From a bacterium (GTDB lineage: Bacteria > Bdellovibrionota > Bacteriovoracia > Bacteriovoracales > Bacteriovoracaceae), in contig JAUHVL010000005.1 of NCBI GenBank assembly GCA_030425045.1, forward strand, positions 124,001 to 188,000: DNA of 64,000 bases, given 5' to 3'. The number at the start of each line of letters is the position of its first letter. The stretch's first letter is position 1. A program made the translations under genes and the position numbers. The notes beneath the pieces were generated by a model. The model worked only from the letters and a program-made list of their open reading frames with translations. It did no database searches and was not told where the DNA came from. Of the stretch, positions 1 through 64,000 are shown one piece after another.

Positions 1-587
1 CTTTCGTCTTCACGATTTGAGTAGTAAAAAGATTGATTTCTCAGTGCTGCTAAATTTCCTTCAGCCGTATCAACAACCAAGTGACCTTCTTCAGTTAGCT
101 CTACACCTTCAAATTGAGGAATTCTTAATTGCTCAATTGATTGTCCTTCTAGATCATGTCCTTCAGGGTATCTCTCAAGAGCGATACCATTCATCTGTCT
201 TTCAAGGGCACTTGCAATGCCATTAACACAAGCACTTCTCGCCATTTGGTCAGGCACAGCTGCTGAAAGTCTTTCGTGCATTAATGGTCTGGTTACGATA
301 GTGTGAGGCCCATGCTGTTGACCACTATGATCGTCGTTATATGTAAAGAAAGCATTACTGATAACATAGTAGTAACATCTTCCTCTATCTTTCCTATCCC
401 ATTCTCTTTGTGTGTAATTAACTCCGTGTCTATTTAAAACACATTCTGTTTCTCTTACTTCAACATTGGCATCACCAGAGTAAGTTAAGAGATCCATTTT
501 TCTTCCCATTCTAAGCTCATCAGCTGATGTTGCTGGGATAAGTAAAGATGCCACCAGGGCAGTTTTCAATATTGTTATTGTTTTCAT
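1..587 (-). CDS. Secreted protein of unknown function, C-terminus cut by the window edge
   Basis: The frame is open from an ATG at 587 down to base 1, so about 195 residues are visible and the C-terminus lies outside the window. The N-terminus (MKTITILKTALVASLLIPATSA) is a clear Sec signal peptide, so the protein is probably periplasmic or secreted. A strong ribosome binding site (GGGAGG) sits just upstream of the ATG. The mature part is charged and has cysteines near residues 49, 70 and 119. I recognise no family. The gene ends a divergent arrangement with the XRE regulator to its right. Confidence 0.75.
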   Translation of the reverse strand, partial: MKTITILKTALVASLLIPATSADELRMGRKMDLLTYSGDANVEVRETECVLNRHGVNYTQREWDRKDRGRCYYYVISNAFFTYNDDHSGQQHGPHTIVTRPLMHERLSAAVPDQMARSACVNGIASALERQMNGIALERYPEGHDLEGQSIEQLRIPQFEGVELTEEGHLVVDTAEGNLAALRNQSFYYSNREDE

Positions 588-683
588 CGGGTCCTCCCTT
601 TTTAATTCTATTGCCTTTTAATAAGCATATTCCGTGCCAAAAAAAGCGCTTAAATTATTGAAAAAGTGAGGAGGAAATGTCGC

Positions 684-711
684 AATGATGACATTGTAAT
701 GATGACATTGT
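684..711. repeat. 14-bp tandem duplication in intergenic DNA
   Basis: AATGATGACATTGT occurs twice back to back (684-697 and 698-711). It lies about 100 bp upstream of the secreted-protein start, in the 370-bp stretch between that gene and the XRE regulator. The rest of this stretch is AT-rich with no convincing gene. It may be a binding site or replication slippage. Confidence 0.6.
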
Positions 712-862
712 ATAGAAATTAGACGATTTTTGCATATAAAGCCGCCAGATGAGAATAATAATTGCCACCTTCTTGAATTCAACCCGGAAATAACAGTTAA
801 CAACAAGCAAAATAAACCTAGTAATTTCAATTAATTAAGTACAAATTAAAGATTTGGCCTTG

Positions 863-929
863 TTTTACCGAGTTAACGGTAGTAAAATTAAATTAACAAA
901 AGTAAACAATTGTTGATCGGTTTACTTTT
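863..929. promoter_or_regulatory. Putative operator of the XRE-ImmA regulator (two GTAAA-type dyads)
   Basis: Two inverted repeats share the half-site GTAAA. The first is TTTTAC at 863-868 with GTAAAA at 882-887. The second is AAAAGTAAAC at 898-907 with GTTTACTTTT at 920-929, a perfect 10-bp repeat with a 12-bp spacer. They lie just upstream of the ATG at 958. XRE regulators of toxin-antitoxin operons commonly bind such dyads to repress themselves; that this one does so is inferred from position. Confidence 0.5.
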
Positions 930-957
930 ATATGTTAGAAGGATCTGGGAATTATTT

Positions 958-2118
958 ATGGAAAAAAGGTTAAACACAAGATTGGTTTCTTCAAGAATGT
1001 TAGAGAAAGGATTTTCTCAACAGGATCTTGCTGACAAAATTGGTGTATCAAAAGCAGCTATTTCAAAATGGTTGAAACCGTCTTCTTTCCCTAAACCATC
1101 TTATCTTTTAAAACTAGGAAAACTCTTAAGCATTAAGCATGGTGATCTTGTTATTAATGATGCTGGCCTTATTCAACAAGTTGCTTTTAGAAAAAGTGGG
1201 AATTATAAGATTAAAGAAGAACATATTGAGCAATTTCAATTCGTGGCGAGACTCTTAAAAAGATTAGTTCCACAATTACCATTTGATCAATTCAGTGACC
1301 CTTCGATTTTGTCTAAGCCTGAGGTGAATTATAAATATATTCAAAATGTTGTTAGAAACACAAGAGGTGATATCGCAGAGGAAAATGGAGAGATTAAATA
1401 TACTTCTTTAATTAATTTATTTAATAACTTAAAGGCAATTTTAATTCCTGTTCTATGGGATAAAAAATCAAGAAAACACGGAACTCATATACATTTATCA
1501 GAATCTAAAACGACTTGGATCTTCTTGAATATTGATTCTAGTATTTTTGATTTCAAGTTTTGGATGGCACATGAATTAGGCCACGCTAAAGCTCCACAAC
1601 TTACCGGAGATGAGGGAGAAGACTTTGCTGACCGATTTGCTGGTGCTTTATTATTTCCAGAAGAAATGGCTAAAAGTACTTATGAAAAGCTAATTGGTTT
1701 AGAGAATGTATGGGATAGAGTAAATAGTGTCGTTGAAATTGCGAAAGAGATAATGATTTCTCCGTTAACAATTTACTATCAATTAAAATTTTATTGTGAA
1801 GAATATGATTTAGCTTCACTTGATTTAGAACATGATAAGAGTATTTTTAAGGCTACTGCAGACCTAAACAAACAATATAAAAACGTAAGTGAAAATATAT
1901 TTAATACTGATAATCCTTCTGTAGAGGATTATTTAAGTTTTTCTGAGAATGAGTTTGGATCGGTATTTTTTCATGCCTTGAAAGGTTTATTAACAAATGA
2001 GGGAGATGTTTCTCCTAAGTTTATCTCTAATGTATTAGATATTCCTTTAGCTGATGCATATGAGATAATGAGAGAGTTGATCAAGGATGAACGACCAAGC
2101 GAAAGTACGACAAAATAG
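958..2118 (+). CDS. XRE-family regulator with ImmA/IrrE metallopeptidase domain (antitoxin-like)
   Basis: The N-terminus carries a helix-turn-helix of the Cro/CI type (about residues 5-55; QQDLADKIGVSKAAISKWLK). The centre has the zinc peptidase motif HELGH at residues 205-209, followed by EDFADRFAGALLFP with a likely third metal ligand, as in ImmA/IrrE (COG2856). The ATG at 958 (386 aa) is preferred over a TTG at 910, because 910 lies inside a perfect dyad that looks like the operator. The end overlaps the DUF4411 gene by 32 bp, so the two are probably co-translated. This domain pairing with a downstream DUF4411 PIN protein is a known predicted toxin-antitoxin arrangement. The antitoxin role is inferred. 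Confidence 0.85.
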   Translation: MEKRLNTRLVSSRMLEKGFSQQDLADKIGVSKAAISKWLKPSSFPKPSYLLKLGKLLSIKHGDLVINDAGLIQQVAFRKSGNYKIKEEHIEQFQFVARLLKRLVPQLPFDQFSDPSILSKPEVNYKYIQNVVRNTRGDIAEENGEIKYTSLINLFNNLKAILIPVLWDKKSRKHGTHIHLSESKTTWIFLNIDSSIFDFKFWMAHELGHAKAPQLTGDEGEDFADRFAGALLFPEEMAKSTYEKLIGLENVWDRVNSVVEIAKEIMISPLTIYYQLKFYCEEYDLASLDLEHDKSIFKATADLNKQYKNVSENIFNTDNPSVEDYLSFSENEFGSVFFHALKGLLTNEGDVSPKFISNVLDIPLADAYEIMRELIKDERPSESTTK

Positions 2119-2677
2119 AATTCTTATAGATTCGAATGTATATTTTAGGCTTGCCCAGTCGGTGCATCCCTTACTTGGAAATGAGTTTGGAGATAACCGG
2201 AATTGTTTATATATTATTGATGGGTTTGAGTATGAGTATTTCAATAGTGCGAGATTAAAAACATCATTTACTTGGGTTCAAGGTGAAGAGTACACATCTA
2301 ACCGAAGCCAATCAATAAACCGTTCACGAAAAGAAAAACAAGAAATTAAATTCAATTTAGATTACCTAAAAGACACCGCTAAAGAGAAGGAATTAACCAC
2401 TTCCCCAATAGATATAGAGGCTTTAGCTGTTGCATTAACTTTAGAAATACCAATTGTCACAGATGATAGCGATATGCTGGATCTTGCAAAAGAATATGAA
2501 ATTACCACAATGAAAACTTTAGAACTAATGAAGCTTATGCATGATCATGAACATATAGACGATGATAAAATCGACTCTATAACTTCTTATTGGGATTATT
2601 CTAAGGATTTTCCAAAAGACTTTCTAAAAGATTTTAAAGCAATCTTTGGTAGAGATCCAAAAAGATTTGATTACTAA
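2087..2677 (+). CDS. DUF4411 family PIN-like putative ribonuclease toxin
   Basis: This 196-aa protein starts inside the 3' end of the XRE-ImmA gene. The N-terminal strand RILIDSNVYFRLAQ provides an early Asp of the PIN fold. The segment DIEALAVALTLEIPIVTDDSDMLDLAKEY matches the second half of the PIN active site, with clustered acidic residues. DUF4411 proteins are PIN-related and are usually encoded after an XRE-ImmA partner; the predicted activity is metal-dependent RNA cleavage held in check by the partner. I see no frameshift and the acidic residues look intact. The toxin function is inferred from family and layout. Confidence 0.8.
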   Translation: MNDQAKVRQNRILIDSNVYFRLAQSVHPLLGNEFGDNRNCLYIIDGFEYEYFNSARLKTSFTWVQGEEYTSNRSQSINRSRKEKQEIKFNLDYLKDTAKEKELTTSPIDIEALAVALTLEIPIVTDDSDMLDLAKEYEITTMKTLELMKLMHDHEHIDDDKIDSITSYWDYSKDFPKDFLKDFKAIFGRDPKRFDY

Positions 2678-2854
2678 TTTCTTCTTATTCATGGCCCAAT
2701 CGTGGCCCAATTCTAAAAACATCAAAACGAAAATAAAATACTTAATATCTAGAGTTAAAATATTACTACTCACTTGGGTCAAAGTGGGTCAACTTAATAT
2801 AGAATTTCTTTTTTGTAATTGATGATGAATTTATAAATGATTTTAAGTAGTTGA

Positions 2855-2915
2855 TGGTGGCCCGGGCGAGACTTGAACTCGCACAGTATTGCTACCGGCG
2901 GATTTTGAATCCGCT
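2855..2915 (-). pseudogene. 3' remnant of a tRNA-Leu (CAA anticodon arm, T arm, CCA end)
   Basis: Read on the minus strand, this segment has an anticodon stem-loop (GCGGA-TTCAAAA-TCCGC, anticodon CAA), a variable arm, a T arm (GCGAG-TTCAAGT-CTCGC), a CCGGGCC acceptor half and CCA. The acceptor 5' half and the D arm are missing: the sequence 5' of the anticodon stem does not fold as tRNA. Twenty bases are identical to the intact tRNA-Leu at 8016-8101, but the variable, T and acceptor parts differ, so it comes from another tRNA-Leu allele. A tRNA end like this is typical of the boundary of an integrated element. Confidence 0.7.
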
Positions 2916-3085
2916 ATTCCCAGACACTGAATGTGAGTCATTTTTTTAGCATTAAACATTTTAAGAGATTGTAATTATTAAACATTGAAGAATCAATCAT
3001 CTTTAAAAATCGCAATAACAATTAGCTCTGTTGACCTCAAACCGACGTAGAAAAATCGTTGGAAATTCGTTCAGTGGTTCAAGAG

Positions 3086-3148
3086 TTTGTTACCTATTTG
3101 TTACAAATTCGAGAGAGAAAATCTTGTTACAAGTTGTTTTTGTAACAA
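3086..3148. repeat. Iterated TTGTTAC motifs
   Basis: TTGTTAC occurs in direct orientation within 3086-3093, 3097-3104 and 3123-3130, and inverted (GTAACAA) at 3142-3148. Such clustering upstream of a recombinase could mark a protein-binding array. The last two copies also form the arms of the hairpin at 3119-3153. Confidence 0.4.
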
Positions 3149-3153
3149 GATTT
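3119..3153. repeat. Perfect 14-bp inverted repeat, possible terminator or recombinase site
   Basis: AAATCTTGTTACAA (3119-3132) and TTGTAACAAGATTT (3140-3153) pair perfectly around a 7-nt loop. The stem can extend outward with one bulge (GAGAA with TTCTC). The right side is followed by a pyrimidine-rich run, which would suit a Rho-independent terminator, but no gene ends nearby on either strand. Confidence 0.6.
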
Positions 3154-3160
3154 CTCTTTT

Positions 3161-3200
3161 CTTTATTTTGAATAGGGAACGGACTCTATTCAAAATAAAG
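3161..3200. repeat. Perfect 15-bp inverted repeat upstream of the 73-aa gene
   Basis: CTTTATTTTGAATAG (3161-3175) and CTATTCAAAATAAAG (3186-3200) are exact reverse complements around 10 nt. The repeat starts only 7 bp after the previous hairpin and ends 28 bp before the ATG at 3229. It would form a strong hairpin in a leader RNA or a symmetric operator or recombination site. Confidence 0.65.
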
Positions 3201-3228
3201 AAAACTTACTTTTAATTTGGAGGTCAAT

Positions 3229-3450
3229 ATGAACTTGATTGATGATTTATTTAAAGGATTAATTATTCTGGGAGTCTTAGGAATGGGTTCCGACTTATTA
3301 GATATGAAACTTCTTTCTAAGAATGCGGCCAAGGCTCATCAAGGAAAAGGATTTCATTTTCGGGAATGGAATAGCCGGTTATACAGGAAATATCCGGCTA
3401 ATAAGACTCATAAACATGATAAGTCCCTAAATCTTTTGAAAAAGAGATAA
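3229..3450 (+). CDS. Small basic protein of unknown function upstream of the recombinase
   Basis: This 73-aa product has one hydrophobic N-terminal segment (residues 4-23, IDDLFKGLIILGVLGMGSDL) and a basic tail ending in DKSLNLLKKR. The ATG at 3229 is chosen because TTTGGAGGTC gives a well-placed ribosome binding site; the earlier TTG lies within that site. The gene ends 17 bp before the recombinase, so the two are likely co-transcribed. I recognise no family. It could be a membrane-anchored accessory protein of a mobile element. Confidence 0.6.
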   Translation: MNLIDDLFKGLIILGVLGMGSDLLDMKLLSKNAAKAHQGKGFHFREWNSRLYRKYPANKTHKHDKSLNLLKKR

Positions 3451-3467
3451 AAAATAAGGGGGATTTT

Positions 3468-4148
3468 ATGTCCAATTCTAAACAAAAGCGCGTTTTTATT
3501 TATACTCGTTGCTCGACCGAAAAACAAAGTGTAGAAAGCCAAGTCCACGCTCTCAAAAAATATTGTGATGATCGTAATATTGATAATTATGAGATGTTCA
3601 CCGATGAAGGAATCTCTGGATCGAAGTTATCACGGCCAGGGTTAAACCGGATGATGGCCGCTGTTGAAAATGGTGAGGCATCAATGGTGGTCGTATTTAG
3701 TTTTTCTAGGTTTGCCAGGAGCACGACGCATCTGCTATCCGCCCTTCAGAAATTCAAAGAGAAAAAAGTAGAGTTCATTTCCTTGACGGAAAATATAAAT
3801 ACAAATTCTCCTATGGGGCTGGCATTGTTCAGCATTTTAGCGGCCTTGTCGCAAATGGAAAGGGAGATTATCGCATAGAGAGTAAAAGCTGGTTTGGCCA
3901 ATGCTAGGGCGAAGGGAAAAGTTATTGGTCGCAAGAAAGAACGTAATTCTGAGCTAATAAGGGCACTTCTCAAAAAAAATTTAACCTACCGAATGATATC
4001 GTCCATCTCTGGAGCTTCTCACGGAAGTATCTATGCTGAAAAGCGGCTAATGTTACAAGAGGAAAAAGTAGCGAAAAAGAAAAAGCTTGAGCTAGAGAAA
4101 ATGAAAGAAGTCCCACCATCGTTGCCCCCGTTGCCGGTGGCATCCTAA
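3468..4148 (+). pseudogene. Serine recombinase (resolvase/invertase family) interrupted by an in-frame TAG
   Basis: The N-terminal catalytic domain is clear: FIYTRCSTEKQSVESQ carries the nucleophilic serine (residue 16), followed by DEGISGSKLSRPGLNRMM and VVVFSFSRFARS. After MEREIIA a TAG at 3876-3878 interrupts the gene. Without any frame change the reading continues as RVKAGLANARAKGKVIGRKK, the normal start of the hinge and C-terminal helix-turn-helix region. Family members usually have Glu at the TAG position (ERVKAG), so one GAG-to-TAG change explains it. The rest is intact (about 226 codons), so inactivation is recent, or the stop is read through. The truncated 136-aa product would lack DNA binding. 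Confidence 0.85.
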
Positions 4149-4153
4149 AAAAT

Positions 4154-4189
4154 AAAAAAGCCGTCGTTTTTAGCGACGGCTTTTTTTTT
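4154..4189 (+). terminator. Rho-independent terminator after the recombinase
   Basis: GCCGTCG (4160-4166) and CGACGGC (4174-4180) form a GC-rich stem with a 7-nt loop, preceded by six A and followed by nine T. The symmetric A/T flanks make it usable from both sides. Confidence 0.9.
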
Positions 4190-4222
4190 GGTCTATTTTG
4201 TTCACTAAAGCTTGTCTTCTGG

Positions 4223-4271
4223 ACTGATCGACATTTTTGCTCAGGAAGTCTGTACTTTAATGTCGATCAGT
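4223..4271. repeat. 13-bp inverted repeat with 23-bp spacer
   Basis: ACTGATCGACATT (4223-4235) is repeated inverted as AATGTCGATCAGT (4259-4271). Outside the arms, TCTGG on the left and CCAGA on the right are also complementary, offset by four bases. The repeat lies between the recombinase terminator and the convergent gene at 4312. It may be a remnant end pair of a small mobile element or a recombination site. Confidence 0.6.
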
Positions 4272-4311
4272 TCACCCAGAACGAAGTGTTATAGATATAA
4301 AAAAATGTATT

Positions 4312-4869
4312 TTATTTCCAAGTACTGATTTTGCAAGAAGACCGACCTTCATATGATGAGTTTGGCTTAAGTGAGACATTTAATTCAAAAAGCTCTTCCG
4401 TTGCAACATTCTTGCCATCAAATGGCTTGATCATATCAGCATTTATCGTTATCGAATTTGACGCCTCTGTTGTTAGAACTTCTTCATTTTTGGAATTTTC
4501 TTCATATCTATAAGTAAGAGTTGCATAAATACGATTATCATAGGTACCACTAGCTTCGAGCTCAAAAGTATATGACCTTCTGCCATAAGCATCTAGTGAC
4601 CCTGAATCTTTATAGACTCTAATGAGATTATTATCTACAATCTCTAAGTGAGGAAAACCAGCAATTTCAATTGCTTCATCACCATCGCAGCGTATAAGAA
4701 AAATAGTATTTTTAATTTTTCCATCTTCGGTTTTATGTTCTGTAATAAACCTTTTAAGGCTTGGGTGTAATGTTCTTATCTTCGATTCATTTTCAATATC
4801 AAAAAATATTGCATAAGCACTATTTGTAAAAAACATAGTTAGTAGTAAAAATGATGCAAGTTTAAACAT
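4312..4869 (-). CDS. Secreted protein of unknown function
   Basis: A signal peptide (MFKLASFLLLTMFFTNSAYA) precedes a mature domain of about 165 aa with two cysteines, one near the middle (LIRCDGDEA) and one near the end (SSCKIS), which could form a disulfide. The start at 4869 is chosen because GGAGAAAG lies six bases upstream; the ATG at 4881 would put that site inside the gene. Mature sequence is rich in beta-prone alternation (YTFELEASGTYDNRIYATLTYRY). I recognise no family. It is a single gene, not obviously in an operon. Confidence 0.65.
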   Translation of the reverse strand: MFKLASFLLLTMFFTNSAYAIFFDIENESKIRTLHPSLKRFITEHKTEDGKIKNTIFLIRCDGDEAIEIAGFPHLEIVDNNLIRVYKDSGSLDAYGRRSYTFELEASGTYDNRIYATLTYRYEENSKNEEVLTTEASNSITINADMIKPFDGKNVATEELFELNVSLKPNSSYEGRSSCKISTWK

Positions 4870-4995
4870 AGCTTTCTCCATAATGGTTAGTTTAATTAAT
4901 AGAAAGTAACATTATCTTTTTTTGCGATGCGGCACAATAAGGACTGGAGAATGTTGTAAAGTTTTCAATGAAACAAGCTTTTCAATTCAGTTATT

Positions 4996-5287
4996 AATCT
5001 TTTTAAGTCGAAATCCGTTCATTAAGTCACTATAGATTGTCCGCCCCCTCAATATGCGTTCGACAAAGATATGGAATTAGAAAACTATTGAAATTACGTT
5101 AAAAAGGGCCAGGAGCTTGAGGCGAAATTTTCTTTCATCATCCCGAAAATAGGCCAATGTTGATTAAGACAGTACATTTGGGACGATTTTTCAATTTTTC
5201 AACAAGATAGGTATCATTTAAGAACGGATTTCAAGTAGTTGTACATCTAAACAGGAAATTGATAGCAAGTTTCGACTTAAAAAGATT
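4996..5287. repeat. Non-coding 292-bp segment bounded by 18-bp perfect inverted repeats (MITE-like)
   Basis: AATCTTTTTAAGTCGAAA (4996-5013) is exactly inverted at 5270-5287. A second nested pair lies just inside: AAATCCGTTC (5011-5020) and GAACGGATTT (5222-5231). There is no open reading frame inside. Size and terminal repeats resemble a miniature inverted-repeat element, but I see no clean target duplication and recognise no parent element. This accounts for most of the 510-bp gap between the genes at 4869 and 5380. Confidence 0.55.
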
Positions 5288-5379
5288 CGGTTTTATTTTA
5301 TATAAATATTAAAATAGATGATTAAACTTTTTTTCTTTTTTGTCGATAAGTTAATATTGATTAACTACAGAGGTGTAAA

Positions 5380-5823
5380 ATGTTTAATAAATTTTTAATA
5401 TCCCTGATAGCTTTGCTGCTAATTTCATCCTGCTCTACAGTTTCGCCAGACAGGCTTCCCGCGAGCTCAACGCCAATGGCTGAAACTAAAATTGTAAAGT
5501 TATATGGTCCTCCTACTTTTGTTGAAAGAGGATTTAGTAATAATCCAAATTTTCAGCTTTTTACAGAAGACGGTGTATTTTCAATGAGATTCTATTGTTT
5601 TTATTTCATTGATAGAGGACGTGTTCTAGAGCTTTATACGACTGCGGATCCAGGTAACGAGCCTGCATTTGCACAGATAAAAGTCGAAAACAAAGAAGAA
5701 TGCCAATCAATTACTAACGAACTTAAAGACAAGGTTGATGCAAATGGTTTTGTTGAGCTAGAATTTACTGATTTAGAGGAATTCGGAAAAAATCAACGTT
5801 ATACTAATATGACAGTAAAATAA
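5380..5823 (+). CDS. Small lipoprotein of unknown function
   Basis: The 147-aa product has an N-terminal hydrophobic helix ending in the lipobox LISSC, so Cys19 is the likely lipidation site. GAGGTG upstream of the ATG is a good ribosome binding site. The mature part begins with a Ser/Pro-rich linker, then a segment (AETKIVKLYGPPTFVERGFSNNPNFQLFTEDG) vaguely like SmpA/BamE-type small lipoproteins, whose domains often start with a glycine-proline turn. That resemblance is weak. The gene stands alone. Confidence 0.65.
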   Translation: MFNKFLISLIALLLISSCSTVSPDRLPASSTPMAETKIVKLYGPPTFVERGFSNNPNFQLFTEDGVFSMRFYCFYFIDRGRVLELYTTADPGNEPAFAQIKVENKEECQSITNELKDKVDANGFVELEFTDLEEFGKNQRYTNMTVK

Positions 5824-6197
5824 TTTTTTAAAGTGCTCGAATCTAAATAAATTAATCGACGATAACTTGACAGACTCTGGACTCACTCTGGAGCCTTTTC
5901 TTTTAAAGATATCTTTCATCACGATTTTTGAACGAACCCTAGTGCTTTAGTAACCACACAAGGAATTTTGGCTGCTTGGATGCCAAAGAGACAGAAGGCT
6001 GAATCTTAGACTTTTTCGTGATTTCAATAAGGTTCTAAAATCATATAATTGATTGTCAGTATTTTAAAGCCGCTTACGACTATGTATTTTAATAAAAAAT
6101 TTTGAGGTCAGAATGATTAATTTCATTTAAATGAGAAAGATCAAGCGAAAGAAGATGTAAAAATGCAAATCTTTTTCACAACTGCAAAAAAATACGA
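5824..6197. other. Intergenic region without recognisable content
   Basis: The 374 bp between convergent genes are AT-rich. A direct repeat of ACTCTGGA-like sequence lies near 5874-5890. A short minus-strand reading frame around 5925-6010 has no start or relatives I can name. Nothing here is callable. Confidence 0.4.
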
Positions 6198-6707
6198 CTA
6201 TTGCGATACTACTTCGTAAACTCTTCCCTCACAGCTAGGATATAAAATTATTGGAGGTTTTCCATTTTTTACGCTCCAAGAATAATCGCTTCGCAAAGCT
6301 GGTGATATTAGAACAGTCCCTTCCCATCCTTCCTCTCTGGAAAAAAACTTCTCCAGTGCAATTTTTAAATCTATGGAATAGGACTCACTTCCAAGAAAAT
6401 ATCTTCCATAAAGGGAGTCATACTCAAATATATTCAAAGACGCCAAAGATTCATCCAATCCATCAACCGAATAAGTATCCTGACCTTCAGGAATACTGAC
6501 ATCAAGAAGTCCACACCTCATAATATAGGTATGCATATTTTCCAGTACCTCTTCTCTAGAGATACAGCTTCCCTCACTCTTCCACGGAGTGAAATTTCTC
6601 TCACTCTCAAATTCATTTTTTGGACAACCATGCCAAGCAGAAAGGTAATTTTGAGCAAGTATCGAAGAAGTGAATAATACAATACAGATATAGATCAGTT
6701 TTTTCAT
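6198..6707 (-). CDS. Secreted protein of unknown function
   Basis: The 169-aa product begins with a signal peptide (MKKLIYICIVLFTSSILAQ). The mature part has four cysteines (HGCPKN, GSCISR, RCGLL, PSCEGR), consistent with two periplasmic disulfides. There is no domain I recognise. It is divergent from the ankyrin protein at 6933, sharing a 225-bp AT-rich intergenic promoter region. Confidence 0.65.
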   Translation of the reverse strand: MKKLIYICIVLFTSSILAQNYLSAWHGCPKNEFESERNFTPWKSEGSCISREEVLENMHTYIMRCGLLDVSIPEGQDTYSVDGLDESLASLNIFEYDSLYGRYFLGSESYSIDLKIALEKFFSREEGWEGTVLISPALRSDYSWSVKNGKPPIILYPSCEGRVYEVVSQ

Positions 6708-6932
6708 TTGTTATCCCTTATATGTTGTAATTGAGTTGTTAACAGTTCCGACAGCAATTATGAATATAGTGTGTAAAGTTTTTACAATTAACTGCCATAA
6801 AATCAGCCAAACAAAACCTAAGGATGCATAAATTGTCAATATTAACAATTACTTATGCTCTTACAAATCATTGGGTTTGCTGGCATCAAGTTTGCTTATA
6901 ATTGTCCGAGGAGTAATTGGATAAGGTATAGA

Positions 6933-7679
6933 ATGTCTCAAGAAATTAAATTTTTAAAAATTATTATTTTATTGTCACTGTCCTTGAATTTGAGTCTTTT
7001 TGCGACTCCATGTGATCAAGAAATGCTACCAGATAACGATATCACTAAAATGATTCAAGCGGATTTTATAAATATTAATTGTGACCTCATTGGATTTATT
7101 ATGCAACAAGTACAACTCGATAGTAGTTTACTTCATCATATAATTCAGCAATACGATGTAAATACAATAAAAACATGTCATGGTAACAGTTTATTAGATG
7201 AAATGATTCAGAATGGAAATTTAGAGGCAGTAACAATTCTGCTCGATGCAGGTGCAAATCTATCTAAACAATCTGTGAATATAAGTCTTAGTGAAGTTAA
7301 TAATGGTGGAGATCGAATAGAATTCGAAATTTTAAAAATGCTTCTTACCAAAGGAGAAGGTCTTGGTGTTAATCGACAAGATGTACGTGGTACTCCTTTA
7401 CATTCTGTTATTTCAAACAATCTCAATTCAGAGTTCATTGAACTCCTTCTTGAATATGGTGCAGATATAAACAAAAGATCAAACTTCAACGGATTTACAC
7501 CGCTTGATGAGGCAGCTTATAGTGGAAATGAAGAATTAACCCGTTACTTAATTAGTAAAGGAGCTAAACTATCTCCTTCTTATAGAGATTCAACAAATAC
7601 TAACAGAAGTAGAATGGGAAGTAGAATAGATGCTTTTATTTCCAGCTTAAATCTTGATGAAGACGTTAGTCGAATTTAA
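6933..7679 (+). CDS. Secreted ankyrin-repeat protein
   Basis: Starting at the ATG at 6933 gives 248 aa with a plausible signal peptide (MSQEIKFLKIIILLSLSLNLSLFATPC); a start at 6855 would bury it. At least three ankyrin repeats are visible: NSLLDEMIQNGNLEAVTILLDAGANL, TPLHSVISNNLNSEFIELLLEYGADIN and TPLDEAAYSGNEELTRYLISKGAKL, each with the helix-loop-helix and the GAxI/L turn. Ankyrin repeats bind proteins. Secreted ankyrin proteins are common in predatory and host-associated bacteria, but no specific partner is suggested here. Confidence 0.8.
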   Translation: MSQEIKFLKIIILLSLSLNLSLFATPCDQEMLPDNDITKMIQADFININCDLIGFIMQQVQLDSSLLHHIIQQYDVNTIKTCHGNSLLDEMIQNGNLEAVTILLDAGANLSKQSVNISLSEVNNGGDRIEFEILKMLLTKGEGLGVNRQDVRGTPLHSVISNNLNSEFIELLLEYGADINKRSNFNGFTPLDEAAYSGNEELTRYLISKGAKLSPSYRDSTNTNRSRMGSRIDAFISSLNLDEDVSRI

Positions 7680-7737
7680 TTCGTATTGTGTAATTATTAA
7701 AATAAACTTTTTTATTGATATATGAGATTCAGTTTTT

Positions 7738-7911
7738 CTACTCTTGTTCTTCTAGTGCTTTGATTTGAGATTTAGTCAAAATATTATTTTCGACCTTTGA
7801 CCAGTCCTCAAGATGTATAAGTCTTTGTTTTTTATTTTCGAGATCATGACGAATCCAAACACTACAAACACCTCCTAGGCTGATATGGGAGATCTTCTTG
7901 GTCCGCAGTGG
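7738..7911 (-). pseudogene. Relic of an IS481-type transposase
   Basis: On the minus strand, 57 open codons between stops at 7914 and 7740 read RTKKISHISLGGVCSVWIRH followed by DLENKKQRLIHLEDWSKVEN and NILTKSQIKALEEQE. This matches the linker before the DDE domain of IS481-family transposases (pattern: GVRSVWLRHDLE..KKRL..LE.....LTE.Q..ALE). Neither the N-terminal helix-turn-helix nor the catalytic domain is present on either side. It is a decayed fragment and supports past transposition in this region. Identification is from memory of the family pattern. Confidence 0.6.
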
Positions 7912-8015
7912 TTAGCTTCGAATCAATACTAGTTTTAAAAATATTGATTACCATCTTGGTGAATTTGTAAAAGTTAATCGACAACGTGTGGGTTTAGAAT
8001 GGACCACTTGAACAG

Positions 8016-8101
8016 TGGTGCCGGGGAAGGGACTTGAACCCCCATGATGTTGCCATCGGCGGATTTTGAATCCGCTGCGTCTACCATTTCGCCACCCCGG
8101 C
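8016..8101 (-). tRNA. tRNA-Leu (anticodon CAA)
   Basis: An 86-nt class II tRNA with encoded CCA. The acceptor stem GCCGGGG (8095-8101 on the minus strand) pairs with CCCCGGC. The D arm contains AAATGGTAGACGC. The anticodon loop TTCAAAA gives CAA (plus-strand 8066-8068). A variable arm GATG-GCAA-CATC and the T loop TTCAAGT follow. All stems are intact. The 3' end faces the accessory region to the left, the usual side for integration of mobile elements into tRNA genes. Confidence 0.95.
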
Positions 8102-8244
8102 GTTAGTAAAGTGCTGATATCACTATAGATTGATGGATCATTTTAGGTTTGTGAGAAAGAGCTGTCAAAAGGTTTTAAGATCAAAAGATACTTAACTTCT
8201 CAAAATTAGGTCATTACATTATAATTAATGCGATCGGAGTCTTT

Positions 8245-8625
8245 ATGAGAAAATCACCTCGTTGGCAAAATAGAGTTCAAGAAATCTTTCAAGTCTGTCA
8301 GGACGAATTAAAGAGAACCACCCAGATTGGAAAAAAGATGCTTTCCGCTTCAAAGACCAGCACAGATTTACATGATGCCTATGAAGAATTGGGAGCACTT
8401 GTTTTAAAAGAGATGAGAGAGGGAAGGCTTGAGTGGGATCACCCAAGGGCCCAAGAATTACTATCTCAAATTGATACCTGCGAAAAAGATTTGGAATTCA
8501 TTGAAGAAGAAGTCAACAAAATCAGATTTGCTGCTGGAGGTCCGGTTGATATCTCATCTCATACTGAAGGTGACGTAGGGGAAGCAGAGGATTTAGAGAA
8601 AAATTCCAAGCCGAAAGGTCATTGA
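8245..8625 (+). CDS. Small coiled-coil protein of unknown function
   Basis: This 126-aa soluble, highly charged protein has GGAG upstream of the ATG. It is predicted mostly helical: residues 1-95 show heptad-like patterns (VQEIFQVCQDELKRTTQIGKKML; LLSQIDTCEKDLEFIEEEVNKI). The tail is acidic and disordered. There is no signal peptide. It is convergent with engB and their ends overlap by 7 bp. Similar short proteins occur in deltaproteobacteria, but I cannot name a family. Confidence 0.6.
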   Translation: MRKSPRWQNRVQEIFQVCQDELKRTTQIGKKMLSASKTSTDLHDAYEELGALVLKEMREGRLEWDHPRAQELLSQIDTCEKDLEFIEEEVNKIRFAAGGPVDISSHTEGDVGEAEDLEKNSKPKGH

Positions 8626-9272
8626 TCAAAACTTTTTAAAAATTTATCCAATGTGTTCATAAGAGGCATGACTTTATTTTTATCAAGCGCTGAAACAGAA
8701 AAGAATTCATCCACATTTTCATACTCAGATTTCATTTCTTTAATAACTTTTTGTAATTTACTGCGATCTTTTTGAGTTTTTAATTTATCAAATTTATTTA
8801 AGCAAAGAAGAAGATGAAGTTCTTTGTCTTTAAAGAAACTATAAAAATGCTGGTCTGTTTTTTGCTTTGGATGTCTAGAGTCTTGAATCCAAACGAGGGC
8901 CGTTTTGTAAGAAACATTTTCAAAAAAATAGGTCATGAGTTGATCCCAATTTTTTTTCATTTGTTTACTAACTTCTGCATGGCCATAACCTGGAAGATCG
9001 TAAAGGAGATATTCCATTGGCTGATCGTTTATCATCATTTGAAAGGTAAAAATATTTACTTTTTGAGTTCTTCCGGGAGTTTTTGATGTTTGAGCTGTTT
9101 TTTTTCCAAATATTGTATTGATTAAACTCGACTTTCCTACGTTTGAACGTCCAACAAAGGCAACGCCAGGCATATCCTTATTTTTAGTTAAGAACTCTTC
9201 TAGTTGATGCATTTTATCGATGCCGTATTGAAATGTTGGTGTCGTGATAATGTCCATAAGGCTTTCTAACAT
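8619..9272 (-). CDS. engB: Ribosome biogenesis GTP-binding protein EngB/YsxC
   Basis: A single-domain TrmE-Era-EngA-EngB-Septin GTPase of 217 aa. The motifs are all present: G1 GRSNVGKS (residues 41-48), the G2 threonine in KTPGRTQ, G3 DLPGYG (92-97), G4 NKFD (159-162) and G5 SAL near 194. The family assists late assembly of the large ribosomal subunit and is usually essential. The start at 9272 is taken, but an ATG five codons in (9257) is also possible because neither has a strong ribosome binding site. Confidence 0.93.
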   Translation of the reverse strand: MLESLMDIITTPTFQYGIDKMHQLEEFLTKNKDMPGVAFVGRSNVGKSSLINTIFGKKTAQTSKTPGRTQKVNIFTFQMMINDQPMEYLLYDLPGYGHAEVSKQMKKNWDQLMTYFFENVSYKTALVWIQDSRHPKQKTDQHFYSFFKDKELHLLLCLNKFDKLKTQKDRSKLQKVIKEMKSEYENVDEFFSVSALDKNKVMPLMNTLDKFLKSFDQ

Positions 9273-9355
9273 CGAAGTGATGAAAAATGAAATTATTCTT
9301 ATTTTGAAAAGTAAAAAGTAATGAGTTTTGCTAGCTAGGGGCTAGGAGGGCGATT

Positions 9356-10600
9356 ATGCTTAATGAAAAAATATTGAGAGATGGACTAAGAATTGGAGAT
9401 ATCTGTACCATTATTCCACCACAGGGAAAAAGAAAAGATATCATCTTAAACCGAAAAAAAATTGAAATCATATGCCAGGGGAATGAGGTCGGTTGGGATT
9501 ATCATCAACTGTGTCTCCCTAGCTTTACAAAAAAGAGCTCTCGCTGGATTCTAGAGCTCGTTGATGTAGGAAAAGAGCAACGCTATAAAATGATTTCATT
9601 AGACGATGACTTTCATCATAATGGACTTCCTATTGAAAGAGGATGGCCTCTTCGGAATTCAAAAGTAAAATTAGAATATAACTTTCTTAATTTTAGAAAA
9701 GAGAATGAGTCACCAGTTCCCCGTCCATTAATAAATCAAGCTTTAGTTCAATCAGATTTACCAATATTACTACAAGGTGAAACAGGGACAGGAAAAACAA
9801 CTCTTGCTAGAGATATACATCGTGATAGTGGGCGAATTGGTAAATTTGTCCATATAAGTTTGAAATCATTTAATGCTCAGTTAATCGAATCGGAACTTTT
9901 TGGTCATGTGAAAGGTGCCTTTACGGGAGCTATTAAAGATAAAATGGGTGCTGTGACTCAAGCTAATCTAGGAACATTGTTTTTAGATGAAATTGATAGT
10001 GTTGATTTAACAATTCAATCTAAGCTTCTTTTGTTTTTAGATAATTTTAGCTTTCGTAAAGTTGGTGCAGAAAAAGATGAACGAGCAGATATCAGATTGA
10101 TTGTTGCTAGTGCAGCACCTCTGTTGCCTCAAGTTGAGAAAGGAAGTTTTAGAAAAGATCTTTATTATAGAATTGCCTCAAGTGGTCTCGTTCACTTAAT
10201 GCCCCTAAGAGAAGATAAAAAGAAACTTCAGTACTTGTTAGATTCTTTTTTAAGTAAGAATAATATTTCGATAGATTTTAATTTGAGAAAATTTTATTTA
10301 GATTTTTTATGGCCAGGTAATATCAGGCAATTAATTTCCCATTTAGAATATAAAAAGGTGACGTCGTTAGATAGTAATTTGATTTTTGATGATGCGGATA
10401 AATACCTAGAAAAAAATAATAGCTTTTTATCACCAAGTGAAGATGGTCATCTGGTGACATTGGATGATATGAAAAAGAAGTATGTAGATTGGGCGTTGAA
10501 GTATATGGATGGAAATATTACTCAAACGGCCCTTGCTTTAGAGATTAGTAAAAATACATTGAAAAAAATGATTAACCACCAACAATCTTATGGATATTGA
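9356..10600 (+). CDS. Sigma-54-dependent transcriptional activator
   Basis: The central AAA+ domain (about residues 120-345) has Walker A GETGTGKT, the sigma-54 contact loop GAFTGA, Walker B LFLDEID, the arginine-finger region FRKDLYYRI and WPGNIRQL. A Fis-type helix-turn-helix ends the protein (NITQTALALEISKNTLKKMI). The N-terminal 110 residues are not a receiver; they have an FHA-like beta-rich look (about residues 14-100), suggesting phosphothreonine sensing, which is tentative. GGAGG precedes the ATG. It is convergent with the FliL-like gene and overlaps it by 29 bp. In relatives such activators often control flagellar or membrane genes. Confidence 0.88.
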   Translation: MLNEKILRDGLRIGDICTIIPPQGKRKDIILNRKKIEIICQGNEVGWDYHQLCLPSFTKKSSRWILELVDVGKEQRYKMISLDDDFHHNGLPIERGWPLRNSKVKLEYNFLNFRKENESPVPRPLINQALVQSDLPILLQGETGTGKTTLARDIHRDSGRIGKFVHISLKSFNAQLIESELFGHVKGAFTGAIKDKMGAVTQANLGTLFLDEIDSVDLTIQSKLLLFLDNFSFRKVGAEKDERADIRLIVASAAPLLPQVEKGSFRKDLYYRIASSGLVHLMPLREDKKKLQYLLDSFLSKNNISIDFNLRKFYLDFLWPGNIRQLISHLEYKKVTSLDSNLIFDDADKYLEKNNSFLSPSEDGHLVTLDDMKKKYVDWALKYMDGNITQTALALEISKNTLKKMINHQQSYGY

Positions 10601-11423
10601 CTTCTGTGATTTCGCCTTCAATTTTTAGAGATTTTAAAAGGATGTTTAATTCATCTCTAATTTTATCTTTAACGATGATTTTACCTTCTTCTTCAAGTGG
10701 AAAGTCTACAGAGATGGGTTCAATCTTTGAATTTAAAACATCATTAACATAATGAGGATTTTCTAGAAAAAAAGCTTTGATATATTTGTTTGAAGATTCA
10801 ATTGAAAAATCAATAACGAGTTTACTGATTTTATTTTTTTCAAAATAAGCGGGGAGAACAATATCATAAACGATAAAAGTTCTCTCTTGTTTTTTGTGAT
10901 AGCCGGGTCTACTACTAATTGCCCTTGCGTTTTCAACTTTTTCAACCAACTCTGCTTGAGCAGCTTTTTCATCTGCAATTTTTTTACTTTGTTTATAAAT
11001 ATTAAGACCGGTTAGGGTAACAACTGTTGAGACTGTGACGAAGCCAACAATCGTCGTTGACTCAAGTGAAGCAAACCATTGTTTAAGTTTAATAACCGTC
11101 GGGGTGGCAAAGGCGATAAGCGCGACGATGAGGCCTTTTTCTTTTATTTCGGAGAGGCTTTCAGATTTTGCTTTTTTTACAAACTCTTGTGAGTTCGATT
11201 TAAGCTCTTTTGCTTTAACGATTGTCTTTTTGCTATTTTCAACAACCTTGGTTTTGAGTGCCAAGGAGTTCTTTTGTATTTTATCTTTGAGACTTGGCTT
11301 AGGTTCACCTTTGCTCTTTTTGAGTCTCTTGGGAGTTTTCTTGGCGACCATATCACCAGACTTTGAGATGGCCTTCTCAAGTAATTCATTAATTTTATCT
11401 TCAATTTGTTGCCATTTTTGCAA
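10572..11423 (-). CDS. Membrane protein with FliL-like C-terminal domain
   Basis: This 283-aa protein starts with a long basic, Lys-rich cytoplasmic region (residues 1-90), then one or two membrane segments (about 95-112 and 122-138). After a short helix comes a domain (about 175-283; RTFIVYDIVLPAYFEKNKIS to KIEGEITEVNIHKIVGG). Its pattern, with paired helices, an LNSKI segment and a final strand I(T)EVNIHKIV, resembles the periplasmic FliL domain. The canonical fliL lies in the operon at 32930, so this would be a paralogue. FliL proteins sit near the stator; the Lys-rich extension is unusual. Assignment by pattern only. Confidence 0.5.
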   Translation of the reverse strand: MQKWQQIEDKINELLEKAISKSGDMVAKKTPKRLKKSKGEPKPSLKDKIQKNSLALKTKVVENSKKTIVKAKELKSNSQEFVKKAKSESLSEIKEKGLIVALIAFATPTVIKLKQWFASLESTTIVGFVTVSTVVTLTGLNIYKQSKKIADEKAAQAELVEKVENARAISSRPGYHKKQERTFIVYDIVLPAYFEKNKISKLVIDFSIESSNKYIKAFFLENPHYVNDVLNSKIEPISVDFPLEEEGKIIVKDKIRDELNILLKSLKIEGEITEVNIHKIVGG

Positions 11424-11601
11424 AACTCAAACTCCGCTGGTGCTTAACTCCATTAGTCTTATCGGAAATTCATCGCTTAAATAAAGTTTTTTTCTACGTA
11501 GTTTTAAGGGTTTAGGACGGCGAAAGGGTAAAAAATTCCACAAATTGACGGCCCTGTTGAGCAAGACCTCGCTCATGGCGATGAGTAGGGTGGAGCTTAT
11601 G

Positions 11602-12333
11602 ATGAAAGTATTGAACACACTCTTTTTAATGTTTTTGGTAACCAGCTGTGCTGACTTACTCACCCATAGAACTTTTATTGATCAGATGGATATGGATAAT
11701 GATCCTCTTTTTGTTCCGGGACAGGACTTTCAAGTTTTAAGCGGAGACTCGGGAACTCCCCACCGAACCCATAGTGAAATTATGGAAAGAACACCGTTAT
11801 CTGGTCTTACTAAAAAAGAAGTACTCGAAGAAAGAAGTTTACATAAAGAATTAAGAAACCAAGAGCTGGCCCTAGGTCCTAAAGAAAGAGAAAGGTATTT
11901 TGAGTTGATGCCTTATTTTGAATCAATATCTGAGAAAATCTATTATTTGAGATTGAGCTCGCGAGAAAAAATTGAATATGAAGATAGCCTTCTCCCTGAG
12001 ACGGATCGCTATGATAGATCTTATGCTGTCGAGAGAAGTTCAAGAGCTAACACGCTTCTTAATAGTTATGTTCCAAGAGGCGATGATTATAGTTCTGGAA
12101 GACGTTCTCCTGCTTCAGTTACACCTTATGAGTATCTTGAAGATGACTCATCAGATGAAATTTTTGTTGGGATGACTAAGAGTGAAGTGAGAAGCGTTTG
12201 GGGCGGTCCGAATCGGGTTGAGGTAGCTGGTAATCCCCGTGAAGAGAATGAGCGCTGGGCCTTCTATCATAACGGTGAAGTGAAGTACGTTTACTTTGAG
12301 CAAGGGATTGTTCAGGGTTGGCAAATAGACTAA
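11602..12333 (+). CDS. Outer-membrane-type lipoprotein with C-terminal SmpA/BamE-like domain
   Basis: The ATG at 11602 is preferred, with GGAG six bases before it, giving a signal peptide MKVLNTLFLMFLVTSC whose lipobox (LVTSC) predicts lipidation of Cys16. A Glu/Arg-rich middle (residues 60-170) looks extended or helical. The C-terminal 55 residues (IFVGMTKSEVRSVWGGPNRVE ending in YFEQGIVQGW) follow the SmpA/OmlA pattern: a glycine-methionine-threonine entry, VxxxWGxP, then beta strands. Such domains scaffold outer-membrane complexes. The partner here is unknown. Divergent from the FliL-like gene. Confidence 0.65.
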   Translation: MKVLNTLFLMFLVTSCADLLTHRTFIDQMDMDNDPLFVPGQDFQVLSGDSGTPHRTHSEIMERTPLSGLTKKEVLEERSLHKELRNQELALGPKERERYFELMPYFESISEKIYYLRLSSREKIEYEDSLLPETDRYDRSYAVERSSRANTLLNSYVPRGDDYSSGRRSPASVTPYEYLEDDSSDEIFVGMTKSEVRSVWGGPNRVEVAGNPREENERWAFYHNGEVKYVYFEQGIVQGWQID

Positions 12334-12494
12334 AACGGCTAATTTCAGAAAATTCAAAATAAATCCTTAATTATTAACACCTTACAAAGCATGTAAGCAT
12401 TTCCTATAAAGGTGATGTGCGTCGCATTAGTATTGTATTTATGTATCAGAAAGATTAAGCTGCGAGCTATTTCCAATTTACGTGGAGGAGCCGC

Positions 12495-13472
12495 TTGAGC
12501 GATTTATTAAACGACTTTGCCCTAGAATTTGAAAAGCCAGTTAGGGAGCTTGAAAAACAAATTGAAGTTCTTCAAGAAGCTGAGAAAAAATCTGATGTCG
12601 ATATCTCGGGTGAGATAAAAGCGTTAAAGAAAAAAGTTAGTAGTCTTGTGGATGAAATTTACAACAACTTAACTCCATGGGAGAGAGTACAGTTATCTCG
12701 TCATCCCCAAAGGCCACATGCTATCGATTATATAAATAAAATGATTACAGACTTTCATGAAGTCGCAGGTGATCGTCACTTTGCAAATGACCAAGCAGTG
12801 ATCACAGGGTTTGGTTATCTCGATGGTAAAAAAGTATGTGTTGTTGCTATTGAGAAAGGTCGTAAGACGAAAGATAAAGTTCTTCGTAACTTTGGTATGC
12901 CAAGACCTGAAGGATATAGAAAAGCACTTCGCGTGATGAAGACTGCGGCCAATTTTAATATTCCCATTATTACCCTTGTCGACACTCCGGGTGCCTTTCC
13001 TGGAATTGGGGCAGAGGAGAGAGGCCAGTCGTGTGCTATTGCTGAGAACCTTGCCGAAATGTTTGATCTTAAAACACCAATTATTTCTTTGATTATTGGA
13101 GAAGGTGGTTCTGGTGGTGCACTTGGGATTGCTATTGCTGATAAAGTTGTAATGATGGAGTTTTCTGTTTATTCAGTTATTTCTCCAGAGTCTTGTGCCT
13201 CGATTTTATGGTCTGATCCTAAAAAAGCTGAGGTTGCGGCGAACTCACTAAACCTAGGGCCGGAGAAAGCACTAGAACTAAAAGTTATCGATGAAATTTT
13301 AAAAGAGCCAACAGGTGGTGCTCATCGAGATAAAACGAAAGCGATCGAATCTGTTAGCGAGTTTTTAAGTAATGAAATTGCAAAACTTCAAAACTTAAAA
13401 TTAGATAAGCTTTTAGAAGGGCGCTACAATAAATTTCGTCAAATGGGTAATCACACCATTCAAGGATTATAG
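12495..13472 (+). CDS. accA: Acetyl-CoA carboxylase carboxyltransferase subunit alpha
   Basis: The alpha half of the carboxyltransferase that moves CO2 from biotin to acetyl-CoA to make malonyl-CoA for fatty acid synthesis. The 325-aa length matches the family (319 in E. coli). Recognisable blocks are LTPWERVQLSRHPQRPHAIDYI, GDRHFANDQAVITGFGYLDG, NFGMPRPEGYRKALR and GEGGSGGALGIAIADKV, the oxyanion-forming glycine loop. It starts with TTG after a strong GGAGGAG site. It heads the accA-yicC-gmk-rsh run, with 8-bp gaps. A small dyad CTTACA-N5-TGTAAG at 12381-12397 upstream could be an operator. Confidence 0.96.
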   Translation: MSDLLNDFALEFEKPVRELEKQIEVLQEAEKKSDVDISGEIKALKKKVSSLVDEIYNNLTPWERVQLSRHPQRPHAIDYINKMITDFHEVAGDRHFANDQAVITGFGYLDGKKVCVVAIEKGRKTKDKVLRNFGMPRPEGYRKALRVMKTAANFNIPIITLVDTPGAFPGIGAEERGQSCAIAENLAEMFDLKTPIISLIIGEGGSGGALGIAIADKVVMMEFSVYSVISPESCASILWSDPKKAEVAANSLNLGPEKALELKVIDEILKEPTGGAHRDKTKAIESVSEFLSNEIAKLQNLKLDKLLEGRYNKFRQMGNHTIQGL

Positions 13473-13480
13473 GCTACGTT

Positions 13481-14356
13481 ATGTCGATACAGTCGATGAC
13501 CGGATTTGGACGAGCAGAGAATCATAACGAAAACTATCAAGCGACCGTTGAAATAAAGTCAGTGAACAATCGTTACAAAGACTTTCGATTTAAAATGCCT
13601 TCTCTTTTTAATTTTATGGAAATGGATCTTAAAAAGATTCTCCTTAATGAATTTAAAAGAGGGTCTTTTGAAATTTTTATTGGCTTTAAGGCGCTTGAAG
13701 AAAAAAGTAAACTAGCTTCGTTAGACTTAGAGAAAGTGAATGCTTTTGTGGAACTTTTTAATAATAAAGTTGATAGCGATAAAGCTTCTCTTCAACTTTC
13801 ACCAGTTGATTTTCTTCGAGATGAGTTTTTAATTGAACGAGACTTTGCTTCTGATCCAGAGTTGATCGATATTGTTCAGCAATCGTTTAGAAATGCCGTT
13901 AATGAATTTAAAGAGAGTCGCTCCATAGAGGGTGAGAAGTTAGTGGCCGTTATAAAAGATTATAAAACAAAATATGAAAACTACGTTGCTGTCGTTCATG
14001 AGCAAAAAGACCAAGTGAAAGAGGCCCTAGAAGAAAAGCTCAAGCAAAGGTTTAGCGAATACAGTAAAGAACTAAAGATAGATGAACCTCGCTATCTTCA
14101 AGAGGTTATCTATTACCTTGAAAAGTTAGATATATCAGAAGAGTTAGACCGTATTTCTGTTCACTTGTCGAAGCTAGACTCTTTGGTAAATGGTGGTGGA
14201 GAAGTTGGAAGACAGCTGGATTTCTTAATTCAAGAATTAAATAGAGAGACAAATACCATTGGCTCTAAATCTAATAATCAAAATGTTTCTGAATCTGTTG
14301 TGCAAATGAAAGTTTGTCTTGAAAAAATCAGAGAACAAACTCTTAATTTGGAATAG
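13481..14356 (+). CDS. yicC: YicC family endoribonuclease
   Basis: The 291-aa protein begins with the family signature MSIQSMTGFGRAE and ends with SKSNNQNVSESVVQMKVCLEKIREQTLNLE, as in YicC/RmuC-type proteins with YicC-N and DUF1732 domains. E. coli YicC is an endoribonuclease acting on small RNAs. The gene is placed before gmk, as is very common in bacteria. The ATG follows accA by 8 bp. Confidence 0.93.
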   Translation: MSIQSMTGFGRAENHNENYQATVEIKSVNNRYKDFRFKMPSLFNFMEMDLKKILLNEFKRGSFEIFIGFKALEEKSKLASLDLEKVNAFVELFNNKVDSDKASLQLSPVDFLRDEFLIERDFASDPELIDIVQQSFRNAVNEFKESRSIEGEKLVAVIKDYKTKYENYVAVVHEQKDQVKEALEEKLKQRFSEYSKELKIDEPRYLQEVIYYLEKLDISEELDRISVHLSKLDSLVNGGGEVGRQLDFLIQELNRETNTIGSKSNNQNVSESVVQMKVCLEKIREQTLNLE

Positions 14357-14364
14357 GGTTAAGC

Positions 14365-14934
14365 ATGGAAAGAGGAAAAATAATTGTCATTGTTGCTCCC
14401 TCTGGTACTGGAAAATCTACGCTTATTAAAAATATAAAAGAAGAGTTTCGCGATCTTCATTGGTCAGTGAGTTTTACCACAAGACCAATGCGCCCGGGTG
14501 AAGTTGATGGAAAGCACTATTTCTTTATTTCAAAAGAAGAGTTTTTCAAAAAACAAAAGCAAGGAGACTTTATCGAATGGGCAGAAGTCCACGGTAATTA
14601 TTACGGAACTTCGAAAGGCTTTGTTGAAAGCAAAATTAAACACGGTTTTTCTCTCTTGTTAGATCTTGATATCGTTGGTTCAGACTCGATGAAAAAAGAG
14701 TTTGGTGAAGAAGCCAATGTCATTTTTATTGCGCCACCTAGCTTTGAAGAGCTTGAGAAAAGATTGCGTGGACGAGGCACAGAAAATGAAGATGTGATAA
14801 AATTGAGATTACAAAATGCCAAAAAAGAACTTGAGCGAAAAGATGATTACGACTTTTTGGTCATAAATGATGATTTAGAGCATACACAAGTTGAGTTAAA
14901 AGCTCTGGTTAAAAAGATTGTAGAGGAAAGTTAG
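14365..14934 (+). CDS. gmk: Guanylate kinase
   Basis: The enzyme phosphorylates GMP to GDP with ATP. The P-loop APSGTGKST is at residues 11-19, followed by the GMP-binding block SFTTRPMRPGEVDGKHYFFIS and HGNYYGTSK, and the lid region RLRGRGTENEDVIKLRL. At 189 aa it is a normal short-type Gmk. It is translationally close to its neighbours (8 bp after yicC, 2 bp before rsh). rpoZ, often found after gmk, is absent here. Confidence 0.97.
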   Translation: MERGKIIVIVAPSGTGKSTLIKNIKEEFRDLHWSVSFTTRPMRPGEVDGKHYFFISKEEFFKKQKQGDFIEWAEVHGNYYGTSKGFVESKIKHGFSLLLDLDIVGSDSMKKEFGEEANVIFIAPPSFEELEKRLRGRGTENEDVIKLRLQNAKKELERKDDYDFLVINDDLEHTQVELKALVKKIVEES

Positions 14935-14936
14935 CA

Positions 14937-17120
14937 TTGTTTCAGACACTTGATTTTTCCCATGAAAGAGATATTAGTTATGAAGACCTCGCCAGAAGGG
15001 TAGAGTCGTATTACCCAGAAGCGGATTTTGAAAAGCTAGAAAAAGCTTATCATTATGCTGGCAAAGCTCATGAAGGCCAAAGAAGAAGTTCGGGCGAAGA
15101 CTATATTATCCACCCCATCAATGTATCTGCAACGTTAATCAAGTTGAGAATGGATCTCGACTCTATTATTGCGGGCCTTCTTCACGATGTGATTGAAGAT
15201 TGTGATATTTCTGCGGAAGAACTTGAAAATGAGTTTGGAAAGAATGTTGCCCAGCTTGTGGTTGGCTTGACGAAAATTTCTAAAATTAAATTTAAAACAA
15301 AAGAAGAGAGCCAGGCTGAGAACTTTCGAAAGATGGTTGTGGCGATGGCAAAAGATATTCGTGTCATCATTGTTAAGCTCGCTGATCGTATGCATAACAT
15401 GAGAACTCTTCAATACGTATCAGAAGAAAAGCAAAAGAAGATTGCGCAAGAAACCCTTGATATTTATGTACCTCTGGCAAGTCGTCTTGGTATCAACTCC
15501 GTTAAGTCAGAACTTGAAGATCTTTGTTTGAGATTCCTTCATCCTGATGTCTATTATCGTCTCGCTGAAAAAGTGGCGATGAAAAAAAATGAGAGGGACT
15601 TTTATATCAATGACACCATTGAAGTGATTAAAGAGCAGCTCATAGAGTTTGGTATTAAAGCTGAAATCAAAGGACGCCCAAAACATTTTTATTCTATTTA
15701 TAAAAAAATGATTTCTCGTGGTGTTGATTTCGATCAGATTCAAGACATACTTGCGTTTAGAGTTATCACAAATAATATAACCGAGTGTTATAAGATCCTT
15801 GGTATTATGCACTCTGCTTTTACTCCGATTCCTGGCCGCTTTAAGGACTATATTGCGATACCTAAAGTGAATGGTTATCAGTCCCTTCACACAACGGTTA
15901 TAGGCCCTCGTGCTGAACGAATTGAAATTCAAATTCGTACCATGGAGATGGATGAAGTTGCTGAGACAGGGGTTGCCGCACACTGGAAATATAAAGAGGG
16001 GATTCATAGCGGAAAGGCGAAGCTCGACTGGATCGAGCAATTACTTGAATTCAATAAAAACGTTGAAAGTAATGCTGAATTTCTCGATGTTATCAAAAAT
16101 GATCTCGATGTAGGTGGAGTTTTTATCTTTACACCTAAAGGGGATGTGATGGAGCTACGTTATGGCTCAACACCTCTCGACTTTGCCTATTCAGTTCATA
16201 CAGAGGTTGGTCATCATTGTGTTGGGGCTAAAGTGAATGGGAAAATGGTTCCTCTTCGTTATGTCTTAAAGTCAGGTGATACAGTTGAGGTACTTACAAG
16301 TAAAAAGCAAACTCCAACCAAAGACTGGCTTAATATTGTTCGCTCATCTCGAGCAAAAACAAAAATTAAACAGTGGTTATTAAAAATAGAAAGAGAACGT
16401 AACCAAGAAATTGGTCGTGATGTTTTAGAGAAAGCATTTCGTGTTTATAATACTTCTCTTAAGTCTGTTGAAAAAACAGGTGAATTAGAAAAAGCTGTTT
16501 CTGAATTAAATAGTGCAAATATTGATGACCTTTTTATGCAAGTCGGAGCTGGTAAAGTTGCGGCTAAAGAAGTGATCACAAAAGCACTTTCTCTTGATCT
16601 TGAAGAAGAAAAAGATAAGAAAATTAGTGAAATTGATAAGTACTCAAAGACTGTTACCCAAAAGGCGCGGAGGCAATCTCATAAAGATGATGCCGTTATC
16701 GTTGATGGGCTTGATAATATTATGGTTCGGATGGCGAAATGTTGTAATCCAATTCCAGGAGATCCTATTGTCGGTTATATCACGAGAGGAAGAGGGGTTA
16801 CGGTTCATACATCTAACTGTAAAAGAATTGACCAAGGTGAGCTTGACCGAAAAGTTTTCGTAGAGTGGAACCCTGATTTTCACTTCAAGCATCCAGTTCA
16901 AATAAAAGTAATCACTCATGATCGTCCGGGGATTCTTTCTCAAATATCAAATACAATCAATGGCACCGGAGTCAATATTAGATCAGCTCTGGCGAAATCT
17001 CTTCCTGATAGAAAAGGATCCTTTATCTTTGAAATTGAAGTAAAAGATTATTCGGAGCTTTATAAGGCCATTAGTCATATTGAGGCCTTAGAAGAAGTGA
17101 TCGCTGTTAATAGGGTGTAA
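14937..17120 (+). CDS. rsh: Bifunctional (p)ppGpp synthetase/hydrolase, RelA/SpoT homologue
   Basis: A full-length Rsh of 727 aa. The N-terminal HD hydrolase has HDVIEDCD (H83-D84, E87-D88), and the synthetase domain has GRPKHFYSIYKKM, DILAFRVI and the VNGYQSLHTTV block. A TGS domain (FIFTPKGDVMELRYGSTPLDFAYSVHTEVGH), a zinc-finger/helical segment with CCNPIPGDPIVGYITRGRGVTVH and a C-terminal ACT domain (VQIKVITHDRPGILSQI) follow. Both active sites look intact, so it likely makes and degrades the alarmone during starvation. It starts with TTG two bases after the gmk stop, with AGAGGAAAG as ribosome site. Confidence 0.95.
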   Translation: MFQTLDFSHERDISYEDLARRVESYYPEADFEKLEKAYHYAGKAHEGQRRSSGEDYIIHPINVSATLIKLRMDLDSIIAGLLHDVIEDCDISAEELENEFGKNVAQLVVGLTKISKIKFKTKEESQAENFRKMVVAMAKDIRVIIVKLADRMHNMRTLQYVSEEKQKKIAQETLDIYVPLASRLGINSVKSELEDLCLRFLHPDVYYRLAEKVAMKKNERDFYINDTIEVIKEQLIEFGIKAEIKGRPKHFYSIYKKMISRGVDFDQIQDILAFRVITNNITECYKILGIMHSAFTPIPGRFKDYIAIPKVNGYQSLHTTVIGPRAERIEIQIRTMEMDEVAETGVAAHWKYKEGIHSGKAKLDWIEQLLEFNKNVESNAEFLDVIKNDLDVGGVFIFTPKGDVMELRYGSTPLDFAYSVHTEVGHHCVGAKVNGKMVPLRYVLKSGDTVEVLTSKKQTPTKDWLNIVRSSRAKTKIKQWLLKIERERNQEIGRDVLEKAFRVYNTSLKSVEKTGELEKAVSELNSANIDDLFMQVGAGKVAAKEVITKALSLDLEEEKDKKISEIDKYSKTVTQKARRQSHKDDAVIVDGLDNIMVRMAKCCNPIPGDPIVGYITRGRGVTVHTSNCKRIDQGELDRKVFVEWNPDFHFKHPVQIKVITHDRPGILSQISNTINGTGVNIRSALAKSLPDRKGSFIFEIEVKDYSELYKAISHIEALEEVIAVNRV

Positions 17121-17185
17121 TTTTTCTTTTACAAGTTGAAATCATTAAATTTAATTGATACTAAATGTGCTCGTTGGAGGCATCT

Positions 17186-17518
17186 ATGAAATCTTTTACT
17201 AAGTTCTTTTTTATCGTTTTATTATCAGTTAACTCGTTAAGTGCTTTAAATACAGAAAGAATTTTTGAATCATTATATTTAGTAGACGCCAATTACTTTT
17301 ATGGTGATGATGGAGTTGATTGTCATACAACGTTTCAAATTACAAAAATTGAACAATCAAGATTTCCCGATGCACTTGAAGTTTTTTACGAAGCTCAACA
17401 AGACTACTTTGTTCATGGTTGTCAGGAGAGAGGGATACCGTGCAAAATTTTAATGCGCTCAACGGACTTTTTCCCCATTGAAGAATCTCTTGAGTGTGAA
17501 GACTCTTGGTGGGAGTAA
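17186..17518 (+). CDS. Small secreted protein of unknown function
   Basis: The 110-aa product from the ATG at 17186 (GGAGG upstream) has a signal peptide MKSFTKFFFIVLLSVNSLSA. The mature part has four cysteines (DCHTTF, HGCQER, IPCKIL, LECEDSWWE) and is acidic at the end, so disulfide-stabilised and periplasmic or secreted is likely. I know no relatives. It ends directly against the convergent YdcF-like gene. Confidence 0.65.
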   Translation: MKSFTKFFFIVLLSVNSLSALNTERIFESLYLVDANYFYGDDGVDCHTTFQITKIEQSRFPDALEVFYEAQQDYFVHGCQERGIPCKILMRSTDFFPIEESLECEDSWWE

Positions 17519-18175
17519 TTAAATTTCGTTTGAGTCATAATCCCATACAAACAAAAAGAAATAAGTTCTAAAAAATTTAAAAACTTCTCGGTAAAGAATT
17601 TTAATATTTCTCCAATTGCCGAAGTCTGTATCAACACCTGTATAATAAAATTGAAATAATTCATTATCCTGAGTTGTCGCAAGAGATCGCATAATCGTTT
17701 TTACTCTCAAGATATGATAGTCGTGAGAAATGATGAGAACTTGAGAAGCATCCTTTTTTTCTCGTAAATAACGTAACGTCGAGATGACATTTTCAAAAGT
17801 ATTACGGGCGAGATAGTCAATATCAAGTTGATTTGTATCCACTTGTCCATTTAGTGTTAAGGGACGAATGAGAGTCTCGACTGAGTTTCTGGTGTTGACT
17901 CCCGTAATAAAAATACGAGATTGTCCAAACTCTTTCGCTAGCCTTAAGGCGTAAGGAATTCGCCCCTCTTGTCCCGTAAAAACCACAATGAGATCAGGCG
18001 ACTTACGAAAGAATTTTTCGAGAGATCTGCTTTTTTCTTTTTGGCTAAAAAGAACAAAAAAGTATCCTGATAAAAGGTAAAGAAATAAAAGAGCACTGGT
18101 CCAGATCGTTATATTAATACAATAACGATAAAACCGTGTTCTCTTAGTTTCAAAAATATAGCGACTACTGAACAT
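17519..18175 (-). CDS. YdcF/SanA-like DUF218 membrane protein
   Basis: One transmembrane helix (about residues 24-44) anchors a DUF218 domain. The start of the domain is DLIVVFTGQEGRIPYALRLAKE; later blocks are FITGVNTRNS, ARNTFENVISTLRYLRE and VLIISHDYHILRVKTIM, typical of the family. DUF218 proteins such as SanA and YdcF are linked to envelope integrity and possibly nucleotide binding; the biochemistry is unsettled. At 218 aa the length is normal. It lies downstream of ridA on the same strand with a 9-bp gap, so it may be the last gene of the maeB-ridA run. Confidence 0.8.
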   Translation of the reverse strand: MFSSRYIFETKRTRFYRYCINITIWTSALLFLYLLSGYFFVLFSQKEKSRSLEKFFRKSPDLIVVFTGQEGRIPYALRLAKEFGQSRIFITGVNTRNSVETLIRPLTLNGQVDTNQLDIDYLARNTFENVISTLRYLREKKDASQVLIISHDYHILRVKTIMRSLATTQDNELFQFYYTGVDTDFGNWRNIKILYREVFKFFRTYFFLFVWDYDSNEI

Positions 18176-18184
18176 GATCCGCTT

Positions 18185-18565
18185 TTATTTTGCGGCCATA
18201 ACCTCAATTTCTATAAGGGCACCTTTGGGAAGAGCACTCACTTGTACACAGCTTCTGGCAGGATAAGGTTCCTTAAAATATTCGACATAGGCCTTGTTAA
18301 CAATATCAAAGTCTTTCAGATCGACCATAAAGATCGAAGTCTTAATAATATTTTCTCTTGTGAGATCTTGTGATTGTAAAAGTCCATCAACATTTTTAAG
18401 TATTTGTTCTAGTTGAGCAGATACTGTTTCTGGCATAGTCATGGTTTTGGGGTCGAGACCAATTTGTCCTGAGAAATAATAAACTCCACCATACTCCACT
18501 CCTTGTGAGTAGGTTCCAACAGCAGCAGGGGCAAGTTCTGTAGAGATAATATTTTTATTCATCAT
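18185..18565 (-). CDS. ridA: RidA family enamine/imine deaminase
   Basis: The 126-aa protein matches RidA (YjgF/YER057c/UK114): TYSQGVEYGGVYYFSGQIGLDP near the N-terminus and the C-terminal signature ARSCVQVSALPKGALIEIEVMA with the substrate-binding arginine. RidA hydrolyses reactive 2-aminoacrylate-type enamines that damage PLP enzymes. The maeB stop codon directly precedes its start (TAA-ATG-ATG). The second ATG (18562) is equally possible and better spaced from AAAGGA. Confidence 0.93.
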   Translation of the reverse strand: MMNKNIISTELAPAAVGTYSQGVEYGGVYYFSGQIGLDPKTMTMPETVSAQLEQILKNVDGLLQSQDLTRENIIKTSIFMVDLKDFDIVNKAYVEYFKEPYPARSCVQVSALPKGALIEIEVMAAK

Positions 18566-20872
18566 TTATCCTTTATACGTAAGTTCTTCTTCTTCAGAAA
18601 GAAGAGCAGTTAAATTACAAATATTAACAATTTCCGTAACTGAAGCTGTTCTTTGTAAAATATTCACAGTTCCTTTCATCGGAATAAGGATCGGTCCGAT
18701 GGCAGTATTTTCTGTAAGCTGACTTAAGAGCTTATAACTGATGTTTGCAGAGTTGAGTTCTGGGAAAATGAGAACATCAACATCACCATCTAGTTCATGG
18801 AAGTTAAAAAGTTTATCTCTAATTGCACGATTGACTGCTACGTCCGCTTGCATTTCACCATCAACTTCTAAATGAGGATACTTTTCTTTCGTCAACTCTA
18901 CCGCTCTTTTTACTTTCTTTGGTCCGTAGCTAGAGCTTGATCCAAAGTTTGAGTAACTGACAAAGGCAATACGAGGATCTCTTCTCATGAGATGCTTAAA
19001 AAGAATGGCGGTATTACCGGCGATATTACTGAGTTGTTCAGAAGAGGGATCAATTTGAGCCGTACAGTCAGCGAGAAAGAGAACTCTGTTTTGAAAAACG
19101 AGAATATAGATGCCTGCAGCTTTAAATTTTTCTCTTGTTCCTACAACATTGATTAAAGGGTTTAGACAGCTTGAGTAATCAAGTGTTGGTCCGGCGATGA
19201 AAGACTCCGCTAAACCTTTTCTAACCATCATCGAGCCAAAATAGTTTTCTTGTGCCATGAGATCTTCTGCATGATAAACACTAATACCTTTTCGCTGACG
19301 AATTTCAGAAAACTCCATATAGAAATCTTTAAAGTAATCACTTCTATTGGGTTTAATAATTTCTAAATCTTTGAGTGTAGAAAGACCAAGCTCTTCCATT
19401 TTTTGATGAATTTTTTCTTGATCACCTAAAAGGATAGGTTCAATTCTTCCTTCCGTTCGAAGAATTTTTGAAGCTTGAAGTATTCTTGTGTTGAGTCCTT
19501 CAGCGAAAACCATTCTCACTTTAGCGTTTCTTCTTTTTACGTGAGAAGTAAGTCTATCTCTAAGAGACTTCATGAAGTGTGCGGCTGTACCTAATCTATT
19601 TTCTAAGTTGGCCGCATATTCATGAAGATCGTTGATATCAACTCTGGCCACCCCGGTTTCCATAGCTGCTTTGGCAACTGCGGGAGAGAGTCTTGTGAGA
19701 ACTCTACGGTCAAATGGTTTTGGGATGATATAATCTCTACCAAATGAAAAGTCTTCATTTCCGTAGGCCATTTTTACTTCTTCTGGTACTTCTTCTTTTG
19801 CCAGTTCTGCTAATGCTTTAACAGCAGCAATTTTCATTTCAACATTTATCTTTCTAGCTTTTACATCAAGGGCCCCTCTAAAAATAAAAGGAAAACCTAA
19901 AACGTTATTTACTTGATTTGGAAAATCAGATCTTCCCGTTGCCATAATGGCATCGTTTCGAACTTCTGCAACTTCTGAAGGAAGAATCTCCGGCTCAGGG
20001 TTGGCCATGGCAAAGATGATGGGGTCGGTGGACATTGTTTTAACCATATCTTTACTAAGAACACCTTTAGCCGAAACACCCATAAAAGCATCGGCACCAT
20101 TCATGGCATCACCAAGAGTTCTGTTTTTTGTATCAACGGCAAACTCTTCTTTATAAGGATTCATTCCCTCTTTTCTGCCCTTGTAGATCACACCTTTTGA
20201 GTCACACATTGTGATATGTTCTCTCTTGGCCCCCATATCGATAAAGAGCCGAGCACAGGCAACGGCAGCTGCACCTGCTCCAGAGAAAACGATTTTTGCG
20301 TCGGCAATATTTCTACCTGTTAGTTCTAAGGCATTTAAAAAACCTGCTGCTGCAATAATGGCCGTACCGTGTTGGTCATCGTGAAAAACAGGAATGTCCA
20401 TAATTTCTTGCAGCTGTTTTTCAATTTCAAAACATTCAGGAGCTTTTATATCTTCTAGGTTTACTCCACCAAAGGTAGGCTCTAGCGCTTTTACCACTCG
20501 AACCATTCCGTCGACTGTTGGTTCATTAACTTCAATATCAAAAACATCGATATCGGCGAATCTTTTAAAAAGAACACCTTTACCTTCCATCACAGGTTTA
20601 CTTGCTTCGGGACCGATATTACCTAGACCTAAAACAGCTGTTCCGTTTGAAACAACGGCGACGAGGTTTCCTTTCGCTGTATATTTAAAAACATCGTTGG
20701 GGTTGTTTGCAATTTCTAAGCAAGGGTACGCAACTCCTGGACTATAGGCCTTGGCCAAATCAGACGAACTGAAAGTTGGCTTGGTTGATCTGATTTCTAT
20801 TTTTCCTGGGCGTCCTGTTTCATGATATTCTAGAGAGGAAGCTTTTAACTCTTCTGCTTTTTTGTCAGTCAC
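18566..20872 (-). CDS. maeB: NADP-dependent malic enzyme with C-terminal phosphotransacetylase-like domain
   Basis: The N-terminal 420 residues are malic enzyme: [11 protein letters not shown], the catalytic region [27 protein letters not shown] and the NADP-binding [13 protein letters not shown]. From about residue 430 to 768 there is a phosphate acetyltransferase-type domain ([28 protein letters not shown]), which in MaeB enzymes is regulatory, sensing acetyl-CoA, not catalytic. The reaction is malate to pyruvate plus CO2 and NADPH, supplying reducing power. Length 768 aa matches the MaeB hybrid class (759 in E. coli). Confidence 0.95.
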
Positions 20873-20896
20873 AATATTTCCTTAATTTAGTATTCT

Positions 20897-22309
20897 TTAA
20901 GATTTTGATTTTACCAGTGTGGACTTAGAAAAGAAAACCAGAGAAGCACTTGTGACTAAGATTCCTACATATATCGCGTCAATATTTTCCCATGGGGAAA
21001 AGGTCCTCCATAACGTTACGCAAAGTACGCCAAAGAGGCTGGTAAAGAGGAATTCTCCATCTTTTATCTTTCCCGGTCTCAGATGGCCGTAAAGGACGGG
21101 GATCAAAAGACATGAAGCACTATAGCTACCCAATGTCTTCCAGACGGCTTTAATATTACCTTCAAAAATAAGCGCCATTAGGAAGCAGATAATAGCTGAA
21201 AAAATAATATTGAGCTTATAATAATGGATAGTTTTTTTACTTTCACTCTTTTTCCAGAGATCAAAAGAAAGAGTACTTCCTGCCAAGAAAAGATAAGAAT
21301 CGAGGGTCGATAATATAGTGGCGAGGATACCAGCTAGAATAAAACCTCTTAATCCTTCGGGCAGAGTTTTGACAGCATAAATTAAATAAGACTCGTTCGG
21401 ATCTAGATCAGGCATGGTTGCCCTTGCATACATTGCTCCAAAAGTGGTGCAGATATCAAAACAAAACCAGATGATTGTTGCGATGATAATCCCTTTTTTG
21501 GCGACACGAGGTTCTTTGGCGGCAAAACAACGTTGATAAAAATTAGGGTCCACTAATGTAGATAGAGCAATGAAGCCCCAGACTAAGGTGTTTGCTAAAC
21601 CAACGTTACCTGTTAATGAAAAATGGTTTTTAGGTAAATTTGCTTTGAGAAAATCGATTCCACCAAAAGTCGTCACGCTAAAAAAGAGGACAAAAATGAC
21701 GGCAGCACACATAACAAAAAACTGGACGAGGTCCGAAAAAACAACGGCCCTAAAACCGCCCACCAGTGAGTAACTTAGGACGACCACGATTCCGATCAGC
21801 ATACTCATGGTAAAGTCTAATCCAAAAAGGATTTGGATAAAGAGACCGAGGCTAATCACATAGGCGATAGGAAGAACATTAAAGAGATTAAAAATAGCAG
21901 CTAGTCTTGCAGACTTAGGACCAAACATTTTTTCAACCATGTCAGGTAATGTGAAAGCACGATAACGAGATATTTTATCAACGAGAAAAAAAGCGAAGAG
22001 GAGATAAGTGAGATACCAAAAGAATCCTTGAGTGATAAAGTTGAAGATCCCTTGTTCAAAAGCAATCGCCGTCACTCCAAAAATTCCACCATACCAAGTG
22101 GCAACAAGGGTCGCAATAAACATAGGAAGAGTAAGTTGGCGTCCCATGAGTAAAACTTCTAGAGGAGTATTTTGCTCACCTTTCTTTTTTAAATGATGAC
22201 CATAAAAAACACTGATGATTGTTACTACCAAAACCGTACTAAAAACAATCCAATCGAATGTACTGATGAGTTTGACTATTTCTTGGGTCGAGGAATTCAT
22301 GAGCGCCAT
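20897..22309 (-). CDS. Sodium:solute symporter family transporter
   Basis: A 470-aa integral membrane protein with about 12-13 hydrophobic helices. Family-typical features are IATLVATWYGGIFGVTAIAFEQG in the second helices, the VLSYSLVGGFRAVVFSDLVQFFVM block (SSF signature) and VDPNFYQRCFAAK. SSS transporters import sugars, amino acids, organic acids or vitamins with sodium. The substrate cannot be read from sequence; the malic enzyme next door on the same strand makes an organic acid thinkable but unproven. The ATG at 22300 is an alternative start. Confidence 0.88.
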   Translation of the reverse strand: MALMNSSTQEIVKLISTFDWIVFSTVLVVTIISVFYGHHLKKKGEQNTPLEVLLMGRQLTLPMFIATLVATWYGGIFGVTAIAFEQGIFNFITQGFFWYLTYLLFAFFLVDKISRYRAFTLPDMVEKMFGPKSARLAAIFNLFNVLPIAYVISLGLFIQILFGLDFTMSMLIGIVVVLSYSLVGGFRAVVFSDLVQFFVMCAAVIFVLFFSVTTFGGIDFLKANLPKNHFSLTGNVGLANTLVWGFIALSTLVDPNFYQRCFAAKEPRVAKKGIIIATIIWFCFDICTTFGAMYARATMPDLDPNESYLIYAVKTLPEGLRGFILAGILATILSTLDSYLFLAGSTLSFDLWKKSESKKTIHYYKLNIIFSAIICFLMALIFEGNIKAVWKTLGSYSASCLLIPVLYGHLRPGKIKDGEFLFTSLFGVLCVTLWRTFSPWENIDAIYVGILVTSASLVFFSKSTLVKSKS

Positions 22310-22436
22310 TGTCCAATATTTCCGATCGTTTAGAAAGTTTTTAACAAAATTACTAAAGTTATCCCGTTAATTTCCCGAAAAACCGTATGAGATAAAGCGT
22401 TGTACGCCAAAAATTTATACGCTCTTGGAGAACGTT

Positions 22437-24068
22437 ATGAAGTTTTTAGGAACGAAGTTAAAGATCCTTACCCTATGTTTGATGATGGCCCAAAGTCATC
22501 TCTATGCTGACTCGATACCGGGAAGTATTTTCGATGATGGTGGAAATACTGGTAACGATAATAGCGGCTATTACGATGACGAGGGGGGAAGCCCAAATCC
22601 AAACTCAGGTGCATACCAAGATTGTTCTCATATTAATCAATCATCTTATCGTGATGCCTATTTGTTTTGTGTGAATGCAACAACAGCGAGAGTGAATGGA
22701 GTTGATTGTGTTGATTGTCTTCAGCCAAGAAATAGAACAGCTGAAATTTTAGGAACGATTGCAGGTCCACTTGCTTACACTATTACTGGACTTGGAAGTG
22801 CTTACTTCAACTATAGATCAAATCGTGCTTGGGCAAATGCTTATCAGCATGGCTTTGATGCTTGTACGACTCAACTTAGTGATTACCAACAATATAATAT
22901 TACTCGTGGGTCTAATCCCATTTTACCAGCAGAGCAACAAGGTCTGATGGATTCTTGTAATGGTTATGCTTATAACCAGTTTGCAGGTATGGGTGGACTT
23001 TATGGAAATGGTTTTGGTGGCTTTGGAAATCCATGGCTATCAGCTGGTTATAGTCCGGGCTTTATGTCTGGGATGATGGGTCCTTATGGTCATGGACTTG
23101 GTATCGGTGGAGGTATCGGTATTGGTCTCGGTGGCATGGGCGGCCTTGGTGGAATGGGCGGCTTAGGTATGGGCGGCTTAGGTATGGGCGGTCTCGGAAT
23201 GGGACGAGGTATCGGTTTTGGAATTGGAGCTGGTATCGGTCTTGGTGGTCCAGGCATGGGTGGCATGGGCGGCATGGGTGGTCCATGGGGAATGGGCCCA
23301 GGCTGGGGCATGGGTGGTCCAGGTATTGGTATCGGTGGAGGAATCGGTATCGGTGGCGGACTAATGGGACCTGGCATCGGCGGTGGAATTGGAATTGGCG
23401 GTGGCCCTTGGGGCGGCGGTGGAATGATGGGACCTGGTATCGGTGGTGGTATTCATGGTGGCATCGGAATAGGCGGCGGCCCTTGGGGTGGCGGCGGAAT
23501 GATGGGACCTGGTATCGGTGGAGGAATCCACGGTGGTATCGGAATTGGCGGTGGCCCTTGGGGCGGCGGCGGAATGATGGGTCCTGGTGGCGGAATGATG
23601 AGTCCTGGTTGGCCAGGTGCTGGCGGCGGCGGAATGATGGGCCCTGGTGGTATGTGGGGAATCAATGGTGGTCCCGGTGGCGGAATGTGGGGTAACGTAG
23701 GTGTACCTAACGGCGGAATGTGGGGACATCCAAGTGGAGGCTACTGGAATAATGGTGGCGGTTGGGCAAACCAAAACTACTGGCAACAACAGCAACAACA
23801 AATGGCCCAAGCTTATGCGCAAGCACAAGAAAGAAATGCTTTTATGCAAGACAGAGGGATGGCAAACTACCAAGCAAATATGGGTGCCGCTCAAAGTTTA
23901 TATCAAAACTACGCTTTAGCAGGAACGCATTATAATCAAGGAATGCAGGGAATGTATGGCGGAGGAAACTGGGGTTATAACGGTTTTGTTGGTGCACAAC
24001 CTTATGCTGCTGGTAACTTGGGATTGAACTTCTCTGCTGGTGCTTACGCTGGCATGTATCGGTGGTAA
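22437..24068 (+). CDS. Large secreted Gly/Met-rich repeat protein
   Basis: From the ATG at 22437 (TTGGAGAACG upstream) the product is 543 aa with a signal peptide (MKFLGTKLKILTLCLMMAQS). Residues 20-180 are an acidic, Gly/Asn-rich leader and a Cys-containing segment (DCSHINQSS, CVNATTARVNGVDCVDCLQP, ACTTQLSDY). Residues 190-435 are almost wholly Gly with Met, Ile, Pro and Trp, including GMGGLGMGG runs and the 25-residue repeat IGIGGGPWGGGGMMGPGIGG plus GIHGG. The last 90 residues are Gln/Ala/Tyr-rich and end aromatic (GMYRW). It resembles structural or adhesive proteins such as glycine-rich cell-wall or amyloid proteins. No enzyme domain seen. Confidence 0.75.
   Translation: MKFLGTKLKILTLCLMMAQSHLYADSIPGSIFDDGGNTGNDNSGYYDDEGGSPNPNSGAYQDCSHINQSSYRDAYLFCVNATTARVNGVDCVDCLQPRNRTAEILGTIAGPLAYTITGLGSAYFNYRSNRAWANAYQHGFDACTTQLSDYQQYNITRGSNPILPAEQQGLMDSCNGYAYNQFAGMGGLYGNGFGGFGNPWLSAGYSPGFMSGMMGPYGHGLGIGGGIGIGLGGMGGLGGMGGLGMGGLGMGGLGMGRGIGFGIGAGIGLGGPGMGGMGGMGGPWGMGPGWGMGGPGIGIGGGIGIGGGLMGPGIGGGIGIGGGPWGGGGMMGPGIGGGIHGGIGIGGGPWGGGGMMGPGIGGGIHGGIGIGGGPWGGGGMMGPGGGMMSPGWPGAGGGGMMGPGGMWGINGGPGGGMWGNVGVPNGGMWGHPSGGYWNNGGGWANQNYWQQQQQQMAQAYAQAQERNAFMQDRGMANYQANMGAAQSLYQNYALAGTHYNQGMQGMYGGGNWGYNGFVGAQPYAAGNLGLNFSAGAYAGMYRW
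23391..23588 (+). repeat. 75-bp tandem repeat inside the Gly-rich gene
   Basis: Copies start at 23391, 23466 and 23541 (exactly 75 bp apart), with about 2.6 units. Each begins GGAATTGGCGGTGGCCCTTG or a close variant and encodes 25 residues, so copy-number change keeps the frame. Third-position differences between copies show they are not newly made. Confidence 0.9.
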
Positions 24069-24104
24069 AAAAAGTTAAAGAGAAATATAACAATAGTGAA
24101 AATT

Positions 24105-24129
24105 AAGGAGGCCAATGCCTCCTTTTTTT
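24105..24129. terminator. Bidirectional Rho-independent terminator
   Basis: AAGGAGGC (24105-24112) and GCCTCCTT (24117-24124) flank a CAAT loop and are followed by T7. It sits between the convergent Gly-rich gene and the CxxC gene ending at 24128, and can serve both. Confidence 0.88.
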
Positions 24130-24541
24130 ATTTGTTGTGAATAAGAGTTTTAATATCTGATCTAAAAATAACTTGAATTTTATCGTGATCAATTAATTTT
24201 TCAATTAGGCCAGCACCAAAAGTTGGATGCTCAATAACATCGCCCTCATGGAAGGCCGTTCTCGGACTATACTTGTGATGTTCTTTGGTTGGATCGTTAA
24301 CAGCTGCTTGCCAAAGGTCAGCAACGGCGGGGCCCGTTTTCTTTTTCGTCACTCGACGTGATCCCGACTTTTTAATTTTTTCAAGAGTAGCATCTTTAAA
24401 TGAATGTGTTCCATTACAGGTTTTACATTGAACTTTGTGAGGAACTTTATCCGTCTTCATTGTTACAATAATATGAGCAAGAGTGAGCTTACATTTATTA
24501 CAAAGAGAGAGTACTTCTTTTCCTACTCCGAGAGATGACAT
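24128..24541 (-). CDS. Small protein with paired CxxC motifs and SH3/CarD-like C-terminus
   Basis: The start at 24541 (AAGGAA upstream) is used; a longer frame from 24703 would run into uvrC. The 137-aa product has LCNKCKL and QCKTCNG (about residues 15-42), likely a zinc site, then a basic linker, then a C-terminal segment GDVIEHPTFGAGLIEKLIDH followed by KIQVIFRSDIKTLIHN. That end resembles the small beta domain (H/G-xFGxG pattern) found in CarD-like and related nucleic-acid proteins of deltaproteobacteria. Function unknown. It is divergent from uvrC with a 74-bp gap. Confidence 0.7.
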   Translation of the reverse strand: MSSLGVGKEVLSLCNKCKLTLAHIIVTMKTDKVPHKVQCKTCNGTHSFKDATLEKIKKSGSRRVTKKKTGPAVADLWQAAVNDPTKEHHKYSPRTAFHEGDVIEHPTFGAGLIEKLIDHDKIQVIFRSDIKTLIHNK

Positions 24542-24615
24542 AAAAATTCCTTGGCAGTGAGTAATTGAGGTTGTTAGGTTAAGGGGAGGTTTGATGAAAG
24601 TAAAGGCAAGGTGCC

Positions 24616-26496
24616 ATGGCCGAAGAGAAATACAAGAGTAAATTACTTGATCAAGCAAAAGCATTACCAAAGAAGCCTGGTTGCTACTTGATGAAGAACT
24701 CAAAAGATGAAGTCATCTACGTTGGGAAGGCGAAAAATCTACGTGCTCGGGTTTCGAGCTATTTTCAAAATTCTGCTCATTCGGCAAAAACGACAATTTT
24801 AGTCTCTCATATTAGAGATTTTGACTTTATGTTAACTGAGTCAGACTCTGAAGCGTTTGTCCTTGAGAATAACCTTATTAAGAAGTTTACTCCTCGATAC
24901 AATATTATGATGAGGGATGATAAGTCTTATCCCTATATTGTACTCGATACCAATGAACCTTACCCACGTTTTCTCTACCAAAGAAGGTTTAAGCGTTCTG
25001 AAAAAAAGAAAGTTTTTGGACCTTTTGCCCATGGAAGTAATATCAGTGAAGTTTTAAGAATCTTAACGAAATCTTTTGAGTTGCGAGATTGTACTTTGCG
25101 AGAATTTAACTCGCGGAAAACACCTTGTTTACTCTATCAAATAAAACAGTGTAGTGCTCCTTGTGTAGGGCATATCAACTCTAGTGAGTATGATAGAGAT
25201 TTAAATAATGCTCTTGGTTTTTTTGAGGGACGTGGAGAACAGTCATTATCGATTTTAAAACAAAAGATGGAAAGTGCCGCTCATAACGAAGAGTTCGAAC
25301 TGGCAGCACTTTTAAGAGATAATATTCAAGTTTTAGAAGAGTTTCTAAATTACTCAATACAAAAAAATGTTGAGTTTCAGGGAGAGTATAAAGACATCGA
25401 TATCATTGCTTATGTCAAAGGTGATGTCGAAGTCGATGTTGCCCTCTATAGCATTCGTAATCGGATTTTAATTGGAAAGAAAAACTTTCATTTCCCACTT
25501 GTAGACTGCTTAGATGATTTAGAAACGGAAGTGATGTCTTTTATTTATCAATATTATAATAAGACCATTGATACTTTTCCCGAACTTTTAATTTTCTCGC
25601 TTGAAGATGAAAACGAAAAGGTTTTTAAAGAAGCCCTCGCTTCGATGTCATCAATTCGCATGAATGAAAATTTTAAGCAATTTGAATCTCTATTAAAGCT
25701 AACAAGAGACTATGCTTATGAACAACAAAAGATAAGGTCAAACAATGCTACTTCTGTCTACTTAGGCTTAGAAAAACTACAGCAACTCATTGGGCTTTCG
25801 GAAAGACCAGTGCGACTAGAGTGTTATGATGTGGCGATCTTCCAAGGGAAATCTCCTACTGCTTCTTGTATTGTTTCGATAGATGGCAAGTTAGAAAAAA
25901 GTGATTATCGTTATTACCATTTACAAGAAAGACCTGAGGGGAACAACGACTTTGCGATGATGGCCGAAGTTCTAGAGAGAAGATTAAAGTATGGTAATTT
26001 ACCGGACGTTTTTATTGTTGATGGTGGTAAAGGCCAGGTGAATATTTTTATCGAAGTGTTGAAAGAGAAAGAAATTGATATTCCGGTTGTTGGTATTGCT
26101 AAAAGTAAAATGAAAAGTAATTTTAAAAAAGATACTCTTTCAAAGAGTGAAGAAAGGCTCGTTATTCCTGGGCGATTAAATGACTATATTTTAAATAAAA
26201 ATAAAGCTCTCTTACAGATCGTTACGGGGATGAGAGATGAGGCCCATCGGTTTTCAAGAAAGCTTCACCATAAAAAAGAAAAGTCGCGACTTTTTTCAAG
26301 TTGGTTAGATCATATTCCCGGTGTCGGACCTAAAACCAAAGAGAAGGTTTTAGGAAATATTAAAGTATCCCCAAGCGCCCTGAGAGAACAAGATGTCGAT
26401 CAGATCTCCCAAGAATTAAAGATAAGCCCGAAGATGGCAAAAAAAATAAAAGATTATTTAGAATCAGTTGATGATGTGAACAGTCTTTCTGACTGA
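24616..26496 (+). CDS. uvrC: Excinuclease ABC subunit C
   Basis: The 626-aa nuclease makes both incisions in nucleotide excision repair after UvrA/UvrB find the lesion. The GIY-YIG domain is at residues 16-95 (PGCYLMKN, VIYVGKAKNLRARVSSYF), a Cys-rich block PCLLYQIKQCSAPCVG follows, then a UvrB-binding UVR segment (about 205-240), the RNase H-like endonuclease domain (RLECYDVAIFQGKSPTASCI; VFIVDGGKGQVN) and a C-terminal double helix-hairpin-helix (HIPGVGPKTKEKVL). All are intact. Its 3' end overlaps the convergent zinc-ribbon gene by 33 bp. Confidence 0.96.
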   Translation: MAEEKYKSKLLDQAKALPKKPGCYLMKNSKDEVIYVGKAKNLRARVSSYFQNSAHSAKTTILVSHIRDFDFMLTESDSEAFVLENNLIKKFTPRYNIMMRDDKSYPYIVLDTNEPYPRFLYQRRFKRSEKKKVFGPFAHGSNISEVLRILTKSFELRDCTLREFNSRKTPCLLYQIKQCSAPCVGHINSSEYDRDLNNALGFFEGRGEQSLSILKQKMESAAHNEEFELAALLRDNIQVLEEFLNYSIQKNVEFQGEYKDIDIIAYVKGDVEVDVALYSIRNRILIGKKNFHFPLVDCLDDLETEVMSFIYQYYNKTIDTFPELLIFSLEDENEKVFKEALASMSSIRMNENFKQFESLLKLTRDYAYEQQKIRSNNATSVYLGLEKLQQLIGLSERPVRLECYDVAIFQGKSPTASCIVSIDGKLEKSDYRYYHLQERPEGNNDFAMMAEVLERRLKYGNLPDVFIVDGGKGQVNIFIEVLKEKEIDIPVVGIAKSKMKSNFKKDTLSKSEERLVIPGRLNDYILNKNKALLQIVTGMRDEAHRFSRKLHHKKEKSRLFSSWLDHIPGVGPKTKEKVLGNIKVSPSALREQDVDQISQELKISPKMAKKIKDYLESVDDVNSLSD

Positions 26497-26676
26497 GTGA
26501 TCACACTTAATACATTTTGCTGTTTCTTGAACATAAAGGTTTTTAAAATCTGAAAAATGGTTAAAGCGATAGGGAGCGTCGCAAACGGGGCAATGGTTTA
26601 CTTGCTTTTCAACTTCTTCAACTTCTCCAAAATACTCTTCAAATTTCTCAAATTTATAGTCAGCGTCATATCTCAT
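26464..26676 (-). CDS. Small zinc-ribbon protein
   Basis: A 70-aa protein with two CxxC knuckles, HCPVCDAPYRF and KCIKCDHSVRK, 25 residues apart, a typical zinc ribbon. The acidic N-terminus (FEKFEEYFGEVEEVEKQ) is helical. GAGGAAA precedes the ATG, which supports a real gene despite the 33-bp antisense overlap with uvrC. Partner and function unknown. Confidence 0.7.
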   Translation of the reverse strand: MRYDADYKFEKFEEYFGEVEEVEKQVNHCPVCDAPYRFNHFSDFKNLYVQETAKCIKCDHSVRKTVHIIN

Positions 26677-26775
26677 GGCAGTTTCCTCTTGGTTGCAGGT
26701 ATCTAACTCATCGGGAGTAGGTAAGAGATATTTAATTTGATGTTCAGAGTGCTTATCTTAAGGTAGTTTTTGCAT

Positions 26776-27414
26776 ATGGAAAAAAGGGACAGAAAAGAAA
26801 GTTTACTGAAAACATTTGAAGGGCAAATCTTTCAGTCGACACTGGACTATATTGTAGGTCTTGGGCTTGAAATAAGAGAGAATACTAAGACACCTGTACT
26901 TTCACCTGAGGAAGATATTGTTGAGAAAATGCAGGATGAGCAGAAGGTTGAAGAAAATTTTCAACAAGAAGAAAAAGAGCTTAGTCTAACAGTTGATCGA
27001 ACGGATTTTAAAATTGATTTACTCTTTATTGGTGAAGTTCCTGCCGATTTTGTCGAGGGAGAAACTAACGATCTTCTCTCTAAAATGATCACTGCCTTAA
27101 ATCTTGCTCCAGAGAAAACGGAAACATTACTTTTAAATAGAGAAGATGAGAATTCTCTAGCACTTATCCAGTCAAAAATGAAAGAGTGCTCTCCGCATGC
27201 AATGGTTACCTTAGGAGCTTATGCGACAAACCTATTACTTGATAAAAAGACAAAGTTATCTAAAGTGCACGGAAAAGAGCAAAAGTATATTTATGAAGAG
27301 AAAAACTATAGTTTCTTTCCGGTTTTTCATCCTGATTATTTGAACATCAACCCAAATATGAAAAGAACAGCTTGGAATGATCTTAAGTTGGTTCTTGAGT
27401 TCCTGAGTAAATAA
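26776..27414 (+). CDS. Uracil-DNA glycosylase superfamily-like protein
   Basis: After a charged, probably helical N-terminus (residues 1-75) comes a domain with the order expected of family 4/5 uracil-DNA glycosylases: LLFIGEVPADF (motif A place), MVTLGAYATNLLL and FFPVFHPDYLN..KRTAWNDLKLVLEFL (motif B place with His-Pro). Motif A is degenerate (usual GEAPG..E) and the four Fe-S cysteines of family 4 are missing, so it may not be an active glycosylase. 212 aa from the ATG at 26776; a TTG two codons earlier is less likely. Confidence 0.6.
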   Translation: MEKRDRKESLLKTFEGQIFQSTLDYIVGLGLEIRENTKTPVLSPEEDIVEKMQDEQKVEENFQQEEKELSLTVDRTDFKIDLLFIGEVPADFVEGETNDLLSKMITALNLAPEKTETLLLNREDENSLALIQSKMKECSPHAMVTLGAYATNLLLDKKTKLSKVHGKEQKYIYEEKNYSFFPVFHPDYLNINPNMKRTAWNDLKLVLEFLSK

Positions 27415-27508
27415 TTCCTGTTTTTATTCAACTTGAATCAACTTTAATGAAGCGATAGACTAAGGTATCGAGTAATGTCAACGTTACTCTTTGACAGGAT
27501 GTCTTACC

Positions 27509-28711
27509 ATGATCTCAAAGATGAGATGTTTGTTTATTCTCAGTGCACTTAGTTTTTCTTCACACGCAAAGATCGCTAGAATTTATGGATCAACTCATCC
27601 TTATGAAGAGAAAGTTCCCTATATCAGAGTTAAGATGCCCTCAACTCACTCCAAAGTGAAAATAAAAGGTCTGGATATTAAAAGGAAGTTTCATTTAACT
27701 AACGACATTAAGTTTTTTCCAGGTCGAAAGGGAATCTCCATTAACTGTAGTCTGCTTGGAAAGAGACAGCAGTTTAAAAGACCTACCTTGGTCGCTAGTT
27801 TCGCTTCAAGCACGGGGCTTTTGACTGTTACTAATGATAAGTACCAAGGCCTTGTTCATGTCGTCGCAAGAGAAGATAGTCGAAACTGTAATATTATTAA
27901 TGAGACTGATTTGGAGAGTTATCTTGGTGGACTTTTATCAAAAGAAATGAACGCAAAGTGGCCTCTTGAAGCTTTGAAGGCTCAAGCTGTTGCTGCTAGA
28001 ACATATGCTTATCACAAGATAAAAACCCTTGAAGCTTCTAAAAATAATGATGAGGGAGATCATCTCTATCACATAGAGAATTCTGAAAAGCATCAAGTTA
28101 GTGGGGATTTCTTCGATATTACAAAGTCGACAAAAAAAGCGACAGAGCAAACAGAAGGAGAAATTCTCATTGGTGGAAAGGGAAAACTAACGTCTGTCTT
28201 TTTTCATGCCAGTTGTGGAGGAAAAACACTTTTGCCTAATCAAGTTTGGCAAAATCGAGTTCGAAGTTATAAATCTGTTAAGTGTAATTTTTGTAAAAAA
28301 AGTAAAAAGAAGCATTGGAAGCATCAATTTAAATCTCGTGAACTGGGGAAGTTTGTTAATTGGCTTATAAAAGAAAACCATATTAGTGATGATGCAAAAT
28401 TTCATAAGCATAAAAAGATATTTATCGTAAAAAGTAAAAAGTGGGATCGTAACTTACGCCTTTATTTAGGTGATAAGCTTTATAAAATTAAAAAGTCTCA
28501 TATCAGACGTTACTTTGGACGTTTTAAGGTTCGTTCAAATAATTTTGTTTTGGCGATGAAAAAAGGAAAGGTTTATCTACAAGGTAATGGTCACGGACAT
28601 GGTGTAGGCATGTGCCAGTTGGGAGCATTAGATTTGGCCAAAAAGGGATGGAGTTACAAACAGATTTTGGCCCATTATCTTCCTGGTCATAAAATCCAAA
28701 AAATTTACTAG
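27509..28711 (+). CDS. SpoIID/LytB domain peptidoglycan protein
   Basis: From the ATG at 27509 (AGGATG upstream) the 400-aa protein has a signal peptide (MISKMRCLFILSALSFSSHA) and a SpoIID domain: DLESYLGGLLSKEMNAKWPLEALKAQAVAARTYA and the C-terminal GNGHGHGVGMCQLGALDLAKKGWSYKQILAHYLPG. SpoIID-type enzymes are lytic transglycosylases acting on denuded glycan strands. The amidase gene follows 43 bp downstream. In Bacillus SpoIID acts after an amidase, so the pairing is functionally sensible. Confidence 0.9.
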   Translation: MISKMRCLFILSALSFSSHAKIARIYGSTHPYEEKVPYIRVKMPSTHSKVKIKGLDIKRKFHLTNDIKFFPGRKGISINCSLLGKRQQFKRPTLVASFASSTGLLTVTNDKYQGLVHVVAREDSRNCNIINETDLESYLGGLLSKEMNAKWPLEALKAQAVAARTYAYHKIKTLEASKNNDEGDHLYHIENSEKHQVSGDFFDITKSTKKATEQTEGEILIGGKGKLTSVFFHASCGGKTLLPNQVWQNRVRSYKSVKCNFCKKSKKKHWKHQFKSRELGKFVNWLIKENHISDDAKFHKHKKIFIVKSKKWDRNLRLYLGDKLYKIKKSHIRRYFGRFKVRSNNFVLAMKKGKVYLQGNGHGHGVGMCQLGALDLAKKGWSYKQILAHYLPGHKIQKIY

Positions 28712-28717
28712 TTCACA

Positions 28718-28755
28718 TTCGACGAGCTATTTTTAACTCGCTATACTAAATTTAA
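28718..28755 (+). promoter_or_regulatory. Candidate sigma-70 promoter giving a leaderless amidase mRNA
   Basis: TTCGAC (28718-28723) and TATACT (28742-28747) are separated by 18 bp. Seven bases separate the -10 box from the ATG at 28755, so transcription would begin at or one base before the start codon. No Shine-Dalgarno sequence precedes this ATG. Confidence 0.5.
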
Positions 28756-29492
28756 TGAAGGTTTTCAGCACAGTACTCATACTCATTTTTAATTTTAATA
28801 TTGTCGCTAAGACAATTGTGATCGACCCCGGTCATGGGGGAGACGATCATGGGGCTAAGAGGTTTTTAAAGCTTGGTAAGAAAAAAGTCTTGATTGCTGA
28901 AAAAAATTTGGCCTTAGATTTGGCAAAAAAAATTAAAAAGAGATTAGAGCCTACACATAAAGTTTATCTTACGAGAACAGTTGATCGAGAAGTCGCGCTA
29001 ATGGATAGAGCAAGTATCGCTGAAAAATTACAAGCCGATCTTTTTATTTCTGTTCATATCAACGCAAGTTCAAAGAAGAAGCCTCGTGGATTTGAGACCT
29101 ATTATTTGGATAACCATAAAGATAGTGCCGTTAAAAAAGTTGAAGAACTGGAGAATAATACGGGAACATTTGAAGGTGAAGAACTCATCATCCGTCAGAT
29201 CTTAACAGAATTATTGATTTCAAAAACAGTAGATACTTCCAAGGCACTCGCTCGCTCGATTCATGGTCAAGTTCATAAACAAGTTGGAAGACCTTATAAA
29301 ATGATAAACCGTGGGGTTAAACCTGGTTTGTTTTTTGTTCTCGCCCTGGCCAAAAGACCTGCCGTTTTACTTGAAGTAGGGTTTCTCTCAAACTCAAAAG
29401 AGCTCAAAAGAATGTTGAGCTCAGAATTTCAAGATCGTTATGCCCAGGCAGTAGCTGATGGGATCAATCAATATTTAAAAACAAAGAAGTAA
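28755..29492 (+). CDS. N-acetylmuramoyl-L-alanine amidase (Amidase_3)
   Basis: The 245-aa enzyme cleaves the amide bond between MurNAc and the stem peptide. It has a short signal peptide (MKVFSTVLILIFNFNIVAK) directly followed by the catalytic domain: TIVIDPGHGGDDHGA with the first zinc His, EKNLALDLA with the Glu ligand, ADLFISVHINAS with the second His and a C-terminal PAVLLEVGFLSNSKE with the catalytic Glu. No LysM or AMIN domain. Likely periplasmic and linked to the SpoIID-like enzyme upstream. Confidence 0.94.
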   Translation: MKVFSTVLILIFNFNIVAKTIVIDPGHGGDDHGAKRFLKLGKKKVLIAEKNLALDLAKKIKKRLEPTHKVYLTRTVDREVALMDRASIAEKLQADLFISVHINASSKKKPRGFETYYLDNHKDSAVKKVEELENNTGTFEGEELIIRQILTELLISKTVDTSKALARSIHGQVHKQVGRPYKMINRGVKPGLFFVLALAKRPAVLLEVGFLSNSKELKRMLSSEFQDRYAQAVADGINQYLKTKK

Positions 29493-29494
29493 CT

Positions 29495-30121
29495 CTATAA
29501 ACACTGAGTACTGATTGGTTGAAAAATAGTTCTAATTGTTCCGTATGGATAAGTTGAAGAATTGAAGTAGACTTCAGCTCTATTGACCATCCCCACAGGA
29601 CAATTAAATGAATTTGAAACAACACCTTGATAAATCTGATGTGCTGTCATATTTGCAGAGGCACTAATAAAATTATTCCAACCACAAAATGATGTTGTGA
29701 CGTTAAACTTTGTAGACGCACCGTCGCTTACCTGGATAATTCTTAACATATCTTTTGTTGTTGGGTTAATTCCAAAGTAGATACCAGTAATCGATCCACC
29801 AGCGTGCCCATCGGCCATTGATCCTTGAACGTAATATCCATTGGAAGGGACATTAAAGTGTCTGTCTGCGAGCCTTGCTCCATATTGACTTCTACATGGG
29901 TGTTGAGCTTTTTGTTGCTCCCATAATGCGCTTGTATCGTTACCGTTAATAATAGGAGGAATTCCTGTTGTAATCGGAGGCTGAGAAGAGTTAACATTTG
30001 GACCGCTATCGACCACTTCATTATTTCCCTTATTTCCACAAGCAATTAGAGCTCCTAAAAATAGAAATATGGCCAACTTTTTTGTCACTAAACTAATTAA
30101 TGATAACTTAGAGATCTTCAT
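29495..30121 (-). CDS. Lipoprotein of unknown function
   Basis: The 208-aa product has an N-terminal hydrophobic stretch ending in lipobox LGALIAC. A Ser/Pro/Gly-rich linker (residues 30-60) precedes a mature domain with four cysteines (HPCRSQ, SFCGWN, FNCPVG, TQCL), likely two disulfides. Nothing matches a family I know. Convergent with the amidase; only 2 bp separate the stops. Confidence 0.7.
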   Translation of the reverse strand: MKISKLSLISLVTKKLAIFLFLGALIACGNKGNNEVVDSGPNVNSSQPPITTGIPPIINGNDTSALWEQQKAQHPCRSQYGARLADRHFNVPSNGYYVQGSMADGHAGGSITGIYFGINPTTKDMLRIIQVSDGASTKFNVTTSFCGWNNFISASANMTAHQIYQGVVSNSFNCPVGMVNRAEVYFNSSTYPYGTIRTIFQPISTQCL

Positions 30122-30431
30122 AATCTTTACTCCTGATTACCATTCCTATCGGTAATTTCTTAAATCTTTTTCACAAAAAAGTGAAAAAAAACTAAAGTTT
30201 TTTTAAAGCCAGAGTGCTTTACACGACTATTGAGGGTGAATTCATTGTTTTTCAAGAATCAACCCTTATCCATCGCCTACTATTTTACACCAATAAATCT
30301 TTCTAAAAATAGAGGGGCAATTTCGTCGGGGTAAATTTTCAAGTTATAATTTAAATAAAGAAACAATTATTTAGTCTTACACAAACTTGATGTAGAATTA
30401 AGAAGTTAAGACATTTTAAAAGGAACCAACG
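30122..30431. other. Divergent promoter region
   Basis: The 310 bp between the divergent lipoprotein and membrane-protein genes hold no gene. A hairpin TTTTTCAC-N6-GTGAAAAA lies around 30165-30187. A plausible -10 (TAGAAT) is near 30396 ahead of the plus-strand gene. AAAGGAACC gives that gene its ribosome site. Confidence 0.4.
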
Positions 30432-31418
30432 ATGAAAAAATTTCAAGTTGGATATGGAGATTTGCTGACTATGGAAGGCATAAAAACAACGTTTAGAAAG
30501 TTTAAAAACGAGATAACCAATAACGAAGAGGTCATGTTCAGACTTAAAACGAGTCTTAAGATGACAACGATTCCAATATTTTCTTTTCTCATTTTAGGAA
30601 TGCTCCTCAATATTATGATGAAGATGGATGTTTACTTCTTCCAAGCCAACAGTGTTGCGGGGATCGCAGGCTTCTCAGAGATTTTTTATGACTATTTCTT
30701 TGATAAGTTATCTCACTTTGTCCCGTATATTGCGGCACTAATCATTTTTGTTAATATTCTTGCTCTGTATATTTCTGATATTATGCTTCGACCCTTTAGA
30801 AATATTGGAGATTATTGTGAGCAAAAGCTTAGTAAAAAAGAAGATAAAGATTTTTCTTACGATACTGATTTTTTCACTGACTTAAGATTACTAACACGCT
30901 TTGCAGATTTTTTCTTTTCAATAATTGAGTCGAGAAAGGATGATCAAAAGCTTGATCCCGTGGAGATTCCCACTGCTTTTACTAAAGTCCATAAACCTAT
31001 TTTTGAGTCATCATTTTTTATTCATTACGGTTTATCGATTGCGATTTCATTCTTGGCCGTGACGGCAACAATTTATGCTTTTTGTCTCTCTTTAAATGAC
31101 GGTATTATTTCGTTAGCACAGAAAACTTTGCCTTATAATGAAAAAATTAATTTTTTCTTAGAGCAACAGTCGACTATTTTAGATGACATTATTTTAATCG
31201 TTCTGGCTTCACATATCGTCTTATACATTATTCTAGCTCTTAACCTTTACTCTAGAGTTTCTATTCCAGCATTTGGTATCTTTTCAACCATGAGAGCGTT
31301 TCTCAAGGGGAATCACGATGCTAGAGTACATTTAATTGGTCATACCTACGTTAGACCTCAGTGTCGAAAGCTTAATAAGTATTTAGATCATCTACAGACT
31401 AAGTACTCTAAGAAATAA
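30432..31418 (+). CDS. Four-helix membrane protein with two HAMP-like segments, function unknown
   Basis: The 328-aa protein appears to be built from two similar halves. Each half has two membrane helices (about residues 48-66 and 98-118; 195-218 and 254-272) separated by a periplasmic loop. Each is followed by a proline-started amphipathic segment like a HAMP linker (RPFRNIGDYCEQKLSKKEDK; SIPAFGIFSTMRAFLKGNHD). No output domain is attached. It could regulate another signalling protein by helix packing. Not in an operon with its neighbours. Confidence 0.6.
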   Translation: MKKFQVGYGDLLTMEGIKTTFRKFKNEITNNEEVMFRLKTSLKMTTIPIFSFLILGMLLNIMMKMDVYFFQANSVAGIAGFSEIFYDYFFDKLSHFVPYIAALIIFVNILALYISDIMLRPFRNIGDYCEQKLSKKEDKDFSYDTDFFTDLRLLTRFADFFFSIIESRKDDQKLDPVEIPTAFTKVHKPIFESSFFIHYGLSIAISFLAVTATIYAFCLSLNDGIISLAQKTLPYNEKINFFLEQQSTILDDIILIVLASHIVLYIILALNLYSRVSIPAFGIFSTMRAFLKGNHDARVHLIGHTYVRPQCRKLNKYLDHLQTKYSKK

Positions 31419-31526
31419 GCCTTTCTGCTTTCTTTACAAGAAATTTGCAAAAATATAACTCGCTTACTATTGATTTTTTTTCAATCCCAGCGAAAATGTT
31501 ATTAATTAAAAAAACAAGGGACCCTC

Positions 31527-32327
31527 ATGAGAAAACAATTTTTTACATTACTATCTGCTACGTTATTACTTTTTACTTTTGGCTGTACTTCTGAAAAAGA
31601 TCTTGCTGATAAAATTAAAAAAGTAATTAAAGAGGATCCCTCGATACTCGCTGAAGCTATTAAGTCTAACCCTCTCGCTGTTATGGAAGCTCTCCAGGAG
31701 GCTAGCCAGTCAGCTAAGCAAGAAATGGCCAAAAAACGTCTTGAAGACGAAAAAAAGAAGTTTGAAGATAGCTTTGCAAACCCATTAAAGCCTGAGATTA
31801 GAAAAGATGAGTCTATCAGAGGTACCAAAGGAGCTCCTTTGGTTCTTGTTGAATACTCTGATTTTGAATGTCCGTTCTGTACTAGAGGTTTTAATACAGT
31901 AAATAGCTTATTGAAAAAATATGAAGGAAAAATTCAATTTGTTTATAAGCATTTGCCACTTAGTTTTCATAGAAATGCGAAAATTGCTTCTCAGTACTAT
32001 GAAGCTATCAGACTAGAGTCTCCTGAAAAGGCATTCAAGTTTCACGATTATATCTTTGAAAATCAAAAGAAATTGGCCATGGGTGAAAAGTTTCTCAAAA
32101 AAGCTGCTAAGAGTGTAGGAGCTGATATGAAAAATATTGAGAAAAATAAAAACTCAGAATCAGTTTTAAAGCGTATCGATCAGGACATGAAGGAAGCTGC
32201 AAAATTTGGAATGCAGGGTACTCCTGGCTTTATCCTGAACGGAATTCCTGTAAAAGGAGCTTATCCACCAGAGCATTTTGATAAAATTGTGGATAAACTC
32301 AAAGAAAAAGGCATGGTTAAACTCTAA
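31527..32327 (+). CDS. DsbA-like thiol:disulfide oxidoreductase lipoprotein
   Basis: The 266-aa protein has a lipobox (LFTFGC, Cys20) and a helical, Lys/Glu-rich N-terminal region of about 70 residues. A DsbA/thioredoxin-fold domain follows: VEYSDFECPFCTRGFN with the CPFC redox pair, and the cis-proline segment GMQGTPGFILNG. It probably introduces or isomerises disulfides in exported proteins. That fits the many Cys-rich secreted proteins in this window. The membrane anchoring by lipid is a mild departure from soluble E. coli DsbA. Confidence 0.9.
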   Translation: MRKQFFTLLSATLLLFTFGCTSEKDLADKIKKVIKEDPSILAEAIKSNPLAVMEALQEASQSAKQEMAKKRLEDEKKKFEDSFANPLKPEIRKDESIRGTKGAPLVLVEYSDFECPFCTRGFNTVNSLLKKYEGKIQFVYKHLPLSFHRNAKIASQYYEAIRLESPEKAFKFHDYIFENQKKLAMGEKFLKKAAKSVGADMKNIEKNKNSESVLKRIDQDMKEAAKFGMQGTPGFILNGIPVKGAYPPEHFDKIVDKLKEKGMVKL

Positions 32328-32420
32328 GTCGTAATATTTGAATATTATTTATTGTCTTTTGGAAAAAAATAGGCAAACATTTTAATAGCCTTTAACAAAA
32401 AACATTTCTAGGAGACATGG

Positions 32421-32699
32421 ATGAACAGAAAAGAGTTAATCGAAGCTATTCTTAAAAACAAAGAACTTTCTCACATGACAAAAAAAGAAGCTGAGCAATT
32501 CCTTGGTACTTTTATTGACGTTGTTAGAAAGACCGTTAAGAAAGGTGATGACGTATCTCTAGTTGGATTTGGAACTTTCAGCAGAGTAAAAAGAGCTGCA
32601 AGAATGGGAATGAACCCTGCGACTGGTGAAAAAATTAAGATTAAAGCCAGAACTTTACCTAAATTCAGACCAGGTAAAGCTTGGAAAGAAATGTTTTAA
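32421..32699 (+). CDS. hup: HU-type DNA-binding protein
   Basis: The 92-aa nucleoid protein matches HU: MNRKELIEAILKNKELSHMTKKEAEQFL dimerising helices, GDDVSLVGFGTFSRVKRAARMGMNPATGEKI with the beta arm containing the intercalating Pro, and ARTLPKFRPGKAWKEMF. The arm sequence (GMNPATGE) is nearer HU than IHF. GGAGAC precedes the ATG. Monocistronic, ended by a strong terminator. Confidence 0.95.
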   Translation: MNRKELIEAILKNKELSHMTKKEAEQFLGTFIDVVRKTVKKGDDVSLVGFGTFSRVKRAARMGMNPATGEKIKIKARTLPKFRPGKAWKEMF

Positions 32700-32729
32700 T
32701 CTAACATTGTAAAAATTATCTTAAAAATG

Positions 32730-32753
32730 AAGGCCCGTTTAACGGGCCTTTGT
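32730..32753 (+). terminator. Rho-independent terminator after hup
   Basis: AAGGCCCGTT (32730-32739) and AACGGGCCTT (32741-32750) form a GC-rich hairpin with a short T tract. It separates hup from the flagellar operon promoter region. Confidence 0.88.
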
Positions 32754-32929
32754 TAATTCTGGAGCATATATATCGGAAATGGTCATAAAAATGACGTCGA
32801 CTTAAGATCATTGGGAATATTTTGCCATAATTAATATGCTTACTTGAATCAAACACCGGACAAGTGTATCATTTTTGACATAGGGGAGGAAAATCTTTCT
32901 CCTGTAACATTCAACCAGGAAGGTTTGGA

Positions 32930-33475
32930 ATGGCCGATGAAGATGAGAAGTTAGATATTCAACCACCAGCGAATAAAGTCGCAGGTAAAGGAAATCCTCT
33001 TCTTACCATTCTCGTAATTGTAAATACGATCGCCGCTTTAGGAATTGCTTACTTTCAGTATTCTATGCACCAGAAATTTGCTACTCAGCCAAGTGTTACG
33101 GATATCGTTAAAGCAGAACTTAAAAAGAGTGAAGAGCTTGAGACCAATACAGGAACAGCGCAAGAGGAAGACGGGATTTTGTTTCCTTTAGAGAGTTTTA
33201 CTGCCAACTTGGCCCAGGGGGATGGACCTCGTCGATTCGTTAGATTAAATCCTGTTTTAAAATTTAGTAGAAGCTCTAGTGAAGAAGAGTTTAAAGCGAG
33301 AAAGCCTCAAATACGAGATGCTATTATTAGTACATTAAACTCAAAGAGACCTGAAGACCTTCTTAAGTTAGAAGGAAAAAATTATTTAAAGGAAGAAATT
33401 AAAGCAGCTATCAACTCATTTTTAGTTGATGGCCATGTCGTTGATGTGTTTTACGTAAGTTTTCAGATCAACTAG
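32930..33475 (+). CDS. fliL: Flagellar basal body protein FliL
   Basis: The 181-aa single-pass inner-membrane protein has a short cytoplasmic N-terminus, one transmembrane helix (residues 22-42, PLLTILVIVNTIAALGIAYF) and the FliL periplasmic domain (LFPLESFTANLAQGDGPRRFVRLNPVLKF to INSFLVDGHVVDVFYVSFQIN). FliL rings surround the stator and support torque. It opens the operon of 12 flagellar genes whose gaps are mostly below 60 bp. The AGGAAGG site precedes the ATG. Confidence 0.9.
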   Translation: MADEDEKLDIQPPANKVAGKGNPLLTILVIVNTIAALGIAYFQYSMHQKFATQPSVTDIVKAELKKSEELETNTGTAQEEDGILFPLESFTANLAQGDGPRRFVRLNPVLKFSRSSSEEEFKARKPQIRDAIISTLNSKRPEDLLKLEGKNYLKEEIKAAINSFLVDGHVVDVFYVSFQIN

Positions 33476-33530
33476 ATATCTCATTTTTAGATCGGCAGGA
33501 TGCTGATCGCAAAAACCCAGGAGGGGTGAA

Positions 33531-34529
33531 ATGGCACAGGTACTTAGCCAAGACGAAGTAGATGCACTATTAAATGCCGTTAATGATGATGAAGATGCGT
33601 TCGGTGGAGACGATGATGGTTTTGACGTCGACGGCGATGATATTGATGATAATATACAGACCTATGATTTAACGAACCAAGATAGGGTTATTCGAGGAAG
33701 AATGCCCATTCTGGAAATTATATATGAAAGGTTCATTAGAGCATTTCGAGTTTCTCTATCTAACTCCTTGAGAAAAATTTCGACAATATCAATGATTTCA
33801 ACCGACCTTTTAAAGTTTGGTGAATTTGTTAACACGTTACCAATTCCAAGTTGTATGTCGATTCTTCGTTTTAATGAATTAAGAGGTCCAGCTCTTTTAG
33901 TTTTTGAATCGAAACTTGCTTATGCCATCATCGATTCATACTTTGGTGGTACCGATAGACCATTCACTAAAATTGAAGGGAAAGAATTTACTCAGATTGA
34001 ATTGTCATTCATGAAAAGAGTTATGGATATGGCCATTGCAGATCTTGAAGAAGCTTGGGCTCCCGTACATAGAATCGATGCACAGTTTTTGAGAACGGAA
34101 ATTAACCCTCAATTCGTTGGTGTGGTACCTCCTTCTGACGTTATTATTGCAACGACACTTGAAGTTGAATTTGAGTCAGCCTCAGGAACGATCATGATTG
34201 TTGTTCCTTATTCAACAATTGAACCGATCAAACAAAAACTAAGTTCAAGTTTTCAAACTGATAATGATATCGCTGATAGTATTTGGACGACAGCGATGAA
34301 TCAGCATCTATTAGATGTTGATGCCAACTTAATCGTTAAGTTAGGAGAATCTGAAATGACTGTTGGTGACCTCTTAACATTAGAAGTAGGCGATATTATT
34401 CCATTAAACAGAGAAGCTTCTGGGGAAGTCGATCTGGCAATCGAGGGGATTGAAAAGATGAAGTGTTTAATGGGAGTTTACAAAGGTAATAGGGCCGTAC
34501 AAGTAACAAAAGTAGATAAGAAAAAATAA
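33531..34529 (+). CDS. fliM: Flagellar motor switch protein FliM
   Basis: The 332-aa C-ring protein starts with the CheY-P-binding peptide ([14 protein letters not shown]), followed by a strongly acidic linker (residues 19-42). The middle CheC-like domain and the C-terminal SpoA domain (about 245-325) follow. Recognisable family blocks are [39 protein letters not shown] and [22 protein letters not shown]. Presence of the CheY peptide implies chemotactic switching. Confidence 0.95.
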
Positions 34530-34540
34530 ACGGAGGAAAT

Positions 34541-34957
34541 ATGGACGATACAACAGATAATGAAAACCTACAGGAAAATGCAGCAGCTCCCGCCGAGCAA
34601 GGTTTAGAAGAACTTATGGGTGGAGATAATGTTGTTGATATCGCCCAACTTGCTGACGACGTAAAAGCTGGTGACGATGCACTAAATAAACTTAAAGTTC
34701 AAAACTTAGACTTTATTCTCGATATTCCACTGAAGGTAACAGTTGAGCTAGGAAGAACAAGTGTTGTGATAAAAGATTTGCTTCAGCTTGGGCAAGGTTC
34801 TGTTTTAGAACTCGATAAACTTGCTGGTGAGCCACTAGAGATTTTAGTTAATGGAAAACTAGTCGCAAAAGGTGAAGTTGTTGTTGTGAATGAAAAATTT
34901 GGTATCAGATTAACGGATATTATCAGTCCTGTTGAAAGAATTGAGACTTTAAAATAA
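34541..34957 (+). CDS. fliN: Flagellar motor switch protein FliN
   Basis: The 138-aa protein has an acidic N-terminus and a C-terminal SpoA domain (residues 58-138): [50 protein letters not shown] and [14 protein letters not shown]. With FliM and FliG it builds the C-ring and docks FliH. Gap to fliM 11 bp. The ribosome site GGAGG is strong. Confidence 0.96.
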
Positions 34958-34967
34958 GGAAATAAAG

Positions 34968-36104
34968 ATGTCTTCTTTAAAAAAACTATTTCTCATCACC
35001 ACCTTACTGCTGACGTCATTTTCCGTTTATGCACGTGGAGCAAAGGTTGAAAAAGTAGAATTTAATAATAGATCAGGAGATGAAATTGAATTTTCTATTT
35101 TGATGGAAAAAGGTTTTAGAGGAATTCCAAAGTTAGAAGTTAAAAAGAATATATTACAAGTCTCTATTCCTGAGAGTTATGTTTGGCCAAAGGTTGAAAA
35201 ACAAGTCACCGTTGGGAAAAAATTTGATACTAAAATTATAGCCTATCAGTTTAACAAAGACTTAGTTCGTTTTAGAGCGATTCTACCAAAATCTCTTGAA
35301 AACAAAAAGCATCTTATCACTCTTTCAATGGTGGGAGACAAAATCAACTTAAAGCTCCCAAAGAAAATCGCAGCAAATGTTTCGACTCCTAAGATACAAC
35401 GAAAAGTAGTGAAAAAGAAAAAAGCTGATGTCAGCAAGTATGACGAATCTTACTTAGAGAAATTGTTTCAAGATAAACTAGCTAGTGAAACTAAAGATAA
35501 CAAAATTATTCCTAAAGTTGAGACACCAGTTAAGAGAGAAATTGCCTTTAATAAAGATGCTCCCAAGCCAAAAGTATTAGCCTCAAATACAGTAGAGGAT
35601 AAAGTCGCTTTTAAAGAATCATCTTTGAAAGATGAAAATGACTTTTCGGTAATGAATTATATTGGAAAGTTTGTCGGTTTCTTAGCTTTAATTCTTCTTG
35701 GGTTTTATGGTGTTGTTACATTGATGAGAAAGGGAGTCTTGAAAAAAGGTAAATTAGGTTTTCTCAATAGCACGAAAGTTATTGAGGTTCTCAACACAAC
35801 TTATATTGGGCCAAAAAGAAGTATTTCCGTTATTAAGGCCCATAACCAAGTATTCTTAATTGGAAATAGTGAGAAGGGAATACACTTCCTTTCAGAAATA
35901 AAAGACGTGGCTGGATTGCTTAAAAATGGAGAGCTTGACCTCTCTGGCAGTAACTTCGATACAAATTTGACGACTGAAAATACGACAGAAAAAGAATTTA
36001 ACTTAAAAGAAGTTCTTACTGAGTCTGCTCCGATGACTCCAGAAAAGAATTCTGTAAAAAATCAAATAACGGCAAAGATTAAAAATTTAAAATCTTTGCA
36101 GTAG
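34968..36104 (+). CDS. fliO: FliO-like flagellar export protein with enlarged periplasmic N-terminus
   Basis: Position between fliN and fliP and a C-terminal FliO-type domain identify it: a membrane helix (about residues 232-250, IGKFVGFLALILLGFYGVVT) followed by FLNSTKVIEVLNTTYIGPKRSISVIKAHNQVFLIG. At 378 aa it is far longer than usual FliO (about 100-150). It begins with a signal peptide (MSSLKKLFLITTLLLTSFSVYA). Residues 24-125 form a beta-rich domain with an AMIN-like look (KVEKVEFNN, EIEFSILMEKGF, LQVSIP). A Lys-rich linker joins them. FliO stabilises assembly of the FliP ring. Confidence 0.8.
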   Translation: MSSLKKLFLITTLLLTSFSVYARGAKVEKVEFNNRSGDEIEFSILMEKGFRGIPKLEVKKNILQVSIPESYVWPKVEKQVTVGKKFDTKIIAYQFNKDLVRFRAILPKSLENKKHLITLSMVGDKINLKLPKKIAANVSTPKIQRKVVKKKKADVSKYDESYLEKLFQDKLASETKDNKIIPKVETPVKREIAFNKDAPKPKVLASNTVEDKVAFKESSLKDENDFSVMNYIGKFVGFLALILLGFYGVVTLMRKGVLKKGKLGFLNSTKVIEVLNTTYIGPKRSISVIKAHNQVFLIGNSEKGIHFLSEIKDVAGLLKNGELDLSGSNFDTNLTTENTTEKEFNLKEVLTESAPMTPEKNSVKNQITAKIKNLKSLQ

Positions 36105-36114
36105 AGGAAAAACC

Positions 36115-36867
36115 TTGAAGAGAATAATACCATTTTGTACTTTTTTTATTCTTTCTCTTTTGAGCTCTTCTGTTTTTGCTCAACAAACAGCAACAGGCGT
36201 AAATTTACCTGGTGTATCTTTAAATTTTGGCCAAGGGGTTGACCTGGTTGATACGTTAGAGGTTCTTGTCCTCTTTACAGTCTTAACCTTAGCTCCGGCA
36301 ATTATTATTCTTTGTACATCTTTTACAAGAATAATCGTTGTTTTGTCTTTCATGAGACAAGCCATTGGTACTCAAAGTATGCCGCCTAATCAACTGCTCA
36401 TTGGTTTGGCGATTTTTTTATCTATCTTTGTGATGCAACCTACGGGAGAGCAGATTTATCAAACCTCAATTCAGCCCTATATGGCGAGAAAAATTACCAC
36501 GTCACAGGCACTTGATGGAATTGAAAAAGGACTTAGAGGTTTTATCAATAAACAAGTTCGTAAAGCTGATATCGCATTATTTTATGATGTAACGGGTAAA
36601 GCGACTCCTAATACAATTGACGAAGTACCAATGCACTTTTTAATTCCTGCTTTTGTTATCTCGGAATTAAAAACAGCGTTTCAAATTGGTTTTTTACTTT
36701 ATATTCCTTTTTTAATTTTAGACATGGTTGTGGCTTCGATATTAATGGCCATGGGGATGATGATGCTTCCTCCTGTTGTTATTTCACTTCCATTTAAGTT
36801 GTTATTGTTTGTTCTTGTCGATGGATGGCAATTGGTTACCGGGTCTCTACTGAGATCATTCTACTAG
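36115..36867 (+). CDS. fliP: Flagellar type III export protein FliP
   Basis: The 250-aa core export gate protein begins with a signal peptide (KRIIPFCTFFILSLLSSSVFA), normal for FliP. Family blocks: APAIIILCTSFTRIIVVLSFMRQAIGTQSMPPNQLLIGLAIFLS, IPAFVISELKTAFQIGFLLYIPFLILDMVVASILMAMGMMMLPP. It starts with TTG after GAGGAAAA. Five FliP subunits form the gate with FliR and FliQ. Confidence 0.96.
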   Translation: MKRIIPFCTFFILSLLSSSVFAQQTATGVNLPGVSLNFGQGVDLVDTLEVLVLFTVLTLAPAIIILCTSFTRIIVVLSFMRQAIGTQSMPPNQLLIGLAIFLSIFVMQPTGEQIYQTSIQPYMARKITTSQALDGIEKGLRGFINKQVRKADIALFYDVTGKATPNTIDEVPMHFLIPAFVISELKTAFQIGFLLYIPFLILDMVVASILMAMGMMMLPPVVISLPFKLLLFVLVDGWQLVTGSLLRSFY

Positions 36868-36875
36868 GAGTAGTT

Positions 36876-37151
36876 ATGGGTTATGACGTTTTCAGTGAAA
36901 TTGCCAACCGAGCGATAAAAGTATCCCTCTACATTTCTTCGCCGATGTTAATTGGTGCCTTGTTGATGGGTATTCTCGTTTCAATTTTTCAAGCTGTGAC
37001 ACAAATTAATGAGCAGACACTTTCTTTTATCCCTAAGATTTTAATTATTGTGGCCTCTATGGTGATATTTGCTCCTTGGATGGCAGAAGTCATGACGGGA
37101 TTTACGAGAGAGTTAATCTTGTCGGTACCGGAAGTTATAAGGAATAACTAA
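36876..37151 (+). CDS. fliQ: Flagellar export protein FliQ
   Basis: The 91-aa protein from the ATG at 36876 (AGGAG upstream) has two membrane helices and the family pattern ISSPMLIGALLMGILVSIFQAVTQINEQTLSFIPKI. Length is normal (89 aa in E. coli). A longer frame reaching back to 36825 would overlap fliP and lacks support. Confidence 0.95.
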   Translation: MGYDVFSEIANRAIKVSLYISSPMLIGALLMGILVSIFQAVTQINEQTLSFIPKILIIVASMVIFAPWMAEVMTGFTRELILSVPEVIRNN

Positions 37152-37156
37152 GTTAT

Positions 37157-37936
37157 ATGATTAATGTAACAATCGAAAATTATAATGAGCTTGTGATCTT
37201 TTGGTTAATCTACATTAGATGGGTAACGATTTTATTTCAACTTCCTATTTTTGATAATATGACAATTCCCATGATATTAAAGGCACTTTTTCCTTTGATT
37301 TTATCTTACGCATTCTATCCAGCACTTTCTGTTGAGGTTGCAAAAGATCTCGCCTACGTTGGTGTTGAGAACTTTTGGGTTCTTACCATTTTTTATACTT
37401 TAGTTGGTTTAATGATTGGTTATCTTGCTAAAGCTATTATGAGCTTGTTTGTATCGGCCGGTTCTATTATTACTCAACAGGTTGGGTTTGCAGCTGTGAG
37501 ATATTTCGATCCCAGTACGTCTACGCAAATTGGTCCATTTGAAAAAGTTATTCAGTGGACAATGATTGTTATCATTATTAGTTCTGGTGCCTTGTTACCA
37601 ATGTTTAAAGGTATCTATCAGTCATTCTCTACTATCCATATTTATAATTTACATAATATGGGAGCATCTCCTGCATTTTTTTTAGAAATGTTTAAGGGGA
37701 TCTTTATTTCATCTATTCTTTTAGCAAGTCCAATTATTTTTACAAACTTACTTATAACAGCAATCTTGGGGATCATATCGAGAAGTGTTCCTCAAATGAA
37801 TATTATTATGGTGAGTTTTGTTGTGAATATTGGATTAGGATTATTAGTTTTTGCTGCGAGCTCAGAAGAGTTCTTTCATGTAGCGTTTAAACTTTATACC
37901 GACAAGTTGGGACAATGGTTCCACTTTGTCATATAG
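37157..37936 (+). CDS. fliR: Flagellar export protein FliR
   Basis: A 259-aa integral membrane protein with about six helices, in its usual place after fliQ. Blocks such as LVGLMIGYLAKAIMSLFVSAGSIITQQVGFAAVRYFDPSTSTQIGPF fit FliR. It completes the FliP5-Q4-R1 export gate. The gap after fliQ is 5 bp. Confidence 0.94.
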   Translation: MINVTIENYNELVIFWLIYIRWVTILFQLPIFDNMTIPMILKALFPLILSYAFYPALSVEVAKDLAYVGVENFWVLTIFYTLVGLMIGYLAKAIMSLFVSAGSIITQQVGFAAVRYFDPSTSTQIGPFEKVIQWTMIVIIISSGALLPMFKGIYQSFSTIHIYNLHNMGASPAFFLEMFKGIFISSILLASPIIFTNLLITAILGIISRSVPQMNIIMVSFVVNIGLGLLVFAASSEEFFHVAFKLYTDKLGQWFHFVI

Positions 37937-37944
37937 GATGATTA

Positions 37945-39027
37945 GTGGCTGAAGAAAATGACTCAGGTCAAGACAAGACGGAAGAGCCGAGTACCCGGAG
38001 GATTGAAGAGTTCCGGAGAAAAGGTGATGTCGCTTCTTCTCGTGAGTTAACAAATGTATTAGTTCTTTCAGCATCGATTGCAACATTGATGTTGAGCCTA
38101 ACATATATTTATGAACAATTTAGTGGCTTTATGACTTGGCTCTACGCTTTAGATCATTCAGTTGCTTTTACAGAAAAATCCCTTGCGACAATTACAAGAA
38201 AAACAATTTCAACGGCATTGAAATGTGCTGCTCCCGTTTGTATCGTTGCGCTGACAAGTGGAATTATCGCTAACGTGGCACAAGTCGGATTTCTCTTTGC
38301 TCCAGAGGTCCTCGAATTCAAGCCAGAAAGAATTGATCCTATTAAGGGAATTCAAAAGCTTTTTTCTATGCGCTCTATCGTTGAAGCATTAAAAGGATTG
38401 TTTAAATTTGTTTTTATCTTGGCGATTGTTTACTTTTTCGTAAAAGATGATCTTGATAGTTATAAAGGGTATTTTCATGTAGAACTCATTGAAGGCTTTA
38501 TGCATAGTCGTTGGATGATTTTTAAATTGAGTATGGCCATTATTGTTGGACTTATGATTATCGCTGCAGCTGATTTTACATATCAAAAGTTAAGCTATCG
38601 TAAAAAACTAATGATGACGAAAGAAGAAGCCAAGAAAGAGTCAAAAGAACAAGATGGAAACCCAGAGATAAAGCAAAGAATTAGAAGTTTACAAAGAGAA
38701 GCCGCTCAAAGAAGAATGATGCAAGAAGTTCCAGAGGCTGATGTGATTGTTACCAATCCTACTCATATTTCAATTGCTATTAAATACGATAAAGATACGA
38801 TGATTTCTCCTGAGGTTATTGCTAAAGGTGCAGATCATGTGGCCTTAAAAATTAGAGAAATCGCAAAAGAAAACGATATTCCAATTGTTGAAAACGTACC
38901 ACTCGCTCGTTCAATGTATAAAACGGTTGAACTTGGTTCTGCTGTTCCACGAAACCTCTATAAAGCAGTGGCTGAAGTGTTAGCATTTGTTTATCGATTA
39001 AAACGAAAGAAAAAGGCATTGGGTTAA
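37945..39027 (+). CDS. flhB: Flagellar export protein FlhB
   Basis: The 360-aa protein starts with GTG. An N-terminal cytoplasmic start (DKTEEPSTRRIEEFRRKGDVASSRELTNV) is followed by four membrane helices and the C-terminal domain. The autocleavage motif NPTH is at residues 271-274 (VTNPTHISIAIKYD), which allows the switch from rod/hook to filament export. All is intact. Confidence 0.96.
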   Translation: MAEENDSGQDKTEEPSTRRIEEFRRKGDVASSRELTNVLVLSASIATLMLSLTYIYEQFSGFMTWLYALDHSVAFTEKSLATITRKTISTALKCAAPVCIVALTSGIIANVAQVGFLFAPEVLEFKPERIDPIKGIQKLFSMRSIVEALKGLFKFVFILAIVYFFVKDDLDSYKGYFHVELIEGFMHSRWMIFKLSMAIIVGLMIIAAADFTYQKLSYRKKLMMTKEEAKKESKEQDGNPEIKQRIRSLQREAAQRRMMQEVPEADVIVTNPTHISIAIKYDKDTMISPEVIAKGADHVALKIREIAKENDIPIVENVPLARSMYKTVELGSAVPRNLYKAVAEVLAFVYRLKRKKKALG

Positions 39028-39030
39028 TAG

Positions 39031-41106
39031 ATGAATAGTTTTTTCGAAAGATTCAGAGAGATTACTAAAAATACCGATATGCTTATCGCTCTTGGGATTT
39101 TATTTATCCTTGGGATGATGATTGTTCCCATACCTCCCATGTTACTCGATTTGTTATTGGCCCTAACTCTATCATTTGCTGTTCTTGTACTTCTAATGAC
39201 CATCTATACAAAAAAGCCATTAGATTTTTCGACATTTCCATCGGTCCTACTTGTGATGACTTTATTTCGGTTGTCTATTAACGTCGCTTCTACTCGAAAT
39301 ATCTTACTTAATGGTGGAGCTGAGGGAACTCAGGCCGCAGGTGAGATTATTAGAGTTTTCGGTGAGTTCGTAGTTGGTGGTAATTATGTTGTTGGTATCA
39401 TTGTGTTTATTATCCTAGTGATCATTAACTTTATTGTTATTACAAAAGGTGCGGGAAGAGTGGCAGAAGTTGCGGCACGTTTTACCTTAGATGCGATGCC
39501 TGGTAAACAAATGGCGATTGATGCAGATTTAAATGCCGGCTTAATAAATGATGAAGAAGCTAAAACGAGAAGAGCAGCGATTGCAGAAGAAGCAGACTTT
39601 TATGGATCTATGGATGGTGCTAGTAAGTTTGTTCGTGGTGATGCGATTGCAGGTATTCTTATTACCGGGATTAACATTCTAGGTGGGATACTTGTCGGTG
39701 TTGTTCAAAATGGTTTAGATATATCTCAGGCGACAGAAACTTTTACTCTATTAACTGTTGGTGATGGACTTGTCTCTCAAATTCCAGCTCTAATTATCTC
39801 TACAGCTGCTGGTTTAATTGCTACTCGAAATACAAATGACGATAACCTTGGATCTCAAGTCTTTAAGCAATTTAAAGTACAGCCTAAGGCCATCTATATT
39901 GCAGCCATTGTTCTCTTTGTCTTCGCCTTAATTCCAGGCCTACCGAAATTTCCCTTTCTTGCCGTTGGAGGATTATTATCCTTTGTCGCTTATCGAGTTG
40001 AGCAAATTACAAAACAAGAAGTTGTCGAAGCGAGTAAGAAAGTTGATGAAGAGAAGAAAACGACTCCTGAAAACCTTGAAGATCTTCTCGACCTTGAACT
40101 TATCGAGCTTGAAGTTGGTTATGGATTAGTGAGCTTAGTGGACTCTGATCAAAATGGTGATCTCCTAGAGAGAATCACTCATTTGAGAAAGCAGTTTGCG
40201 CTAGATTGGGGTGTTATCGTTCCCTCTGTTCAAATTAAAGATAATCTAGAATTAAAGCCCGGTGGTTATAATATAAAAATTAAAGGAATTGAGATTGCTA
40301 GTGGAGACCTTGTCTCGGATCACTTTTTAGCGATGGATCCAGGTGGTGTAATTGAGAAGATTGATGGTATTGAAACAGTTGAGCCTGTATTTGGACTACC
40401 TGCTGTTTGGATTACTGAAGATCAAAAAGACGATGCTCAATATAACGGCTATACCGTTGTCGATCTTTCCACTGTTGTTGCGACACACTTGACAGAAATT
40501 CTTAAGAATAATCTTCACGAGTTATTTGGTAGACAAGAGTTAGTTTCATTACTCGAGAAATTTAAGGAAAGTTATCCGAAAGTTGTTGAAGACTTAGTAC
40601 CTGACGTATTAACTCTGGGACAAGTCTTGAAAGTTTGCCAAAATCTTCTCCGTGAAGGTGTTTCAATACGAGATCTTCGCACGATATTAGAGACCCTGGC
40701 CGAGTATGGTGCTACAATAAAAGACACGGATATTCTTACTGAGAATACCCGACAATCTTTATATAGAACGATTACAGAAAGTGTGAAAAGTGATGTAGGA
40801 GATATACCGTTGTTTACACTTGATAGAGGAATTGAAGAGTCTATTGCTGAGAATTTAATACAGACAGAGCAAGGACAACAATTATCGCTGGATCCAAAAG
40901 TAACTCAAACAATTTTGGCCAGCTTAAATGAAAAAATAGAAGAGGCGACCAGTCTAGGAGAGAAAATGGTCGTTCTTTGTTCTCCAGTTATAAGGGGCCA
41001 TTTTAAGAAATTAACCGAAAAATTTATCCCCAACCTGACGGTAATTTCACACAATGAACTAAGCCCAGAATCAAACATCAGGTCACTAGGAACGGTGAGG
41101 TTGTAG
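39031..41106 (+). CDS. flhA: Flagellar export protein FlhA
   Basis: At 691 aa it has the expected length. Seven or eight N-terminal helices carry the FHIPEP blocks (FSTFPSVLLVMTLFRLSINVASTRNILL; VITKGAGRVAEVAARFTLDAMPGKQMAIDADLNAGLINDEEAKTRR with the conserved ADL/D residues). The C-terminal cytoplasmic domain of four subdomains docks chaperone-substrate complexes. It lies 3 bp after flhB. Confidence 0.97.
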   Translation: MNSFFERFREITKNTDMLIALGILFILGMMIVPIPPMLLDLLLALTLSFAVLVLLMTIYTKKPLDFSTFPSVLLVMTLFRLSINVASTRNILLNGGAEGTQAAGEIIRVFGEFVVGGNYVVGIIVFIILVIINFIVITKGAGRVAEVAARFTLDAMPGKQMAIDADLNAGLINDEEAKTRRAAIAEEADFYGSMDGASKFVRGDAIAGILITGINILGGILVGVVQNGLDISQATETFTLLTVGDGLVSQIPALIISTAAGLIATRNTNDDNLGSQVFKQFKVQPKAIYIAAIVLFVFALIPGLPKFPFLAVGGLLSFVAYRVEQITKQEVVEASKKVDEEKKTTPENLEDLLDLELIELEVGYGLVSLVDSDQNGDLLERITHLRKQFALDWGVIVPSVQIKDNLELKPGGYNIKIKGIEIASGDLVSDHFLAMDPGGVIEKIDGIETVEPVFGLPAVWITEDQKDDAQYNGYTVVDLSTVVATHLTEILKNNLHELFGRQELVSLLEKFKESYPKVVEDLVPDVLTLGQVLKVCQNLLREGVSIRDLRTILETLAEYGATIKDTDILTENTRQSLYRTITESVKSDVGDIPLFTLDRGIEESIAENLIQTEQGQQLSLDPKVTQTILASLNEKIEEATSLGEKMVVLCSPVIRGHFKKLTEKFIPNLTVISHNELSPESNIRSLGTVRL

Positions 41107-41107
41107 G

Positions 41108-42469
41108 ATGTACGTAAGAAAATTTGAAGCAGAAACAATGGATCAAGCATTACAGGAAATCAAGCAAGAGCTTGGACCTGATGCTATTATTCTAAAAACA
41201 AAAACAAACAAGGGCCTTGGTGGTAGTTTTAAAAAGGGTAGAGTTGAAGTTACAGCAGCAATATCTGAAAAGAACTACACTAAGAAATCACTAGCAGAAC
41301 AAAGTATGTCGGAAACAGATCGAGAAAAATTTTATCAATCACCATCAAGTCATATCTCAAGTATGTTAGATAATTTTTCAGATAGTGGAACAGCTACTCA
41401 TGAAGTAAAGAATCCAGGTTATGGAAATTTAGCTTTAAATAAAGCTGTTAAAACGGTAAAAGATGTTACCAAAAAGGCACAATCTTCACTGGATGATTTT
41501 TTAAGTCAAGAGCCAATGCAAGAGGTAAGAAGAGCAGCTCCTGTCAGAAATGAAGTGAACGAGATTCAAATTCCAACGCCTCCGACTCCCTCTACTCAGC
41601 CTGTTTCTAACCCTGTAAATACAGAATTCTACGATCAGAAAATAGAATTTTTAGAGAAGAAAGTTTTAGAGCTTTCTCGTACCCTAAACACTGTTGTCAA
41701 TGACGAGCCAGAAGGGGTCCGAGAAATGAGAACGGTCATGCGTTCGTTATCAATTGATGAGTCTTATATTCAAGAGTTAATCAGAAAATCAATCTTTGAA
41801 CTTGGTAATGAAGAATTAAGAAATTTTGATTCAGTATTTGAGTATTGTTTAAAAGAAATGTTTGAAAAAATTTCTACTAAACCAGCTCTCTTTACACAAA
41901 ATGATATTGTCTCACCTATAACAATTGTTCTATCTGAAACAAGTAATGGTCAGTCTTCAATGTTATACAAATTAGCTGCTTTAAAAGAAAACTGTGTGAT
42001 TATTTCCTACGGAGCAGAAGATAATAGAGATTTTGTTAAGAGTATGTTTGATATAAAAGTAGAGCATGCGACAACAGCTGCAGAAGTTGTTTCACTTGCT
42101 AGAAATTATACTGAAGCTAAGACAACGGTCTTCATTGACTACAAAAATTCTACGAAAGAAATCAATGAAGCAAAGAACTTTATAGAAGGACTAAAAAGAT
42201 CATTTGATCAAGTGGAAACTTTGATCTGTCTTTCGGCAATTCATTCAGAAATTTATAATAAAAGTATAGTCACTCGCTACGGGCAAATGGCTAATGGCTT
42301 AGTTTTAAATATGTTGGATTTATGTTTAGACTATGGCCCCATTTTTAATATTTCACTTTCCAATTCACATCTACCTATGGTGTTTTTTGGAACGGGGACA
42401 ACAGTTCCAGATGATATTGAATCTGCAACTAAAGAGAGAATTCTCGCAGGAATGTTCAAGTTAAATTGA
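41108..42469 (+). CDS. flhF: FlhF-like SRP-family protein with degenerate GTPase motifs
   Basis: Position (flhA-flhF-flhG-fliA) and overall fold identify FlhF: an N-terminal B domain (MYVRKFEAETMDQALQEIKQELGPDAIILKTK), a long linker (60-200) and an NG-like region to residue 453 ending in the family tail GTGTTVPDDIESATKERI. The GTPase motifs are lost. The P-loop position reads SETSNGQSS (276-284, Lys replaced by Gln282). The DTAG motif reads IDYKNS (343-348). TKLD reads NMLD (401-404). FlhF normally sets the polar flagellum site by GTP-driven dimerisation; this one probably cannot bind or hydrolyse GTP. Confidence 0.85.
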   Translation: MYVRKFEAETMDQALQEIKQELGPDAIILKTKTNKGLGGSFKKGRVEVTAAISEKNYTKKSLAEQSMSETDREKFYQSPSSHISSMLDNFSDSGTATHEVKNPGYGNLALNKAVKTVKDVTKKAQSSLDDFLSQEPMQEVRRAAPVRNEVNEIQIPTPPTPSTQPVSNPVNTEFYDQKIEFLEKKVLELSRTLNTVVNDEPEGVREMRTVMRSLSIDESYIQELIRKSIFELGNEELRNFDSVFEYCLKEMFEKISTKPALFTQNDIVSPITIVLSETSNGQSSMLYKLAALKENCVIISYGAEDNRDFVKSMFDIKVEHATTAAEVVSLARNYTEAKTTVFIDYKNSTKEINEAKNFIEGLKRSFDQVETLICLSAIHSEIYNKSIVTRYGQMANGLVLNMLDLCLDYGPIFNISLSNSHLPMVFFGTGTTVPDDIESATKERILAGMFKLN

Positions 42470-42524
42470 ACAAATATATTTAGATAGAGATTAAAAAGGA
42501 TTTTTAATTTTCTTAGGAGACAGG

Positions 42525-43430
42525 ATGTCTGAATTACGTGCTACCAAATGGTTGTTGTCTAACCATCCCAAAATTTCTCAACAGAACATCAGAAATGATT
42601 TTAATTCTACCAAAGCTAAAACCATAGCCGTTGCTAGCGGAAAGGGAGGGGTCGGAAAAACTTCCGTTACGTTAAAAACAGCTCATCTTTTAAGTATGAT
42701 GGGAAAAAAGGTTTTACTCATTGATTGTGATTTTAACCTTTCAAATACCGTTGTTAAGTTAGGCTTACCAATTAAGAACGAGCTTTGGGATTATGTTAAT
42801 CATCAAAAAACTCTTGATGAAATTATTATAAAAAATGGAAATTTCCATCTTCTACCTGCTTGTAGCGGTAATCTAGATTTTTCAGATAATGAAGAAAGTA
42901 TAGAAAAAATTATCATCGATATATTGACTGAGAAAGAGAGCTCTTATGATTATATTTTTCTAGATTGCTCAGCTGGCGTAAGTAAATCAGTTTTAACACT
43001 GTCAGCTTATTGTGACTATAGAATGGTTGTCGTGACACCTGATAAATCCTCGATAACCGACTCTTATTCTCTATTAAAGCTTCTTAATAAGAAGTATGGA
43101 ATAAATGAAAACCATCTTGTTTTAAATAAGATCTCTAATCAGTCTCAATACAGTAAGCTCGTGAATACGCTTTCTTCGACCGTTGATAGGTTTCTCAATT
43201 GTAGACTAAATATTCTTGGTGGTATTAGTTTTATGTTTGAAGACTCCGACAGTTTTGATCAACATCTGTTAAATTTTTCCGATAATAAAATACATTCTCA
43301 ATTTACGAAACTTGTTAAAAAACTCACCGATGAGGTGGATGACACTAGATCATTTTCTGGTAGCGAGGAGCTTTACCTCTCTATTAAGGGAAATGATTTG
43401 AAACAGGAAGTTCAGATTCAATCATTGTAA
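42525..43430 (+). CDS. flhG: MinD-like ATPase FlhG (FleN)
   Basis: The 301-aa ATPase has a deviant Walker A (SGKGGVGKTS, about 38-47), LLIDCDFNLSNT, and Walker B FLDCSAGVSKSVL. These are intact, so ATP binding should be normal. FlhG counts flagella at the pole and in other bacteria stimulates FlhF GTPase through its N-terminal residues. Here the N-terminus (MSELRATKWLLSNHPKI) has no obvious DQAxxLR activator helix, which matches the partner's lost GTPase. Confidence 0.93.
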   Translation: MSELRATKWLLSNHPKISQQNIRNDFNSTKAKTIAVASGKGGVGKTSVTLKTAHLLSMMGKKVLLIDCDFNLSNTVVKLGLPIKNELWDYVNHQKTLDEIIIKNGNFHLLPACSGNLDFSDNEESIEKIIIDILTEKESSYDYIFLDCSAGVSKSVLTLSAYCDYRMVVVTPDKSSITDSYSLLKLLNKKYGINENHLVLNKISNQSQYSKLVNTLSSTVDRFLNCRLNILGGISFMFEDSDSFDQHLLNFSDNKIHSQFTKLVKKLTDEVDDTRSFSGSEELYLSIKGNDLKQEVQIQSL

Positions 43431-43441
43431 GGAGTACAAGC

Positions 43442-44227
43442 ATGTCATCCCTCTCAAAAAAATTAAGAAATTTAAAAGATTATCGCTCAACAGTAGATCC
43501 CGCTGTTAAAGATGAAATTATTATTGAATATGCACCACTCATTAAATATATAGCTCAAAAAATTGCAGCGAGGCTTCCAAGTAATATTGAACTAGATGAT
43601 CTGATTTCTTGTGGAGTGATTGGCCTTATGGACGCAATCGAAAAATTTGATCCGAGCATGGATAACAAGTTTAAAACATATGCAGAATTTAGAATTCGAG
43701 GGGCGATTCTTGATGAACTGAGAGCACAAGATTGGGTTCCAAGATCAGTAAGAGAAAAAGCAAAGTTAGTGGAAAGAACGTATTCAAAGCTAGAGTCTGA
43801 GCTAGGCAGGCCTGCTACTGATGAAGAGATGTGTAAAGAACTAGACTGTACTCAAGAGGAGTTTCACGACCTTCTTAATAAGGCGAAATCGATATCACTC
43901 TTAAATATTGATGATAGTGCTTCATTTAATAGAGGTGACAAAAAACTTTTAGCTGGTCTGATGGAAGATCATAGGGATTCAAACCCTTTTAGTGCCGTCA
44001 GTTATAAAAATACAAGAGATAAAATTAAAGACGGGATTAAAAACCTTCCTGAAAAGCAGAGACTTGTCTTATCTCTTTACTACTACGAAGACCTAAACTT
44101 AAAAGAAATTGGACAAGTTCTAGATGTAACAGAGTCAAGAGTTTCTCAACTACATACACAAGCGATATTAAAACTAAGAGGGAAATTAAAATCGGTGTTC
44201 CAAGAGCCCGAAGACCTCGCTGCTTAG
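43442..44227 (+). CDS. fliA: Flagellar sigma factor FliA (sigma-28)
   Basis: The 261-aa sigma-70-family protein has region 2 (EYAPLIKYIAQKIAARLPSNIELDDLISCGVIGLMDAIEKFDPSMDNKFKTYAEFRIRGAILDELRAQDWVPRSVR), a region 3, and region 4 with LPEKQRLVLSLYYYEDLNLKEIGQVLDVTESRVSQLHTQAILKLR. These match FliA/WhiG sigma factors that transcribe late flagellar and chemotaxis genes. It is 11 bp after flhG. I find no clear anti-sigma FlgM in the window. Confidence 0.96.
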   Translation: MSSLSKKLRNLKDYRSTVDPAVKDEIIIEYAPLIKYIAQKIAARLPSNIELDDLISCGVIGLMDAIEKFDPSMDNKFKTYAEFRIRGAILDELRAQDWVPRSVREKAKLVERTYSKLESELGRPATDEEMCKELDCTQEEFHDLLNKAKSISLLNIDDSASFNRGDKKLLAGLMEDHRDSNPFSAVSYKNTRDKIKDGIKNLPEKQRLVLSLYYYEDLNLKEIGQVLDVTESRVSQLHTQAILKLRGKLKSVFQEPEDLAA

Positions 44228-44234
44228 GAATTTT

Positions 44235-45191
44235 ATGGGAAGAGAGTTAGATAATTTTTATAACAAAGGCTTAGATGTTCTAGGTGATCTCTATCAAACC
44301 TCTTCCTCTGAAACTCGTTCTCAACTTGAGCAACTTTATTACCAAATGGGACTGCTCAAAAATCAAGCCGAAATTGAATCAGAAAAAATTGAACAATTCC
44401 AAAATATTAAGTTTCTCCTTCAAGAGCAGCTAGAGTACTCATTAAAGTTATTTGTTCGTCGAAATAAGATGGGAATCGTTAAAACGAATTGGACTGATAT
44501 ATCGAAAGTAAGTTTTTCAAAGCTTAATAGAATTGTTGAAGTGATGCCTTTTTCTTATTTTGCGTTGAAGTTTTTTAATATCAAAAGAAAAGTGAATTAT
44601 ATCATCGATGAAAATGCCATTGTGGCCAGTGGGGAAATCGATGATTTGGTAGATCTTGATAAGGTGAGATCACAGGCTTATGCCTTAACCAAGAGTATGT
44701 TTGCTCGAAAAGTAATTCTAACCTATGAGATTGACGAGAATGAAATTGAAGAAAAGCCAACGCTAAGGTTAATTTTTGATTATTCAAACCACGAAGACTA
44801 TACCTATGCTGTAAAAGTTGATGAAAAAGGTTCTGGGACTTTAGGGCTTCCATCAAATTTTAAATCTTATCGAATCACTCGGGATAAATTTAATAAGATG
44901 GATAAGCATCATATCGTTATCGTGACAAAAGACTTTCAAGTCAAAAAAGTTCTAACTTCTCCTGAAAAGCTTAGGGCCAAATTGCCAAAGTCTGAAATTA
45001 TTCATTTTCCCTTCCTCTTTCGTCCTCTTTCACTCATAATACCAAGAGAGGGTGAGATATTATATTCTCCCCAAATAATGGATAATATTAGTACAGGATG
45101 TATGGATGCCCCAAAGCAAGAACTTGCTTTTCAAAACAAGACATCAAATAACTTCATCTATTTCGATTTTTTCTCGCTCTTCACTGAGTGA
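44235..45191 (+). CDS. Unknown soluble protein co-transcribed with fliA
   Basis: The 318-aa protein starts 7 bp after fliA and so likely belongs to the flagellar operon. The N-terminal 75 residues are helical, with coiled-coil character (YYQMGLLKNQAEIESEKIEQFQNIKFLLQEQ). The rest is mixed alpha/beta without signal peptide or membrane helix. No known domain is recognised. A role in motility or chemotaxis is suggested by location only. Confidence 0.6.
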   Translation: MGRELDNFYNKGLDVLGDLYQTSSSETRSQLEQLYYQMGLLKNQAEIESEKIEQFQNIKFLLQEQLEYSLKLFVRRNKMGIVKTNWTDISKVSFSKLNRIVEVMPFSYFALKFFNIKRKVNYIIDENAIVASGEIDDLVDLDKVRSQAYALTKSMFARKVILTYEIDENEIEEKPTLRLIFDYSNHEDYTYAVKVDEKGSGTLGLPSNFKSYRITRDKFNKMDKHHIVIVTKDFQVKKVLTSPEKLRAKLPKSEIIHFPFLFRPLSLIIPREGEILYSPQIMDNISTGCMDAPKQELAFQNKTSNNFIYFDFFSLFTE

Positions 45192-45242
45192 GGGGTTTTG
45201 TAATCTCAAACATTTAAAATTTATTTCTTATAGAGGTCTTTC

Positions 45243-47621
45243 ATGAAGATGAACCTAGGAAAAAGTATTCAACGCTTTTATTTCTTTAAAACATTGATCT
45301 TAGTGGGTCTAATGGGCTACGGAGTTTATTATCTAATGCAGAATAACTTCTTTAGTTCAGAAGAAATTAATGAAGTCTTTGAATCTAATTATCTTATTCA
45401 AAAATATCAAAAAGTTTCTCCTGTCGCTCAAATTAAAAAGTTTGTTGATCAGGATAGAATTAGTGATGCTGCAAATAGTTTAAATGAGTTAGAAAGCTCT
45501 GTTTCTCAATTCTCATCACTTGAGAACAATTCAAAAACAGGTTTATCAGCTACGATTAAAAAGCAAAAAGATGTTTTAAATAAACTTCTAGGGTATCCAA
45601 GTATCTCTTCGATCACTTCTGTCTTTAGTAATAAAATTGCAAGTTTTAACTCCTTTGTTTCGACAAATGGATGGAGAACTCTAACCAGAGTTTCAAAAAG
45701 AGTAAGAGCACGTTTTTCTCATTCAAGTTTGAGAAGTGGAAATTACTATGACTACTCAAAATTTAATAAAACATATTATGCGACAGTGAAAGATATAAAG
45801 TTGATGGAAAAAGTAACGATGAACTCGGTTCTTTCTAGCAGAGATAAGCAAAGCATTATGGTTAAGCTAAGAAACTTATCAACTGAAATGAATATGTTAA
45901 ATAAGTATTTAGCTGATTTGGGCAAGTTTGATAGCAATCATAAATCTTTAAATATTAAATTTAACAATTGGCTTAAAAAAGTTTCGCCAGAAATAATAGC
46001 TAAAAAGAATAGTCATGATGAAATGTCTAAAAATATTGCTCTTTATATTGCGGGAATTTTTTCGTTTATCTTATTAGGTCTTCTTTTTGGGTTTGTTACT
46101 TATAGAACAACAACGAGAAAGATGATTAAAGAGGTTGAATCAACAATTGTTGATCAAATTCAAGAGAGAATTATTCCAACGGTTGATACCGTAGATGAAA
46201 AATTCTTTAGTCCTGAGTATGAAGAAAAGCTTTTAAAGTTTAGAGAATATATTCATAAGAGAATAAGTCTAGGTAGTATCTTTCAAGAAACGACTCCCTT
46301 TGGAACATTATTGTTGGATTCTAATTTAAATTTAGTCTGGGCCAATGATTTAGTTTATGAAACTTGGGGTCTTACTGAAAAAAGAATTAATGATCTTATA
46401 ACGTGGGATTATCTTCAAATGTTTACAAACCTTGGTGAAGATGACCCGATACAAATGGCCTTAAACCAGGCCATTGCAGGGATTTATCAGATTCAAATCA
46501 AAGGAGCTGATAAGGAAGATTGCTTACCATTTGAGATGTATGTTTCACCTGTGGAGTATGCAAACCAGAAACGAATTATGATCTTTCTTTATCCCTTAAG
46601 GTCGCTAGAAGAGTCTCTTGCTAACCAAACAAAATCAATTATTGGTCCTGTTTCGAGAACGATTGAAGCTCTTACTCAGGGGACATTTAAAAAAGAGAAG
46701 AAAGAAGCTCTTTCTTCGGATTACGAAGTTGCCGGTATTAGTGAGGTTTTTCATAAATTTGAATCTTTCAATGAGCTCATTATTCAACAGCGATATTCTC
46801 TTCTCTCAGAGATAGAAGACTTAGAGAATAAACTCTTTGATAAATTGAAAGTAATTGATGATATCTCACACCAATTAAAAGAAATTACAATCAAAAATGA
46901 TACTGCACAATCTGCAATCAAAAATACGAAAACGACGGTTGTTCATAATATTGATTTACGTTACGAAGTTGAGTCTGATTTTGAAGATCTCATGAAAATT
47001 TCAAAATTCTTAACAAAAGAAAACGATCAGCTAATTAAGCATTCTGAAAAAGCTCAAGGCCTTATCGATGAAAATGCCAGAGCTTTCACAGGTGTTTCTG
47101 AAGTTAAAGATCGGCTGAAAAAGTTAAAGAGTAACCTTGCTGATTACCGTCAGAGACTTGGGCAATCGGTAGATCAAACGATGATATTTACTAAAATGGA
47201 CTCAACCAGTAGATTGGATCATAAAAAGCTCGTTGATAGTTTGACAAAAATTAAGCTTGAAATGAAAGGCTTTGAAACAGCTCTTTTAGAGTTTTCTAAA
47301 GTTGGTCAAGACCTTGATGTAGGACTTGCAAAATTATCCATGACCTTTGAGGGAAAAGAAGCTCCCGATGTCTCGGAATATAGAAAAAGATTAAAAGGTA
47401 TTATTAAAAAAGTAGATGAGCTAAATTTTTCACTTGAAAACAATAGCCGTTCAGGAGAAAAAAGCGACAACCTTTTAGTTAGCTCGATTTCAAATCTCTA
47501 TCACGCCGTCAGTGGTGAAAATAAGATTATTGAAGGCATTTCTGGTCTTATTGCAGGTAGCAGAGATGATTATTCAAACAACTCTGAAACCCAATCATTT
47601 AGTGAATCTTCTAATGTTTGA
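45243..47621 (+). CDS. Membrane sensor with PAS-like domain and long coiled coil, MCP-like but without a recognisable signalling tip
   Basis: This 792-aa protein has a membrane helix at about 13-33, a helical extracytoplasmic domain (35-260) and a second helix (264-286, IALYIAGIFSFILLGLLFGFVT). A PAS-like domain follows at about 345-455 (FGTLLLDSNLNLVWANDLVYETWG). The rest is a long Ser/Glu/Lys-rich coiled coil (480-775). The layout is that of a chemoreceptor, but the hyperconserved tip motif that binds CheA/CheW is not present. Follows the fliA gene block by 51 bp. The 3' end overlaps coaE on the other strand by 52 bp. Confidence 0.65.
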   Translation: MKMNLGKSIQRFYFFKTLILVGLMGYGVYYLMQNNFFSSEEINEVFESNYLIQKYQKVSPVAQIKKFVDQDRISDAANSLNELESSVSQFSSLENNSKTGLSATIKKQKDVLNKLLGYPSISSITSVFSNKIASFNSFVSTNGWRTLTRVSKRVRARFSHSSLRSGNYYDYSKFNKTYYATVKDIKLMEKVTMNSVLSSRDKQSIMVKLRNLSTEMNMLNKYLADLGKFDSNHKSLNIKFNNWLKKVSPEIIAKKNSHDEMSKNIALYIAGIFSFILLGLLFGFVTYRTTTRKMIKEVESTIVDQIQERIIPTVDTVDEKFFSPEYEEKLLKFREYIHKRISLGSIFQETTPFGTLLLDSNLNLVWANDLVYETWGLTEKRINDLITWDYLQMFTNLGEDDPIQMALNQAIAGIYQIQIKGADKEDCLPFEMYVSPVEYANQKRIMIFLYPLRSLEESLANQTKSIIGPVSRTIEALTQGTFKKEKKEALSSDYEVAGISEVFHKFESFNELIIQQRYSLLSEIEDLENKLFDKLKVIDDISHQLKEITIKNDTAQSAIKNTKTTVVHNIDLRYEVESDFEDLMKISKFLTKENDQLIKHSEKAQGLIDENARAFTGVSEVKDRLKKLKSNLADYRQRLGQSVDQTMIFTKMDSTSRLDHKKLVDSLTKIKLEMKGFETALLEFSKVGQDLDVGLAKLSMTFEGKEAPDVSEYRKRLKGIIKKVDELNFSLENNSRSGEKSDNLLVSSISNLYHAVSGENKIIEGISGLIAGSRDDYSNNSETQSFSESSNV

Positions 47622-48208
47622 AGGTCAGAAGTATTGTTGATTGAGTAGTCGGCTAGACTTCTTTTTTGTTCGATATCTATTTGATTTGCAAGAATACTCT
47701 CTGCTAAATCTTGCTCGATATGATCTCTTTCCATGAGTCTTTTTATCTGTACCTCTCTCGGTGTATAAATTACGAGTGAGTAATCAACAAGTTTGGCGAG
47801 ATTTTTTTCAAAAAGTAGAGGAACATCATAAACGATAACCTTATCTTCATTGCTATAAGAACTATTAAATTGTTGTGGTAATTGTTGATAAAGAAATTGT
47901 TCTAATTTTTCTCTATTATTCTGGTTTGAAAAAGCAATGGATCTTAAAGATTTAAAATTGATCGTATCTTGTTCTATGACCTGCGGAAACTCTGCTTTAA
48001 TATAAGTTAACGTATTAGGGAGAGCGTATATTTCTTTTATTAATTTATCGGCACAAATAACTCTAAAACCTTTATTACTCAAAAAAGTAGAAGCGGTCGT
48101 TTTTCCTGTGGCAATTCCACCAGTTAGTCCAATAATAGGAATAGGACATTGATGAAGTCTTGAGTCTTTTGAAAGCTTGATAAATTTTGGTTTTAAGCTT
48201 GTTGTCAT
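47570..48208 (-). CDS. coaE: Dephospho-CoA kinase
   Basis: Last step of CoA synthesis: phosphorylates the 3'-OH of dephospho-CoA. The P-loop LTGGIATGKTTAS is at about residues 27-39, with the ADKLIKE and VPLLFEKN blocks typical of CoaE. The 24-residue N-terminal extension before the P-loop is slightly unusual. Its last 52 bases lie antisense within the end of the MCP-like gene. 212 aa. Confidence 0.93.
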   Translation of the reverse strand: MTTSLKPKFIKLSKDSRLHQCPIPIIGLTGGIATGKTTASTFLSNKGFRVICADKLIKEIYALPNTLTYIKAEFPQVIEQDTINFKSLRSIAFSNQNNREKLEQFLYQQLPQQFNSSYSNEDKVIVYDVPLLFEKNLAKLVDYSLVIYTPREVQIKRLMERDHIEQDLAESILANQIDIEQKRSLADYSINNTSDLQTLEDSLNDWVSELFE

Positions 48209-48314
48209 AGTGAAATACTAAATAATATTTAATAATTTGTCATATTAAGAATTTAATCATCTATAATATGGAATTAACCAAAAGCAAAATGACTTCTGAT
48301 TAAAGGAAATAGAT

Positions 48315-49016
48315 ATGCTCTATCATAAAAAAAGTTTCGAAGAGGTAGGTAAGGCTTCCGGGAAACTTTTAATAATTTGCTTATTAAGTTTTCTTATAGG
48401 TTTTCTTTTAAGTAATTTTATCTATCAATACCTCTACATATTAATTATTCTATCGGGCCTTCTCATTTGGTTTTTTATTATTGAGTGGGGTATTAAATTT
48501 GGTCTTCTCATCGTCAAACAAAATAAAGATTTAAATGTGAAAATATCAAAATATTCTGGAATCTGTTTTATTCTTTCGTTATCTCTGTTTTGCATGGTCT
48601 TTGGTGTCGGTTACGGAGTCGATGATAACCTTAAGGTGTCGGATCCGATCAGACCTGGTGTTGGAATACAAAGCTATAATTTGGGATATACAAGAAGTGA
48701 GTTTCTAAAAATGGGCTTTGTCGTTGATCCAGATAGAGGAGAAAAATACCTCAAAAAAGGATCTTTTTTGATCATGCTGAAAGATGATATAGCCGCAATG
48801 ATTTTTTATGATGGAAATCCTTTCTCTCTTATGGGTAAAAACTCAATCGCAATGAAAGATATCAATAAAAAGTTGCTAGAGAGCTCATTTAATCCTTGTG
48901 TGGTTGAAAAAGGATCAGGAGGGGAGATGCTTTACTGTCAGAAAAAAGGTATTCGCTTTGATTTTGATTATCATGATAAATATCTTAGTTTAGCAATTCA
49001 GAAAAAAGGTAAGTGA
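48315..49016 (+). CDS. Membrane protein of unknown function
   Basis: A 233-aa protein with three membrane helices (about residues 16-36, 40-64, 82-104) and a C-terminal extracytoplasmic domain of 120 residues with two cysteines (NPCVVE, LYCQKKG). The start follows AAAGGAAATAG. The next gene starts at its stop codon, indicating coupled translation. No family recognised. Confidence 0.6.
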   Translation: MLYHKKSFEEVGKASGKLLIICLLSFLIGFLLSNFIYQYLYILIILSGLLIWFFIIEWGIKFGLLIVKQNKDLNVKISKYSGICFILSLSLFCMVFGVGYGVDDNLKVSDPIRPGVGIQSYNLGYTRSEFLKMGFVVDPDRGEKYLKKGSFLIMLKDDIAAMIFYDGNPFSLMGKNSIAMKDINKKLLESSFNPCVVEKGSGGEMLYCQKKGIRFDFDYHDKYLSLAIQKKGK

Positions 49017-49018
49017 TC

Positions 49019-50203
49019 ATGATAAAACTAAATTCTTATAAATCTCTACTATATCTTTTCCTATCGGTTGTCCTTTTAGTCTTTTCACTAAACTTCTATC
49101 ACAAAATCTTTCAAAAAGATGCTCTTGCTTGGTATCAAAAATCAAAAGAAGAATATAAGAGTAAGTTTGTTAATCAAAACCCTCCAAAGAAAGAGTTTGA
49201 AATTAAGGATAGTCTTAAAGAAAAAATCTCTAAGCAAAGAAGGTTGTTAAAGAGAAACCTCGACTCAAAATCAATTTTTACCGGTGATAGCGAAATCATT
49301 AATACAGAAAGCCTGGAGTACATAAAAGAGAAATTAAAAGATCAGCAAAATGTTTTAACTACGTTTCAAGAATTATCAAAAGAAATTGATATTGCGAATG
49401 AACTCAATATCATCTCTCAACCCGAATATTATGGCTGTATAACAGATAATTTTTCATTAAATTATTGCTATCTAAACTTTGGATTACCTCTCACCAGCTT
49501 ATTTGAGGGGCTAGCTTATTATCACCTTTATGTTGATAAAGACTATGAAAAGATGAAAGAGACAATTCAAAAAATGTTCAGAATTGTAATGCATTATTTA
49601 AATATGCGGACATCTTTAATTGAATATATGGTTAGTTTGAATATTGAGAAATTATTTTTAAAGACTTTATATATTACTAAAGACAAGCTCCCTGAAGAAA
49701 TGAGAAGAGGGATGATTCATGAGTTAGAAAAATACAACTCTAATCATTTTTACCCGGCCATGAATCACGAGTTTGTCTCAATGACTTACTCTATGCAGTC
49801 TCTACTTAAGAAAACAGTTAGAGAGTATGGTTATTCTTCAATGTTCAGACCTTACGCTATGGGGGGAGATGAGAAGGATAAAGTTAAACCTAATGCTATA
49901 ACAACAAAGTTTTTTAAATTTATTTTTGAAGACCTCGGGCTGCTCTATCTCCTTATTGACTTCAACCAGATGATCAAACATGCGTATGATGACTTTCTTT
50001 TTTATAAAAGTTATGAAAAAGCGAAAAATAGTGGGGGAGAACTACCTGAAAAACCACATTTAAGCTTTCGCTTTTATAATATAATCTATAATCCAATTGG
50101 TGCAATAATTTCATCTACCGCAATTCCATCTTTCAATCGCTATATAGATAAATTCTACGAGACAAAAGATATTCGCAAAAAGTACATCACTCTTTTAAAT
50201 TGA
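49019..50203 (+). CDS. Signal-anchored protein of unknown function, partner of the previous gene
   Basis: The ATG at 49019 (AAGGTAAG upstream) is used; a GTG at 49013 overlapping the previous stop is possible. The 394-aa product has one N-terminal anchor helix (about 7-25) and a large helical extracytoplasmic domain rich in Lys, Glu and Tyr, with a Cys pair (YYGCITDNFSLNYCYLNFG). No catalytic motif is visible. It overlaps the convergent gene at 50195 by 9 bp. Co-expression with the previous membrane protein suggests a complex. Confidence 0.6.
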   Translation: MIKLNSYKSLLYLFLSVVLLVFSLNFYHKIFQKDALAWYQKSKEEYKSKFVNQNPPKKEFEIKDSLKEKISKQRRLLKRNLDSKSIFTGDSEIINTESLEYIKEKLKDQQNVLTTFQELSKEIDIANELNIISQPEYYGCITDNFSLNYCYLNFGLPLTSLFEGLAYYHLYVDKDYEKMKETIQKMFRIVMHYLNMRTSLIEYMVSLNIEKLFLKTLYITKDKLPEEMRRGMIHELEKYNSNHFYPAMNHEFVSMTYSMQSLLKKTVREYGYSSMFRPYAMGGDEKDKVKPNAITTKFFKFIFEDLGLLYLLIDFNQMIKHAYDDFLFYKSYEKAKNSGGELPEKPHLSFRFYNIIYNPIGAIISSTAIPSFNRYIDKFYETKDIRKKYITLLN

Positions 50204-50884
50204 ATTGCTTTTCTTTTTGTATGTCTTATAAATGAAAAATAGGTAAGTAAGAAAAGCTGGAATAACCAAGTACGCTGATAATAAGGTTAATAATAAAACA
50301 ATAGCATAAGCTCCATCATTAACGGTTGGATCAGGTGCACGCAAACCACGCATGACTTCGAAGACGGCCCTTTCTAAATTAAGTAGACTCAAAGATGTAA
50401 CAATAGCTGTTAGTGGTAGAATACTTAGAATCAATGTTCTTAAACGTGTTAATTGTAAGTATCTACGATAATAAAAAACAAGAAGAGATACTCGCCAGAT
50501 CGCGACTACTGTTAAAAAGATGGAGTTAAGTAGTGTTGCTTTTTGAAGACTCATAAAGCGCTCTACTGGAATTGCATAAAAAAGAGCAGGTGCTGAGGTA
50601 AGTGAAATAAAAGTAAGCATATTCTTATAACTTAGTTGAGACAGCTTCAGTGGTTTCAAAATAAGCCATAAAGCAAAAGAAAGGACAAAAATATAGGCTA
50701 AAGAACCAATGCCAAGATGTTGTGCTAACTTTGCACCTGGATCATCCCAGTATCTTCCCATTCCAACAATCCATGTAAAAACTAACCCTAAATATAAATC
50801 GTGATTACTAAAGTGCTTAATTTCTTCATACTTAATTAAGAAGAAGTTCGTTTTAAGGAGGTTTTTGAGGGATTTTTTATACAT
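50195..50884 (-). CDS. Multi-pass membrane protein (Yip1-like)
   Basis: The 229-aa protein has about six hydrophobic segments, after an N-terminal soluble part (KTNFFLIKYEEIKHFSNHDLYLGL). The architecture resembles small Yip1/YIF1-type bacterial membrane proteins, but no motif is decisive. It follows mazG on the same strand directly (stop of mazG and start 1 bp apart), so the two are probably one transcript. Function unknown. Confidence 0.6.
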   Translation of the reverse strand: MYKKSLKNLLKTNFFLIKYEEIKHFSNHDLYLGLVFTWIVGMGRYWDDPGAKLAQHLGIGSLAYIFVLSFALWLILKPLKLSQLSYKNMLTFISLTSAPALFYAIPVERFMSLQKATLLNSIFLTVVAIWRVSLLVFYYRRYLQLTRLRTLILSILPLTAIVTSLSLLNLERAVFEVMRGLRAPDPTVNDGAYAIVLLLTLLSAYLVIPAFLTYLFFIYKTYKKKSNSI

Positions 50885-51685
50885 TTAGCGTTCGATATTT
50901 TTAACTTGATTCCAGTATTCGTCTAATTCCATTTGGTTCATTTCTTCAAATTTTTTACCATCTTGGGTAATCAATTCTTCAACTTTTTGAAACCTGGAAA
51001 TAAACTTTTTATTTGCGTGACGAAGGGTCATTTCGGGGTCTAGCTTGAGATGGCGTGCAAGTTGAGCAACAGAGAATAAAAAATCTCCCATCTCTTCTTC
51101 AACACGTTCCATATTATATTCAGGGCCACTGATTTCTTCTTTTAACTCTTGCCACTCTTCTTCTACTTTATAAGCAACCTGTGGAGCATTATCCCAGTCA
51201 AAGTTTAGTCTTTTTGTAATTTTACCAATACGCTCTGCTGACGTTAAAGCAGGAAAAGCGAGTTCTTTCATCGGAAGCTTGTATTGATACTTTTGTTTTT
51301 TCTCAGCTTTTTCTTCTTTTTTTATTTTTTGCCAATTCTCTTTAATTTGTTCTTGAGAGAGTTTTCCTACCTTTTCATCAAATACATGAGGATGTCTTCG
51401 GATAAGTTTGTCAGCTAGGTTTTTAGCAACGTCTTCTATTGAAAAGTTGTTTTCTTGGTCAGCAATTGTTGAATGAAGAATGACCTGAAGTAAAATATCA
51501 CCGAGCTCATCTTTCATTTCTTCTTTGTTGTCCGTTTCGACGGCATGGAGGTATTCGTAAGTTTCTTCTAAAAGAAAGGGGAGTAGACTTTCATGTGTTT
51601 GCTCTAAATCCCAAGGGCATCCCCCATCTGGATCTCTTAGTTTTTTTATAACAGATATGGCCCTTTCTAATTCAGGATAATTCAT
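50885..51685 (-). CDS. mazG: Nucleoside triphosphate pyrophosphohydrolase MazG
   Basis: The 266-aa enzyme has two MazG domains. The first shows LRDPDGGCPWDLEQTHESLLPFLLEETYEYLHAVETDN and KDELGDILLQVILHS with the EExxE/ExxD metal sites. The second is EEEWQELKEEISG and VEEEMGDFLFSVAQLARHL. MazG hydrolyses NTPs to NMP and PPi, clearing aberrant nucleotides and lowering ppGpp-linked stress. Divergent from ybeY with a 41-bp gap. Confidence 0.95.
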   Translation of the reverse strand: MNYPELERAISVIKKLRDPDGGCPWDLEQTHESLLPFLLEETYEYLHAVETDNKEEMKDELGDILLQVILHSTIADQENNFSIEDVAKNLADKLIRRHPHVFDEKVGKLSQEQIKENWQKIKKEEKAEKKQKYQYKLPMKELAFPALTSAERIGKITKRLNFDWDNAPQVAYKVEEEWQELKEEISGPEYNMERVEEEMGDFLFSVAQLARHLKLDPEMTLRHANKKFISRFQKVEELITQDGKKFEEMNQMELDEYWNQVKNIER

Positions 51686-51727
51686 GACGCCTTCCTTTTT
51701 TGCTACTATACTACCGTCTGATTGATA
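51684..51727 (+). promoter_or_regulatory. Candidate promoter for ybeY with a very short leader
   Basis: TATACT at 51707-51712 lies 14 bases before the ATG at 51727, so the transcript would have only about 8 untranslated bases and no Shine-Dalgarno. A poor -35 (ATGACG, 51684-51689) overlaps the mazG start codon. Confidence 0.4.
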
Positions 51728-52230
51728 TGAAAAAACTAAGCATAAATCTAAAACATACTTTTAAAAATAAAGATGAGCGCTATAAAACTATACGCCAGCT
51801 CGACACTCATCTCACAAATTCACTAAGTATTTTTGAGAACTTTCTTAAAAAAGAAATGGGGCTCAATCTTCGGTTCGGTGTGACATGTACGGTAACTTTG
51901 TGCGGTGAGTACAAAATTAAATCTTTAAACAAGACTTTTAGGAAGAAGAATAAGAAGACGGACGTGCTTTCATTTCCTCTTTTTGATTTTAACGACGATT
52001 TTCAACCAGCTGTGCCAATCGACCTTGGCGATATCTTTATTTGCTTTCCGGTCGCTAAAACTCAGGCCAAAAGTTTAAATGTTTCGTTGGAAAACGAGTT
52101 GATACACCTTTTTGTTCATGGCTTTTTGCATTTATTGGGATTTGATCACGAACGTTCTTCTAAAGATGAGAGGATTATGTTGAAATGGGAAGATCACTTA
52201 ATCAAAAAAATTCACCAAAAGTGGAAGTAA
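51727..52230 (+). CDS. ybeY: Endoribonuclease YbeY
   Basis: The 167-aa protein has the YbeY zinc motif near the C-terminus, HGFLHLLGFDHE (family HGxLHLxGYDH), and KTDVLSFPLF with DLGDIFI upstream. It matures rRNA and takes part in ribosome quality control. The ATG at 51727 is chosen; the TTG at 51700 would lie in the promoter. It is followed one base later by prfB. Confidence 0.93.
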   Translation: MKKLSINLKHTFKNKDERYKTIRQLDTHLTNSLSIFENFLKKEMGLNLRFGVTCTVTLCGEYKIKSLNKTFRKKNKKTDVLSFPLFDFNDDFQPAVPIDLGDIFICFPVAKTQAKSLNVSLENELIHLFVHGFLHLLGFDHERSSKDERIMLKWEDHLIKKIHQKWK

Positions 52231-52231
52231 T

Positions 52232-53363
52232 ATGGATCAGTCAGTAAAAATAGCTCTCGATGAATGCCGTTCAGGGTTAAAAGAATATTTACCAAAGCTA
52301 GAATCTCTTCGGAGGTCACTTTGAAATTGATCGTAAAAAAGGTCGCTTAACAGAAATTACCGAGATGGAAGCACTTGAGGGCTTTTGGAATGATTCTGAT
52401 AAAGCGGCTCAGATTCAAAAAGAAAAGAACCTACTTCAAGATGTCGTCAACACTTATGAGAAATTAGAAGAACAGCGAGATGAATTCGATATTCTCGTTG
52501 AGTACGCTGGAGAAGGAGACGAAGATTCTGCTCATGAGGCAATCTCTGTTTTTAATAAATTTCAAGAGTCATTTCTCGCTGCTGAACAAAAAGTTCTCCT
52601 CAGTGGAGAGCTTGATGCAAATAATGCTATTGTCTCAATAAATTCAGGAGCGGGAGGAACAGAGTCCTGTGATTGGGCTTCGATGTTATTGAGAATGATT
52701 ACCCGGTGGGCAGAGTCTCAGGGTCATAAGGTTCAAGTTCTCGACGTTCAAGCTGGTGAAGAAGCAGGGATTAAATCTGCGACTATGATGGTGAATGGCA
52801 ATTATGCCTATGGCTTTTTAAAAGGAGAAACGGGGGTCCACCGCTTGGTTAGAATTTCTCCTTTTGATTCAAACGCAAGAAGACATACCTCTTTTTCTTC
52901 TGTTTTTGTTTCACCTGAAATTGACGACGATATAGAAATTGAAATCAATGATAGTGATTTAAAAATTGATGTGTTTAGATCTGGTGGAGCTGGCGGTCAG
53001 TCAGTGAATACAACGGACTCCGCTGTGCGTATTACCCACTTACCAACAAACACAGTTGTAACGTGTCAGAATGAACGGTCACAACTGCAAAATAAAATTC
53101 AAGCGATGAAAGTTTTAAAATCTCGACTATACGAGCTTGAGATGGAAAAAAAACGTGCCGAGCAAGATGAGGTTTAAGCTTCAAAGAAGAAAATTGAATG
53201 GGGTTCGCAAATTCGAAGTTATGTTCTCCACCCCTATAAAATGGTTAAAGATCACCGAACTGATTTTGAGTCTTCGCAAGCAGAAAAAGTTCTTGATGGT
53301 GATCTCGATGGATTTATGGATGCTCATTTACGTTGGATGGTCGGAGGCACTGTCGAAGAATGA
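52232..53363 (+). CDS. prfB: Peptide chain release factor 2 with programmed +1 frameshift and an additional in-frame UAA
   Basis: The gene starts at ATG 52232, with 30 codons to CTT, then TGA (52322-52324). A GGAGG three bases before CTT-TGA matches the classical RF2 autoregulatory +1 shift. Translation then resumes at 52323 as EIDRKKGRL. The SPF anticodon tripeptide ([12 protein letters not shown]) and the GGQ motif ([10 protein letters not shown]) are intact. At 53175-53177 an in-frame TAA follows [12 protein letters not shown]. The same frame then runs on for 61 codons as [20 protein letters not shown] to [17 protein letters not shown], the conserved RF2 C-terminus, ending at TGA 53361. 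Full length would be 376 codons. Relatives likely have Glu at the TAA. Confidence 0.9.
52314..52325 (+). promoter_or_regulatory. Programmed +1 frameshift site of prfB
   Basis: The sequence GGAGGTCACTTTGA (52311-52324) places an SD-like element three bases ahead of CTT-TGA, the canonical RF2 spacing. Low RF2 slows termination at UGA and lets tRNA-Leu slip from CUU to UUU, so RF2 controls its own level. Only the base after UGA differs from the common C (here A). Confidence 0.93.
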
Positions 53364-54568
53364 ACCACCTCATGATTTTGTTTAAAGTTCTCTTTTTAAA
53401 TAAGGCTTCACTAAAGTTTGCTTCAGGTGTTTGTTTAGGTATTTCTTTTTCTATCGCTGTGATTCTTTCAACCATCGGTTTAATGGATGGTTTTTCTGAA
53501 ATCCTCGAAACAAATCTTAAAAAAAGTACGGGGGATATTCACTTTATATCGCGTAGAGGTTTTTTTCAGTTAGAGGACTCTGTTGAATCAGTTCTAAAAA
53601 AACTTAATATAAAAACTTATTCTCCATTGATTCAGTCTGAAGCCTTTGTTGTTAAAGGTAATACATCTCGTGGTATTGCAATTAAAGGTATCTCTCCAGA
53701 CAGTTATAAAAATGTAACTGGTCTTAACGTTGACAACGAAAAAATAAAACAAGGTGTTTATTTAGGAAAAGAACTTGCGAAATCATTAAATGTTAAAGTG
53801 GATGACTTTATCGTTTTAACTTTGGCCAAAGGAAACTCCGCCCTTTCAGAGTTGCCCTTATTAAAAAGATTCAAAGTTGTCGGAGTTATTGATCATGGAA
53901 TTTATCAAAAAGATATGAGATTTGCTTATATGGAGCTCTCAGAGCTGCAATCTCTCATAAAAGCAGATAACCATATCAATATGGTTGTCTTAAATATCGA
54001 AAAGCCGCAAGAACATAGAATGTTTGGAGTTAAAGAAAGTATTAAGCAAAAACTTTTTGATCTTGAAGAAACGTTAGGCTCATCTTTTCGTTTTCGTCCT
54101 TATTGGCATGATTTTTCACACCTACTCGAAGCAGTAGAGCATGAAAAATTGACTATTAGTTTAATTCTGCAGGTTATTGTTATTGTTTCTGTTTTTAATG
54201 CACTTGCTTTTATTATTTTTCTCAATGAAAAGAGATCAAAAGATATTTTTCTTTTTCAAGCATTAGGTTTATCCAAGAAAAAACTCTTAGGCCTATGGGT
54301 CTCACTCCTAACATTATTTTGGGTTATTAGTTGTCTTATCTCTTTAGTTTGGTTACGAATTTTTGATTATGCTCTCGCCAACTGGAGTGTGTTCAAACTA
54401 CCTGGTCATGTTTATCAACTGGAACAACTTGCGCTAGAAATAAAAACAGAAGATTATATTTTAGTGTTTTCTGTGGCCGTGGTTTGGATGTTATTAATTT
54501 CCTTTATTGGCCTATGGCGAATTGCGAGACAACCCCTTCTTGCTGGGTTGAGAAAGGAGTTTGCTTAA
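53360..54568 (+). CDS. lolC: LolC/LolE-type lipoprotein-releasing permease
   Basis: The 402-aa FtsX-like permease has an N-terminal helix (about residues 17-40), a large periplasmic domain and three C-terminal helices (about 265-290, 312-340, 370-392). LolCDE moves lipoproteins from the inner membrane to LolA. The ATG at 53360 overlaps the terminal TGA of prfB (ATGA), implying translational coupling with full-length RF2. An ATG at 53372 is an alternative. Only one permease gene is present, so a homodimer (LolF-like) is possible. Confidence 0.88.
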
Positions 54569-55233
54569 TGGCAAATATAGAAGTTAAATCTGTCGAAAGG
54601 CATTACGGTTTAGTCAAAGCAGTAGATAAGTTATCGGCGACCTTTGAGGCTGGTAAACAGTATGCCATTAGGGGCTCATCAGGTTCGGGTAAATCGACAT
54701 TATTATATTTATTAGCAGGACTCGATCGTCCTACTGCTGGCCAAATTCTCGTTGACGGAAAAGATCTTTCAAGTTTTTCAGATGAAGCATTAGCAAAATA
54801 TCGTAACCGAAGTGTCGGTTTGGTTTTTCAGTTTCACTTTCTCTTACCTTCCATGAATTGCTTAAATAATATTTTATTGCCAGCAAAAATTGGAAACGCA
54901 AAAGTCGATAACGTAAAAGAAAATTGTATTGAGCTAGCGAAGGCCTTAGGAGTTGAGCACTGCCTAAAAAAGTTTCCCTTCGAGATATCTGGTGGAGAAC
55001 AACAGCGAATTAATATCATACGAGCTCTATCGCTAAGGCCAAAGTATTTATTTTGTGATGAGCCTACGGGGAATTTAGACTCAGAAAATTCTTTAAAAGT
55101 GGTAGCGTTACTAAAAGAGCTTTCAAAAGCTTTTGAAGCAACATTGATCGTTGTAACCCATGATAAAGAAGTTGCTGAGCATTTTGATCACGGGCTACTT
55201 TTTAAAGATGGAAGAGTCGAATCAGCGTATTAA
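54568..55233 (+). CDS. lolD: LolD-type ABC transporter ATPase
   Basis: From the ATG at 54568, overlapping the lolC stop (TAATG), the protein is 221 aa. Walker A GSSGSGKS is at 36-43, the Q-loop lies in LVFQFHFLLPSMN, the signature is ISGGEQQRINI and Walker B is FCDEPTGNLD, followed by the H-loop VVTHDKE. It belongs to the MacB/LolD class that energises FtsX-type permeases. Confidence 0.95.
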   Translation: MANIEVKSVERHYGLVKAVDKLSATFEAGKQYAIRGSSGSGKSTLLYLLAGLDRPTAGQILVDGKDLSSFSDEALAKYRNRSVGLVFQFHFLLPSMNCLNNILLPAKIGNAKVDNVKENCIELAKALGVEHCLKKFPFEISGGEQQRINIIRALSLRPKYLFCDEPTGNLDSENSLKVVALLKELSKAFEATLIVVTHDKEVAEHFDHGLLFKDGRVESAY

Positions 55234-55326
55234 GTAAATTTGCCACACTTTGTTAGATTAAGTCATAAGTTTAATCTTTACACCTTCGGCCGCGAATCAT
55301 AAGTTTTCTCCACATTTGGAGGACAT

Positions 55327-55866
55327 ATGAAATTAACAATCATCAGCTTTTTAATCATATCTTTTAATGCCTTTGGTAATTATGTGGCCGATCAGATTTC
55401 AGGAGCTCCTTCTTTAGGTCTTATGTGTCAAACAGATAATTTTGATACTTTTACAAATGGAGTTGCCGTTAGAGTTGATTTACCTGTTGTTGAAACAGGG
55501 GTTAATACTTTTAAGTTTGTTGAAGCTTCTAACGCGAGAGCTCTTTTTACTTTTCAATTTCGTAAAAACTATTCAAATCAAATTGAAACGGCCTCTTTTG
55601 ATAATGTTCGCTACTTAACGAGCGTTTTATCCTACAAGCTTTCTGGTTTTCGTACTTTTGACTCGTATGGAGATTTAGAGAAAATCTATGAGGTGTATTC
55701 TTTTGATGAAAGTATCGAAGCTTTTCGTGATGCTAGCGGTGAGGATTATACTTTTACGATAACTCCTTCTTATGATGGTCAAAAAATGATGCTAGATGGT
55801 GAAGGCTTTCAACAATATGCTGGTGCCTACAACGTAAATTGTTTTATTGGTACTCGTCAAAACTAG
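55327..55866 (+). CDS. Secreted protein of unknown function
   Basis: The 179-aa product has a signal peptide (MKLTIISFLIISFNAFGNYVA), two cysteines (LMCQTDN, NCFIGT) at the ends of the mature domain, and strand-rich sequence. GGAGGAC precedes the ATG. It sits alone between lolD and bamA. I recognise no family; context suggests the envelope. Confidence 0.65.
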   Translation: MKLTIISFLIISFNAFGNYVADQISGAPSLGLMCQTDNFDTFTNGVAVRVDLPVVETGVNTFKFVEASNARALFTFQFRKNYSNQIETASFDNVRYLTSVLSYKLSGFRTFDSYGDLEKIYEVYSFDESIEAFRDASGEDYTFTITPSYDGQKMMLDGEGFQQYAGAYNVNCFIGTRQN

Positions 55867-55988
55867 AGAATCACTAAGCTTTTCTCCAATCCTGATCTGT
55901 CGACTTCCTCATTCATTGTGGACTTACTTTACTAAAATTGTTATTTTTTCATGCTAGCGCATAATGTTGTCAGCTGAAGGTGATCTGA

Positions 55989-58277
55989 TTGACGATCTTT
56001 AAGAATATTAAACTCTTATCCATCCTGTTTTTACTATTTGTAAATTCAGTTTTTGCTTTAGAGGACTTGGGTCCCGTTCGTAATCTATTTAAGATTGATG
56101 AAATTGAAATTCAAGGCTTAAGAAGAGTTGAAAAAGAAGCGGTTACTGAGAAGATCACTTCCAAAAAAGGTTTTGTGCTCGACAATTACACTCTTCGTTC
56201 AGACATTCAAAAGATCTATGCTTTAAAGTATTTTGAATCAGTTGAGGCCCATCAAATTAAAAGAAAAGGGAAAAACATCCTTCAGTTTATTGTGAAGGAA
56301 AAACCCGTCATCACTCAAATTCTTTTTAAAGGTAATGAAGAAATTGATGATGAAGACTTGAGTGCTAGTATGAAGATGAAAGAATTTGCCATTCTTGATA
56401 TCAATACAGTTAAGTCCGATGTTGAGTCAATTCAAAAGCAGTACGAAGAAAAAGGTTTCTATCTCGCTAAGGCATCTTACACCATAAAAGATATGGGGAA
56501 TGATAATTTAGAACTTACTTACCATATCAAAGAGTACGATAAGGTGAGAGTTAAAAAAGTTATCTTCCTCGGTAACAGAGCTTTTGAAGACGATCAGCTA
56601 AAAAGTATTATGGAAACTCAAGAAGAGGGATTATTTTCTTTTATGAGTGGAACAGGAAACTTTAAGGAGTTTAACTTTCAAACTGACGTTGAAAGAGTGA
56701 AGTATTTTTACCGTACTAAAGGTTATCTTCAGGTAAATATCGGAACTCCTGAGATCACGGTTTCTCAAGATAAAAAATGGGTTTTCATTACAATGAAAGT
56801 GAATGAGGGGCCCCAGTTCTCTGTTAATGATATTTCGTTTAATGGAACGATGTTATTTACTGAAGATAAATTAAGAGAAAATATTCAGCTTAAAAAAGGC
56901 GAGATTTATTCTGAAGCGCTTTTAAGAGAAGATATTCAAAAGCTTACGGAAATGTATCAGGATGAAGGTTATGCTTTTGCCAACGTCTTGAGGACTCTCA
57001 GTATTGTTCCCGGAGAAAATAAAGTTGATGTTGAGTTTTCTTTTGAGAAAGGAAAGATTGCTTATTTTGGTGAAATTAGAATCAAAGGGAATAATAAAAC
57101 TCGTGATAAAGTTATTCGACGTGAACTCCGTATTCAAGAAGGCGCACGCTATAGTGGATCTGCCCTCAGGCGATCGAAAGAAAACGTGAACAGACTAGGG
57201 TTTTTTGAACCGCAAAGTGTGATCTTTAACCAAGTTTCTCCGAAAGGAAAAGATGACGTTCTTGATATTGAAGTTGAAGTAAAAGAAAGAGATACCGGGC
57301 AAATTACTTTAGGTGCTGGTTATTCAACTGCTGGCGGGGGCTTCTTAAACGCCTCTATTGCTCAAACTAACTTTAGAGGTCTAGGCCAAAATCTTTCGTT
57401 TAGCTTTTCACTTGCCGAAAATTCTCAAGATATGACATTGAGTTTCACTGAACCCTATGTTTTTGACACCAAGTGGACAGGTGGTATTGACCTCTATAAT
57501 AGAAAAGATGAAAGATCTCGTTCTGCAACTTATGAACAAAAAGGTTTCGCACCAAGATTGGGGCATCCCATCGCTGAATATACGAGAATGTTCTTAACTT
57601 ATCGTTACGAAGATACTCAGATTAAAAATGAAAATGATCCGTTTCTCGATGAAAACGTAGAGAACGGAGTCGCTTCATCTGTCACTCTGTCTATTGTTCA
57701 TGACAAGAGAAACAATACCTTTGATCCTAGCGGTGGTTACTACTTTAGAGTGGCGACGGAGCACACCGGCTTTGGCTATAAAAAGAAGTGGCAAAAAAAT
57801 GAATTTGATGCTCGTTATTATAATAACCTTTATGGTGATCTCGTTTTTAGAAGTAGACTATTTGCGGCAAAACTTGAGAATGTTGATAGCTCGCCTATTC
57901 CTAGGTCTGAAAAGTTTTTCTTAGGTGGTGCGAGGAACTTAAGAGGTTTTGAGTACGAGGGTGTCGGTCCACAAGAAACAAAGCAAAATAGTGATGGCCT
58001 ATTTATCACCAGAAATACTCGTGGTCGTTTTATGACCTTTTCTACCTTTGAATTTGAGCATCCTTTAGCAAGAGAAGCAGGACTTCGTTGGGTGCTTTTC
58101 TTTGATGCGGGGCATGCTGGTGAGTATGATCATATTCGTATTCATAAAGATTATGGCTTTGGTTTTAGATGGTTCTCGCCAATTGGTGTGCTTCGATTCG
58201 AATTTGGATACCCATTAGGTAAAGAAGGCGAGGGAGCTGGTAGCCAATTCCATTTTGATGTAGGACAATTATTTTAA
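55989..58277 (+). CDS. bamA: Outer membrane protein assembly factor BamA
   Basis: The 762-aa Omp85 protein has a signal peptide, five POTRA domains (about residues 35-425; first strand RNLFKIDEIEIQGLRRVEKEAV) and a 16-strand barrel. Barrel markers are GAGYSTAGGGFLNASIAQTNFRGLG, FDPSGGYYFRVATEH, FFLGGARNLRGFEYEGVGP with the VRGF-type lock and the C-terminal FHFDVGQLF ending in Phe. It inserts beta-barrels into the outer membrane. It starts with TTG after GAAGG; a promoter-like TTGTTA-N16-CATAAT lies upstream. Confidence 0.96.
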   Translation: MTIFKNIKLLSILFLLFVNSVFALEDLGPVRNLFKIDEIEIQGLRRVEKEAVTEKITSKKGFVLDNYTLRSDIQKIYALKYFESVEAHQIKRKGKNILQFIVKEKPVITQILFKGNEEIDDEDLSASMKMKEFAILDINTVKSDVESIQKQYEEKGFYLAKASYTIKDMGNDNLELTYHIKEYDKVRVKKVIFLGNRAFEDDQLKSIMETQEEGLFSFMSGTGNFKEFNFQTDVERVKYFYRTKGYLQVNIGTPEITVSQDKKWVFITMKVNEGPQFSVNDISFNGTMLFTEDKLRENIQLKKGEIYSEALLREDIQKLTEMYQDEGYAFANVLRTLSIVPGENKVDVEFSFEKGKIAYFGEIRIKGNNKTRDKVIRRELRIQEGARYSGSALRRSKENVNRLGFFEPQSVIFNQVSPKGKDDVLDIEVEVKERDTGQITLGAGYSTAGGGFLNASIAQTNFRGLGQNLSFSFSLAENSQDMTLSFTEPYVFDTKWTGGIDLYNRKDERSRSATYEQKGFAPRLGHPIAEYTRMFLTYRYEDTQIKNENDPFLDENVENGVASSVTLSIVHDKRNNTFDPSGGYYFRVATEHTGFGYKKKWQKNEFDARYYNNLYGDLVFRSRLFAAKLENVDSSPIPRSEKFFLGGARNLRGFEYEGVGPQETKQNSDGLFITRNTRGRFMTFSTFEFEHPLAREAGLRWVLFFDAGHAGEYDHIRIHKDYGFGFRWFSPIGVLRFEFGYPLGKEGEGAGSQFHFDVGQLF

Positions 58278-58299
58278 TTAATAGCTTTAAGGAGAAGTA

Positions 58300-58800
58300 A
58301 TGAAGAAGCTTTTGATCGTTTTAATGGTTTCATTATTAAGTGTAAGTTCGTTTGCTGCAAAGGTAGCAATGGTTGATATTCAGAGAATTTTAATTGGTGT
58401 CGATGAAGGCAAAAGAGTTCGTGGAAAACTTGAAAAAATGTTTAAAGAGCGCCAGAAAAAATTAGATAAAGAAAAAAAATCGCTACAAAAACTTCAAGAA
58501 GATTTTAAAAAGCAAAATATGGTCATGAGTGAAAAGGCCAAGTCTAAAAAAGAAAGAGAAATTCAAGAAAAAATAATCGCTCTTCAGCAAATGAGTATGC
58601 AATATCAAAATGAGATGCAAGCTGAGGAAAATAAAAATAAAGGTCCAATTCTTAAGAAAATCACAACAATCGTTGAAACGGTTGCTAAGAAACAAGGTTA
58701 TGAAATGGTTTTTGGCGCTTCAACAGCTCCTATCTATGTAAAAGAAGCCAAAGACATAACTAAAGATGTAATCACTGCTTATAATAAAAAACACAAGTGA
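58300..58800 (+). CDS. skp: Periplasmic chaperone Skp/OmpH
   Basis: The 166-aa protein has a signal peptide (MKKLLIVLMVSLLSVSSFA), the start AKVAMVDIQRIL typical of OmpH, a long charged coiled coil (45-125), and a C-terminal strand GYEMVFGASTAPIYVK. Skp trimers carry unfolded outer-membrane proteins to BamA, encoded just upstream (22-bp gap). Confidence 0.92.
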   Translation: MKKLLIVLMVSLLSVSSFAAKVAMVDIQRILIGVDEGKRVRGKLEKMFKERQKKLDKEKKSLQKLQEDFKKQNMVMSEKAKSKKEREIQEKIIALQQMSMQYQNEMQAEENKNKGPILKKITTIVETVAKKQGYEMVFGASTAPIYVKEAKDITKDVITAYNKKHK

Positions 58801-58826
58801 TGTTTTTTCTTTTTCATCTCCAATAT

Positions 58827-58851
58827 AAAGGGGCTTAACGGCCCCTTTTTG
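58827..58851 (+). terminator. Terminator or attenuator between skp and lpxD
   Basis: AAAGGGGC (58827-58834) pairs with GCCCCTTT (58841-58848), followed by a T tract. The lpxD ATG is only 20 bp further on, so lpxD either has reduced read-through expression or its own promoter. Confidence 0.8.
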
Positions 58852-58870
58852 TTTTGAGGAAAGCCACGAT

Positions 58871-59887
58871 ATGAAATTAAAAGAAATTTTAGATTACGAT
58901 AAAAGTATCGAAAATATTCAAGGAGATGAAGGTCTCTCATTTCTTCGGATAGGTGATAGTAAAAGTTTAACACCCGAAAGTCTGATATTTATCTCTTCAA
59001 AAAAATATTGGAATAAACTTCAACAAGAAAGCTTTAATAAACTTGGAGTCGTTTTTTCTAAAGATGTTTTTGACTCACTTGAAAATGAAAGTATTAAAAA
59101 AATAAAATCAGAGGTTAGCTTTTTAGGCATTTCCAAAGATGCTGAGCTATCGATGACAAAACTATCATTACCGTTTTATCAAAACATTAAAGAAAGCTGG
59201 AACGATGAAGTTGATGGAAGGCAAATGGGGACCGTTGATATCGATCCTTCTAGCTGGATAGCTCAACATGTTTTTATTGGAAAAGACGTTGTCATTGGAA
59301 AAAATGTTCGCATCTATCCAGGCGTTAGAATTTTATCGGGCTCATCAATTGGTGATGATTGTGAGTTGTTTCCCGGGGTTACTATTTATCAAAATGTAAA
59401 AATTGGAAATGCTGTTCGTATCCATGGAAATACAACCATAGGTGCGGATGGTTTTGGTTATAACTTTAGAGACGGTATTCATCATAAGTTATGGCATATG
59501 GGTGGAGTCATTATCGGAGATAATGTTGAGATCGGTGCCAACTCTTGTGTCGACGGCGGTACCTTTTCTCCTACCCTTATTGGAGCCGGTAGCAAATTCG
59601 ATAATCACGTCCAGGTTGGACATAATTGTATTATAGGAAGTGGCGTGATTCTGTGTGGGCATGTCGCTATTGGAGGTTCTTCTGAGCTTGGAGACTTTAC
59701 TGTGTTCGGTGGTAAGTCTGGTATGGGTCATGCCATGAAATTGGGTAAGGCGTGTCAAGTTGGCGGAGGAGCACTCGTAAATAGAGACTGGCCTGATGGT
59801 TCTGTCCTCGGAGGTCATCCTGCCAGACCTTTAAAAGAATGGATGAAGGGCCTTGCCTATGTTAGAAATCAAGTATCAAAAAATTAA
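58871..59887 (+). CDS. lpxD: UDP-3-O-acyl-glucosamine N-acyltransferase LpxD
   Basis: The 338-aa enzyme adds the second acyl chain in lipid A synthesis. An N-terminal uridine-binding domain (1-105) is followed by a left-handed beta helix of hexapeptide repeats (VFIGKDVVIGKNVRIYPGVRILSG and on) with the catalytic His in FDNHVQVGHNC. The end (GGHPARPLKEWMKGLAYVRN) is typical. GAGGAAAG is the ribosome site. Confidence 0.95.
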   Translation: MKLKEILDYDKSIENIQGDEGLSFLRIGDSKSLTPESLIFISSKKYWNKLQQESFNKLGVVFSKDVFDSLENESIKKIKSEVSFLGISKDAELSMTKLSLPFYQNIKESWNDEVDGRQMGTVDIDPSSWIAQHVFIGKDVVIGKNVRIYPGVRILSGSSIGDDCELFPGVTIYQNVKIGNAVRIHGNTTIGADGFGYNFRDGIHHKLWHMGGVIIGDNVEIGANSCVDGGTFSPTLIGAGSKFDNHVQVGHNCIIGSGVILCGHVAIGGSSELGDFTVFGGKSGMGHAMKLGKACQVGGGALVNRDWPDGSVLGGHPARPLKEWMKGLAYVRNQVSKN

Positions 59888-59962
59888 AGGTACGTCCACA
59901 CTTTTGGGACTGCTTGTGTCATCTAGATGACTCATATAGTCCCAAAAGTGTGGACGTACCTT
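59885..59962. repeat. 78-bp near-cruciform: 26-bp perfect inverted repeat with a palindromic loop
   Basis: The left arm 59885-59910 (starts AAAGGTACGTCCACAC) is exactly inverted at 59937-59962 (starts AGTCCCAAAAGTGTGG). The 26-nt loop itself contains the perfect palindrome GTCATCTAGATGAC. The left arm overlaps the last bases of lpxD, and the right arm ends 22 bp before fabZ. The GTACGTCC/GGACGTAC core and structure look like REP/BIME-type repeats mobilised by Y1 (RAYT) transposases; that link is from memory. Confidence 0.85.
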
Positions 59963-59983
59963 TTGGTTTAAAAGGAAAGTGTA

Positions 59984-60481
59984 ATGGTTTTGAATAAAGA
60001 ACAAGTAATGTCCATTTTGCCCCATAGGGACCCTTTTTTATTTGTTGATTCAATCGATGAGTTAATATTAAGTAATGGTGAAAAACTAGCAGATGGTAAG
60101 ACCATAAAGTATGAAGAGCAACTAGGCTGTATTGTGAAGGCTTCTTATCATACGAGTCCCGAGCATCCTATTTTTGCAGGGCACTTTCCTGGTAACCCTA
60201 TTCTTCCTGGAGTCGTTCAAGTTGAGATGATGGCCCAAGCATCTTGTTTCACACTTGTTCAAGTTGATCCCAATGTTCATGAAAAAGATTTAGAAGTAGC
60301 ACTTCTCAGAGTTGAAAATGCGAAGTTTCGAAAACCTGTTGTTCCAGATATGAAGCTTGAAATTAAATGTGTCTGTACAAAAGTGAGAGGAATGTTTGTA
60401 GAATATGACTGTAGTCTCTATCACAAAGGACAATTAATGTCTGAAGCAACAGTTTTTGCTTCGGTTAAAATTAACGGTTAA
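59984..60481 (+). CDS. fabZ: 3-hydroxyacyl-ACP dehydratase FabZ
   Basis: The 165-aa hotdog-fold enzyme has ILPHRDPFLFVDSI at the start and the active site block FAGHFPGNPILPGVVQVEMMAQAS with catalytic His and Glu. It dehydrates beta-hydroxyacyl-ACP in fatty acid elongation and competes with LpxA for the hydroxyacyl-ACP pool; the lpxD-fabZ-lpxA order is classic. The 15-20 extra residues before HTSPEHPIFAGHF are within family variation. Confidence 0.95.
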   Translation: MVLNKEQVMSILPHRDPFLFVDSIDELILSNGEKLADGKTIKYEEQLGCIVKASYHTSPEHPIFAGHFPGNPILPGVVQVEMMAQASCFTLVQVDPNVHEKDLEVALLRVENAKFRKPVVPDMKLEIKCVCTKVRGMFVEYDCSLYHKGQLMSEATVFASVKING

Positions 60482-60486
60482 TTATT

Positions 60487-61287
60487 ATGAGTAAAAATCA
60501 AAAAATACACCCCAATGCAATTGTTCATGACGGAGCGGTCCTTGGTGATAACGTTGAAGTAGGACCCTTCAGTATTATCGGTGAAAATGTAAAGCTTGCC
60601 GATGGGAATATTGTTGGTAGTAATGTGATTATAGATGGTCATTGCGATATTAGTGAAAATAATCAATTTTATCCCTTTGTGATGATCGGAGGTCAGCCTC
60701 AAGATCTTACTTATGCCAATGAGCCAACAAAGGTCATCATCGGGAAATCAAATATCTTTCGTGAGTATGTAAGTATTCACCGAGGAACGATGAAAGACAA
60801 AAAAGTTACGACAGTAGGTGATGAGTCACTACTCATGTCATATGTTCATCTCGGTCATGATGTAACCTTTGGAAGTAAATGTATTATCGCCAACTCAACG
60901 AACTTTGCTGGCCACGTAAATGTGGGTGATAATGTTATTATTGGCGGCGGTTGCAATATTGGTCAGTTTGTTACACTCGGGCGAGGTAGTTATATTGGAG
61001 GAGCTTCAGGTTTAGATCGTGATGTCCCTACTTTTTGTACGGCCTATGGAAACAGAATTAAATTAAAAGGTATCAATATCATTGGAATGAGAAGACAAGG
61101 GTTTAGCAAGCAAGTTATTAGTGAAGTTGTTGATTTTTTCCGCTTGATGGAAGCATCACCTCTTTCTCCTCGTGCTTTTGTCAATCAAGAGGATATCCTT
61201 TCTGAATATCAAAATAACGAAATCATTGATGATATGGTAGGACATATTAAAGGGTCTGAAATAGGAATCGCTCCCTTTATGAGTTGA
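60487..61287 (+). CDS. lpxA: Acyl-ACP--UDP-GlcNAc (or GlcNAc3N) acyltransferase LpxA
   Basis: The 266-aa beta-helix enzyme has hexapeptide repeats from IHPNAIVHDGAVLGDNVEVGPFSIIG, the catalytic His in MSYVHLGHDVTFG, and a C-terminal helical domain. It starts the lipid A pathway. If the next gene is GnnA, its substrate could be the 3-amino sugar nucleotide; sequence alone does not decide. The gap after fabZ is 5 bp. Confidence 0.95.
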   Translation: MSKNQKIHPNAIVHDGAVLGDNVEVGPFSIIGENVKLADGNIVGSNVIIDGHCDISENNQFYPFVMIGGQPQDLTYANEPTKVIIGKSNIFREYVSIHRGTMKDKKVTTVGDESLLMSYVHLGHDVTFGSKCIIANSTNFAGHVNVGDNVIIGGGCNIGQFVTLGRGSYIGGASGLDRDVPTFCTAYGNRIKLKGINIIGMRRQGFSKQVISEVVDFFRLMEASPLSPRAFVNQEDILSEYQNNEIIDDMVGHIKGSEIGIAPFMS

Positions 61288-61297
61288 TAGGGAAACT

Positions 61298-62218
61298 ATG
61301 GATTGTGTAAATGTTGCTGTTATCGGGTATGGACATCTGGGTAAATGGCATGCTGAAAAAGCCGAAAGTCTTAAAGACTCTAACCTCAAGTTTATTGTCG
61401 AACAAAACACTGAAGTTCATAACGAAATAAAAGAAAAATATCCTCACACTAAAATAGTGTCTGATTATAAGGACATCCTTCGTGAAATAGATGCCGCAAT
61501 TGTTGTTACTCCTACGATGTCACATTTTTCTATTGTTCGTGATTTAATAGAAGCAGGTATTCATATTTTTTGCGAAAAGCCGCTCGTTTCAACTGTGGCT
61601 GAATGTGCTCAACTTAAAAAACTAATAAGTGACAATAGTAAAATTCTTCAAGTTGGTCACAGCGAACGATTTCATAAAGTGTGGTATCAAAAAGAAATCG
61701 TAGAACGATTTTTTCGTCATCATGAATTCATAAAAATAAAAAGAGTCGCAGCATTTAAAGGAAGAGCAACAGATGTTGATGTTGTTCAAGATTTGATGAT
61801 TCACGATTTGGATCTATTGATGTTTCTCACGGGAGAAAAGCCTAGTTCAATGCGAGCCTACGGGAAGAAACTAATTACAAAAAACTGGGACTTCGTCAGT
61901 GCTGAGTTGGATTTTGAGTCAGGAAAACATGCACAGCTCACTGTTTCGAGAATCCATACTGAAGAAGTGAGGATGGTTGAGGTCATTAACAAAACAGGTT
62001 GTTTGAAAGTAGATTTAATGAATAGAGTTGTTTCTATCTTTGATAGTGAGTCGAAAAAAATTGAATCATTTGAATATGACAAAACAGATCATTTACTTGA
62101 AGAGCAAAAACAGTTCTATCGATCGATTCTTGAGGGAAAAGAGTCTGTTATTGGTTTTGATGACGGAGAAAAAGCTGTTGCCTTGGTTGAAAACGTCCTT
62201 AATTCTATAGAGTCTTAA
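61298..62218 (+). CDS. Gfo/Idh/MocA family oxidoreductase, candidate GnnA of 3-amino lipid A synthesis
   Basis: The 306-aa protein has the NAD(P)-binding Rossmann start VAVIGYGHLGKWHAEKAESL, VVTPTMSH and FCEKPLVSTVAECAQL (the EKP motif), then DLMIHDLDLLMFLTG in the C-terminal domain. It lies between lpxA and lpxB, overlapping lpxB by one base. That is the position of gnnA in Acidithiobacillus, where GnnA oxidises UDP-GlcNAc at C3 before transamination by GnnB. Lipid A of Bdellovibrio is reported to contain the 2,3-diamino sugar. gnnB is not in this window. Assignment inferred from context. Confidence 0.75.
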   Translation: MDCVNVAVIGYGHLGKWHAEKAESLKDSNLKFIVEQNTEVHNEIKEKYPHTKIVSDYKDILREIDAAIVVTPTMSHFSIVRDLIEAGIHIFCEKPLVSTVAECAQLKKLISDNSKILQVGHSERFHKVWYQKEIVERFFRHHEFIKIKRVAAFKGRATDVDVVQDLMIHDLDLLMFLTGEKPSSMRAYGKKLITKNWDFVSAELDFESGKHAQLTVSRIHTEEVRMVEVINKTGCLKVDLMNRVVSIFDSESKKIESFEYDKTDHLLEEQKQFYRSILEGKESVIGFDDGEKAVALVENVLNSIES

Positions 62219-63348
62219 TGAATTGTTTAATAATTGCCGGAGAGAAATCCGGAGAAGAACATGCCTTAAGTTTTTTAGATGAAATCAAAAGTGATTTACC
62301 TTCACTGAACTTTTTTGGAGTTGGGGGAGATGAATTAAAAAAAAGAGATGTCGAGATAATCTATCACTTAAATGATTTCTCATCATGGGGAATCAGTGAG
62401 GTTATTTTTAAAATACCATTTTATAGAAATGCATTGAATAAGCTTGTCTCTGAAGTTGAAAAAAGAAACTGTAAAGTGGCCATCTTGATAGACTTTCAAA
62501 CGTTTAATATGAAACTAGCTAAAATGCTAAGCGAAAGAGGGATAAAGGTTCTCTATTATGTTGCTCCTCAAGCTTGGGCTTGGAAGTCTTATCGAGCAAA
62601 GTCGATGGCCAAAATTGTCGATATTTTATTTTCCATCATCCCTTTTGAAAAAGAATGGTTTGGACAAAGAGGACTGAAAAAAGTTGTTAGTGTAGAGCAT
62701 CCTGTTTACACCAAATATAAAAATAGAATTCCAAATGATGTTCGTAATAAATATGATGAGATGTCTTCAGAGCTTAGGGTATTAATTCTTCCTGGCTCTC
62801 GAAATTTTGAAGTTGAAGCACTTCTGCCAGAGTTTATGAATGTTTGTCGAGGCTTTAAAAAGACTCGAAATGTAAAAATTGGAATAGTCCCTTCTCCAAG
62901 TGTAAAAACAAGTCTTTTCTCTCCCTACTTACAAGAAGCGGACTTTATATTTAATCAAGAAAAAATTGAAGAAGCATTTGACTGGGCCCATCTCTCTCTC
63001 GCTGCCAGTGGTACGATTACGCTGATGACAGCAGTTTTTCAGATACCAACGATAGTTGCTTATGATGGTTCGCTATTAAATGAGTTTATTTTCAAAACTT
63101 TTGTCAATTATTCTGGCCATGTTTCCCTTGCGAATATCATTCATGAGGATGAAATATTTCCCGAGTTATTAATGGAAAACGCTACGACATTTAATATGAC
63201 CAATAAAATCAAAAAATGGTTAGAAAACCGTGATTATTACGATGAAACAATTCAAAAGTTAGCAAATACTGGTAAGATTATATCTGGAGAAACTCCTCAT
63301 GTCGGAAGATATATGGCCAACATGATTAAAGAGTATTATGCAAATTAG
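62218..63348 (+). CDS. lpxB: Lipid-A-disaccharide synthase LpxB
   Basis: The 376-aa GT19 glycosyltransferase has IIAGEKSGEEHALSFLDE at the N-terminus, FFGVGGDELKKRDVE, LIDFQTFNMKLAK, YYVAPQAWAWKSYRAKSM, LRVLILPGSRNFEVE and ASGTITLMTAVFQIPTIVAY. It joins lipid X and the UDP-diacyl sugar in a beta-1,6 link. It starts within the stop of the previous gene (TAATG). Confidence 0.96.
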   Translation: MNCLIIAGEKSGEEHALSFLDEIKSDLPSLNFFGVGGDELKKRDVEIIYHLNDFSSWGISEVIFKIPFYRNALNKLVSEVEKRNCKVAILIDFQTFNMKLAKMLSERGIKVLYYVAPQAWAWKSYRAKSMAKIVDILFSIIPFEKEWFGQRGLKKVVSVEHPVYTKYKNRIPNDVRNKYDEMSSELRVLILPGSRNFEVEALLPEFMNVCRGFKKTRNVKIGIVPSPSVKTSLFSPYLQEADFIFNQEKIEEAFDWAHLSLAASGTITLMTAVFQIPTIVAYDGSLLNEFIFKTFVNYSGHVSLANIIHEDEIFPELLMENATTFNMTNKIKKWLENRDYYDETIQKLANTGKIISGETPHVGRYMANMIKEYYAN

Positions 63349-64000
63349 TTTAGAGAAATCTAAATTTTCACCACTACTAAAACCAATCTCTTGGTTATGG
63401 GAAAATATTTATCGTTTGAGACGATACTTTTATCGTTATGGGATTTTTCAGCAAAGAGATTTTAATGTTCCTATTATTTCTGTTGGAAATTTATCATTTG
63501 GTGGAACAGGAAAAACTCCTTTTACCATTTGGTTATCTAAATACTGTAATCAATTAGATAAGAAAGTTATGATTCTAACGAGAGGATACAAGGGGAAGCT
63601 CGAGCACTCTCACGGAATAATGAAAACGGGAAGAAAGTTAGGCTTTAATCCTTTTGAATACGGTGATGAAGCGCTTTTACTTATTAGGCATATTAAAAAT
63701 GCAAGTGTTGTTGTTGGAAAAAAACGAGCAGATAATCTTCAGTTTTATTTTGATGAGCAAAGACCTGATGTTGTTATTCTTGATGATGGCCATCAGCATC
63801 TCAATTTAGGTCGTAACTGTAATATCGTTTTATTTGATGCCATGATGCCCATGTCTGGTTATCAGGTTGCTCCTCTTGGTTATCTTAGGGAAGGGATGAG
63901 GGCCCTTAAAGATGCAGACCTGATCGTCATTGGAAGAAGTGATCAAGTGAGCTCGGATAAGCTTGAGAAGTTAAAGAAGTTAATTAATAAAAACCGACTA
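63338..64000 (+). CDS. lpxK: Tetraacyldisaccharide 4'-kinase LpxK, C-terminus cut by the window edge
   Basis: 221 codons are visible from an ATG overlapping the end of lpxB by 11 bp. Markers are the membrane-associated N-terminal helix (LWENIYRLRRYFYRYGI), P-loop ISVGNLSFGGTGKTPFT, MILTRGYKG, GDEALLLIR and VVILDDGHQHLNLGR. It phosphorylates lipid A at the 4' position. In Bdellovibrio HD100 lipid A phosphates are reported replaced by mannose, so an intact lpxK is informative about this organism. Confidence 0.93.
   Translation, partial: MQISLEKSKFSPLLKPISWLWENIYRLRRYFYRYGIFQQRDFNVPIISVGNLSFGGTGKTPFTIWLSKYCNQLDKKVMILTRGYKGKLEHSHGIMKTGRKLGFNPFEYGDEALLLIRHIKNASVVVGKKRADNLQFYFDEQRPDVVILDDGHQHLNLGRNCNIVLFDAMMPMSGYQVAPLGYLREGMRALKDADLIVIGRSDQVSSDKLEKLKKLINKNRL

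Follow-up and report, generated by a model that had tools for sequence, protein, structure and literature searches.

The window (the whole stretch of 64,000 nucleotides that was analyzed) lies on a contig (C75) of a Bacteriovoracaceae genome of 3.97 Mb that is 99.9% complete. It contains a late flagellar operon with flhA, flhF, flhG, and fliA in that order, all on the plus strand. The gene studied here is located between flhA and flhG, as is characteristic of flhF in this operon, and operon, tree, and predicted fold all identify its product as an orthologue of FlhF. Coordinates are given in Table 1.

Table 1. Genes of the flagellar operon and protein features encoded in the window
Feature	Residues	Window positions	Strand	Description
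flhA, export gate, operon neighbor		39031-41106	+	PF00771, E = 2.2e-275
flhF orthologue encoding the putative pseudo-GTPase (P0001)		41108-42469	+	453 aa; ORF bounds exact
FlhF N-terminal FliG-interacting domain (FID)	1-52	41108-41263	+	strongly conserved; LGPDAIILKT
FlhF N-domain helices	about 202-258	41711-41881	+	AlphaFold secondary structure, pLDDT mostly >90
FlhF former P-loop, SETSNGQSS	276-284	41933-41959	+	Gly to Ser, Lys to Gln; Q282 invariant in the class
FlhF insertion-box region	296-321	41993-42070	+	predicted beta-alpha-beta kept; G2 signature DTxK/R..A..QL lost
FlhF former G3 (DTAG), DYKNS	344-348	42137-42151	+	Asp kept, Gly lost
FlhF former G4 (TKLDE), NMLDLC	401-406	42308-42325	+	retains Asp but neither Lys nor Glu; C406 newly conserved
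FlhF G5/closing loop, GTGTTVPDDIE	428-438	42389-42421	+	conserved
flhG, FlhG/MinD-like ATPase		42525-43430	+	GKGGVGKT intact
FlhG N-terminal WLLSN	9-13	42549-42563	+	class-specific; W9 and L10 invariant; stands where DQAxxLR is elsewhere
fliA, sigma-28, operon neighbor		43442-44227	+

Two further genes follow fliA. The first encodes a 318-aa protein of no family (44235-45191), found in 38 fetched loci of the class Bacteriovoracia and in no outgroup locus. The second encodes a 792-aa protein (45243-47621) with no Pfam or NCBIfam family, a hydrophobic segment at residues 267-285, and an apparently hydrophobic N-terminus. Of the 77 class loci that extend far enough, 76 have it after fliA, and none of the 11 outgroup loci does; by genome, it was found in 42/42 of the family and 0/102 others. 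The idea that this class-specific membrane protein is a dedicated FlhF anchor was weakened by a genome (G026) that keeps it without FlhA or FlhF.

The window FlhF matched the NCBIfam FlhF model TIGR03499 over residues 1-258 (E = 4.8e-17), scoring 62.9 bits against a cut-off of 174, and did not match Pfam SRP54. Its N-terminal domain has class-wide invariant columns (conserved over residues 1-54), and its profile matched the solved FID 9en1 (E = 0.0008). Class FlhF thus appears to possess an N-terminal FID, which may bind FliG by analogy with the FID of S. putrefaciens (PMC11236974). The motif strings on which the original prediction of a pseudo-GTPase was based (SETSNGQSS; IDYKNS, residues 343-348; NMLD, residues 401-404) were correct at the residue level, and the closing loop reads GTGTTVPDDIESATKERI (residues 428-445). 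Complete loss of the P-loop, DTAG, and TKLD had been claimed. This holds for the P-loop Lys and first Gly, the DTAG Gly, and the G4 Lys and Glu, but G281, S283, the aspartates of G3 and G4 (D344 and D404), and G430 and D436 of G5 are retained. None of the G1 to G4 signatures of an SRP-type GTPase was intact. The G1 P-loop GxxxxGK[ST] is SxxxxGQ[ST] in the class, the G2/insertion-box signature DTxR/K..A..QL has given way to gaps or unrelated residues, and only the Asp is left of G3 DTAG and of G4 TKLD, where the Lys is replaced by H, N, Y, or M. By its sequence, the phosphate-binding half of the GTP site is lost in the window FlhF. Because the motif tests for an active SRP-type GTPase failed, the protein should be named a putative FlhF-derived pseudo-GTPase and not a GTPase.

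AlphaFold2 was run on an alignment of 49 sequences comprising the window protein and public relatives. The NG domain was predicted confidently (pLDDT mostly 87-97), with low values in the closing loop. The best solved matches in Foldseek were FlhF in the GDP and GTP states (8r9r, E = 9.3e-11; 2px3; 2px0), followed by Ffh and FtsY, and a profile search matched B. subtilis FlhF at 1e-8. Matches to influenza hemagglutinin in the profile search were taken as chance, arising from the long helical linker/N-domain part. The model thus predicts that the NG fold survives in a protein whose nucleotide site has been rebuilt, in agreement with the earlier view that fold and operon context are both preserved.

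Relatives were gathered both within the family and across other families of the phylum. A further 80 loci came from public genomes, with Bacteriovoracaceae, Halobacteriovoraceae, Bacteriovorax stolpii, and Halobacteriovorax marinus among the names in their record titles. The P-loop Lys position was Gln in 96/96 distinct class sequences compared to Lys in 40/40 FlhF proteins from other families of the phylum. Likewise, the first P-loop Gly was Ser in 95 of the 96, compared to Gly in all 40. The DTAG Gly was gone from the class, and the G4 Lys was kept in 2 of the 96 sequences. D344, D404, G430, and D436 were kept in 95/96, and K288 and Q282 in 96/96. Within the class, the best-conserved sites of the NG region included Q282 (100%), C406 (96%), Y383 (96%), N384 (96%), and Y391 (94%).

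A class-wide search found flhF in 75 of 77 genomes. The 2 genomes without it, and 5 less complete family genomes also without it, were all missing FlhA as well; flhA and flhF adjoin, so incomplete assemblies may miss both, and the firm cases are G026 (99% complete) and G028 (91%). Because genomes without flhF also have no FlhA, the loss of flhF is confined to genomes that have lost the flagellum. Five of the closest pairs gave dN/dS ratios (NG86) of about 0.08-0.17, with dS partly saturated. Class flhF is under purifying selection and is not decaying; assembly error or local decay was ruled out by the Gln in 96/96 sequences and the low dN/dS. One Halobacteriovorax MAG (G050; loci L006 and L076) has a single in-frame TAG near the start of flhF.

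A second, canonical FlhF elsewhere in the genome had been named in advance as a finding that would overturn the pseudo-GTPase reading. Genome-wide SRP54-GTPase and TIGR03499 searches rejected this possibility. Two genes of the home genome match SRP54-GTPase strongly; their ORFs of 396 and 498 aa are presumably FtsY and Ffh given their lengths. A third, weak SRP54 match is an ArsA-like ATPase, and no second canonical flhF was found there. Among about 100 family genomes, there was no TIGR03499 match better than about 2e-24, compared to mostly 1e-38 to 1e-65 for canonical FlhF of the phylum. No class genome showed a second canonical FlhF, although weaker third PF00448 matches in relatives were not inspected singly. 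With Gln fixed in the class and no second canonical FlhF, the pseudo-GTPase reading is supported, and the predicted loss of the GTPase cycle in class FlhF is well supported.

In a tree of 67 FlhF proteins (IQ-TREE, LG+C20), all class FlhF formed one clade with support of 100/100 and a stem of 3.67 changes per column. This clade grouped (99/97) with two families, f8 and f12, that both have a GKT P-loop, and was nested inside other GKT families. The tree is most simply read as a single change at the base of Bacteriovoracia; the length of the stem makes it hard to say which group is the exact sister. In the FlhG tree, too, the class had a long stem (2.29). Outside the class, three loci of another family (f3; L057, L058, L059) encode a short FlhF in which GKT is kept and the G5/closing loop is lost (e.g. 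SSSFKTKF), with an FlhG that has no DQAxxLR; these represent a second, different predicted erosion of the FlhF GTPase. Two other loci outside the class, L054 (G063) and L048 (G084), show partial degeneration, with an intact P-loop and deviating G3/G4 (VDFSG and NDLDE; IEMPS).

The original prediction held that the adjacent FlhG keeps its ATPase motifs. The deviant Walker A (KGGVGK, within GKGGVGKT) and the other MinD residues are indeed intact in class FlhG, which has the corresponding family matches, and its core, modeled confidently, has a predicted MinD-like fold. What had been overlooked is the loss of the N-terminal DQAxxLR helix, which in model organisms supplies the glutamine that triggers the FlhF GTPase (PMC12826062). 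This motif was found in none of the class FlhG proteins examined. Their N-terminal consensus is WLLSxN, and a helix over residues 3-12 was predicted at low confidence (pLDDT about 64). Many other families of the phylum with a GKT FlhF likewise have no DQAxxLR or no flhG in the operon. Because many of these GKT families are without DQAxxLR, the idea that it is always lost together with the GTPase site was rejected. For the same reason, the loss of DQAxxLR is wider than the pseudo-GTPase and possibly earlier. No flhG was detected beside flhF in two class loci (L040 and L041, from G001 and G032), where fliA follows, or in L045-L047, L055, and L060 of other families. As for other partners, FipA (DUF2802), an FlhF-binding polarity factor (PMC11620751), was found in none of the family genomes searched and in 7 genomes outside the family. 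A search for the HubP/FimV core (TIGR03505) gave no match anywhere, control genomes included.

We favor, with a probability of roughly 0.6, the reading that FlhF became a pseudo-GTPase in a single event at the base of the class and most likely serves as a nucleotide-independent, or else radically re-tuned, tether for FliG. We infer the absence of productive GTP binding, the tether function, and regulation by the FlhG ATPase. The N-terminal domain of class FlhF would recruit FliG and, through it, FliF and the C-ring, and NG would bind a polar factor. The GTP-driven cycle between dimer and monomer would be gone, as is the DQAxxLR helix of FlhG that triggers it, and the remaining energy-driven switch, if any, would be the ATPase cycle of FlhG. 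In S. putrefaciens, FlhF binds FliG with its N-terminal domain and HubP with NG and so bridges the two; NG binds HubP regardless of GDP or GTP (PMC11236974). V. alginolyticus FlhF R334A has no GTPase activity and still places flagella, while several binding-motif mutants fail (PMC6092412). Against the tether reading, GTP binding is considered important in Vibrio for polar localization and in P. aeruginosa for the binding of FliG (PMC6092412, PMC12713375). The earlier suggestion that the flagellum may be placed by another mechanism, with FlhF acting as a scaffold, is plausible by analogy and fits the literature.

A bolder proposal, which we put forward only tentatively, is that the whole FlhF-FlhG switch was rebuilt. 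The GTP pocket of FlhF would have been converted into a conserved surface for docking or a site for another ligand, the activator helix of FlhG would have become the W-L helix, and the ATPase cycle of FlhG alone would set flagellar number and position.

The alternatives to a nucleotide-independent tether differ in what they make of the former pocket. In GTPases generally, the G4 Asp and G5 are the base-recognizing parts, and both are retained here. Weak or altered nucleotide binding is conceivable because the G3 and G4 aspartates and G5 are near-invariant. The pocket (Q282, S283, D344, D404, and the closing loop) could thus still bind a guanine nucleotide (GTP, GDP, or another) and act as a slow or hydrolysis-dead nucleotide-sensing switch, for which the near-uniform retention of D344, D404, G430, D436, K288, and Q282 could be cited. 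In Vibrio FlhF, T306A and D439A abolish flagella, and the matching positions are kept in the class (S/T283 and D404); K305A in the P-loop, D377A, and K437A merely reduce them (PMC6092412). Loss of the P-loop Lys alone is therefore not proof of inactivity, because K305A still makes some flagella. However, three phosphate- or Mg-contacting signatures (the P-loop Lys, the G2/insertion box, and the DTAG Gly) were lost together and the activator helix of FlhG is gone, and we consider such a switch unlikely. If the former pocket now serves as a protein-protein interface, whose partner could be the new N-terminal helix of FlhG or a class-specific membrane protein, the newly invariant residues S276, Q282, C406, Y383, N384, and Y391 would mark it. 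Positions such as Q282, C406, Y383, N384, and Y391 vary or hold another residue in canonical FlhF and are near-invariant in the class, and FlhG gained the invariant W9-L10 where DQAxxLR stood. We find an interface of this kind improbable, given the low confidence of the FlhG helix and two class members that keep the pseudo-FlhF with no flhG in the locus. That flhF is a vestige heading to loss under relaxed selection, as its low score to the FlhF model and its long stem might suggest, is barely credible when the replacement residues are uniform over 96 sequences, dN/dS is far below 1, flhF is missing only where FlhA is missing, and reading frames are intact with rare exceptions.

A single polar flagellum has been described for H. 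marinus BE01, Halobacteriovorax ZH4, and Bacteriovorax As-1 (PMC5760749, PMC12724312, PMC12642874). Whether FlhF needs GTP binding, hydrolysis, or neither for polar placement has been argued mainly from point mutants in few species. A class in which the Lys-to-Gln change of the P-loop is fixed, and whose cultured members have a single polar flagellum, amounts to a natural experiment in which the roles of FlhF as tether and as switch come apart, and the question is testable in cultured Bacteriovorax and Halobacteriovorax. The class consists mostly of predatory bacteria, in which a cell-polarity switch appears to work without its switch. We found no discussion of FlhF of Bacteriovorax or Bacteriovoracia, and no description of a pseudo-GTPase of the SRP-GTPase family, in the open-access literature, subscription papers and preprints being outside the search. 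According to that literature, class FlhF would be the first such pseudo-GTPase, a novelty that is provisional because of the bounds of the search.

Class FlhF shares with the SRP-type GTPase FlhF of B. subtilis (2px0/2px3) and S. putrefaciens (8r9r) the same order of domains (FID, linker, N, and G), the same operon, and the same predicted NG fold. It differs in that identity over the aligned fold is about 16-20%, and in having Gln for the P-loop Lys and Ser for the first Gly, no G2/insertion-box signature, and DTAG and TKLDE each reduced to Asp. The pseudo-GTPase domains of eukaryotic p190RhoGAP likewise keep a GTPase fold in which the GTPase motifs are missing; unlike class FlhF, which is SRP-type, they belong to an unrelated GTPase family. 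Class FlhG has the MinD residues of the MinD-type ATPases FlhG, YlxH, and FleN and differs by the absence of DQAxxLR and by its new invariant WL. Pseudomonas FleN is also without DQAxxLR, yet in P. aeruginosa it stands beside an FlhF with GTPase function (PMC12713375). In Caulobacter, TipN and TipF likewise place a polar flagellum without a working FlhF GTPase; there flhF is absent, whereas in Bacteriovoracia FlhF is kept and conserved (PMC11236974).
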